Program-made: the position numbers and the translations under genes | Shown here: one piece after another, positions 1 through 34,830 of the stretch | Layout: each line of letters starts with the position of its first letter | Numbering within the stretch: position 1 is the first letter of the stretch | Notes under the pieces: model-generated | What the model was told of the DNA's origin: nothing | Database searches by the model: none | Seen by the model: the letters and a program-made list of their open reading frames with translations, nothing else | NCBI GenBank assembly: GCA_003599535.1 | Contig: QZKQ01000019.1 | Location: forward strand, 1 to 34,830 | DNA length: 34,830 nt | Reading direction: 5' to 3' | Source: Candidatus Zixiibacteriota bacterium | GTDB taxonomy: Bacteria > Electryoneota > B3-LCP

Positions 1-91
1 TGACGCCTCGCACCTGGCTTCGGGGCTCTACTTCGCCCGGATCGAAGCGGGGTCTTACACCGAAGTGATGAAGATGATGCTGGTGAAGTAA
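1..91 (+). CDS. 3' end of a secreted protein with a T9SS-type C-terminal sorting tail (partial)
   Basis: The reading frame starting at base 2 encodes 29 residues before TAA, with the core LASGLYFARIEAG and a basic end MKMMLVK. This matches the last part of the sorting tails on the complete proteins at 234-2360 and 32321-34660 (SG-M/I-Y-F-A/L-R-L). Such tails direct export through the type IX system and anchoring on the surface of FCB bacteria. Everything upstream lies outside the window, so the protein's own function is unknown. The gene converges on the next one, and a strong terminator follows 25 bases after the stop. Confidence 0.75.
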   Translation, partial: DASHLASGLYFARIEAGSYTEVMKMMLVK

Positions 92-146
92 CACCCAGCA
101 GACAGTAAAACAGCAGGGGCGGCCCCACGGGGCCGCCCCATTATTT
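85..146 (+). repeat. 62-bp repeat, inverted copy at 34769-34830
   Basis: This segment covers the last codons and stop of the partial gene plus its terminator. It reappears inverted at the right end of the window with a single mismatch (T at 106 versus C on the minus strand at 34809). The two copies are 61/62 identical. Confidence 0.85.
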
Positions 147-148
147 TT
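116..148 (+). terminator. Rho-independent terminator of the partial sorting-tail gene
   Basis: An 11-bp GC stem (116-126 with 129-139) is followed by ATTATTTTT. It starts 25 bases after the TAA stop. The upstream flank AAAACAGCAG would give a U-tract (CTGCTGTTTT) on the other strand, so it may work in both directions. Confidence 0.8.
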
Positions 149-172
149 GGTTCGAAAACACGGTGGGAAAGT

Positions 173-206
173 TCCAAAATAGCAGGGGCACGGTGCACCG
201 TGCCCC
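173..206 (-). terminator. Terminator/REP-like palindrome downstream of the propeller gene
   Basis: A perfect 22-base palindrome runs from 185 to 206. On the minus strand it is followed by TGCTATTTTGG. It lies 28 bases past the stop of the gene at 234-2360. It shares the flank AGCAGGGGC with the hairpins at 116-139 and 34776-34799, so it may belong to a repeated palindrome family as well as terminate transcription. Confidence 0.65.
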
Positions 207-233
207 TATAGCCGATGGCCAGCGGCCAACGGC

Positions 234-2360
234 TTATTTCAGCAGGACGAGTTTCTGCGTCTGGGTGTCTCCCCCCGCCGTTAACCGGGCGAAATACATC
301 CCGCTGGGCAGACCGGAAGCGTCAAAGTTTACCTCATGCACGCCCGCTTCCTGCCAACCATTCACCAGCGTAGCTACCTCCTTCCCGGCAGCATCATAGA
401 CCCGGAGGCGGACATGGTTGTACGCGGTCAGCTGATAGTTGAGAGCGGTTTCCGGGTTAAAGGGATTGGGATAGCTGCCCAAGAGGACAGAGGTCTCCGG
501 GAGGGGAGCTTCCGAAGCCACGTCAAAGCTCTCGCCAAAGTTAGCCCACTCCTTCACCCCGGGTTCGCCGTCACCCAGCAGCTTGGTGTACCCGAAACCC
601 GAGCTGTCCCAGACGGTGTTGGGATATTCGCCCACGAAGCCGCAGTAGTAGTAATCGCCCGGGTCGGCGGTGGCCGGCACATACTGGGTGCGGGTCCGGC
701 TAAGGCTGGCGCCGGCGGGCAGGTTCAGGGATAGGGGACCCAGCATGGGACCCATCCAGGGATTTCCGGCCATTTGCTGCATGATCCAGGCATTGCAGGT
801 CTGCGGCAAGCCGCTGATATTGACCAAGTCGGCCGTGAAGCTGAAGTCGCCGCCACCGGGGAAAATAATGATGGGCGAGAACTGGGGCGTCATTGTCACT
901 TCAACCGGCGGCGGGAGGGGGTTGCCCAGAGTGCCGTTCGAGTTGACGTTCTGCGCGTAAAGGTCGGCAAAATCAGTGCGGCTGTCGTACCAGGCCAGGA
1001 AGGCGCGCTGCTCCGGATTCATGGCCATCTGCAGACCGCCCTTGCCGCCCAGGGAGGCCGCGGAGAAGACGATCGGTCCCCAGATGGGGAGGCCCCACTC
1101 GTTGCTGCGGAGGGCCTTGGCTTCAACGTTGGTCAGGTCGCGCGTTTCCAGCCAGGCAAGAGTATGGTAGCCGCCTCCGGGCAGGGCCCTCAGGCAAATG
1201 ATATCATCGTTGCTCAGGGGGATGAATTCCTGGCCGCTGTCGCCCCAGAACCGGAAGCCGTCCACGGCGAACTTCTGCCCATAGATCCCGCTCTGGGTCT
1301 GCGACGCATTCTTTTCAATCCAGAACATGTAGATCGCATCCTGTTCTGCCACGAACGATAGGGTGGGATCCATGTGCAGGGTGGCGGGATTGGTCGAAGC
1401 CGGAATCCCGTTGACGGGGAAGCTTAGGCTCCCATCGAACTCCACATGCCCCAGGTTAGCGAAAAAGTTGGTTAGCTGCGGGGAATCGCACCAACCGTAG
1501 TAGGCGCCCCCGACCCCGTCCGCCACGATCAGCGGGTAGGTCCACGCCGACATGTGGCCCAGGTTGTAGATCACCACCCCGGAGGGATTCCACAGCGGGA
1601 CATGGTCGGCATCGAGCTTCTGAGTGTACAAGGAAGTGGTCGGCGACCATATGGGCCCGGTGGAGTTCTTCCAAACGAGGATCACATTGTCATATTCCGT
1701 CGCTACCAGGTCCACGCCCGAAAGCCTTTCTCCCACGGCCCCGGTCAGGGTGATCCCGTTATCGCCCCACAACTTCTGGCCGCTGCCGGACAGCTTCTGC
1801 AGGCCGAGGGTCTCTTCCGTCCCGAACTTGACCCAGGCAATGACGTAGTTCCCGGCCGGGGTAACGGCCACCTTGGGGACGGCTTCAAATTCCGTATTGA
1901 CCGGGGACGACAGGCTGATGCCGTCCGCGCCCCACAGGAATGACCCGACCGGACTGATCTGGTAGGCGACCACGTCCAGGTCGTTGGCGCTGCCGTGGCG
2001 CAGGTCGGAAAAGACAATGACGGCATTGTCGCCGGGATCCACGGCCAGGTCGTAATCCACCAAGGCCGTCTCCTGCGGATGGCTGCTGATCACCAGACCG
2101 TTGGTCGCCCACTGGGGTTCGCCTGCGGAATTCAGGCGCTGCAGGTACATGCAGTAGCTGCCACTGCGGCCGTCGAACCAGGAAATGTAGCAGCCGTTAT
2201 CCGAGGTCGCGGCGATTTTGGGCAGCGTCTGGTCGCCGTTCGCGACCGCGATGCCCAGGTTCTGCAGCGGATCCGAACTCCACTGCGCATGGCTGACTTG
2301 CAAGCCGAGGCCCAAGACAGCGACCAGGGCCATGATCTTCACGAGGTTTTTCCCGCTCAT
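234..2360 (-). CDS. Secreted beta-propeller-like repeat protein with T9SS-type sorting tail
   Basis: The protein has 708 residues. The start at 2360 is chosen over an ATG 15 bases upstream because AAAGGGAG sits 4 bases before it. A signal peptide ending VSHAQ covers about residues 1-26. About eight repeats of 50-60 residues follow. Their loose consensus is a hydrophobic pair and W-x-D-x-R, then YxQKL, then G...WG..G-I/V (for example WFDGRSGSY, FSDLRHG, AWYDSRTD). This looks like a beta-propeller. A Pro-rich Ig-like stretch follows, and the last 78 residues are a sorting tail (PNPFNPET ... SGMYFARL ... KLVLLK). The ligand and function are not recognisable. It is probably exported by a type IX system and displayed on the surface. 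Confidence 0.85.
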   Translation of the reverse strand: MSGKNLVKIMALVAVLGLGLQVSHAQWSSDPLQNLGIAVANGDQTLPKIAATSDNGCYISWFDGRSGSYCMYLQRLNSAGEPQWATNGLVISSHPQETALVDYDLAVDPGDNAVIVFSDLRHGSANDLDVVAYQISPVGSFLWGADGISLSSPVNTEFEAVPKVAVTPAGNYVIAWVKFGTEETLGLQKLSGSGQKLWGDNGITLTGAVGERLSGVDLVATEYDNVILVWKNSTGPIWSPTTSLYTQKLDADHVPLWNPSGVVIYNLGHMSAWTYPLIVADGVGGAYYGWCDSPQLTNFFANLGHVEFDGSLSFPVNGIPASTNPATLHMDPTLSFVAEQDAIYMFWIEKNASQTQSGIYGQKFAVDGFRFWGDSGQEFIPLSNDDIICLRALPGGGYHTLAWLETRDLTNVEAKALRSNEWGLPIWGPIVFSAASLGGKGGLQMAMNPEQRAFLAWYDSRTDFADLYAQNVNSNGTLGNPLPPPVEVTMTPQFSPIIIFPGGGDFSFTADLVNISGLPQTCNAWIMQQMAGNPWMGPMLGPLSLNLPAGASLSRTRTQYVPATADPGDYYYCGFVGEYPNTVWDSSGFGYTKLLGDGEPGVKEWANFGESFDVASEAPLPETSVLLGSYPNPFNPETALNYQLTAYNHVRLRVYDAAGKEVATLVNGWQEAGVHEVNFDASGLPSGMYFARLTAGGDTQTQKLVLLK

Positions 2361-2404
2361 GATGCTCCCTTTCATGTTAAACGGTGAACTGATTTATGAT
2401 TGAG

Positions 2405-2422
2405 CCGGGCCGGAAGGCCCGG
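2405..2422. other. GC hairpin in the 84-bp gap between the MarR-GNAT and propeller genes
   Basis: A 7-bp perfect stem (CCGGGCC/GGCCCGG) closes a GGAA loop (TTCC on the minus strand). It lies 22 bases past the stop of the MarR-GNAT gene. There is no U-tract on either strand, so it may be an RNA 3' end stabiliser or a weak terminator. Confidence 0.35.
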
Positions 2423-2444
2423 GTGAGGAAATATCCGGAGAATT

Positions 2445-3404
2445 CTAACATGCCAGTTCCAACCTCAGGGTGAGACTGTCGCGGCCGTAGTCGGGGCGCG
2501 GCAGGGGGTACCTGGCCTGCTTCTTGAAGCCCATTTTCCGGTAGAGCCGCAGAGCCGGCTTCAAGAGCGGACTGGTTTGCAGGAAGATTTCCCGGGCGCC
2601 TTCCCGGCAGGCCCGTTCCACGGCGGCCTGGGCCAGGGCCCGTCCGATACCCTTGCGCCGCGCGTTCGGCGCCACCGCCATCTTGCACAGTTCGAACACG
2701 TCCCCCTTGTACCGCACCATGGCGCAGGTGCCGGCGACTTCCCCATCCAGCAGGGCGAAGAGGATGAACCCGCCGCGGTTCAGGATCGTGCGGTTGGGAT
2801 TGTTCAGGATCTTGGCGTCGTGCTCTTCGATGACGAAATCCTTCGTCAGCCACTCTTCGTTCAGGCTCTTGAAGTGCTTCTTATAGGCGGGGCGGTAATC
2901 CACGATTTCCAGCCGGTCCCGGACCGGCAGCCCCAGCCGCTCGCGGGTCCGATGGATCACGGAGCGCTGGGCGAAGGTCGCCTCGACCTGCTCCAGGTCG
3001 CGGATCAGGTCCACCCGGGCTTCGGCCAGCAGGTCGCGCACCGAACCGCGGATCTCCTCCCAGACCGGGAGGAGCCGGGGTAACACCTGGTGCCCCTGGG
3101 GCGACAACGTCAACAGCCGCCGCCGGTCATCCGCCGGATCCTTCTCTTCCATTATTATCCCCGCCTTCAGCATCTCGTCGGCGATCTTCTTCACCGCGGG
3201 ATGCGTCATGCCCAGCAGTCCCGCCAGGTCCACGATCCCCATGCGCGTCCGGCGTCCCAGGATGTAGAAGAGCAGAAACCAGCGCGGGCGGAAATCAATC
3301 CCCAAATCCTGGTAGAGTGCTTCGGCTTCACCCATCATCGTCTCGCTCAGGCGCTTCAGCCGGCTGGCCAGCGCCAATTCCCGTAATTCGCTGTAAATGT
3401 CCAT
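2445..3404 (-). CDS. MarR-family regulator fused to a GNAT N-acetyltransferase
   Basis: The protein has 319 residues. Residues 1-150 form a MarR winged helix (GLLGMTHPAVKKIADEM recognition region at about 62-79; wing with DPADDRRRLLTL at 89-100). Residues 165-319 form a GNAT acetyltransferase, with the acetyl-CoA loop RRKGIG at 249-254 and the typical ending ALRLYRKMGF. MarR-GNAT fusions are a known bacterial architecture, but substrate and ligand vary and cannot be read here. The start is supported by AGAAAGGAG 8 bases upstream. The gene is divergent from the DUF5916 barrel gene. An imperfect palindrome in the shared 150-bp region is a candidate operator, so it may regulate itself and its neighbour. 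Confidence 0.9.
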   Translation of the reverse strand: MDIYSELRELALASRLKRLSETMMGEAEALYQDLGIDFRPRWFLLFYILGRRTRMGIVDLAGLLGMTHPAVKKIADEMLKAGIIMEEKDPADDRRRLLTLSPQGHQVLPRLLPVWEEIRGSVRDLLAEARVDLIRDLEQVEATFAQRSVIHRTRERLGLPVRDRLEIVDYRPAYKKHFKSLNEEWLTKDFVIEEHDAKILNNPNRTILNRGGFILFALLDGEVAGTCAMVRYKGDVFELCKMAVAPNARRKGIGRALAQAAVERACREGAREIFLQTSPLLKPALRLYRKMGFKKQARYPLPRPDYGRDSLTLRLELAC

Positions 3405-3440
3405 GCAGGCGTCTCCTTTCTAGCTATAAGACGCCGAAAG

Positions 3441-3458
3441 TAGGTAACTGGTTGCCTA
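3441..3458. promoter_or_regulatory. Candidate MarR operator (imperfect palindrome)
   Basis: TAGGTAAC-TG-GTTGCCTA is an 18-base palindrome with one mismatched pair. It is 37 bases upstream of the MarR-GNAT start and just upstream of a weak -10-like TTATAG (3424-3429, minus). It lies between the two divergent genes. Size and position suit a MarR dimer. Binding is inferred. Confidence 0.45.
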
Positions 3459-3554
3459 AAATTTTATTTTTTTCTCCTTTTCTGAGCAACCGCCGCCGCA
3501 CCCCCAGCGTCCAATGGGCAGAAGACGAACCAAGCCCAAAGAAGGAGCGCCACC

Positions 3555-5681
3555 ATGAAGACCATCATCCTTATACTGAGCTTCTGCCTGTTCGCGGGAG
3601 CCTGCCACGCGCAAAGCGGCAGCGTCAAAACCCTGCAGTCCACCCCCACCAACAGCCCGGTCATCGACGGCGACCTGGAAGCGCTGTGGTGGAGCGTCGC
3701 GCCGGAGAGCGGCTTCACCCAGTATAACCCGCAGGAAGGGGCCGCACCCAGCCAGAAGACCGAAGTCCGGGTCATGCATTCGCCCTCGGCTCTGTACCTC
3801 GCCTTCCGTTGCTACGACGGGGATCCGGGCGCCATCCTGTCCCCCCTGACCAAGCACGACCGCCTGGGCGACTGCGACCAGGTCTCGCTGTACCTGGACC
3901 CCTACCATGACCACCGCACCGGATATTTCTTTTCCACCAATCCCCGGGGCGTCATGCAGGAGGGGATCATGTATAATGATATCATCCTGGATATGTCCTG
4001 GGACGGCTCCTGGGAGGCGGCCGCCGTGCAGGACGATTCCGGCTGGACGGCGGAGATGAGAATCCCCTTCAGTTCGCTGCGCTTCACCAGCGATCCGGGG
4101 GCCCAGGTCTGGGGGATCAACCTGCAGCGCTACATCTTCCGGGACAAGGAATCCAATTACTGGCAGCCGGTGACGCGGGCGCTGGGTCGGCGGGTGAGCT
4201 CGTGGGGGCACCTGGAAGGATTGTCCGGATTACAACCGGGGCGGGGGCTGGAGCTGACGCCATACGCGGTGGCCGATTTCACCGAAGATCCGTCCGGCCC
4301 GCTGCACGGCGAGAACGGCTGGGATAACCTGGGCCTGGATGTGAAGTACCGCCTGGCGCCCAGCCTGACCCTGGACGCCACCGTCAATCCCGACTTCGCC
4401 CAGATCGAAGCCGATGATGAGGTCGTCAACCTGTCCAGCTATCCGGTGTACCTGCAGGAGAAACGGCCCTTCTTCCTGGAAGGAGGCAGCATCTTCAATT
4501 CTCCGGTGCAGTTATTCTACAGCCGGCGAATTACCAATCCGGAGCTGGGGGGAAAAATATCCGGTAAAATCGGCAGCGTGAAACTGGCGGCTCTGGTGGC
4601 GCGCAACCTGAACCAGGCGGACCAGAGGGAAGACTTCGGCATCCTGCGGCTGAAACGGGACGTCCTGGAGAAGAGTGAGGTGGGGATACTGTTGACCGGC
4701 ATGCAGGGGGCGGACGGCTACTTCAACCGCGTCTGGAGCGCCGATACCCGCCTGCGCCTGGGCAACCCCTGGGACATTGACGCGCTGATCGGGCAGAGCT
4801 TCCGGCCGGGCATTTCTCGGAACAACTTCACGCACCGCCTGGGGATCGGATGGTACACCGCCGCCCATACCGTCGAGGCGCTGTTCACCGGCAGCGGCCG
4901 CGACTTCGACGCCAACGACGCCGGCTTCGTCGGCTACAGCGATAACCAGAAGGGGATGGCCCATTATCAGCTCACCCTTCGGCCGGAAACATGGGGCGTG
5001 CGCCGAATTATCTGGGATGTGGGGACTCATGGGGAAACGCTTTATGACCTCTCCCTGCCGCAGAGCGCCGTCAACGCCTCGGTCAATGTGCAGACCATGA
5101 ATTACCTGTATTACAACCTGTCCTGGAATCACCGCTTCGATCAATATCTCCGGCGCTACAACTGGTCCGGCCAGCCGGCCTCCTATTACGATAACTTCGG
5201 TCCTTACGAGATGGCGCATTACCAGGACCTGAACACCTATTCCGCCAACGTGCAGACGGACGGGGCCAGGCCGCTGTCGGGCGGTTTCGGCTACGAACTG
5301 GGAGACTTCCGGGGTGGCTACCTGCGGTCCTGGAACGGCTCGATCCAGGCGCGCCCGAAATCCAACCTGACGCTGCAGGTGGTGGGGGACTACTCCCGCG
5401 TCACCGGTTCGCCCGATTTCAACGGCGGGGCCGCCACGGACTTCATCGTGGGGCGCTTCAAGACGGAATGGACGCTCAGCACGCGGCTGTTCACGCGCAT
5501 GAACCTGCAGTACATACACGGCGACGAGATATACCTGACCAACGCCCTGCTGGGCTACAACTTCGCGCCGCGCAGTTGGTTCTACCTGGTGTACGACGAC
5601 CAGAAGCAGGATCTGCTGGGCTGGGACAGCATCACCCACCGCAAGATCAAGGTGAAACTGTCGTACTTCCTGCACGTGTGA
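3555..5681 (+). CDS. DUF5916-type outer-membrane protein (CBM9-like domain plus beta-barrel)
   Basis: The protein has 708 residues. A signal peptide ends at about residue 19 (GACHAQ). Residues 25-215 resemble a carbohydrate-binding family 9-like domain (PVIDGDLEALWW, then VSLYLDPYHD). After that comes the hallmark of DUF5916 proteins, NPDFAQIEADDEVVNLS and LQEKRPFFLEGG (about 275-315). The remainder has alternating aromatic/polar strands of an outer-membrane barrel and ends in the strand-like KVKLSYFLHV. GAAGGAG 8 bases before ATG supports the start. These proteins are common in FCB bacteria, often near hydrolases or surface proteins, but their substrate is unknown. It is transcribed divergently from MarR-GNAT and ends at a strong terminator. 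Confidence 0.85.
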   Translation: MKTIILILSFCLFAGACHAQSGSVKTLQSTPTNSPVIDGDLEALWWSVAPESGFTQYNPQEGAAPSQKTEVRVMHSPSALYLAFRCYDGDPGAILSPLTKHDRLGDCDQVSLYLDPYHDHRTGYFFSTNPRGVMQEGIMYNDIILDMSWDGSWEAAAVQDDSGWTAEMRIPFSSLRFTSDPGAQVWGINLQRYIFRDKESNYWQPVTRALGRRVSSWGHLEGLSGLQPGRGLELTPYAVADFTEDPSGPLHGENGWDNLGLDVKYRLAPSLTLDATVNPDFAQIEADDEVVNLSSYPVYLQEKRPFFLEGGSIFNSPVQLFYSRRITNPELGGKISGKIGSVKLAALVARNLNQADQREDFGILRLKRDVLEKSEVGILLTGMQGADGYFNRVWSADTRLRLGNPWDIDALIGQSFRPGISRNNFTHRLGIGWYTAAHTVEALFTGSGRDFDANDAGFVGYSDNQKGMAHYQLTLRPETWGVRRIIWDVGTHGETLYDLSLPQSAVNASVNVQTMNYLYYNLSWNHRFDQYLRRYNWSGQPASYYDNFGPYEMAHYQDLNTYSANVQTDGARPLSGGFGYELGDFRGGYLRSWNGSIQARPKSNLTLQVVGDYSRVTGSPDFNGGAATDFIVGRFKTEWTLSTRLFTRMNLQYIHGDEIYLTNALLGYNFAPRSWFYLVYDDQKQDLLGWDSITHRKIKVKLSYFLHV

Positions 5682-5706
5682 CGGTTCCCGGACCGGCAGA
5701 AAACGC

Positions 5707-5731
5707 AAAAGGCGCCGTTGGGCGCCTTTTT
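5707..5731. terminator. Bidirectional terminator
   Basis: AAAAGGCGCC-GTTG-GGCGCCTTTTT forms a 10-bp stem 26 bases past the DUF5916 stop. The outer bases CGCAAAA/TTTTTGCG extend it. On the minus strand it lies 17 bases past the stop of the sorting-tail remnant, so it can serve both convergent units. Confidence 0.8.
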
Positions 5732-5747
5732 GCGTGGTTCGGTCAGC

Positions 5748-5843
5748 TTACTTCAGCAGCACCATCTTCCCGGTGGCGCTGTGGGCTTCCGCCTGGAGAC
5801 GGTAAACGTACACTCCGAGGACGGGCCGGGATGCTCGAGAATT
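5748..5843 (-). pseudogene. Orphan fragment of a T9SS-type sorting tail, in frame after the lipoprotein stop
   Basis: Reading on past the TGA at 5846-5844 in the same frame gives 31 codons and then TAA (5750-5748). The last 22 codons read GVYVYRLQAEAHSATGKMVLLK-like, which is the end of a sorting tail. The PNPFN start and middle of the tail are missing. I infer the remnant of a gene whose body was replaced or deleted, or an ancestral tail truncated by a new stop. It is probably not translated unless the TGA is read through. Confidence 0.6.
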
Positions 5844-6689
5844 TCAGTCATCAAGCGGACTGACGTCGCCAATTTCAATCGGCCATACCCCTCCGTATTT
5901 CAGAGCCACTTGGTGGACCATAGCGCATCCGGGAGTCCCGGATTCCCACGGCGTCAATCCCCATGTTGCATAGGCCGGCTGACTGGTCAGCGGGCCGATT
6001 CCGCTATTGGAATCAAAGGTCCACTGCTTCAGGTACATGCCTGGGACTTCCCACCAGGCCGAATAGAAATTCGGGAGATCGGAACCGACGGAAAGATCAT
6101 CCGTCCATTGCATGTTCATGTCACAGGTGGACAGCAACGGGTTTTCAGTCGGCCCATTCCAGGGATTGCTCCCAATGGTAATTGGCCAGATCGTGGTCGT
6201 CGGCAGGCTTTGATCATTGATGACACCGATCGTCCAACAATTGACGCCGTGCAGGGTGACATGGACACGGCGGCCGCCACCACTCAGGGACTGTTCCGTC
6301 ACCTCACCGCTGATAACAGTTCCCAGATCTTGTACCGGCAGGAAATAAGCATACGCGAGTTTGGCCCAATCCACATAGATCCAGTTGGGGTAATAATAAG
6401 GCCAGTTCAAAGGATTGGACCAGCCGGGAGGATAACCGGACCAACCGGTTACGTCTCCCCATGGCCATGCCGGACCGGCAGCCGGAACCTGAGCCGCCAG
6501 AAAATCCTCAATGGGCCGGTGGATGGTGGCATCAGTACTCCGAAGTTCACCAGGATCGCCGAGGGGTGCGATTCCCGCCGGCGCCAGAGGGCTGGTGGGA
6601 CTTTCACCCATGGGGTCGTTAGAGCGTTGACACGATACCAGCGCCAAAGTGAGCAGCAGCCAGGGCAGAATCAAGTTGAGCTTCTTCAT
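5844..6689 (-). CDS. Putative lipoprotein of unknown function
   Basis: The protein has 281 residues. The start at 6689 is fixed by a very strong AAGGAGGAG site 6 bases upstream. An alternative start 72 bases further up lacks one. Residues 1-20 form a lipoprotein signal (MKKLNLILPWLLLTLALVSC) with the lipobox LVSC and Cys20. The mature part is rich in Trp, Tyr, Pro and Gly (for example WPYYYPNWIYVDWAKLAY) and has a few Cys. I recognise no family. The reading frame continues after the TGA into a broken sorting tail. Outer-membrane or periplasmic anchoring by lipid is inferred. Confidence 0.75.
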   Translation of the reverse strand: MKKLNLILPWLLLTLALVSCQRSNDPMGESPTSPLAPAGIAPLGDPGELRSTDATIHRPIEDFLAAQVPAAGPAWPWGDVTGWSGYPPGWSNPLNWPYYYPNWIYVDWAKLAYAYFLPVQDLGTVISGEVTEQSLSGGGRRVHVTLHGVNCWTIGVINDQSLPTTTIWPITIGSNPWNGPTENPLLSTCDMNMQWTDDLSVGSDLPNFYSAWWEVPGMYLKQWTFDSNSGIGPLTSQPAYATWGLTPWESGTPGCAMVHQVALKYGGVWPIEIGDVSPLDD

Positions 6690-6785
6690 GGTTAACTCCT
6701 CCTTCGATGGATTGTGTCTCTCCCCGGAGACGTCTATCTTTATAGTTTGCCCGGCCGACAATATCTTACCGGCATTTGAAAAATA

Positions 6786-6813
6786 AAAAAGCCCGACAAA
6801 CGCCGGGCTTTTT
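6786..6813 (-). terminator. Terminator of the TPR-CHAT gene
   Basis: A 10-bp stem AAAAAGCCCG/CGGGCTTTTT with an 8-base loop is followed on the minus strand by more T (TTTTTTATTT). It lies 25 bases past the TPR-CHAT stop. A second small inverted repeat, TCATCAG-CTTGA-CTGATGA (6814-6832), sits between stop and terminator. Confidence 0.8.
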
Positions 6814-6837
6814 CATCAGCTTGACTGATGATCTGTT

Positions 6838-9537
6838 TTACTTCGCCTCCCCTGTCAACACGAAGGCGGCCCAGGCATGCAGGCCGGAGTACTTATCCCG
6901 GGTATCCAATTGCGCTCGGCGCAACGCCGTGGCTTTGTCCTGTGTTTGTAGATAGTGGTGGAAGCGCTCCGCCAGGTACGCCGTGGAGGCGTCTTCCACC
7001 TGCCACAGCGACGAGAGTACCGAGGGCGTTCCGGCATAGAGAAAAGCCCGGGTCAAGCCCACCACTTCATCTCCATTGGTCAGATGACCCAGTCCCGTCT
7101 GGCATCCCGACAGCACCACCAGGGAAGCGTGCAGGTCCATCCCGAAGATTTCGTGAACGGCCAGCTCCCCGTCTTCGGTCGAGTCCGGGGCCAGGAGCAG
7201 GCAGGAAAACAGGGGATAGGCGGCGTTCAGGTCGCCGTGGCAGGCGAGGTGCAGGACATCATAATCCGCGGCATGGGCTTTGAAATGTGCTTCGGTGGCC
7301 TGCGGCCCGGCCAGCACCAGGGCGCGCCGGTACCAGTTCCCGATTTGCTGCACTTCAGCCTGGGCCTGGGGCAGGGCGGGGTAACCTTCCCGGGCGGTGG
7401 CAGGATTGCCCAGGGCCAGGAGACGCTGCCCCCGGGGGCGGCGTTTGGGGATTAGGTAAGGTATGACGGAAGCGGAGGGGAGATAGCGCAGAGTGTAGTC
7501 GTCCAGCAGGTACCTGCCTTCGGGATTCTGCAGGGCGGCAAAGGGAAGATAGTGCAGGATGCCGTGGGGCACGATGACCAGATCTTTGGCCTCCAGCTTC
7601 CCGGCGGGGGCGATCAGCAGATCGTAAAGTTGCCGGGACAGGCGCTGCGCGGCGGGCTGGTCTTCCGTTTCGATGGCCTGGCGGAAGGCCAGCACCAAGG
7701 CTTTCAGACTGTCGCCGCCGATCGCCACCGTGAAGACTTCCGCCTGCTTGCGGGTGACGGCCCACAGCAGGGCCTTTTCTTCGGTAAGGAAGTATTCCAG
7801 CAGGGTGGTGCCCTTATCCAGCAGTTTCTGCACTTGGGGCAGGGTCAGGGGGTCCACGGAGACCAGGGAGGCCAGTTCTGGCTCCTGGCGCTTCTGCTCT
7901 TCCAGCCCGGCCAGGACTGCGCCCCAATCTCCCTCCAGCTTGCCTCGCAGGAGAACCACTTGGGCGGTGTCTTCGCCGGCCTGCTGGATCAGCCGTTCAG
8001 TCTCTTCCTTCTGCTGGTAGTACTGGTTCTCCCGGGCCAGGAATTCACGGTGCCGCGGCTTGCCGATCTTCACCTGCCCGGAAGCCAGCAGGTCCAGAAA
8101 GGAGCGGGCCCGGGCGCGCTCGGCGTAGTGGAAGGCGGGGGGAAAATTTTGATGTTTATTGAGAAGCAGGATGATTTTCTCATAGTATTTTGAGTACTTC
8201 GAAGCATAATTGCTCTTTTGGGATTCACTTTGGAGATGACCGCGAATAGTCTCGGCCATTACTATGGACTTGTCAAAAAACGATATTGCTGATGAATCGT
8301 TTCCTTTGAATTCGTAGCCTTTAGCCATTTGGCTGTAAATATCCATTATTACGCCTTTAGCACCGTTCCGTTGCATGACTGGTAAGGCCTGTATTGCACT
8401 TTCCAGAGCAAGGTCGTATTGCTTTATTTCGAGACAAAAGCTTGAATAAATAACTCGAAACGCAGCCAGCAAATCCTCGTTTTTCAAATTCTCGGCTATC
8501 TTAAAGCTTCTGTCGAAATAATCCTTTGCCTGTCCCATATCTCCCATCATCTGATTTGTTCGGCCTATTACATGATAACATACTGCAATACTTCGCTTAT
8601 CATCAACTTTCTGGAAATATTCTAGAGCTTCGAAAAAATCTGGTAAAGCGTTTTGAAGATTTTGATCTTTACTGCTGATAGTTTCTACTCCTCGACCCAT
8701 TACGGCAGAAGCTATCAGGTATGGATTACCCAATTCTCTGCTGAGTTCAACGTTTCGCTGAAAAATTTCCAACGCTTCCGTGCGATATCCCAATGTACCG
8801 TATATTAAGGCGAGGTTTGTATTCACCTGGCATTCTCCGAGTTTATCGCTTATCGATCTATATAATTCCGAGCTACTTTTAAAGTATTCAAAAGCATGTT
8901 GATAATTTCCATATGATTTCTGTATTAATCCGATAGTATTCAAGACGTATGCCTCATTCTTCTTGTCGTCGATGATTCTGAACAACTTCAGACTCTCTTC
9001 AGCCATTATTTGTGCGCTGTCAAATTTAGCCATATTCACCACAAAATGACGAGCCAGTGCTGAGAGAGCCGATGCTTTGGTGCTATCAGCCCCAATCTCA
9101 TGGGCTACTTTTATGCTCTTTAACAACATATCTATTCCTAGGCTGTCTTGTGAGAGGGTCAAATAAGTACGGCCCAATAACCTCAAAGCTTCGCATTCAT
9201 CCGCTACGAGTCCGCACACTCGCGCTGTGTTCATGCTGCGCTCGAAGAAAGTAAGGGCATCTTGACCTTTTTTTAAATTAACCAAAGTCATACCTACCGA
9301 TCGTGACGTGCGAGTCTGATTCTCTAGTGCACCAATCTGAATATAATTATATAAAGCTGACTGGTATGCCTTCAATGCTTCCTCCAGTCTGCCCTTTGAT
9401 GTTAAAGTGTCCCCCTGCTCCACATAAGCTTCCGCTTCCGCCTTCACCTTCACCGTGTCCACCACCTGGGAGTGGACAGACGCCGCTGCCAGCAGCAGCG
9501 CAGCGGCCAGAGACAATGCTGCCATGAGAGAACGCAT
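6838..9537 (-). CDS. Exported TPR-CHAT caspase-like protease
   Basis: The protein has 899 residues. An N-terminal signal peptide (about 1-23, ending SVHSQ) is followed by a long helical TPR array (about 25-440), a charged coiled-coil region (about 490-580) and a C-terminal CHAT domain (about 620-895). The caspase-like dyad is visible: His767 in HLACHGDL and Cys812 in LSGCQTGLG. CHAT proteins are cysteine peptidases of the separase/caspase clan. The signal peptide suggests this one acts outside the cytoplasm. AGGAGGG 5 bases before ATG supports the start. The TPR-coding DNA (about 8150-9400) is only about 40% GC while the CHAT part and neighbours are above 60%, which suggests a mosaic origin. 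Upstream on the same strand are a sigma factor and a TPR-bearing anti-sigma factor. A functional link is inferred. Confidence 0.9.
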   Translation of the reverse strand: MRSLMAALSLAAALLLAAASVHSQVVDTVKVKAEAEAYVEQGDTLTSKGRLEEALKAYQSALYNYIQIGALENQTRTSRSVGMTLVNLKKGQDALTFFERSMNTARVCGLVADECEALRLLGRTYLTLSQDSLGIDMLLKSIKVAHEIGADSTKASALSALARHFVVNMAKFDSAQIMAEESLKLFRIIDDKKNEAYVLNTIGLIQKSYGNYQHAFEYFKSSSELYRSISDKLGECQVNTNLALIYGTLGYRTEALEIFQRNVELSRELGNPYLIASAVMGRGVETISSKDQNLQNALPDFFEALEYFQKVDDKRSIAVCYHVIGRTNQMMGDMGQAKDYFDRSFKIAENLKNEDLLAAFRVIYSSFCLEIKQYDLALESAIQALPVMQRNGAKGVIMDIYSQMAKGYEFKGNDSSAISFFDKSIVMAETIRGHLQSESQKSNYASKYSKYYEKIILLLNKHQNFPPAFHYAERARARSFLDLLASGQVKIGKPRHREFLARENQYYQQKEETERLIQQAGEDTAQVVLLRGKLEGDWGAVLAGLEEQKRQEPELASLVSVDPLTLPQVQKLLDKGTTLLEYFLTEEKALLWAVTRKQAEVFTVAIGGDSLKALVLAFRQAIETEDQPAAQRLSRQLYDLLIAPAGKLEAKDLVIVPHGILHYLPFAALQNPEGRYLLDDYTLRYLPSASVIPYLIPKRRPRGQRLLALGNPATAREGYPALPQAQAEVQQIGNWYRRALVLAGPQATEAHFKAHAADYDVLHLACHGDLNAAYPLFSCLLLAPDSTEDGELAVHEIFGMDLHASLVVLSGCQTGLGHLTNGDEVVGLTRAFLYAGTPSVLSSLWQVEDASTAYLAERFHHYLQTQDKATALRRAQLDTRDKYSGLHAWAAFVLTGEAK

Positions 9538-9867
9538 GGTACCCTCCTGTAATCAAAGGATTTTTATAATGCGGGATGTAGTTATCCGAGTGACCGGGAT
9601 ATCCGAGGAAGCAAATGGACGATAAGGGAATGGATGGGTCAGGCCGGTATTGCCAATGTTCCCACATGCACCGGGAGGATCAAGGGCTCAGGGCGGGGGT
9701 TTGGATTTAAGTCAGGTGACGGTAGGAGGGCATCAGGGCAGTGGAATCGATCTCCCCGCCAGTATTGACGGGGTAATATAATCAGGGGGTGTTCACAAGT
9801 CAACATATATATCACGAGTTTTTTATAGAATTTCATTCCCGAATTTGGATTCTATCTGCTTTCGCCG
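9538..9867. other. 330-bp intergenic region upstream of TPR-CHAT
   Basis: No convincing gene is present. On the minus strand it holds a sigma-70-like promoter (9775-9803) and therefore a predicted leader of about 230 nt before the TPR-CHAT start. An AT-rich stretch lies upstream of the -35, and an inverted repeat ATAGAAT...ATTCTAT (9825-9855) has a 7-bp stem and 17-base spacing. I see no clear riboswitch fold. Confidence 0.6.
9775..9803 (-). promoter_or_regulatory. Sigma-70-like promoter of the TPR-CHAT gene
   Basis: On the minus strand TTGACT (9803-9798), a 17-base spacer and TATATT (9780-9775). Transcription would start near 9768, giving a leader of about 230 nt. An AT-rich, UP-element-like stretch sits just upstream. 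Confidence 0.55.
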
Positions 9868-10719
9868 TCACCGGTCCGCCGCCTGAAGACGGGTCCGCAG
9901 CGCCTCGGCTTGGGAGGTGTATTCGCCACCGCGGCGGATGATATCGTCCAATAGCAGCCGAGCCTGGTCCGGTTCCTCCAGCGCCAGCCAGGCCTGCGCC
10001 AGATACCAGCGGGAAGTAATTTGAAGCGGTTTATTGACGGCTTCCTGCGCCCGGAGCAGCGCCGGGACGGCGTCCCGATATTGATGATTCAGGTAGCGGC
10101 TGACTCCCAGGTAGAGCCAGTAGCGGTCTTCCGCGGGCGCCAGGTCCACCGCACGTTCCAGGTGGCCGGCAGCTTCGCCGTAGCGGCCCTGCAGATACGC
10201 CTCCATGCCCGTTTCGAACGCCTCCCGCGCTTCCGCCGGCGGTTCCACCGTCCCCCGGTAGGTGGAGGGCGTGTAGGACGCGGGGGAAAAGTCCAGGTAG
10301 GGCCGGTAGGGATTGCGGCCCGTCACCAGCACCAACAGCAGGATGAAGGCCGCGGTGGAGGCGGCTGGGATCCAGACCGCCGGCCGGTTGAACCGCTCCC
10401 ACCAAGCGCGCAGCCGTGCCCGCAAGTCTTTCCGCCGATTCCCGGGTTCCAATTCCGGCTCTTGCGGCAGTTCGGCCGGCGAATCGGCGGGAAAGCGGAC
10501 CCCCCTTCGCTCCAATTCCGCCAGGATGGCTTCGCGGTGAGTCCGCATCCGGGCCATCAACGGTTCGGCCTTCCGCAGTTCTTCCAGACAGAAGGGGCAG
10601 ACCATCAGGTGCTCTTCGAAGCGGCAGCGGCCGGCTTCGTCTAACCGGTCGAATTCGTAGAGGAGAAGCAGGCGGCCTACTGCTTCGTCGGTGCATTGCG
10701 GTGGCACGATCGGTTCCAT
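9868..10719 (-). CDS. Membrane zinc-finger anti-sigma factor with exported TPR domain
   Basis: The protein has 283 residues. The ATG at 10719 overlaps the sigma factor stop (TAATG). The cytoplasmic N-terminus carries a zf-HC2-type zinc finger, with HLMVCPFC giving His37, Cys41 and Cys44 and an upstream Cys (Cys9 or Cys32) as possible fourth ligand. One membrane helix follows (about 114-133, VWIPAASTAAFILLLVLV). Residues about 165-280 form three TPR-like helical repeats (for example EAYLQGRYGEAAGHLERAV), predicted to lie in the periplasm. zf-HC2 proteins next to ECF sigma genes usually hold the sigma factor inactive. The external TPR part would sense a partner or signal. The exported TPR-CHAT protein encoded next is an obvious candidate, which is inference. 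Confidence 0.85.
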   Translation of the reverse strand: MEPIVPPQCTDEAVGRLLLLYEFDRLDEAGRCRFEEHLMVCPFCLEELRKAEPLMARMRTHREAILAELERRGVRFPADSPAELPQEPELEPGNRRKDLRARLRAWWERFNRPAVWIPAASTAAFILLLVLVTGRNPYRPYLDFSPASYTPSTYRGTVEPPAEAREAFETGMEAYLQGRYGEAAGHLERAVDLAPAEDRYWLYLGVSRYLNHQYRDAVPALLRAQEAVNKPLQITSRWYLAQAWLALEEPDQARLLLDDIIRRGGEYTSQAEALRTRLQAADR

Positions 10720-11318
10720 TAGCGAATGTCCCCCACCAGCAGCCGGAGGCGTCTGCGGCAGTCGAAAACGCGTTTGTCGAAGGCGCTGCGCTGCAATTCC
10801 GGTTCGCGGCCCCGGAAGTAACTCCACAGCTCCTGCAGGCTGCGCTCCTGCAACAGACCGAGGAAGAGGTTGCGGCAGAAATCCGGCAGGCTTTCGAGCG
10901 CGTCGGCGACCATCCGCACCGTCTCGCGCAGCTCAATTCCGCTCAGAAAGCCGTCGCTGTCTTCGGGATACTGCGCAGGAAGGGCCGGAGACCGGTCCGG
11001 ATTATCCGCGGCGTCCGCCGAAAGGGTGACCGTACCGGGTCTACGGCGCTGTAGAATGTTGCCGATCTTGTGGCGCAGGATTTCGCAGGCGTAGGCCTGG
11101 GGATTGGAATGCACGGAATCCAGTTTCTGCAGGAAAGTGTACAAGCAGTCCTGGACCACGTCTTCCTGATCCTGGCGCGACCAGCCCCACAGTCTATGTT
11201 TGGCCAATTGGCGCAATCTTACCGCCAATTCCTGGCACAGGGCTTCCCGGGCTTGCACTTGGCCTGCCTGAGCCTGGCGCAAAAGCTCATCCCACCCGCC
11301 GGGGCTTTCCTGCAGCAT
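10719..11318 (-). CDS. ECF-like RNA polymerase sigma factor
   Basis: The protein has 199 residues. The start at 11318 (MLQESPGG...) has GGGAG 5 bases upstream; an upstream ATG pair at 11399/11396 lacks a ribosome site but lies only about 10-13 bases past the predicted transcription start. Region 2 is at about 20-90, with the typical core DVVQDCLYTFLQKL and a basic end RHKIGNILQRRR. A variable linker follows, then region 4 helices at about 145-199 (LPDFCRNLFLGLLQERSLQELW). The long linker and unusual region 4 suggest a divergent ECF group. It shares one base with the anti-sigma gene, so the two are translationally coupled. Confidence 0.85.
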   Translation of the reverse strand: MLQESPGGWDELLRQAQAGQVQAREALCQELAVRLRQLAKHRLWGWSRQDQEDVVQDCLYTFLQKLDSVHSNPQAYACEILRHKIGNILQRRRPGTVTLSADAADNPDRSPALPAQYPEDSDGFLSGIELRETVRMVADALESLPDFCRNLFLGLLQERSLQELWSYFRGREPELQRSAFDKRVFDCRRRLRLLVGDIR

Positions 11319-11415
11319 TGAGCTCCCGACTGTAAAACGGAGTTGGCGTGCTGGTATTCGAAACCCGACCAGCCACAATCTGCCTACCGGATGCATCATG
11401 ATCGAAAGTGACGGA

Positions 11416-11445
11416 AATATACGAAATTACCAGTTGCTTTGTCAA
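11416..11445 (-). promoter_or_regulatory. Sigma-70-like promoter of the sigma/anti-sigma operon
   Basis: On the minus strand a perfect TTGACA (11445-11440), an 18-base spacer and TATATT (11421-11416). The start would be near 11409, about 90 nt before the chosen sigma ATG. It looks like a housekeeping promoter rather than an ECF autoregulated one. Confidence 0.6.
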
Positions 11446-11571
11446 GCAAACTTTTTAAAGTGATTTGTCCGCACCGCGGTGGAACGTCGGATTCTCTGGT
11501 TTGCGGAGCAAGTACCGGGACATGCGTGATTTTACCAGATCCGGCGCATAAAAGCAACCTCCGACAAAAGC

Positions 11572-11600
11572 AATAGCCGACGCTGAAGACGTCGGCTATT
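11572..11600 (-). terminator. Terminator after tRNA-Pro
   Basis: An 11-bp perfect stem (AATAGCCGACG/CGTCGGCTATT) with a 7-base loop starts 16 bases past the tRNA 3' end. It is followed on the minus strand by GCTTTTG, a modest U-tract. Confidence 0.7.
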
Positions 11601-11614
11601 TCGTGCTTTGCAGG

Positions 11615-11690
<76 letters not shown>

Positions 11691-11770
11691 AAGTTCAATC
11701 TACCGTTTGCTCAGTCAAACCGAACCGGCGGAAGCAGTCCACTGCACTGACTGCCAACCCAACTGCCCTT

Positions 11771-12142
11771 CTAACTCGACAACAGATCCAAAATCTCCCG
11801 CAGTTCCCGCCGAATTTTTTCCATCACCGGACCGCTGCCTGTCATCTCCCCCTCCGGCGGTTCCCCGGCGCTCTCTGCCCGGGGGGGCGGAACTGCGACT
11901 TCGCCCTGCAGCACCTTGCGCGCCCCCGCGATCGTGAACCCGTCCTCGTACAGCAGCCTCTTGATCAGCAGAATGCGGTCAATATCCGCGGCGCGGTAGG
12001 TGCGCTTGCCGGCCCGGTTCTTGGGCGGCCGCAGGGTTTTGAATTCGGTTTCCCAGAAGCGCAGTACCGATGCCGGCAGACCGGTCATCTCGCTGACCTC
12101 GCCGATGCTGTAGTAGAGCTTCCGGGGTTCTGGGGAAGGCAT
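11771..12142 (-). CDS. MerR-family transcriptional regulator
   Basis: The protein has 123 residues. The N-terminal winged-helix DNA-binding domain starts YYSIGEVSEMTGLPASVLRF and continues with the wing (NRAGKRTYRAADIDRI) and a further helix (GFTIAGARKVLQ). A short C-terminal helix replaces a large effector domain, and there is no Cys pair, so it is not a classic metal sensor. The start at 12142 is 29 nt after a predicted transcription start; a start further upstream would precede the promoter. A small MerR protein next to tRNA-Pro is also found in proteobacteria, near ihfA. Targets are unknown. Confidence 0.85.
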   Translation of the reverse strand: MPSPEPRKLYYSIGEVSEMTGLPASVLRFWETEFKTLRPPKNRAGKRTYRAADIDRILLIKRLLYEDGFTIAGARKVLQGEVAVPPPRAESAGEPPEGEMTGSGPVMEKIRRELREILDLLSS

Positions 12143-12177
12143 GGGTGGCAGATCCTGATTGGATTCCGCACAGCGTA

Positions 12178-12206
12178 AATATACGATTTTACCGGCGGCG
12201 GCGCAA
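12178..12206 (-). promoter_or_regulatory. Promoter of merR and probably tRNA-Pro
   Basis: On the minus strand TTGCGC (12206-12201), a 17-base spacer and TATATT (12183-12178). The predicted start is near 12171. Confidence 0.5.
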
Positions 12207-12248
12207 GCTTTTTTTACAAAACCGGTCAAGCGAGTACGGCGCCGGCGA

Positions 12249-13022
12249 TCACCGCCCCTTCAGCCAGCGGGTGCCCCGGGAGCAGGACTGCAGTAGCCGC
12301 AGGCGCAACGCCTCCCCGGGATGCTGGTCCAGTTTGCGCCGCAACGCGCGGCCGCCGTCCCCTCGGTACACCGTCCAGCGCGCCAGGATGCCGGCGACCG
12401 GCCCGTACATTCCCGGCGCCCCGCCGCAGATCTCCCGGTATCCCGCCTGCCGGGCCTGGGAAAACACCTCCAAGGTGGCGGCGCCGAAGGGCAGGGCCAG
12501 GGAGATCACCTCCCGGCCCAGCCGGTCTTCGATTTCCCGCTTCGACAGCAACAGCTCGCGCTGGACTTCATCCGGCGGCAGGCGGGTCAGATCCCGGTGG
12601 GTGCAGGTGTGCGACCCGATCTCCACGCCCGCCCGGGCAGCCTCGCGGATCTGCCCCCAATCCAGGTGGCGGCGCCGATTGAGGCCTAAATGCGCATCCC
12701 AGTCGTTGTCCCGCCCCACGTACCCGGTGATCACGAACAGCGTCGCCGGAGCTTCGAATTCCCGCAGCAGGGGCAGCACTTCGTGGTAGAAGGACTCGTA
12801 GCCGTCGTCGAAGGTCAGACAGACCCCTTCCGGCGCGCTGTCCCACAGCCCGTGCAGAGGGATGAAAGGCACCCGCCATTCCCGCAACTGCCGCAGATGA
12901 GCCCGGAACGCCCGCGGCGTTACCGCATTGACTCCCAGGTGGAAACGGGAGCTGACTTCGTGGTAGGCCAGGATCCGGGGATGGCGGGCCGGCCCGGGAA
13001 CGTATACGCTGGGGGTCTTCAG
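12249..13022 (-). CDS. Polysaccharide deacetylase (NodB/CE4 family), probable CTG start
   Basis: The protein has 257 residues from the CTG at 13022. NodB motifs are clear: TFDDG (70-74), SHTCTH (137-142, metal-binding His) and LPFG (motif 3). The family's conserved N-terminus, RILAYHEV, lies at 16-23. It is upstream of the first ATG/GTG/TTG codon in the frame (TTG at 12887), and no such codon exists back to the in-frame stop at 13118-13116. CTG at 13022 has AAGGA 7 bases upstream, so I chose it. The enzyme removes acetyl groups from N-acetyl sugars of cell-surface or wall glycans. It follows the sulfatase-fold gene by 79 bases and is likely in the same operon. Confidence 0.8.
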   Translation of the reverse strand: MKTPSVYVPGPARHPRILAYHEVSSRFHLGVNAVTPRAFRAHLRQLREWRVPFIPLHGLWDSAPEGVCLTFDDGYESFYHEVLPLLREFEAPATLFVITGYVGRDNDWDAHLGLNRRRHLDWGQIREAARAGVEIGSHTCTHRDLTRLPPDEVQRELLLSKREIEDRLGREVISLALPFGAATLEVFSQARQAGYREICGGAPGMYGPVAGILARWTVYRGDGGRALRRKLDQHPGEALRLRLLQSCSRGTRWLKGR

Positions 13023-13101
13023 ATCGGTTTCCTTGGGCTGAGGCTGCGGCCTTGCGGAGCCCTCCGGGCAGAGGCGCCGGACCTTCCGCGGCGGAACAGC
13101 C

Positions 13102-15249
13102 TCACCGGAGATAGCCTATGGCCCGGAACTGCTCGTACAGATCCTTGAAGCGCTGGTCATCGTGATATTCCTGGCGCGGGAAGCCCTGGTCATCGCCTTG
13201 GGCGCGGCAGGAATCCAGGACGGCGCGTAGCCGGGCCAACCGTTCCGGCTGATCCGGCGCCAGGTTGCGCCCTTCCTGCGGGTCCGCCGCCAGATCGTAC
13301 AGGCCCCACCAGTCTTCCCGATCTTCCTGCCGGGCCACGTTCCACATCAGCTTCCAGCCGTCCTGGGCCACGGCATAGGAATGCCGGTAGGGCCATTCCT
13401 CCAGCGTGTGGTACAATTCGGCAAACCAGGGGCGCCGGGTGGCCAGGTAGAGCGAATCCCGGCCTTCCAGCAGCGGCTGCAGGGCGGCGCCGTCCAGCCC
13501 TTCCGGAGGCGTCACCCCGGCCTCCACGCACACGGTGGGGAAAATGTCCAGCAGGCTGACCTGCTGGTCCACGACACGCCCGGCATACTTCCCTCCGGGG
13601 AAGAACACCAGCAGGGGAACGTGGATCGATTCCCGGAACAGGGCATGCCCGTGGCCGCCGAACCCATGCTCGGCGAATTCCTCGCCGTGATCCGCGGTGA
13701 CGATAACCAGGGCATGATTCCAGAGACCCTGCCGGTCAAAATGGCGGAACAGGCGGCCCAGGGCCTGGTCTACATTGGCGATTTCGTCATCGTAGCGGCT
13801 CACCAGCAGGTCGTGGATTCGGGGCACGACGCGCATGCTGTCCCCGGGATGGTGCATGCTGCGCATCATCGCCATGTCCCGGCCGGTCAGGACCTTGCCG
13901 GCGCTGAACCGGGCCGGATCAGGCAGGTAGGGGGTGTGCGGATCCATGAAGTGCAGGTACAGGAAGCCGCGCGTCTCCGGGTTGCACTCCAGCCATTCCC
14001 GGGCTTCCCGCTCCACCGCGTCCGCCTTGGCGTAAGCGCAGTCGCTGTCTGTCAGGTTCCACCGGTAAGCGCGCTCCTGGTTCCCATGGAACAGGCTGCT
14101 GATCGCGTCATCAGGAAAAAAGAGCTGGCGAGATCCCCGCTTCATCACGGGATGGAATTCGGCGCATCCCTGGGTGTACTGGAACTGCGGTGCCACAAAC
14201 AGGTTGCTGCTGAAGCAGACGGTGTGATAGCCGCCGTCGCGCAGCGCTTCAGGGAGCAGCAGGTTGGCTTCGGGCAGCAGGTCGAAGGGGTCTCGCACCC
14301 CGGCCTTGCCGGTGTAGCGCCCGGTGAGCAGCGCCGGGACAGACTGTTTGGTCCAGGAAGAGACCGCCCACGCCTGGCGGAACACCACGCCCCGCCGGCT
14401 GTACGCGTCCAGGTGGGGCGTCGTATTGCGGGCATAACCGCCGAAGCCGGCGTGATCCCCGCGCATGGCGTCCACCACGATCAGAATGACGTCGGGGGGG
14501 CCTCCCGGAGTGCGCAGCTTGTCGGCCGCGACCGCCGCGGGGGGAGACTCCCGGGTCAGCATTTGCCACCCCCAGGCCGAGGCCGCGACCGCCAGCAGCA
14601 AACCCGCGGCGGGCGCCAGGGCGCGGCGCCACGTCCTCCGGTTCCTTCCAGCATGGAATGCCGCCCGCAGCGCCGGATAGAGCCCGGCGCACAGCAACGC
14701 TGCCGCCGCCCGCCAGCGCCATCCTTCCGCCAGCAGATGGCCGCGCAGCCGGGCGTCGTAATCCACCCGTAAGATCAGGATTAAAAAGAGGGTCCCCACC
14801 GCCGCCGCCGCATGCATTCTCGCGGCCCGCACCCGCCGGTCGCGTCCCGCCCCGGCCCGCAATCCCCGGCGCAGGATGTGGTAACCTGCCAGCACCACCA
14901 GCCCCCACCCCGCCGCCGCGGCCAGCAGCGCCTTGCGGCTCATGGTCATTAGCGGCAGAGGCAGATCCTTCATCCCCAAATAGAAGACAGCGAAGGCGGT
15001 CAGAGCCAGCGGCAACGCCGCCGGGTCCGGCGGGATGCGCCGCGATCGGCGTCCGGCATGCCGGGCGAAATTCAGCACCAGGCCCGCGCCCCCAAATAGC
15101 GCCATATAGAGCAGCGCCGAGGCCCAAAGCTGTCTGCCGCTGAAGCGCGCCTCTACCAGGACGGCCGCCGTCAGATCTTCCACCAGGAGGAATCCCAGGC
15201 CGTACGCGGCGCCGGCCGCCAGTCCGGTGAACAGAGGCTTCATCCGCAT
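13102..15249 (-). CDS. Membrane-anchored sulfatase-fold hydrolase/transferase
   Basis: The protein has 715 residues. Residues 1-230 contain about six or seven hydrophobic helices. Residues 250-715 form an alkaline-phosphatase/sulfatase-like domain, with the metal site DVILIVVDAMRGDH (253-266), nucleophile region SSWTKQSVPALLTG (297-310) and VTADHGEEFAEHG. Aligned on LLTG, the usual sulfatase Cys/Ser position is Thr300. Thr is used by phosphoethanolamine and lipoteichoic-acid type transferases, so a phospho-transfer role on envelope glycans is as likely as sulfate removal. The start is one of two ATGs (15249 or 15243), without a clear ribosome site. It is followed by the deacetylase gene, which fits envelope polysaccharide modification. 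Confidence 0.85.
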   Translation of the reverse strand: MRMKPLFTGLAAGAAYGLGFLLVEDLTAAVLVEARFSGRQLWASALLYMALFGGAGLVLNFARHAGRRSRRIPPDPAALPLALTAFAVFYLGMKDLPLPLMTMSRKALLAAAAGWGLVVLAGYHILRRGLRAGAGRDRRVRAARMHAAAAVGTLFLILILRVDYDARLRGHLLAEGWRWRAAAALLCAGLYPALRAAFHAGRNRRTWRRALAPAAGLLLAVAASAWGWQMLTRESPPAAVAADKLRTPGGPPDVILIVVDAMRGDHAGFGGYARNTTPHLDAYSRRGVVFRQAWAVSSWTKQSVPALLTGRYTGKAGVRDPFDLLPEANLLLPEALRDGGYHTVCFSSNLFVAPQFQYTQGCAEFHPVMKRGSRQLFFPDDAISSLFHGNQERAYRWNLTDSDCAYAKADAVEREAREWLECNPETRGFLYLHFMDPHTPYLPDPARFSAGKVLTGRDMAMMRSMHHPGDSMRVVPRIHDLLVSRYDDEIANVDQALGRLFRHFDRQGLWNHALVIVTADHGEEFAEHGFGGHGHALFRESIHVPLLVFFPGGKYAGRVVDQQVSLLDIFPTVCVEAGVTPPEGLDGAALQPLLEGRDSLYLATRRPWFAELYHTLEEWPYRHSYAVAQDGWKLMWNVARQEDREDWWGLYDLAADPQEGRNLAPDQPERLARLRAVLDSCRAQGDDQGFPRQEYHDDQRFKDLYEQFRAIGYLR

Positions 15250-15353
15250 GGTTCAGGGTGGCGAAAGGGTGGGAGAAGGACAGGAACAGGCGTATCAATA
15301 GCGAAAACGCAGCTCTGCCGGGTGGTCTCGGGAGGGGAAAGCGGCGGTGAGGA

Positions 15354-15800
15354 TTACGTTCCGGTGTGCCCGAACCCTCCCGCGCCCCGTTCGCTGGGGG
15401 GGAGGTCTTTCACCTCGATCCAGCGGGGGCGGTGCACCGGGGCCAGCACCATCTGGGCGATGCGCTCCCCTGGGTTCAGGGTGCAGGGCTGGCGGCCGAA
15501 GTTGGTCAGCAGCACCTTGATCTCGCCCCGGTAGTCGGCGTCAATGGTGCCGGGAGCGTTCAACATGCCCAGGCTGTACTTCAGGGCCAGGCCGCTGCGG
15601 GCCCGGATCTGCGCCTCCCAGCCTTCCGGCAGGGCTATGGCCAAGCCGGTGGGAACGGCCTCGGTCTGGCCGGGGTCCAGGGTCAGCGGGCCCTCCAGGT
15701 CGGCGCGCAGATCCACTCCGGCGGCGTGTTCGGTGGCCGGTTCGGGCAGCGGCCAGGAGTTGTCGCGCAGGCGCTTGACCTGGACGTCTACGAACTGCAT
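15354..15800 (-). CDS. dut: dUTP diphosphatase
   Basis: The protein has 148 residues, normal for the trimeric dUTPase family. All five motifs are present: AAGVDLRA, RSGLALK, LNAPGTIDADYRGEI, RIAQMV and the C-terminal arm ERGAGGFGHTG. It hydrolyses dUTP to dUMP and pyrophosphate, keeping uracil out of DNA and supplying dTMP synthesis. The ATG is one base after the aminotransferase stop, so the two genes are probably translated together. Confidence 0.97.
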   Translation of the reverse strand: MQFVDVQVKRLRDNSWPLPEPATEHAAGVDLRADLEGPLTLDPGQTEAVPTGLAIALPEGWEAQIRARSGLALKYSLGMLNAPGTIDADYRGEIKVLLTNFGRQPCTLNPGERIAQMVLAPVHRPRWIEVKDLPPSERGAGGFGHTGT

Positions 15801-15801
15801 C

Positions 15802-17229
15802 TCACCCTGCCAGCTTCTTCACGTAGCGTTCGTGGAACTCCTGCATCTTCACCACCAGATCCTCGATCTCGTTGCGGGGCGGCAGGAAGGTGGTGCGGAA
15901 GTGCAGGGTGCCGGGGAGCTGCCCGAATCCCGATCCCGGCACCACGCAGATACCGGTCTCTTCCAGCAGGGTCATGCAGTAGTCACTGTCCTGCCGGGCT
16001 TCGAAATCGGCGCGCTCCTCCGGGCTCATGCGGGCCAATTCCACGCCCGGAGGCACGGGCAAATCCAGGCGCACGAAGGCGTACATGGCTCCCTGGGGAA
16101 TGTCCACGCGCATGCCGGGGATGCGGTTTAAGCCTTCGCCCAGGATGCGGGCCTTGGCCTTCAAATCGCCCAGGATGGCGTCGCGCTCGCGGATGTACGT
16201 GGCGTGACTTTCGTCGCCGGGGCCGGGCGGCGCCACCATCAGGTACGTGGCGATCTGCCCGTCCACATTGGCGCACAGGCTGATGGACTGCAGCTTGATG
16301 AACTGAGCCAGCACCTCCTCGCTGACGTTGCGCAACTCCAGATAGCCGCCACGGTGGCCGCATTCGCCCAGGAACCCCTTGGACACCGAATGAAAGCTGA
16401 ACAGGGCCACGTCCTTTTCGCCCAGCTTGTGCATGACCTTGGCGAAGGAGTGGAACTTCGACCCCTCGTGGTAGACGTTCTCCTGGTACACCTCATCGGC
16501 CATCAGGGCCAGGCGGTGCCGCTTGGCGAAGCGGATGATCATTTCCAGGTTATCCAGCGACAGCACCGCGCCGGTGGGGTTGCCCGGGTTGATCACCGCC
16601 AGGGCCACGGGGTTGGCGCCCTCAGCCCTGGCCTGCTCCAGGCTGCGCTGCAGAATCTGCTCGTTCAACTGCCAGGAATTCTCCTCATCCAGGTAGTAGC
16701 CGATCTGCCGGCCGCCGTACAGGGCGATGCTGGCGCTGTAGAGCGGATACTGGGGAATGGGGATCATGAAGCCGTCCTGCGGCCCCTTCAACAGAGCCAG
16801 CAGCACCGACTGCACCCCTTTGCTGGCGCCGTCAGTCAGGATGATGTGTTCGCAGGAGGCGGGGATGCCGTCGCGCCGGGTGATGAAATCGGCCACGGCC
16901 TGGCGGATGAAGGGGATTCCGGCGCTCTGGGTGTAAGCTCCGGTGCCGATGGGGTGCTTGGCCAGGATCCACTTGGCGCGGGCCACGATGTCCAGGGGGT
17001 AAGCCTTCAGCGCCTCGGGACGGTTCAGCAGCTCAGGGTACTCCAGCAGGCTGATGATCTGCCGCATGTAGGATAACGGCTTCTGCTTCAGCGCCTGGGG
17101 GTTGCCGATGTTGCAGTAGATGATCTTGCGGCCTTGAGCTTCCAGTTGCTGGGCGCGGATGACGATGGGCCCGCGCACCGCGTATTCGGCCTTCAACAGG
17201 TGGGGATTCAGGTCATTCAGGCTGATCAT
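15802..17229 (-). CDS. Alanine-aminotransferase-like PLP enzyme (class I/II)
   Basis: The protein has 475 residues. It carries NIGNPQALKQKPL near residue 40, NPGNPTG (214-220), ADEVYQ (244-249) and the PLP-lysine block SVSKGFLGECGHRGG with Lys284. These sequences match the eukaryotic-type alanine aminotransferase group (GPT/ALT) rather than the typical bacterial AspC or AlaA forms. The expected reaction is alanine plus 2-oxoglutarate to pyruvate plus glutamate; a related amino acid cannot be excluded. It begins a run with dut, the sulfatase-fold gene and the deacetylase. The 365-bp gap upstream contains heptamer repeats. Confidence 0.9.
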   Translation of the reverse strand: MISLNDLNPHLLKAEYAVRGPIVIRAQQLEAQGRKIIYCNIGNPQALKQKPLSYMRQIISLLEYPELLNRPEALKAYPLDIVARAKWILAKHPIGTGAYTQSAGIPFIRQAVADFITRRDGIPASCEHIILTDGASKGVQSVLLALLKGPQDGFMIPIPQYPLYSASIALYGGRQIGYYLDEENSWQLNEQILQRSLEQARAEGANPVALAVINPGNPTGAVLSLDNLEMIIRFAKRHRLALMADEVYQENVYHEGSKFHSFAKVMHKLGEKDVALFSFHSVSKGFLGECGHRGGYLELRNVSEEVLAQFIKLQSISLCANVDGQIATYLMVAPPGPGDESHATYIRERDAILGDLKAKARILGEGLNRIPGMRVDIPQGAMYAFVRLDLPVPPGVELARMSPEERADFEARQDSDYCMTLLEETGICVVPGSGFGQLPGTLHFRTTFLPPRNEIEDLVVKMQEFHERYVKKLAG

Positions 17230-17594
17230 GAGCGGACATCCTGTGCTTGGTTCTTCCGGTTTCCGGCCCGGGGAAGGGCCTCCGATGGCAAGGCGAGCCG
17301 CTGGCGAAGAAAAGAAGCTTATAGCTTACAGCTTAAAGCTTACAGCTTTTAGTCTGAGAGCCGGGTCTGGATGTGGGACGAAGGGAATGAATCAATGGGG
17401 TGAGCAGGCGCTTGACCTCTTCGGCGTCATGGGTCAAGACCTCAAAAATATTTATAATGGCACGCGACGTTGTGCCCGGTCCTTATCGCCCGATGCAGGC
17501 AAGGCCAGGCGGTGGTGAGCGGAATTCGAAGTTATTACCGTCAGCGGCCAGGCCTGACGCCTCGACGGACTTCTGTCGCCCGGACCGTCCGGTC
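17230..17594. other. 365-bp intergenic region between the M16 protease and aminotransferase genes
   Basis: No supported gene. It contains five tandem AGCTTAN heptamers (17316-17350), an inverted repeat CTTGACC...GGTCAAG (17411-17438, 14-base loop) and an isolated TATAAT on the plus strand (17453-17458) without a good -35. A small GGACC-GTCC-GGTCC hairpin (17582-17595) touches the protease stop. Confidence 0.6.
17316..17350. repeat. Short tandem heptamer repeat (AGCTTAN x5)
   Basis: Five consecutive 7-base units: AGCTTAT, AGCTTAC, AGCTTAA, AGCTTAC, AGCTTTT. The AT-rich run is conspicuous in GC-rich surroundings. Confidence 0.8.
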
Positions 17595-18890
17595 CTATTC
17601 CTCGTCCTCTTCACTCGCTTCCGCCATCACCGCGGCTTGGCCATCTTTCGGCAGGACAATCGTGGTGTATTGGCGGTCGGGATCGAGAAATTCGTGCGCC
17701 AGGGCCATGACGTCGGCCACCCCGACGGCGTCAATCAAGGCCAGGGTCTCGTCCAGGGTCACGAATTCGCCCAGGTACTGCTCCAGCTTGGCCAGGCGGA
17801 ACATGCGCGCCGAGGTGCTCTCCAGTCCCAGCATCAGGTTACCCTTGATCTGCTCCTTGGCCCGCAGCACCTCGTCTTCGGGCAGGCCCTCACTCAGGAT
17901 GCGGCGGAATTCCTCGTCCAGCACGCCCAGCACCTGGTCCAGGCGGCTGGGATCGGTGCCCAGGTAGGTGCCGAAGATGCCGCTGTCGCGCATGGAATCC
18001 TGAAAGGAGAAGACGCTGTAGGCCAGCGCCTCGACTTCCCGGATGCGCTGGAACAGCCGCGAACTCATGCCCCCGCCCAGGATGTTCGACAGGATGAAAC
18101 CGGCGAACTTGCGCGGGTCGTCGTAGGCCAGACCGGGCACGCCGCGGCAGATGTGGGCCCCCTGCACCGAGCGGGGGTAGCGCTCCTCGTGGGGAGGCGG
18201 CAGCGACGGCGCCGAAGGGTGGCTGGATCCGGGGCCGTCCGCCAAGCCCAGCCGTTTCTCGATCTCGGCCACCAAATCGTTGTGGTCCAGGTTGCCGGCG
18301 GCGGCCACCACGGTGCGGCCCAGCGGGTAACTCTCCTGCAGGTAGCGCTGCAGTTGCTCCCGGGTCAGCGACGACACCGTCTCGACCGTCCCCATGATGG
18401 GCCGGGCCAGGGCGTGATCGCCGTACACTGTCTGGTAAAAATAGTCGAACACCAGGTCGTCGGGAGAATCCTCGTAATGACGGATCTCCTCGATGATGAC
18501 CTGCTTCTCCCGTTCCAGGTCCTCCGCCGACAGGATCGGGGAGATCAGCAGGTCGCACAGGATGTCCAGGGCCAGGCCCAGGTGCTGGTCCAGCATGTGG
18601 GCATGGAAGCAGGTGATTTCCTTGGAGGTGTAGGCGTTGATGTGCCCGCCTACACCTTCAATTTCCTGCACGATGGCCAGGCCCGAGCGGTTGGCGGTGC
18701 CTTTGAACACCATGTGCTCGAGCATGTGGGAAATGCCGGCCTCCGGATCCGTTTCGAACATGGAGCCGGTATGGATGCAGATGCCCACGCACGCGGAGCG
18801 CACGTTGGGCATCTTTTCCGACACGATGCGCAGCCCGCCTCGGGAGACGGTCCGCTGGAACAGGGACTGGTTGGCGGTCATTTCCCTCAT
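17595..18890 (-). CDS. M16-family zinc peptidase (processing-peptidase-like)
   Basis: The protein has 431 residues, the size of one pitrilysin/processing-peptidase pair of domains. The inverted zinc motif HMLEH (His55, Glu58, His59) is present, with the third ligand Glu135 in VIIEEIRHYED, 76 residues after the second His. The C-terminal half has the second M16 domain (ARMFRLAKLEQY at about 365). The start may be the ATG at 18890 or at 18881, which has GAGGG upstream. It follows pnp by 6 bases. An M16 gene directly after pnp is a widespread bacterial arrangement. The substrate is unknown. Confidence 0.92.
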   Translation of the reverse strand: MREMTANQSLFQRTVSRGGLRIVSEKMPNVRSACVGICIHTGSMFETDPEAGISHMLEHMVFKGTANRSGLAIVQEIEGVGGHINAYTSKEITCFHAHMLDQHLGLALDILCDLLISPILSAEDLEREKQVIIEEIRHYEDSPDDLVFDYFYQTVYGDHALARPIMGTVETVSSLTREQLQRYLQESYPLGRTVVAAAGNLDHNDLVAEIEKRLGLADGPGSSHPSAPSLPPPHEERYPRSVQGAHICRGVPGLAYDDPRKFAGFILSNILGGGMSSRLFQRIREVEALAYSVFSFQDSMRDSGIFGTYLGTDPSRLDQVLGVLDEEFRRILSEGLPEDEVLRAKEQIKGNLMLGLESTSARMFRLAKLEQYLGEFVTLDETLALIDAVGVADVMALAHEFLDPDRQYTTIVLPKDGQAAVMAEASEEDEE

Positions 18891-18896
18891 CCTGGC

Positions 18897-21095
18897 TTAG
18901 CGGCGCCGGTCGCGGTCCCGGCCGCGATCCCGGTCCCGGCCTCCCCGGCCGCCGTCGTCCCGGCGGGGCGGGCGGTTGCGGATGTATTCCGGCGCTTCTT
19001 CGCCGCGGTCGGCGTGATCCTTGGCGATCAATAAGGCGCGGCGGGACAGATCCAACTTGCCGCGATCATCAACCCCCAACAGCTTCACCTCGATCTCGTC
19101 GCCGACTTTCAGCACGTCGGTAACCGTATTGATGCGGCCGCGGTCGATTTCGCTGATGTGCAACAGGCCTTCCTTGCCCGGAAGGATTTCCACGAAGGCG
19201 CCGAAATCGGTGATCTTCTTCACCGTGCCGGTGTACACCCGGCCGATTTCCGGCGCTTCGATCAGGCGCAGGATCATGTCCTTGGCCATCTGCCCCGCCT
19301 CGCCGTTGACGGAGGCGATGTTCACCTGGCCGTCGTCCATGATGTCCACCTTGGCTCCGCTCTTCTCCACGATTTCGCGGATCATCTTGCCCCCGGGGCC
19401 GATGATCATGCCGATGGTGTCCACCGGCACGTGGACGGTGAGGATGCGGGGGGCGTAGGGTGACATTTCCGGACGCGGCGCGGGGAGAGCCTCTTCCATC
19501 AGTCCCAGGATGAAGTAGCGGGCCTGGGCGGCTTTGTGCAGCGCATGACGCATGATGTCGGTGGGCAGCCCCTGGATCTTGATGTCCATCTGGAAGGCGG
19601 TGATCCCGTCCCGGGTGCCGGCCACCTTGAAGTCCATGTCGCCCAGGTGGTCCTCATCGCCCAGGATGTCGGTCAGGACGGCGAAGCGGTCCTCGCTCTT
19701 GATCAAGCCCATGGCGATGCCGGCCACGTGGCGCTTCACCGGTACGCCGGCGTCCATCAGGGACAGCAGCCCGGCGCACACCGAAGCCATGGATGAGGAG
19801 CCGTTGGATTCCAGGACGTCGGACACCACCCGCAGGGTGTAGGAGAAGGACTCCCACGGGGGCAGCACCGCCGCCAAGGCACGCTGGGCCAGGTTGCCGT
19901 GCCCCACCTCGCGCCGGGACAGACCCATGTACTTCTTGGTCTCGCCGGTGGAGAAGGGGGGGAAGTTGTAGTGCAGCATGTAGCGGCGGAAGTACTCTTC
20001 GCCCAGGCCGTCCACCCGCTGCTCATCTTCCTTGGTGCCCAGGGTGGTGGTGGCCAGGGCCTGGGTCTGGCCGCGGGTGAACAGGGCCGACCCGTGGGCC
20101 CGGGGCAGCAGCCCCAGCTCGATGGTGATGGGCCGGATGTCGTCGTACCCGCGGTCGTCCAGCCGGCGCTCTTCCTCCAGCACCATGCGGCGTACCGCTT
20201 CCTTGTACAGCTTGTCGAAGGCCTCGGCCAGCAGGTTCTCCTGTTCCGGGTACTTCTCCGCCAGCTCTGTCAGGACGCGGTCTTCCAGGGCTGCTTTTTC
20301 CTGGCGCCGGGTGGCCTTGTCACACTGGTGGCACAGGGTTTTCAGGTCCTCGCGCACCAGGCTCTGGACGTCGTCCATCATCTCCGTGGAGATTTCCTGG
20401 ACTTGGAATTCCCGCTTGGGCACGCCCACGGCCTGGCGGATGCGCTCCTGCAGTTCGGCGATCTGGCGGATGGCCGGACGGGCGAAATCAATGGCCCCGA
20501 TCATCTCCTCTTCGGTGATTTCCTTGGCCTCGCCCTCCACCATGGTGATGGAATCGGCGGTGCCCGACACCACCAGGTCCATGCGGGAAGTCTTCAGCTT
20601 CTCTTCGCCGGGATTCAGGATGTACTGGCCGTTAATCAGCCCCACCCGGACCGTGGCAATGGGCCCGGCAAAGGGGATGTCGCTGACGTGCAGGGCGGCC
20701 GAAGCGGCCACCCCGGCGATCACGTCGGGCAGGGTTTCGGCGTCTGCCGACAGCACGCTGACCAGCACCTGGGTGTCGTGATGGTAGTTCTTGGGGAACA
20801 GGGGGCGGATGGGCCGGTCAATCAGGCGCGAGGACAGGATCTCCACTTCGGAGGGGCGCCCTTCCCGCTTGAAATAGCCCCCGGGGATCTTGCCGGAAGC
20901 GTACATCTTCTCCCGGTAATCCACCATGAGGGGCAGGAAATCGGCGTCCATCGGTTCATCGGCGGAGGTCGCCGCGGCCAGCACAATGGTGTCACCGTAT
21001 CGAACCCAGGCGGCGCCGTCGGCCTGTTTGGCCACTTTTCCCACCTCGATGGATAACGTTTTTCCACCGACTTCGATTTCTTCTTTGTAGCTCAT
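18897..21095 (-). CDS. pnp: Polyribonucleotide nucleotidyltransferase (PNPase)
   Basis: The protein has 732 residues with the usual order: two RNase PH domains around a helical linker, a KH domain (MIIGPGGKMIREIVEKSG at about 560-580) and an S1 domain (VYTGTVKKITDFGAFVEI at about 630-650). The last 30 residues are an Arg/Gly/Asp-rich tail. PNPase degrades RNA 3' to 5' by phosphorolysis and is part of the RNA degradosome in many bacteria. It is downstream of rpsO with a 76-base gap holding hairpins that may be processing sites. Confidence 0.98.
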   Translation of the reverse strand: MSYKEEIEVGGKTLSIEVGKVAKQADGAAWVRYGDTIVLAAATSADEPMDADFLPLMVDYREKMYASGKIPGGYFKREGRPSEVEILSSRLIDRPIRPLFPKNYHHDTQVLVSVLSADAETLPDVIAGVAASAALHVSDIPFAGPIATVRVGLINGQYILNPGEEKLKTSRMDLVVSGTADSITMVEGEAKEITEEEMIGAIDFARPAIRQIAELQERIRQAVGVPKREFQVQEISTEMMDDVQSLVREDLKTLCHQCDKATRRQEKAALEDRVLTELAEKYPEQENLLAEAFDKLYKEAVRRMVLEEERRLDDRGYDDIRPITIELGLLPRAHGSALFTRGQTQALATTTLGTKEDEQRVDGLGEEYFRRYMLHYNFPPFSTGETKKYMGLSRREVGHGNLAQRALAAVLPPWESFSYTLRVVSDVLESNGSSSMASVCAGLLSLMDAGVPVKRHVAGIAMGLIKSEDRFAVLTDILGDEDHLGDMDFKVAGTRDGITAFQMDIKIQGLPTDIMRHALHKAAQARYFILGLMEEALPAPRPEMSPYAPRILTVHVPVDTIGMIIGPGGKMIREIVEKSGAKVDIMDDGQVNIASVNGEAGQMAKDMILRLIEAPEIGRVYTGTVKKITDFGAFVEILPGKEGLLHISEIDRGRINTVTDVLKVGDEIEVKLLGVDDRGKLDLSRRALLIAKDHADRGEEAPEYIRNRPPRRDDGGRGGRDRDRGRDRDRRR

Positions 21096-21110
21096 AAATA
21101 GCTCTCCAAC

Positions 21111-21151
21111 GTCCGCACGCCTCGTGCGGACCTTCTCGGGGCGTATCCCCG
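21111..21151 (-). promoter_or_regulatory. Hairpins in the rpsO-pnp intergenic region
   Basis: A perfect 9-bp stem GTCCGCACG-CCT-CGTGCGGAC (21111-21131) is followed by a smaller CGGGG/CCCCG stem (21137-21151). There is no U-tract, so termination is unlikely. In E. coli the equivalent gap holds an RNase III-cleaved stem by which PNPase controls its own mRNA; a similar role here is inference. Confidence 0.5.
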
Positions 21152-21171
21152 GGTTTCATGATGCCGATCTT

Positions 21172-21441
21172 CTATCGGCGCAGGCTCAGCTTCTTCAGGA
21201 TGGCACGATACCGCTCCACGTCTTCGCGCGCCAGGTAGTCCAACAGGCGCCGGCGCTGGCCGACCATCTTCAGTAGGCCGCGACGGGAGGAGTGATCCTT
21301 GGAATGCACCTTGAGGTGTTCGGTCAATTCGTTGATGTGCTTGGTCAGCAGGGCGATCTGGACTTCAGACCGGCCCGTGTCCTGGGGGGTCGCGCCGTGC
21401 TCCTGCACGATCTCCCGGATTTTTTCCTGCGACAGTGGCAT
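21172..21441 (-). CDS. rpsO: 30S ribosomal protein S15
   Basis: The protein has 89 residues, the standard S15 length, with the conserved block [20 protein letters not shown] and ending [12 protein letters not shown]. It binds 16S rRNA early in assembly of the small-subunit platform. AAGGA lies 7 bases before the ATG. It is between ribF and pnp, as in many bacteria. The short leader contains a perfect 10-base direct repeat (21456-21475). Confidence 0.98.
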
Positions 21442-21455
21442 GTCACATCCTTGGA

Positions 21456-21475
21456 TTTGGGCTGTTTTGGGCTGT
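21456..21475. repeat. 10-bp direct repeat in the rpsO leader
   Basis: TTTGGGCTGT occurs twice in tandem between the ribF stop and the rpsO start. It could be chance or part of an S15 autoregulatory leader. Confidence 0.5.
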
Positions 21476-21491
21476 TATGGTGAGGGTTGAA

Positions 21492-22469
21492 TTATTCCGT
21501 TGTTGGTTCCCCGGTCCGGCCGGCCTGGTATTCCCGGTAGGCCTCCAGGCTGGCTTCCTGGTCGCGGGTGATCTGTTCTACTAACTCCTCAACGCCGGCG
21601 TAGCGTTCCTCGTCTCGCAGCTTTTTCAGGAAGCGCACTTCCACGGTCCGGCCATAGATGTCTCCGGAAAAGCCGATGAGGTGCACCTCCAGGATCACCT
21701 CGCCCCCGCCAAAGGTGGGGCGGGTGCCGATGGACATCATCCCCGGCCAGACCTCCTCGCCCACGGCTGCCTCCACCGCGTAGATGCCCAGCGGCGGGAC
21801 CAGCTTGTCGGGGTGGCAGACCTTCAGGTTGGCGGTGGGAAACTGCAGCGCCCGGCCCCGGCCGTTTCCCGCCACCACTGTCCCGGAAAGGGCGTAAGGC
21901 CGCCCCAGGAAATGGTGAGCCCGGGCGACGTCGCCGGTTTCCAAGGCGCGGCGAATGCGGGTGGAACTGACCGGTTCGCCGTCCACGTAGTGGGGCCCGA
22001 CCACGCTTAAGAGATACCCGAAGCGTTCCCGGTTCTGCTCCAGGAATTCCGGGCTCCCCTCGCGGTTGCGCCCGAAGTTGTGGTTATAGCCGATGACCAG
22101 GGCGGCGGCCTGCAGCCGTTTCAGGAGAATCTCCTGGAGAAAGTCTTCCGCCGACAGCGCGGCCAGCTCGCGGTCGAAGTGCAGCACCAGCAGCCGGTCC
22201 ACTCCGTAGAGGCACAGGAGGCGGATCTTTTCCCGGGTCTCCGTCAGCAGCGGCACGCCCCGGCCGTCGCGGCGGATCACCGACTGGGGGTGGGGATCGA
22301 AAGTGACCACGGTGCGCACCATGGTTTCGCCAGAAAGGTCGTCCAGGGTGCGCAGGATCTCCTGGTGGCCCCGGTGCACCCCGTCGAAGGTTCCCACCGT
22401 GACCACGGCCGGCCCGGAGGTGCGAGGGCCGCAGAAGGCATCCGCATGCACTTTGATCACGTCGGCCAC
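21492..22469 (-). CDS. ribF: Bifunctional riboflavin kinase/FAD synthetase
   Basis: The protein has 325 residues. The N-terminal FMN adenylyltransferase domain shows VGTFDGVHRGH (about 26-36). The C-terminal riboflavin kinase domain shows GNGRGRALQFPTANL and later GMMSIGTRPTF. It converts riboflavin to FMN and FMN to FAD. The start is GTG at 22469, with AAGGG a few bases upstream. It overlaps the truB end by 13 bases. Confidence 0.97.
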   Translation of the reverse strand: MADVIKVHADAFCGPRTSGPAVVTVGTFDGVHRGHQEILRTLDDLSGETMVRTVVTFDPHPQSVIRRDGRGVPLLTETREKIRLLCLYGVDRLLVLHFDRELAALSAEDFLQEILLKRLQAAALVIGYNHNFGRNREGSPEFLEQNRERFGYLLSVVGPHYVDGEPVSSTRIRRALETGDVARAHHFLGRPYALSGTVVAGNGRGRALQFPTANLKVCHPDKLVPPLGIYAVEAAVGEEVWPGMMSIGTRPTFGGGEVILEVHLIGFSGDIYGRTVEVRFLKKLRDEERYAGVEELVEQITRDQEASLEAYREYQAGRTGEPTTE

Positions 22470-23200
22470 GTTCCCTTTCCAGTCATCTGCGACAGGGTCT
22501 CCTCCAGCGTTTCCAGGTTCCAGGCGTCATCCAGCGACAGCCCGCCGGCGCGGGTGCGGATCAAGGCCTTTAACGTCGCTCCGCAGCCCAACGCCCGGCC
22601 CAGGTCGTGGGCCAGGGAGCGGACGTAGAAGCCGCTGGAACAGGCCAGCCGCAGGGTCAGTTCCGGTGGATTCCACGCTTCCAGGACCAGGGAATGGACG
22701 GTCACGCGCCGCGGTTTCAGCTCCACCGCCTGCCCCTTGCGGGCCAGGCGATAGCTGGGCACCCCGGCGATCTTCAGGGCGGAATAGGCCGGCGGGGTCT
22801 GTTCCAGATCGCCCGTGAAGCGCTCCCGCAGGAGGGCTTCCACGGATTCCCGGGTGAGGCCCGCCGCCTCGCCCCGAGCGGTCACCTCCCCGTCCAGGTC
22901 CCAGGTGTCGGTTTCCACCCCCAGGAGCACGGTGGCCAGGTATTCCTTTTCCCCCCGCATGAAGTGGTCCTGCCAGCGGGTGGCCCGCCCGGTCAATACG
23001 ATCATCAGCCCGGTGGCGGCGGGGTCCAGAGTGCCGGTATGGCCGGCCTTCTTCACCCCGGTCCGGCGGCGCAGGCGGCGCACTACGGCAAAGGAGGTCA
23101 GGCCGGCGGGCTTGTCCACGGGCAGCGCCACCCCGGCTTCGAAATCGGCCAGGGCGGGCGCCTCACGGCGCGTCAGGATGCGGGGCGATGGTATCTTCAA
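22457..23200 (-). CDS. truB: tRNA pseudouridine-55 synthase
   Basis: The protein has 247 residues. It shows DKPAGLTSF (29-37) and the catalytic block KAGHTGTLDPAATG with Asp59. It makes pseudouridine 55 in the T loop of tRNA. It is shorter than the usual 300 or so residues, so the C-terminal PUA-like domain is probably missing or reduced. The start overlaps the end of the DHH gene by 38 bases and has only a weak ribosome site. Confidence 0.95.
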   Translation of the reverse strand: MKIPSPRILTRREAPALADFEAGVALPVDKPAGLTSFAVVRRLRRRTGVKKAGHTGTLDPAATGLMIVLTGRATRWQDHFMRGEKEYLATVLLGVETDTWDLDGEVTARGEAAGLTRESVEALLRERFTGDLEQTPPAYSALKIAGVPSYRLARKGQAVELKPRRVTVHSLVLEAWNPPELTLRLACSSGFYVRSLAHDLGRALGCGATLKALIRTRAGGLSLDDAWNLETLEETLSQMTGKGTWPT

Positions 23201-24182
23201 CTTCTTCGGCGAGGGCTTCGAGCACTTCGGCGCGGATGGCTTCCAGCAGGCCGTAATAGGTGAATCCGGCGGCTTTCTGGTGGCCGCCGCCGCCGTACTT
23301 GCGGGCGATGTGGGCCACGTCGTGGTCTCCCCGGGCGCGCAGGCTGCCCCGGCAGTAGCCCGGACCCACCCGGAACAGCACCGTAACCTGCACCCCGCGG
23401 ATGGACATGGCGAAGTCGGCCACCTCTTCCAACTCCTCGTAGGCGCTCTGGTCGGGGATGACCATGGAGGCCACCCGCCCGCCGGCGCTGAGTTCCAGGG
23501 AGATCAGGGCCTGGCCCAGGAGCCTGACGCTGTCCACCGAATTGGTGCAGAACACCGCCTCGGCGGCCACCTCCGGGCGCACCCCCAGGGCCGCCAGGCG
23601 GGCCGCCACGGTGAACGTCTTGTCCGAGGTGTTGGAAAACCGGAACCCGCCCGTATCGGTCAGCAGCCCGGTGTAGAGGGCCTGGGCCAGAGAGGGCGAC
23701 AGGGGCAGATCCAGCTCCACGGCGAGGTCAAAGAGTAACTCGGTGGTGGATGACGCGTCGGGATACAGGATGTTCAACTGCGCGAAGCGGGTGTTGTCAA
23801 TGTGGTGGTCCACGCTGACCAGCAACGCCTCCGGGGGCACCAGGTCGGCGATCTTACCGATGCGGGTCAGGCTGCCGCAGTCCAGCACCAGGACCCCGTC
23901 CCAGGTCCGACCCTGCAGCTCAGCGGGCTTCTTCACCCGCTCGGAACCGGGCAGGAAACGGAAGCGCAGCGGCACGCCGCCATCCAGTCCGCAGGTCGGC
24001 CGGCTGCCCAGCAGGCGCAGGATCTCCGCAGCCGCCAGCAGGGAAGCCACGGCGTCGCCGTCCGGCGATACATGGGTGGTGACCAGGATCTCCCGGCCCC
24101 CGCCCAGCAGCGCGTCGAAGTCGGCGGCTTGCTGGGAAAAGAGGTCAGTCGTTGTGGTCGTCGTGCTCTGCTTCAGAGTCAT
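23163..24182 (-). CDS. DHH-family phosphoesterase, NrnA-like nanoRNase/pAp phosphatase
   Basis: The protein has 339 residues. The DHH domain shows THVSPDGDA (metal binding), VLDCGS and VDHHIDN; the C-terminal DHHA1 domain shows KYGGGGHQKAAGF. This is the NrnA type, which degrades very short RNAs and pAp. Its place between rbfA and truB is conserved in many bacteria. The start overlaps the rbfA end by 38 bases. The early residues include a run of six Thr in the overlap zone, which may be unstructured. Confidence 0.93.
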   Translation of the reverse strand: MTLKQSTTTTTTDLFSQQAADFDALLGGGREILVTTHVSPDGDAVASLLAAAEILRLLGSRPTCGLDGGVPLRFRFLPGSERVKKPAELQGRTWDGVLVLDCGSLTRIGKIADLVPPEALLVSVDHHIDNTRFAQLNILYPDASSTTELLFDLAVELDLPLSPSLAQALYTGLLTDTGGFRFSNTSDKTFTVAARLAALGVRPEVAAEAVFCTNSVDSVRLLGQALISLELSAGGRVASMVIPDQSAYEELEEVADFAMSIRGVQVTVLFRVGPGYCRGSLRARGDHDVAHIARKYGGGGHQKAAGFTYYGLLEAIRAEVLEALAEEVEDTIAPHPDAP

Positions 24183-24549
24183 AGCCTTGCAGGAGTTCCT
24201 CGATGCGCCGGGCCCGTTCCGCGGACAGGTCGAGAATGAACTCCAGGGACGGTACGTGCTTCAAGATGATTTCACGGCCCAGCAGGGAGCGCAGCTCGGG
24301 GCTCAGTTCCTTCAGCCGCCGGATGGTCTGTTCCTGCCGTTCCGGCTCGGCCGTGACCGCCACGAACACCCGGGCGTGGCGCAAGTCCCCCGTGATGCGC
24401 ACCTCGGTGACGGTGGCCATGGCCGCCAGTTGATCCCGGTACTCCCGCTCCAGGATCAGGCTCAAATTGCGGCGGATCAGGTCGTTGACCCGGGCCTGCC
24501 GCCGCTTCGGATCGCGCGCTAACGGATCCCCCCAGCGACGCCTGCTCAT
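24145..24549 (-). CDS. rbfA: 30S ribosome-binding factor A
   Basis: The protein has 134 residues. It carries the KH-like RbfA fold, with RVNDLIRRNLSLIL early and VTEVRITGDLRHARVFVAV in the middle, ending in HVPSLEFILDLSAERARRIEELL. It acts in late maturation of the 16S rRNA 5' end. The start overlaps the infB stop as ATGA. The acidic His/Asp tail overlaps the start of the DHH gene. Confidence 0.95.
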   Translation of the reverse strand: MSRRRWGDPLARDPKRRQARVNDLIRRNLSLILEREYRDQLAAMATVTEVRITGDLRHARVFVAVTAEPERQEQTIRRLKELSPELRSLLGREIILKHVPSLEFILDLSAERARRIEELLQGYDSEAEHDDHND

Positions 24550-27368
24550 GCCAGCGTTCTCCGCGTTTCGACCACCTGGAAGGCTTCGATGGAGTCGCCT
24601 TCCTTCAGGTCGTTAAAGTTGGCGATGCCGATGCCGCACTCGAAGCCTTCGGCCACTTCGCGCACGTCATCCTTGAATCGGCGCAGGGAGGCGATCAGGC
24701 CTTCGTAGACCTGCTGCCCGTCGCGGATCAGGCGCACCCGGTTGCTGCGCTCGATCTTGCCCTGCTGCACGTAGCACCCGGCGATGGTTCCCACCTTGGA
24801 AACTTTAAACACCTGGCGCACTTCCGCCGTGCCAATGTGCTTTTCGCTTAAGGTCGGAGCCAGCAACCCTTCCAGGGCCGACTTGACATCGTTGATAACG
24901 TCATAGATAATACGGTAAATACGGATCTCGACGTTTTCGCGATTGGCCAGTTCCCGGGCTTTCAGGTTGGGATGGACCATGAAACCGATGATCAGGGCGC
25001 CGGAAGCCGCCGCCAGGTTGACGTCGGTCTCGGTGATGGCGCCCACCCCGCGGTGGATGAGCTTGACGCTGACCTCCTCGGCATTGAGCTTCATCAGCGA
25101 ATCGCTCAGGGCTTCCACCGACCCGTTCACGTCGCCCTTGATGATCAGGGGCAACTCGCGGGATTCGCCCGCTTTGATGCGCTGGGACAGCCCCTCCAGG
25201 GTCAGGGCGCGAATCTGCTTGAAGGCCTGTTCGCGCTGCAGCGCCTGGCGGCGCAGGGAGATGGCTTTGACGTCCTTCTCCGATTCCATGCAGAGGAAGG
25301 TGTCGCCCGCCTGGGGCGTGCCGTCGAAGCCCAGCACCTGCACGGGGAAGCCCGGCTTGACCACCTTCAGCTTTTGGCCGAATTCATCCAGCATGGCCTT
25401 GACGCGGCCGGCGCTGGCGCCCGCCACGAAGATATCGCCCACCCCCAGGGTGCCCTTCTGAATCAGCACCGTGGCCAGGGGGCCGCGGCCGCGGTCCAGG
25501 CGCGATTCGATGATGATGCCGCGGGCCTTGCGATCGGGATTGGCCTGCAGGTCCAGCACGTCGGCGGCCAGCAGGATCTCCTCCAGGAGCTTCTCCACGC
25601 CGTCGCCCTTCTTGGCAGAAATCAGGGCGCTCTGGTACTTCCCGCCCCACTCTTCGACCAGGATCCCCTGGTCGGCCAGTTCCCGGCGGACGCGGTCGGC
25701 GTCGGCGGTGGGCTTGTCCATCTTGTTGATGGCGATGACGATGGGGACCCCGGCGGCCTTGGCGTGGTTGATGGCCTCGATGGTCTGGGGCATGACGTGA
25801 TCGTCCGCCGCCACCACCAGGACCACCAGGTCGGTCACCTGGGCGCCGCGGGCGCGCATGGCCGTGAAGGCCTCGTGGCCCGGAGTATCCAGGAAGGTGA
25901 TGGGCCGGTCGTTGTATTCCAGCGAATAGGCGCCGATGTGCTGGGTGATGCCGCCGCTTTCGCCGGCGGCAATGCTCGACTTGCGCAAGAAGTCCAGCAG
26001 CGAGGTCTTGCCGTGGTCCACGTGGCCCATGATGGTGACCACCGGAGGCCGGGGCTGAAGTTCTTCCGCAACTTCGACTTCCTCTTCTTCGGCTTCCTCA
26101 GTCCCCTCAAATTCGCTCTGGAACTGCACGTCGTAGCCGTATTCGCCGGACAGCAGTTCGATGATGTCCCGGTCGAGGCGCTGGTTGATGGTCACCTGCA
26201 GCCCCATGTCCAGGCACTTCTTGATCAGCTCGATGACGGGGACATCCAAAAGCTGGGCCAGCTCGTTGGTGGAGATGAATTCGGTGACGCGCAGGGAGTG
26301 GTCGTCCATCAGAACCTCGCCCCCCTCCTGCACCCGGCGGTGCCTCTTGCGGGGGCGCTTCTCTTCCATCGAAGCCAGGGTCTGCTTGATGGAGGCGTCA
26401 ATGACGCGCTGGTCAATCTTCTGCTTTTTGCCCCGGCGGCGCTTCCCGGAAGGCTTGGCGGCAGGGGGAGGCGCGGTTACCGGCGCGGCTCCGGGGGCTG
26501 GTGGTGGTACGACCTTCTTGCGGTCTTTAGCGGCGCGCTGGGCCCGTTCCACCGCCTTGCGGATGGCCTGCTCTTCGGGGCTATCCTCCTTGCGGCGCTT
26601 CAGGCGGCGCTTATGGCCGGCCGGTTCGGCGGTCTCGGCAGGCGGTTGCGTGGTCCCCTTTTCCCGTTCCTTGACCAGTTGGCGGGCCCGGGCCAGAGTC
26701 TCCTCGCGCTTGGCTTCCTGCATCATGGCCTCCACGGTGCCGGGCGCGGGACCCGCCGGCGCCGCCGGCTTCTCCTCGACGGGCTCGGGCTCGGGAGCGG
26801 GCGGGGCCGCGGCTTGCGCCGTGACGGCTTCCACCGGCGCTTCCGCGGGCGGAGCTCCGGCGGGCGCCTCGTGCGCCACAACCTCGATGGGAGGCTCAGA
26901 CTCTACCGGTTCCGGCAACGCTTCCGGCACCGGCGTCTCCACCGGCTCGGGCGCCGGTTCGGGCGCCGGCTCAGGAACCGCCTCGGTGGCGGCCACCTGC
27001 TCCAGATCCTCGGGCGGCAGCACTTCGATGACGGTCACAGGAGGCTCTTCCGCCGGCGTTTCCGCCGCGGGCTGCTCGACTTCGGGAATGACTTCCGCCG
27101 TCTGAGCCAGGATCTTCTCCAGCTCCTGCTCCCGCGCGCGTTCGGCCTGCTTGCGCTTGTCCTGGACCTTATCCACCTGCTCCTGGTCCTGCAGGGCCTG
27201 CCAGCGGGAGCGGTTGAACTTCTTCAGCACCTCCTGGTACACGTCTTCCGAAACGGTACTCATGTGGCCTTTGGGGGTCTCTTGCCCCATACCGTTCAGG
27301 AAGTCAATGATGACGGTGCTGGCCTGGTTCAGCTCTTTGGCAATCTTGTAAATCTTGTATTCAGCCAA
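24546..27368 (-). CDS. infB: Translation initiation factor IF-2
   Basis: The protein has 940 residues. An IF2_N domain (1-55) is followed by a long low-complexity Pro/Ala/Glu linker (about 90-340), a second IF2_N-like segment (about 355-410), the GTPase domain with GHVDHGKTS (about 447), DTPGHE and NKMD (about 547), and the C-terminal domains that bind initiator tRNA. It places fMet-tRNA on the 30S subunit. The gene follows nusA by 33 bases. There is no ylxR or L7Ae-type gene between them, as in proteobacteria and unlike Firmicutes. Confidence 0.98.
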
Positions 27369-27401
27369 TGACGTACCCCAAGATCCGGTCGGGATCTTCG
27401 C

Positions 27402-28634
27402 TTATTCTTCGTAGTAAACGGCCAGAGTCTCCACGATCTTCTGGGCGGTGGCTTCGCCGATGCCGGGAATTTCCATCAATTTGTCCTTCCCGGCATCCAG
27501 CACCTGTTCGGCGCTGGTGTACCCGGCGGCCTTCAATTTCTCTTTAATCACGGGAGTCAGGCCCTCGATGTCATCCAGCTTCAGCTCTTCTTCTTCGTAG
27601 AATTCCGATTCCTTGATGGGGGCGATATCTACGCCCACCACCTGGGAGGCCAGGCGGATGTTCTGCCCCTTGCGCCCGATGGCCATGGACATCTGATCGT
27701 CGGGAATGACGGCGATGATGCGCTTGTTCTCCTCGTCCGGGATCAGCTCCAGGGGAGTGACCGGGGAGAGGGCGCGGTGGATCAGCAGGCTGCGGTCGTT
27801 GGTCCAGTGGATGATGTCCACCTTCTCGTTGTTCAGCTCCCGCACCACGGCCTGGATGCGCACCCCCTTCAGGCCCACACAGGCGCCTACCGGGTCAATG
27901 CGCTTGTCGTTGGATTCCACCGCGATCTTGGTGCGGTCCCCCGGTTCGCGCACGATCTTCTTGATCTCCACGATGCTGTCGAAGATCTCCGGAACCTCCA
28001 GCTCGAACAGGCGGCGCACGAAGCTGACGTCGGCGCGGCTGACGATGATCTTCGGTTCCTTGTTGGTCCGTTCCACCTGCTTGATAATGGCGCGGACGGT
28101 GTCGCCGCGGCGGTAGCGCTCGCTGTAAATGGCCTCCTCGCGAGGCATGACCACCTCGGTCTTGTCCACGTTGATGCGGATCTCGTGGCGGTTGACCTGG
28201 TGGATGTCCCCCATGATGATTTCACCCACCCGGTCGGTAAACTCGCGGTAGACGTTGTCTTTCTCCACTTCCTTGATCTTCTGCGCCAGGTTCTGCTTGG
28301 CGGCGGTGACCAGACGGCGGCCGAAAGTGCGGTAATCCACGATCTCGACGAACTCTTCCCCCACCTCGAAATCCGGGTCCACCTTGCGGGCGTCGGATAG
28401 GGCGATCTGCATGACGGGGTTCTCCACCGCACCGTCCTCCACGATCTCCTTCTCCTGGTAAATCTCGATGTCGCCCTTTTCCAGGTTGAAAATCACGTCG
28501 AAATTGTCCGCGTTGCCGTACTTCTTCTTCAGTATGGACAGGAAAACGGTTTCGATGATTTCCTGGAAGGCCTGTTTCTCGATGTGCCGCTCTCGGATCA
28601 GGTACGAGATGGCATCCACAATTTCGTGGTTCAT
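27402..28634 (-). CDS. nusA: Transcription termination/antitermination factor NusA
   Basis: The protein has 410 residues. The N-terminal RNA polymerase-binding domain (1-125) is followed by S1 (about 135-200), two KH domains (about 230-345, including GACVGLKGVRIQAVVREL and MAIGRKGQNIRLAS) and a C-terminal helix-hairpin-helix segment (about 355-405, IPGIGEATAQKIVE). AGGAG sits 9 bases before the ATG. The rimP-nusA-infB order is the classic operon. Confidence 0.98.
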   Translation of the reverse strand: MNHEIVDAISYLIRERHIEKQAFQEIIETVFLSILKKKYGNADNFDVIFNLEKGDIEIYQEKEIVEDGAVENPVMQIALSDARKVDPDFEVGEEFVEIVDYRTFGRRLVTAAKQNLAQKIKEVEKDNVYREFTDRVGEIIMGDIHQVNRHEIRINVDKTEVVMPREEAIYSERYRRGDTVRAIIKQVERTNKEPKIIVSRADVSFVRRLFELEVPEIFDSIVEIKKIVREPGDRTKIAVESNDKRIDPVGACVGLKGVRIQAVVRELNNEKVDIIHWTNDRSLLIHRALSPVTPLELIPDEENKRIIAVIPDDQMSMAIGRKGQNIRLASQVVGVDIAPIKESEFYEEEELKLDDIEGLTPVIKEKLKAAGYTSAEQVLDAGKDKLMEIPGIGEATAQKIVETLAVYYEE

Positions 28635-28739
28635 GGCCCCGGACTCCTGATGACTCGATTCATGGGGGTATCCTTTGACATAACTGGTTTTACGAAAAAC
28701 CGGGTCCGGTCGTGGAGGACCGGTGCGGCGGTTCTGGGA

Positions 28740-29186
28740 TTAAAATGGCGGCAAAACGAGGACTTGGCGGATAACATCCGCGCCGAATTCCCGGGTCTCC
28801 TCGCCCTGGCGCACGGTGAGGGAATCCCCCTGGACCGCGACCAGTTCCCCCTGCCAGGTGCGCACGGCGTCCTCTTCATGGTACTGCACGGCCACCGTAC
28901 GGCCGATATTCTTGCGGTACTGCCAGGGCGCCAGGGGATGATTCAGGCCGGGGGACGAGACTTCCAGGCGGTAATCGGGGAACTCGTGCGGATAGCTGTC
29001 CAGGAAATCCCGGATGGCCCGGGTCAGGTTGGCGCACTCGTCAATAGTGATGTTGTGGTCTTCCGCGTCGGTCACCACCCGCAACTGGTGCCGTCCCCGG
29101 ATCGGTTTCCAGAAGGCTTGCAGCAGGCGAAACCCGGCCGCCTCCACCAACTCCCGAATCCGGTTTTCCAGTTCAAACGAATCCAA
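28740..29186 (-). CDS. rimP: Ribosome maturation factor RimP
   Basis: The protein has 148 residues, normal length. It shows EAAGFRLL in the N-terminal domain and YRLEVSSPGLNHPL in the conserved centre. It helps assemble the 30S subunit. The start codon is TTG at 29186; no ATG or GTG suits. A hairpin with a T-tract ends 15 bases upstream and a promoter lies just before that, so expression of the whole rimP-nusA-infB operon could be controlled here. The 105-base gap to nusA contains two small stems (for example CCGGTC/GACCGG, 28706-28723). Confidence 0.93.
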   Translation of the reverse strand: MDSFELENRIRELVEAAGFRLLQAFWKPIRGRHQLRVVTDAEDHNITIDECANLTRAIRDFLDSYPHEFPDYRLEVSSPGLNHPLAPWQYRKNIGRTVAVQYHEEDAVRTWQGELVAVQGDSLTVRQGEETREFGADVIRQVLVLPPF

Positions 29187-29200
29187 ATTCCAGTCCCGGC

Positions 29201-29231
29201 AAATAAAAAAGTGGGACGATGTGACCCACTT
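29201..29231 (-). terminator. Terminator or attenuator directly before rimP
   Basis: On the minus strand AAGTGGG...CCCACTT (7-bp stem, 9-base loop) is followed by TTTTTTATTT. It lies 100 bases past the YfgM-like gene stop, downstream of the rimP promoter and 15 bases before the rimP TTG. It may end the upstream transcript or attenuate the rimP operon. Confidence 0.65.
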
Positions 29232-29239
29232 ACAACCTC

Positions 29240-29268
29240 AATATAAGGGCCGGAAGCCCGAAAAACAA
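29240..29268 (-). promoter_or_regulatory. Promoter of the rimP-nusA-infB operon
   Basis: On the minus strand TTGTTT (29268-29263), a 17-base spacer and TATATT (29245-29240). The predicted start near 29233 is immediately before the hairpin. The sequence CCTTGTTTTT at the -35 also occurs in the promoter at 30061-30089. Confidence 0.5.
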
Positions 29269-29332
29269 GGAAAATCTGCGCCTTCTTTTCTAATTGCTCC
29301 GCCGGCGTGGGTTCAGGCCGGGCGGCCGCGGA

Positions 29333-30028
29333 TCACCTCGAGGCGGTACCGTTCAACCGGGTCAACTCTTCTTCCGCCTCCTTGGAGAAGGTGGTTTTGG
29401 GGAAGTGCTCCAGGACGTACCGGTACTGCTCCTGGGCCTTGGCCGTGTCGCCGGCGGCGCGGAAGGCGCGTCCCGCGTCCAGGCGGTAGAGGGGGCTGGC
29501 GTACCAGTCGGAGCGGTAGTTGGCGGCCTTCACGTAGAATTCCGCCGCTTCACGGGGCCGCTGCAGATCTTCCAGCACCGAGGCCTTTCCGGCCAGGGCC
29601 GCAGGGTAGTGCAGGCCGCTCCGGTCCCCCTGGCGCAGATACTCGTCGTAAGCCTGGAGGGCCTCTTCCGGCTTCTTGTCCATGGCCTTCATCTGGGCCA
29701 CGAAGAAGAGGGCGTCATCTCCGGCCTGAGTGCCGGAATAGCGATCGGCGATCTGGGTGAACCTGTCGGCCATGGCTCCCGGATTGCTGCCCTGTCCCTG
29801 GTGCAGCGCCTGGGTCAGTTCGAACGCTGCCTGGGAATCGGACTTGGCCTTGGACTGAGACCACAGGGAGATCAGGATGATGACCGCCACCACCGCTCCC
29901 ACCGCCACCAGGATGTACTTCTGACGGGTTTCGACGAAGGTGCGCGCTTTCAACAGGTTGGTGACCAGCTTGTCTTCTTTCAGTTCCTTCTTGGTCACCC
30001 GTTTGACGCCTCGGACGCCTTTGGCCAT
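29333..30028 (-). CDS. Membrane-anchored TPR protein, YfgM-like
   Basis: The protein has 231 residues. A basic cytoplasmic N-terminus is followed by one membrane helix (about 38-56, YILVAVGAVVAVIILISLW). The rest is TPR-like helices (for example PEEALQAYDEYLRQG and AKAQEQYRYVLEHFP) on the outer face of the inner membrane. The architecture resembles YfgM, a partner of the SecYEG translocon and periplasmic chaperones, but this is similarity of layout only. GAGGAA lies before the ATG. It has its own promoter. Confidence 0.8.
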   Translation of the reverse strand: MAKGVRGVKRVTKKELKEDKLVTNLLKARTFVETRQKYILVAVGAVVAVIILISLWSQSKAKSDSQAAFELTQALHQGQGSNPGAMADRFTQIADRYSGTQAGDDALFFVAQMKAMDKKPEEALQAYDEYLRQGDRSGLHYPAALAGKASVLEDLQRPREAAEFYVKAANYRSDWYASPLYRLDAGRAFRAAGDTAKAQEQYRYVLEHFPKTTFSKEAEEELTRLNGTASR

Positions 30029-30060
30029 GGAGATTCCTCGGTTGATCCGTAGAATTAACT

Positions 30061-30089
30061 AATATAAAGCAAAAAGCGGTCAAAAACAA
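30061..30089 (-). promoter_or_regulatory. Promoter of the YfgM-like gene
   Basis: On the minus strand TTGTTT (30089-30084), a 17-base spacer and TATATT (30066-30061). The start would be near 30055, 27 nt before the ATG. It has the same -35 context and spacing as the rimP promoter. Confidence 0.5.
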
Positions 30090-30210
30090 GGGAAATTCTG
30101 CCGGAAGCCGTAACGAAAGGCGGCCTCGCCGGACGCCGCAATATCACCCTTTCAACCCGGTTCAACGCTGCATGGTTCCATGCAAATGGATGTTCCTGAA
30201 GGTCTTCCGC

Positions 30211-31254
30211 TCACCACCACTTTTTCCGCTTGAACAGCAGGGCCATGGTCAGGCCCAAACCCAGCATCAGGCCCAGGGCGGCGGGATATCCCCATGGTTC
30301 ATCCAGTTCCGGCATATGGGTGAAGTTCATCCCCCAGAGGCCGGCCAGGAAGGTCAGGGGGATGAAGATGGTGGCGATGATGGTCAGGATCTTCATCACC
30401 CCGTTCAGGCGATTGCTGATCCCCGTCAGGTACAGTTCCATCAGGGCGGCCAGAGTCTCGCGCAGCGACTCGGTAGCCTCCATGGCCCGCACGGTGTGAT
30501 CGTAGAGGTCGCGCAGGTACACCCTGGTGGCCTTGTGGATCAGCCGCGACTCGCCGCGCTCCAGCCAGGCCGCCACCTCCCGAAAGGGCCAGACCGAGCG
30601 GCGCAGGTAGATGGTTTCCCGGCGCAGGTGATGGATTTCCGGCACCATCTCAGGGCGGGGATCGGCGATCAGGCGGTCTTCCAGGCTTTCCACCCGCTCG
30701 CCCAGCTCTTCAAGAATGGTAAAGTAGTTGTCCACCACGGCGTCGAGCAGGGCGTAGGCCAGGTAGTCGGTTCCGGCCCGGCGCATCAGCCCCTTGCCGC
30801 CCCGCAACCGCTCCCGCACCGGGCCAAACACGTCCCGGCCGTCCGCTTCCTGGAAGGAGAGCACGTAGTTGCGCCCCACCACCAGGCCCACCTGCTCGCT
30901 GCGGATCAGGGACGCCTCGGCGTCCCAGGAGAGCATCTTCAGGACGATAAAGAGATAATCGTCATAGTCCTCGATCTTGGGCCGCTGGTGAGTGTGCACC
31001 AGGTCTTCCAGCACCAGAGGATGCAGGTCGAAGGCGCGGCCCAGGCGGGCCACCAGGTCCGGATCCTGGGCGCCGTCCACGTTGATCCAGGTGACCTGGT
31101 GGCGCGGGCGGCTCTCACGAAAGTCGGCCGCGGGGTCCAGGTCCGCGACGGCGAGCTGTTCGGCATTGTAGCGGAAAAGGCTCAGGCGGGGCGCTGCGGG
31201 CGCCGGAGCGGCCGGATTCACCGGAGACGGGGGAGGCAGGAGTTCTGGGGCCAT
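30211..31254 (-). CDS. corA: CorA-family magnesium/divalent cation transporter
   Basis: The protein has 347 residues. A large cytoplasmic funnel domain is followed by two C-terminal membrane helices; the first ends in the selectivity motif GMN (LWGMNFTHMPELDEPWGYP, about 307-325). The basic end KRKKWW follows the second helix. These proteins form pentameric channels for Mg2+, with Co2+ or Zn2+ as possible substrates. The first 25 residues are Pro/Ala-rich and unusual for the family. The ATG is 24 bases after the methyltransferase stop, suggesting co-transcription. Confidence 0.95.
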   Translation of the reverse strand: MAPELLPPPSPVNPAAPAPAAPRLSLFRYNAEQLAVADLDPAADFRESRPRHQVTWINVDGAQDPDLVARLGRAFDLHPLVLEDLVHTHQRPKIEDYDDYLFIVLKMLSWDAEASLIRSEQVGLVVGRNYVLSFQEADGRDVFGPVRERLRGGKGLMRRAGTDYLAYALLDAVVDNYFTILEELGERVESLEDRLIADPRPEMVPEIHHLRRETIYLRRSVWPFREVAAWLERGESRLIHKATRVYLRDLYDHTVRAMEATESLRETLAALMELYLTGISNRLNGVMKILTIIATIFIPLTFLAGLWGMNFTHMPELDEPWGYPAALGLMLGLGLTMALLFKRKKWW

Positions 31255-31278
31255 GGGAGGTCTTCCCCCGGGGCTCTA

Positions 31279-32229
31279 TCAGGCGGCCCGGGGGCGGAAC
31301 AGGTAATAGGTATTCCGGGGAAAAGCCCGGCGGTAGATCGGCTTGACCAGGTTGCGCACCACGCCCGCCACCGGCTGCCAGCCGGTCATGGCGGCGTACT
31401 GGGGCGCCAGCGGCAGGGTGACCGGTTCCAGCCCGGCTTCCGCCGCCATTCGGGTGACGGCCCGGCGGCTATAGCAGTTCAGGTGTTCTAGGGGATGCAC
31501 CGAATTCAGCGAATCGCGCGACCCGCGGGGAGCGTTCCAGTTGTTCACCTTCAGCCGCCGCCGGATGTCCGTGCCGTCGGGAATGGCGATCTTGACCAGG
31601 CCGTGAGGCTTCAGGGCGCGGGCCAATCCCGTCAGCGTCTCCAGCGGTTGAGCGAGGTGCTCGAAGACCTGCTCGGTGTTGATGAAGTCGAAGCGGTACT
31701 GGGGCAGTTCATCCCAGGTGACCACGGTGATCCCCTGGCGGCGGGCGTACTCCATCTGGATCTCGGACAGCTCCGCTCCGTGGGCGCGGCAGCCGAAGGC
31801 CTTGGCCATCAGGCACCAGGCACCCCAGCCCATGCCGAAGTCGAAGAAGTCCAGTTGGTGGGGCTCCTTCCCGTGGTACAGGATCAGGGTCAGGATTTCC
31901 TGGGCGTACTGGCGGAAGTTCTCCAGCTTCTTGGGGCGGGCATGGATGTCCGTCTTGTTGCCGGATTCAATCCACTCCTCGTACAGGCGGCGGGAGAGAA
32001 ATTCGTTGGGGATATATTTTTGAAAGACAAACCCGCACTCCAGGCACTCGTCCAGGACGTAATCCTGACCTTCCAGGTACTCGAATTCGACCCCTTCGGG
32101 GCGGGAATAGTACCCCTTCAGAAAATCCCGGACAGGCGGTTGGGTGTAGGAGCAGGAATAGATGGTGCGCAGCCGGGGGCTGCGGCAGCCGGGGCAGGAT
32201 TCCCGGGCCAGAAAATAAAGGTTGGGCAT
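31279..32229 (-). CDS. Class I SAM-dependent methyltransferase with N-terminal zinc ribbon
   Basis: The protein has 316 residues from the ATG at 32229. Two CxxC pairs (Cys12/Cys15 and Cys62/Cys65) form a likely zinc ribbon. The SAM-binding motif is FFDFGMGWGAW (128-138), followed by the acidic GAELSE and by FDFINTEQVFEHL. The layout recalls zinc-ribbon C-methyltransferases acting on sugars, but the substrate is not identifiable. An ATG at 32253 is also possible; neither has a good ribosome site. It lies between the FG-GAP protein and corA. Confidence 0.8.
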   Translation of the reverse strand: MPNLYFLARESCPGCRSPRLRTIYSCSYTQPPVRDFLKGYYSRPEGVEFEYLEGQDYVLDECLECGFVFQKYIPNEFLSRRLYEEWIESGNKTDIHARPKKLENFRQYAQEILTLILYHGKEPHQLDFFDFGMGWGAWCLMAKAFGCRAHGAELSEIQMEYARRQGITVVTWDELPQYRFDFINTEQVFEHLAQPLETLTGLARALKPHGLVKIAIPDGTDIRRRLKVNNWNAPRGSRDSLNSVHPLEHLNCYSRRAVTRMAAEAGLEPVTLPLAPQYAAMTGWQPVAGVVRNLVKPIYRRAFPRNTYYLFRPRAA

Positions 32230-32261
32230 AAGGGCGTCCAGAACAACAACCATCAAGGGGT

Positions 32262-32280
32262 GGAGCGGCCATACCGCTCC
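32262..32280. other. Hairpin between the FG-GAP and methyltransferase genes
   Basis: A 7-bp perfect stem GGAGCGG-CCATA-CCGCTCC lies 40 bases past the FG-GAP gene stop. No U-tract follows on the minus strand, so it may be a weak terminator, a 3' end stabiliser or an upstream element for the methyltransferase. Confidence 0.35.
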
Positions 32281-32320
32281 GGGCTTCAACAATGATACGT
32301 CGCCGGCCCGGGGACGATGG

Positions 32321-34660
32321 TCACCGGGCGTAGCACAACTTGGCCGTGGCCAGGTGCCGGCCGGCGCGCAGACGCAGGAAATAGATGCCGGAAGCCAGCC
32401 CCTGTGGATGGAATTCCAGAGCGTGGAAGCCGGCTGCCTGCCAGCCCTCCGCCAGGACCGCCACCCGGCGTCCGGACAGATCATACAGCTCCAGGCCGGC
32501 CGGACCGGGGGCGGGCAGTGTATACTGTACCCGGACCGCTTCATTGAAGGGGTTGGGGTGCGGATCTTCCAGCCGGAAGGCGAGATCCAGCGGATCTTCC
32601 CCTCCGGGCGGGACGGCCAGCGAATCGCCTTTTACGAAGGTGAAGTTGTCCTGGTCGTACACCAATTGGGAGCCCGATCCGGCATACCCGGACAGCGTGT
32701 AGGTACCCGCCGGGAAGCTGTCCGGCACCGGCCAGGAGAGCAACTGGTTGAACACGTTGTACGGGTTCATGGTGATGGTCAGCGAATCCAACGGCCCGAT
32801 GGTCACCCCGGAGGGCAGGGTCAGGCGGGTCCAGACCGCCAGGTTCACCGGGTTGGGTTCGTTGTTGGAGACCATCAGGCGGTAGCCCACGGCCCCCCCC
32901 TGGGGCGGCACGACGATGGGCGGATTCAGGGGCAGCAGCACGAGATCCACGTTCAGCACGAATCCGGAGCGCAGCTTGCAGCGCAGCCCGCCGCCCTGTC
33001 CGCCCAGCACCAGGTCGCGGTCGCCATCGCCGTCCAGATCCCCGAAGCAGGGGCCGGCGTAAAGGCCCAGGTCCCAGCCTTCGAAGGCGCTGCTGGTCAG
33101 ATCCCAGGAGGGCCACTGCGGCGTGCCGCCGTTCTGGTAATAACTCAGGGTGGTCAGGCTGTCGCCGGATCCAATGAGGAAATCGAGATCGCCGTCCAGG
33201 TCCAGGTCGTCCAGCGCCGGGGCGCTGTGGTCCCCCACGTCCATGCCGGGATAGCAACCCAGGTTGGTCCAGGCCGGGGAAGTCGGGGTTCCGTCGTTGC
33301 GCAGGTGAAAGACGGTGCCGAAACCGCACCCGACGAACAGGTCGGGATCGCCGTCGTCGTCCACGTCCCCGAAGACGGGGGCGGCGTCGGTCCCGGCCCA
33401 AAGGCCGGCGTAATTGCTTACGGGGTTGTCCCATACCGGCAGGACCGGCGTGCCGAGGTTCTTCAGGTACTTCAGGGTCCCGTCGCTGCACCCCACCACC
33501 AGGTCCAGGTCGCCGTCGGCATCCAAATCGCAGAAGGCCGGGGCTTCGCGGCCTGGAGGATTCAACCCGGCGAAAGAGGCAACGGCCAGGTGCCAGGCGG
33601 CGGAATCCGGAGCCCCCACGTTTTCCAGGTAACACATCCCCGAATCTGCCCGCCCCACCACCAGGTCCAGATCCTGGTCGCCGTCCAGATCCGCCAGGAC
33701 CGGCATGCTGTGCACCCCCAGGTCGAAGAAAGCGAAGTAGTTTTGAGCGAAACCCCAACTGGGGCAGGCGGACGTACCCTGGTTCTCGTACAGGACCAGG
33801 TTCCCCGCAGCCTGTCCGGAAATCAGGTCCAGGTCGCTGTCGCCGTCCACGTCCCACAGCGCCGGAGCGCCGTTCTGGCCCACGGCGCCGACCATCCCGG
33901 CGTTGGTGTAGTCCGGATTCTGGGGTGGGCCAATATTGCGGTAGTAGTAGAGCTCCCCCTCCTGGGAGGAGACCACCAGGTCGTCCAGGCTGTCGGCGTT
34001 CACGTCGGCTGCGCAAGCAGTAAACGCCTCGCCCAGGTCCAGGCTGTCGTAAAACAGGGTCAGAAAGCTCCACTGGGGATAGACCGGCCCGCCGAAATTG
34101 CGGAAGTGCGCCCCGCCTCCTTCGGCGTGCCCCAGAAGCAGATCGTCGTCCCCGTCCGCATCCAGGTCGTGGAACAGGGGCGCCGCGCTGCTGTCCACCG
34201 TGATGCCGCAAAAATTGGCGGTCTGGAAGGACCAGGCCGCCGCCTGCGCCGTACCGACATTGGCGTAAAACCAGATACTGCCGGCCTCGCTGCCCAGAAA
34301 CAGGTCGGGATCGCCGTCGGCTTCACAATCCCAAAAGGCCGGAGCGCTGTGTTCTCCCACGTCCAGATTATCCAATGAACTGGCCAGGCGCTGCCATTCC
34401 GGAGGGTTTCCGCCCAAATTCAGGAATAATTGGATTTTCCCCTCCAGCCCGCCAAGGCACAAATCGCCGTCGCCGTCGCCGTCCAGATCGGCAAAGGCCG
34501 GCTTGGAGTATTCCATGCCGCCATGAAAGAAGGGCAACTGCCGTCCCTCCAGGTAACCTTGGACCAAGTCGTTCCAGATAATGTCCTGTGCCGCCGTTTC
34601 CCCGGTCATGCCTGCCAGCAGGCCGATGAGCAACCATGCCGGCGCCGTTTTTCCTCGCAT
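32321..34660 (-). CDS. Secreted FG-GAP/VCBS repeat protein with T9SS-type sorting tail
   Basis: The protein has 779 residues. A signal peptide ends at about residue 24 (GETAAQ). Ten repeats of about 50-60 residues follow, each with a calcium-binding-like DxDxDxxxDL core (such as DLDGDGDRDLVLGG and DVDDDGDPDLFVG), predicting a calcium-stabilised beta-propeller. An Ig-like region leads to a 78-residue sorting tail (PNPFNEAV ... LASGIYFLRL ... AKLCYAR). Such proteins bind other cells, glycans or matrix. GGGAGGG before ATG and a promoter further up support the start. Function beyond surface display is unknown. Confidence 0.9.
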   Translation of the reverse strand: MRGKTAPAWLLIGLLAGMTGETAAQDIIWNDLVQGYLEGRQLPFFHGGMEYSKPAFADLDGDGDGDLCLGGLEGKIQLFLNLGGNPPEWQRLASSLDNLDVGEHSAPAFWDCEADGDPDLFLGSEAGSIWFYANVGTAQAAAWSFQTANFCGITVDSSAAPLFHDLDADGDDDLLLGHAEGGGAHFRNFGGPVYPQWSFLTLFYDSLDLGEAFTACAADVNADSLDDLVVSSQEGELYYYRNIGPPQNPDYTNAGMVGAVGQNGAPALWDVDGDSDLDLISGQAAGNLVLYENQGTSACPSWGFAQNYFAFFDLGVHSMPVLADLDGDQDLDLVVGRADSGMCYLENVGAPDSAAWHLAVASFAGLNPPGREAPAFCDLDADGDLDLVVGCSDGTLKYLKNLGTPVLPVWDNPVSNYAGLWAGTDAAPVFGDVDDDGDPDLFVGCGFGTVFHLRNDGTPTSPAWTNLGCYPGMDVGDHSAPALDDLDLDGDLDFLIGSGDSLTTLSYYQNGGTPQWPSWDLTSSAFEGWDLGLYAGPCFGDLDGDGDRDLVLGGQGGGLRCKLRSGFVLNVDLVLLPLNPPIVVPPQGGAVGYRLMVSNNEPNPVNLAVWTRLTLPSGVTIGPLDSLTITMNPYNVFNQLLSWPVPDSFPAGTYTLSGYAGSGSQLVYDQDNFTFVKGDSLAVPPGGEDPLDLAFRLEDPHPNPFNEAVRVQYTLPAPGPAGLELYDLSGRRVAVLAEGWQAAGFHALEFHPQGLASGIYFLRLRAGRHLATAKLCYAR

Positions 34661-34687
34661 GGACCCTCCCGATATATGCCTCCTTAT

Positions 34688-34716
34688 ATATTAATACATA
34701 TTTCGAGCAAAGTCAA
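34688..34716 (-). promoter_or_regulatory. Promoter of the FG-GAP gene
   Basis: On the minus strand TTGACT (34716-34711), a 17-base spacer and TAATAT (34693-34688). The predicted start is near 34681, about 20 nt before the ATG. Confidence 0.55.
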
Positions 34717-34768
34717 GCATAAAGAGCTATCTGGATAGGATAGAAACCGTATTGAACGATCTTTCGGG

Positions 34769-34799
34769 AAATAATGGGGCGGCCCCGTGGGGCCGCCCC
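34769..34799 (-). terminator. Terminator hairpin of the gene entering from the right
   Basis: An 11-bp GC stem (34776-34786 with 34789-34799) is followed on the minus strand by ATTATTT. On the plus strand TGCTGTTTT follows, so it could act in both directions. Confidence 0.65.
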
Positions 34800-34830
34800 T
34801 GCTGTTTTGCTGTCTGCTGGGTGTTACTTC
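34769..34830 (-). repeat. 62-bp repeat, inverted copy of 85-146, at the right edge
   Basis: Reading the minus strand gives the same GAAGTAA stop context, spacer and hairpin as at the left end, with one mismatch. The TAA at 34826-34824 is probably the stop of another sorting-tail gene that enters from outside the window; only the final AAG codon is visible. Confidence 0.8.

Follow-up and report, generated by a model that had tools for sequence, protein, structure and literature searches.

A conserved ECF sigma factor, membrane anti-sigma factor and predicted exported TPR-CHAT protein module with an invariant linker arginine as candidate cleavage site

The window (the whole stretch of DNA analysed, 34,830 nucleotides) lies in a draft genome of 3.77 Mb and carries, on its minus strand, genes for a sigma factor (SIG), an anti-sigma factor (ANTI) and a TPR-CHAT protein (CHAT), in agreement with a sequence-only reading that had placed three same-strand genes in positions 6,838 to 11,445 (Table 1). 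The gene order is SIG-ANTI-CHAT; the ATG of ANTI, at 10719, overlaps the stop codon of SIG by a single base (TAATG), and 330 bases separate ANTI from CHAT. A tRNA-Pro (GGG) gene (11616-11690) immediately precedes SIG in the same direction, with a terminator-like hairpin (11600-11572) between the two. Elsewhere in the window, the genes at 5708-4512 and 6761-5844 lack counterparts in the relatives' loci and are not counted with the module, and a 713-aa protein (234-2375) ends in a C-terminal Por_Secre_tail sorting domain; proteins like it border several of the loci described below, and may belong to the regulon.

Table 1. Features of the sigma factor, anti-sigma factor and CHAT genes in the window
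Feature	Position	Strand	Basis
Promoter 5' of SIG, sigma-70-like, TTGACA-18-TATATT	11416..11445	-	11/12, consensus match only
SIG, predicted ECF-type sigma-70 factor	10719..11399	-	Sigma70_r2 E=2.5e-4; TIGR02985, TIGR02937
ANTI, predicted membrane anti-sigma factor, 283 aa	9868..10719	-	zf-HC2 matches in relatives
ANTI zf-HC2 motif H37-x3-C41-x2-C44	10588..10611	-	H, C, C invariant, 53/53 class-1 anti-sigma factors
ANTI single TM segment, residues 114-132	10324..10380	-	hydropathy 2.35; model helix 113-132
ANTI external linker, residues 133-161	10237..10323	-	mostly coil in model
ANTI Arg155 codon, invariant linker Arg, predicted P1 residue	10255..10257	-	sequence conservation
ANTI external TPR domain, residues 162-282	9874..10236	-	TPR_2 E=6.8e-7; TPR fold match
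Separate promoter in ANTI-CHAT gap, sigma-70-like, TTGACT-17-TATATT	9775..9803	-	10/12, consensus match only
CHAT, predicted exported TPR-CHAT protein, 899 aa	6838..9537	-	signal-like N terminus, TPR array, CHAT domain
CHAT signal-peptide-like N terminus, residues ~1-23	9469..9537	-	h-region mean hydropathy 2.45
CHAT protease domain, residues 631-897	6847..7647	-	PF12770 E=4.7e-72
CHAT putative catalytic His767 codon	7237..7239	-	invariant, 37/37 module CHATs
CHAT putative catalytic Cys812 codon	7102..7104	-	invariant, 37/37 module CHATs

Profile matches predict SIG to be an ECF-type sigma factor with sigma-70 regions 2 and 4; the profile of its family matches solved ECF sigma factors (SigH, SigE, SigW, RpoE) over regions 2 to 4. 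Its translation likely starts at 11318 (Met28), because the alignments of relatives begin at that residue. By its zinc motif, one predicted TM segment and position adjoining SIG, ANTI would fit class I (zf-HC2, ZAS-type) of the anti-sigma factors; ANTI itself gives no zf-HC2 Pfam match at E<0.01, whereas its relatives do match. The mean pLDDT of the structure model is 84.3 for CHAT and 78.5 for ANTI.

CHAT is assigned, from its sequence, to the CHAT (PF12770) caspase-fold proteases, its domain scoring 243 bits against a curated cut-off of 24. The putative dyad is intact, with His767 and Cys812 sitting where the sequence-only reading had placed them. The CHAT model has a long TPR array followed by the CHAT domain, and in the PDB its fold comes nearest to those of DdvA (an anti-sigma factor from Myxococcus), Csx29/Craspase and human separase. 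An invariant residue, Asp849, was considered as the presumed equivalent of the Arg-binding residue of separase, and then dropped. The assumption of a periplasmic rather than a cytoplasmic protease, on which the sequence-only reading depended, is borne out in that the N terminus is signal-like (predicted export). No second CHAT gene was found in the host genome besides that of the window.

The genomes compared are draft metagenome assemblies; those named neighbours of the host genome carry the labels candidate division LCP-89 and Zixibacteria. Among genomes of the host family the triad is kept at 31-41% identity, and a CHAT search of six family genomes gave four more loci, in three genera, each with adjoining SIG and ANTI homologs. 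Across the host phylum the SIG profile matches 14 of 39 genomes; 12 of the 14 have a CHAT gene within ~6 kb, one has a Peptidase_C14 gene and one is cut off by a contig end. The neighbourhood is thus conserved, as the sequence-only reading had expected, although the order is not, since the closest relatives have CHAT-SIG-ANTI, and the SIG-ANTI-CHAT order of the window matches that in Zixibacteria. Genome G029 has no CHAT genes, and the slot upstream of SIG-ANTI (L051) is taken by a protein of 1164 aa that is membrane-anchored at its N terminus and carries WD40 repeats and a Peptidase_C14 domain in which the expected His and Cys are present. One caspase-clan enzyme has replaced another at this locus, with the linker arginine of the anti-sigma factor, discussed below, being kept. 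Other arrangements in the set include a 703-aa anti-sigma factor (L050:1877-3988), the external part of which ends in Ig-like and Por_Secre_tail sorting domains, and, with no sigma gene beside them, exported CHAT proteins 2700-2830 aa long (L016, L017, L018, L019, L111), in each case (5/5) preceded by a 183-aa gene.

Within Zixibacteria the module is widespread, and it is also present in genomes of other lineages. The ANTI profile matches 99 of 134 Zixibacteria genomes, the weaker matches including plain TPR proteins; 40 loci, around the stronger matches, were read and contain two classes of anti-sigma factor. Class 1 proteins are ~220-240 aa (one is 289 and one 331), and have an external domain that is not TPR. 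For class-1 loci found by ANTI alone, CHAT lies within 6 kb, on either strand, in 20 of 29, for which random placement gives P ~4e-31, a value that ignores shared descent. Four of the nine remaining loci (L124, L132, L133, L147) end at a contig edge beside ANTI; at the other five (L112, L114, L117, L130, L143) the linker arginine is kept and CHAT is absent from the locus, the sole CHAT found in the genome with L143 (G121) being distant from it and of a 920-aa type. Among the 20, L118 has a nearby CHAT of a 908-aa type that lacks a signal peptide, with a subtilase (Peptidase_S8) gene between it and ANTI (L118:7319-10915). Class 2 proteins are of zf-HC2-TM-FlgO/CsgG-TPR type, 755-778 aa (L126, L139, L140, L141, L142, L144, L148, L149, L150), with one 499-aa fragment; their loci have SIG, but a CHAT neighbour in 0 of 11 and no linker arginine motif, and so serve as an internal control. 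The difference in CHAT adjacency between the classes gives a Fisher P of 1.5e-4; the sequences behind all of these counts are related, so the samples are non-independent. Sampling 384 genomes across the domain brought up further triads in three more genomes (L153, L154, L156), and in L156 the whole triad is duplicated in tandem. Spread of the module on plasmids was rejected as an explanation, tblastn with ANTI against plasmids having returned no matches. SIG, ANTI and CHAT form a conserved module, linked far beyond chance in several lineages.

The predicted topologies of the anti-sigma factor and the protease are coupled in 45 of 45 pairs, signal peptides and TM segments being judged by simple hydropathy. 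All 40 ANTIs with a TM segment have a partner protease that is exported or anchored, with a strongly hydrophobic N terminus, and the five partners without a TM segment (L061, L094, L098, L099, L100) go with a CHAT that has no signal peptide (Fisher P=8e-7, ignoring relatedness). Protease and anti-sigma factor thus change compartment together, as expected if the two must meet. L061 (1492-6300) is a member of the module, with the linker arginine kept in an anti-sigma factor without a predicted TM segment. The others (L094, L098, L099, L100) are of a second, cytoplasmic triad kind, found in Zixibacteria genomes and G039, in which a partner of 196-243 aa with a conserved G-[VI]-R-P stretch adjoins a TPR-CHAT of ~920-940 aa; an ECF-like sigma gene is upstream in L098 and L100.

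The position of Arg155 in the external linker of ANTI, which is coil in the model, is occupied by arginine in 57 of 57 class-1-type ANTIs, i.e. 34/34 from Zixibacteria, 19/19 of the host-phylum type and four from other lineages (from L153, L154 and L156). The residue lies ~24-26 residues (median) outside the membrane, and the next position holds S, G, A or T in most ANTIs and D, E, N or V otherwise; in the Zixibacteria ANTIs the arginine is the sole fully invariant column outside the membrane. Arginines were counted group-wise because aligning the two groups together put the column in the wrong place. That the arginine is an alignment artefact was considered and rejected, since the group-wise alignments share one column in 34/34 and 18/19; in the 19th host-phylum protein, that of L061, it is offset by one residue and reads AFRAGS. 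A basic residue stands about as far out in class-2 proteins, but it can be either Arg or Lys, precedes Leu, Val or Met, and starts the FlgO-type domain; for these reasons it is not regarded as the same motif.

The linker arginine precedes external domains that differ, being TPR in some lineages and non-TPR in Zixibacteria, and this bears on the sequence-only reading, in which a CRISPR-independent relative of the TPR-CHAT/sigma systems recognised or cut the external TPR domain of the anti-sigma factor, the repeats on both proteins suggesting direct contact. The first part of that reading is upheld by the conserved neighbourhood, the predicted export of the protease, the coupled topology and the lack of clustered repeats or a CRISPR array within the 34.8 kb window, on which ground a CRISPR link was rejected. 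The second part is not, because the CHAT partner stays in Zixibacteria, where the external domain is non-TPR; recognition of the TPR domain is therefore rejected as a general rule, and TPR-TPR contact is left unsupported. The linker arginine is a better candidate for the cut site than the external TPR domain. Orthocaspases of the C14 kind cleave after positively charged residues (PMC6426788), which fits the arginine being kept in L051.

We lean, with modest confidence, to the proposal that the three genes act as one module, in which CHAT cuts ANTI after the linker arginine and so frees SIG. The proposal builds on the conservation and linkage of the genes, their predicted topology, the intact catalytic residues, the invariant arginine and the exchange of CHAT for C14 with that arginine kept; the five class-1 loci that have the arginine and lack CHAT speak against it. 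The zf-HC2 cytoplasmic domain of ANTI would tether SIG at the inner membrane, and CHAT would be secreted to the periplasm, where its TPR array may sense a signal. Once activated, the caspase-fold His767/Cys812 site, with an S1 preference for arginine, would cut ANTI after Arg155, ~24 residues outside the membrane, removing the external domain. A second cleavage of ANTI, by a general intramembrane protease, would then release SIG to transcribe its regulon; M50 intramembrane-protease homologs are present in the host genome, which adds little as M50 peptidases are universal. For the wider proposal, that a widespread CRISPR-independent family of periplasmic caspase-fold enzymes, in which C14 can replace CHAT, acts as site-1 protease for membrane anti-sigma factors by cutting after the invariant arginine, the chances seem to us evenly balanced.

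It may be that CHAT is an output rather than the activator, with SIG turning on the CHAT gene, CHAT acting on some other exported target and ANTI being cut by a different site-1 protease, for example a DegS-like one. ECF sigma factors often have neighbouring genes among their targets, and some ANTIs with the arginine have no CHAT at their locus, both of which would suit such an arrangement. It does not readily account for the coupling of topology in all 45 pairs, or for a slot that can be refilled by a different caspase-clan protease; CHAT is also retained, though convergent, in L097, L113, L122, L131 and L136, and has its own sigma-70-like promoter in the window. We consider this explanation unlikely. 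An improbable one gives CHAT a non-proteolytic role, as co-sensor or co-inhibitor, in which it binds and shields the linker arginine or the external domain of ANTI in the manner in which RseB shields RseA. The large TPR array fits such a role, as does DdvA, a fused relative that joins anti-sigma factor and TPR-CHAT in a single chain, but the putative catalytic His and Cys are invariant among module CHATs in which most other positions drift, and in L051 the substitute, likewise a caspase, retains its two catalytic residues.

Linkage might also arise without direct contact, in a defence or envelope-stress island the genes of which share a regulon and serve separate physical pathways. The exported proteins with C-terminal sorting domains that are often in the flanks are in accord with such an island; against it are adjacency kept in several lineages, the tandem copies of the entire triad in L156 and, again, the coupled topology of anti-sigma factor and protease, and we regard this as the least probable of the explanations considered. 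Cleavage of ANTI by CHAT after the linker arginine is preferred to these readings. If it is correct, the module supplies a large exported class of CHAT/caspase homologs with a substrate, a target residue and a read-out, and amounts to a transcription switch that works across the bacterial envelope and is gated by a caspase; we know of no natural targets for most bacterial CHAT/caspase homologs.

One of the two nearest precedents is the type III-E Craspase/CASP system (Cas7-11, Csx29, Csx30, CASP-sigma), where the inhibitor of an ECF-type sigma factor is cut by a TPR-CHAT protease that has a His/Cys dyad (PMC10028731); the CHAT domain of the window aligns with that of Csx29. Craspase, however, is cytoplasmic and RNA-guided and has Csx30 as inhibitor, whereas a predicted exported protease and a zf-HC2 membrane ANTI are present here; the window CHAT scores 60.2 bits against the Csx29 equivalog, the cut-off of which is 300, and is not Csx29. 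The Craspase idea, of a caspase cutting a sigma inhibitor, would exist beyond CRISPR, in the cell envelope, if the proposal is correct. Craspase cleavage sites are not conserved between orthologs (PMC11106740), so an invariant arginine would set the module family apart; by the same token an invariant P1 residue is unlike the best-studied TPR-CHATs, which counts against the proposal.

The other is the Myxococcus xanthus DdvS/DdvA pair, in which an ECF sigma factor is accompanied by a transmembrane anti-sigma factor that is joined to TPR-CHAT sequence. In fold, the window CHAT matches DdvA (8rw5, 8rot) best of all, the CHAT domain also being shared by sequence (E ~1e-5), but in DdvA anti-sigma factor and CHAT are fused, whereas they are two genes in the window and the module loci examined; the signal inactivating DdvA was left open in PMC4374960. 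ECF54 has conserved CHAT, subtilase and carboxypeptidase neighbours and proposed proteolytic control; as described, it lacks an anti-sigma factor (PMC8999054), whereas ANTI here overlaps SIG. In the openly accessible literature searched, no description of a split, exported version was found, though an earlier account elsewhere is possible, and the terms 'CHAT domain' and 'anti-sigma factor' occur together only in the Craspase paper.

Separase (Peptidase C50) has a helical repeat array and caspase fold, and is a close fold match to CHAT, which also matches Pfam C50 weakly (E=0.0037); unlike CHAT, it is the eukaryotic protease of cohesin. The proposed logic also resembles the regulated intramembrane proteolysis of RseA and RsiW, where a membrane anti-sigma factor receives an external site-1 cut (as proposed for ANTI) and the sigma factor is released. 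The site-1 protease for anti-sigma factors of the RseA/RsiW type is DegS or PrsW; here the proposed enzyme is a caspase-fold CHAT (or C14) protease, and thus, if the proposal is correct, another kind of site-1 protease for anti-sigma control would join DegS and PrsW.

Follow-up and report, generated by a model that had tools for sequence, protein, structure and literature searches.

In regulated proteolysis of the DegS/RseA/RpoE type, an ECF sigma factor is set free when an exported sensor-protease (a PDZ serine protease) cleaves its membrane anti-sigma factor. Mosaic genes are known in which a variable sensor or repeat domain has been recombined between conserved flanks. Among the nearest described systems is Csx29, the TPR-CHAT protein of type III-E CRISPR (Craspase/CASP); according to PMC10028731, Csx29 cuts Csx30 with the result that CASP-sigma is relieved, and regulated proteolysis of the DegS/RseA/RpoE kind is named there as well.

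The window, by which we mean the whole stretch of 34,830 nucleotides analyzed here (contig QZKQ01000019.1, Candidatus Zixiibacteriota bacterium), holds a TPR-CHAT gene that resembles Csx29 in that a TPR array and a CHAT protease with conserved His and Cys are encoded alongside a sigma factor and an inhibitor of it. It differs in having a leader and a membrane anti-sigma factor in place of Csx30 and a TPR array that is unrelated in detail. Membership of the Csx29/Craspase group can be ruled out: the Csx29 model NF041237 is among the curated models closest to the CHAT part, although it reaches just 60.2 bits (aa 648-868) against a cut-off of 300, and a RAMP-type effector (Cas7-11/gRAMP, PF03787) had no match in the organism's own genome, which is 93.75% complete. 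The likeness to the DegS type would lie in the proposed logic only, from exported sensor-protease through a cut membrane anti-sigma factor to a free ECF sigma factor; a CHAT cysteine protease with a TPR sensor stands in place of the PDZ serine protease, and cleavage is our proposal. With recombination mosaics the gene has in common a variable interior, native ends and joints at conserved blocks. It differs from them in being a TPR-CHAT signalling protease, and the mosaics of its own genome are mainly proteins with C-terminal secretion tails.

Results

A putative CHAT protease beside an ECF-like sigma factor

The reading frame of the gene is unbroken, as the initial annotation had it, and encodes a hydrophobic leader-like stretch (aa 3-21), a TPR array (TPR_12, E 2.4e-33) and a CHAT domain (PF12770, aa 631-897, E 4.7e-72; 243.3 bits against a curated cut-off of 24). 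The motifs HLACHG and LSGCQTG hold His767 and Cys812, which we take to be the catalytic residues of CHAT, and both are conserved in 11/11 aligned proteins. On the strength of the domain and of this His/Cys pair we regard the product as a putative CHAT protease. The structure model places TPR helices at aa 35-461 and is good for the TPR part only (mean pLDDT 57.9, CHAT part mostly below 50); a fold search with it returned 'TPR superhelix' and nothing more. One CHAT gene was found in the genome, a draft of 140 contigs and 3.8 Mb at 63% GC. Coordinates of the features are collected in Table 1.

Table 1. Features of the TPR-CHAT locus, in positions of the window
Feature	Position	Strand	Remarks
TPR-CHAT protease gene (putative)	6838..9537	-	899 aa; hydrophobic leader, TPR array, CHAT domain
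C-terminal part, native composition: helical linker + CHAT with His767, Cys812	6838..8142	-	GC 64.2%
Interval with 3' GC joint, codons 464-468	8133..8145	-	GC3 interval (2-lnL, approximate); directly before conserved YAERARARSFLDLLASG
Low-GC segment: TPR array + pre-CHAT end, codons 34-465	8143..9438	-	GC 40.9%, GC3 0.405
Interval with 5' GC joint, codons 30-44	9405..9447	-	2-lnL interval (approximate)
5' part, native composition: leader, codons 1-33	9439..9537	-	GC3 0.76 over 33 codons
Anti-sigma-like protein	9868..10719	-	H-x3-C-x2-C zinc motif, one predicted TM helix, C-terminal TPR
ECF-like sigma factor	10719..11399	-	stop overlaps anti-sigma start by one base

Upstream of the protease gene lie genes for an anti-sigma-like protein, whose start we set at the ATG at 10719 by homology, and a sigma factor that we call ECF-like, its scores being under the curated cut-offs (Sigma70_r2, 21.2 bits of 24; TIGR02937, 29.1 of 42.9). 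The zinc motif of the former reads HLMVCPFC and its membrane helix has a hydropathy of 2.35 at aa 150; the two features make it a candidate anti-sigma factor of the ZAS type, and similar ones are present in five homologues. Across the eight orthologue loci (L032-L039), a sigma homologue stands beside TPR-CHAT at 7/8 (two of them weak, one of those at a contig end) and an anti-sigma homologue at five. In five of the eight loci the order is TPR-CHAT followed by sigma and anti-sigma; the window has sigma, anti-sigma, TPR-CHAT, unlike those relatives whose loci showed the full trio. A tRNA-Pro gene (ggg; 11616-11690, minus strand) lies directly upstream of the block.

Taken together, the leader, the zinc/TM anti-sigma factor and the conserved CHAT His/Cys pair point to an exported sensor-protease that would free a sigma factor. 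The TPR array, once exported, may bind an envelope or extracellular signal; binding would unleash the CHAT His-Cys protease, whose target would be the membrane anti-sigma factor on its periplasmic side, and the cut would release the sigma factor, by analogy with the relief of CASP-sigma when Csx29 cuts Csx30.

A GC step with narrow borders inside one reading frame

The initial annotation had described a sharp GC drop to about 40% at 8150-9400, and a count gives 40.8% there (its figure of 23 G+C in the 60 bases at 8281-8340 is exact) against 63.5% for the window without the low segment. Its statement that the flanks exceed 60% holds for the coding flanks; the 330 bp intergenic stretch upstream of the gene is at 48.5%. 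The step is not explained by amino-acid content alone, which we rejected as its cause since all three codon positions shift and the third does so most: GC at positions 1/2/3 is.479/.343/.405 inside the segment and.724/.418/.784 after it. GC3 is about 0.41 in codons ~33-465 and 0.78 elsewhere in the gene. Segmentation raised the GC3 log-likelihood by 66.2 (coarse grid); when the third-position states were shuffled 60 times, the gain never exceeded 10.2. A tally of stretches of 1296 nt with GC <= 0.415 gave 50 of 10894, in three places; its step size passed over the TPR segment, and we make no use of it. TPR-CHAT ranked first for internal GC3 contrast among the 676 ORFs (180 aa or longer) in the 1.16 Mb of the genome that was scanned. 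Several other ORFs with a strong GC3 contrast (among them L054 11259, L069 16655, L062 18398, L053 6554, L061 5767 and L059 16053) showed no fall in total GC and were set aside by eye as reading on into non-coding frames; for this reason later counts demanded low total GC in the segment.

Codon use gave a similar picture. The mean log-likelihood of the low piece was -1.10 with the codon use of G025 and -1.11 with that of G001, both low-GC relatives, and -1.68 with that of its own genome, while the C-terminal part was fitted best by its own genome (-0.88). In composition and codon use, then, the low segment is unlike its host and like another lineage.

The maximum-likelihood GC3 breakpoints fall at codons 33 and 465, with the intervals given in Table 1. 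In logistic fits a step did better than a gradient at either joint, more clearly at the 3' one (lnL -194.4 at a width of 0.1 codon, -197.5 at a width of 10). The 5' joint lies within or directly behind a conserved block that comes after the leader (VVDTVKVKAEAEAYVEQGD, around aa 25-43, shared by homologues, e.g. QPLDTLKIKAEADSL). The conserved block YAERARARSFLDLL starts just after the 3' joint, which falls between predicted helices 438-461 and 466-486 of a model that is reliable for the TPR part only. A change at a domain boundary had been proposed; this is so in that the 3' joint marks the end of the TPR superhelix at aa 465, although the Pfam CHAT match begins 166 residues further on. Flanking repeats and traces of a mobile element were looked for at the joints and not found, a point that counts against import of the segment.

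Homologues, divergence and the search for a donor

TPR-CHAT homologues were found in 61, then 39 surrounding genomes: two each in G010, G004 and G025 and one each in G001, G002 and G031. A contig search added one more, a distant homologue in a genome of the Desulfobacteraceae. The comparison set was ten homologues, CHAT ORFs of about 2,700-2,900 aa being left out. Orthologues with the same GC drop had been named as evidence that would speak against a swapped domain; none of the ten has a comparable GC3 step (CHAT-TPR difference -0.04 to +0.13; the window gene has +0.38), though in nine the TPR part is slightly lower in GC3 than the CHAT part, clearly so in L035 (+0.11, z 3.7) and L032b (+0.13, z 3.9).

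The TPR part has also diverged more than the rest of the gene would predict. Against eight orthologues the CHAT part of the window gene is 44-60% identical and its TPR array (aa 76-420) just 17-25%, where a line fitted to 28 pairs without the window gene gives an expected 32-44% from the CHAT identities; the array falls 2.5-3.2 s.d. under that line in 8/8 comparisons, which are not independent of one another. In trees of the two parts the end branch of the window gene measures 2.7-3.4 for TPR and 0.82-0.83 for CHAT. Congruent trees, cited by the initial annotation as a sign against its reading, were recovered in part: there is no topological conflict and L032 of G010 is the nearest homologue in both, with weak support (TPR 92/91, CHAT 67/69).

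Residues 421-464, still of low GC, show a similarity to homologues that is usual for the family (45% identity to L032), and the last ~45-65 residues of the low-GC piece resemble ordinary pre-CHAT sequence of TPR-CHAT proteins. The likely donor is therefore another TPR-CHAT gene and not a free-standing sensor domain. A protein search of 386 genomes, plasmids and viral contigs gave no close source for the TPR part, the best matches in the 386 genomes being mostly unrelated TPR proteins at 24-29% identity over most of the length (short pieces up to 35%). A DNA search of the organism's own genome with the TPR segment gave no close source either. Neither a donor nor a strongly conflicting tree was found for the segment.

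A second case comes from G010, where two TPR-CHAT genes (L032:500-3118 and L032:5983-8460, plus strand) are separated by less than 3 kb. The two are 61% identical over TPR and 36% over CHAT, identity dropping at aa ~465-500. The pair shows that in another genome, too, TPR and CHAT parts separate at about the site of the 3' joint, either because one was swapped or because one was converted.

Low-GC interiors in other exported repeat proteins

Of the 572 ORFs of 250 codons or more in the own genome (G000), 16, TPR-CHAT included, have an interior segment of low GC between native ends (at least 80 codons, segment GC below 0.53, GC3 clearly higher in the flanks). Such mosaics make up 14/82 ORFs with a secretion-tail match and 2/490 without (Fisher p 5e-11), one of the non-tail cases (L166 7889-9133) having perhaps a wrong start. 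The thresholds of segment GC were 0.42 for G004 and 0.47 for G005, and the excess among tail proteins was weak in both (G004, 1/27 tail vs 2/127 others, p 0.44; G005, 5/42 vs 3/96). The stretches scanned were picked for tail proteins or repeat hits, partly in G000 and for about half in G005, and these frequencies are therefore not genome averages; the contrast between tail and non-tail ORFs in G000 is less affected. Matches to Por_Secre_tail number at least 150 in the 3.8 Mb genome, one of them in the window at 246-473 (minus strand). Two further genes are at 37-38% GC throughout, namely L054:2366-6037 (plus strand; a SEC-C protein, part of which looks NTPase-like) and L068:579-2303 (plus strand; an AAA_15/AAA_21 protein), and are ordinary foreign-looking genes in a genome of 63% GC.

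The 11 mosaic interiors that we read were mostly repeat arrays, beta-helix, propeller-like or FG-GAP-like, the naming being partly by eye. Low GC as a general trait of repeat arrays was ruled out: beta-helix arrays of the own genome range in GC3 from 0.32 to 0.90 (n=12). In L085 the low-GC array is 56% identical to that of a relative (L187) vs 41% to the best own paralogue found, and the tail 66% identical to own tails vs 53% to the relative. L183:13967-16132 (minus strand) and L190:10130-12313 (plus strand, G005) are orthologous secretion-tail proteins from two genera that have in common a leader-high, interior-low, tail-high GC3 mosaic, with interiors just 36% identical. Since the mosaic is common to such diverged genes, recent import does not explain L183, and a mosaic need not be a recent import. 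No other observation weighs as heavily against extending a simple 'recent import' to every case.

Discussion

We favor, as the probable though far from settled explanation, that a native TPR-CHAT gene in an ECF-sigma/anti-sigma unit had its TPR stretch replaced by a matching stretch of low GC. Import of the piece and the type of donor are inferred; the most likely source would be the TPR-CHAT gene of some other lineage, one with a GC of about 40%. Both joints sit at conserved blocks of the family, one behind the leader (aa ~33-44) and the other the ER.RARSFLDLL helix before CHAT (aa 465). Since leader, linker, protease and partners stayed native, the input sensor would have changed and the output been kept. 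The initial annotation had spoken of a recently acquired or swapped sensor joined to a native protease. The swap agrees with low GC confined to the TPR array, with the native CHAT part, leader and partners, with the excess divergence of the array, with the lack of a comparable step in ten homologues, with the G010 pair and with the other mosaics of the genome, L085 among them; 'recently' and 'acquired' stay unproven. Literature searches brought up no published account that matched such domain swaps in full.

The main rival, to which we give a low probability, is that nothing was imported and that recombination has been uneven along the gene. An array that evolves too fast, or varies too much between strains, would lack partners for homologous recombination, and GC-biased gene conversion, or else selection for high GC, would act on leader and CHAT and not on the array, which would drift to an AT-rich mutational equilibrium. 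Several observations agree with this: (i) low-GC interiors sit at a GC3 of about 0.24-0.41 across genomes of different GC (window, 0.40; G005, 0.29-0.30 in L190 and L207; G004, 0.32 in L150; G010, 0.38 in L032b; G025, 0.24 in L035); (ii) the L183/L190 mosaic is common to diverged orthologues and (iii) the tails of L085 and L060 13486 resemble own paralogues more than they do the relatives they were compared with, an outcome expected of gene conversion. Against it, many repeat arrays of the same families are not AT-rich, as the beta-helix range attests, and the TPR arrays of the ten homologues differ little from their own CHAT parts. In addition, a step gives the best fit to the 3' border, and CHAT has no paralogue in the genome with which to convert.

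A swap in the opposite direction, in which a whole TPR-CHAT gene of low GC entered and the resident gene then overwrote its leader and CHAT part, would give the same final structure and would account for the family-typical pre-CHAT end of the low-GC piece (aa 421-464), as expected of a whole-gene donor. We hold it to be distinctly unlikely, for it requires two exchanges and a resident copy, and a single CHAT gene was found in a nearly complete genome. The least credible account is an assembly chimera that brought reads from some low-GC organism into the gene; a draft in many contigs allows for it, but both joints are in frame at conserved protein blocks, 15 further ORFs have the same pattern, nearly all of one protein class, and one such mosaic recurs in another genome.

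If replacement of the TPR stretch is right, the gene would illustrate clearly how a signalling protease can trade its sensor and yet retain protease and sigma/anti-sigma partners, the joints being placed to within a few codons, and internal GC3 segmentation would be a simple screen for swapped domains. Patched genes in this genome are concentrated in exported repeat proteins, and the L183/L190 pair makes it testable whether low GC is a mark of import or of recombination that differs lastingly from one part of a gene to another. The TPR-CHAT/sigma/anti-sigma unit would also stand as a CRISPR-free parallel to the Craspase switch. More tentatively, and we would not yet bet on it, exported repeat arrays (TPR, beta-helix, propeller, FG-GAP) may form a shared set of exchangeable cassettes in this bacterial family, with one array after another taking its place behind a native leader and ahead of an equally native C-terminal module, be it a CHAT protease or a secretion tail. 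Were this so, sensors and cell surface would undergo a standing re-specification that leaves in-frame GC scars behind.
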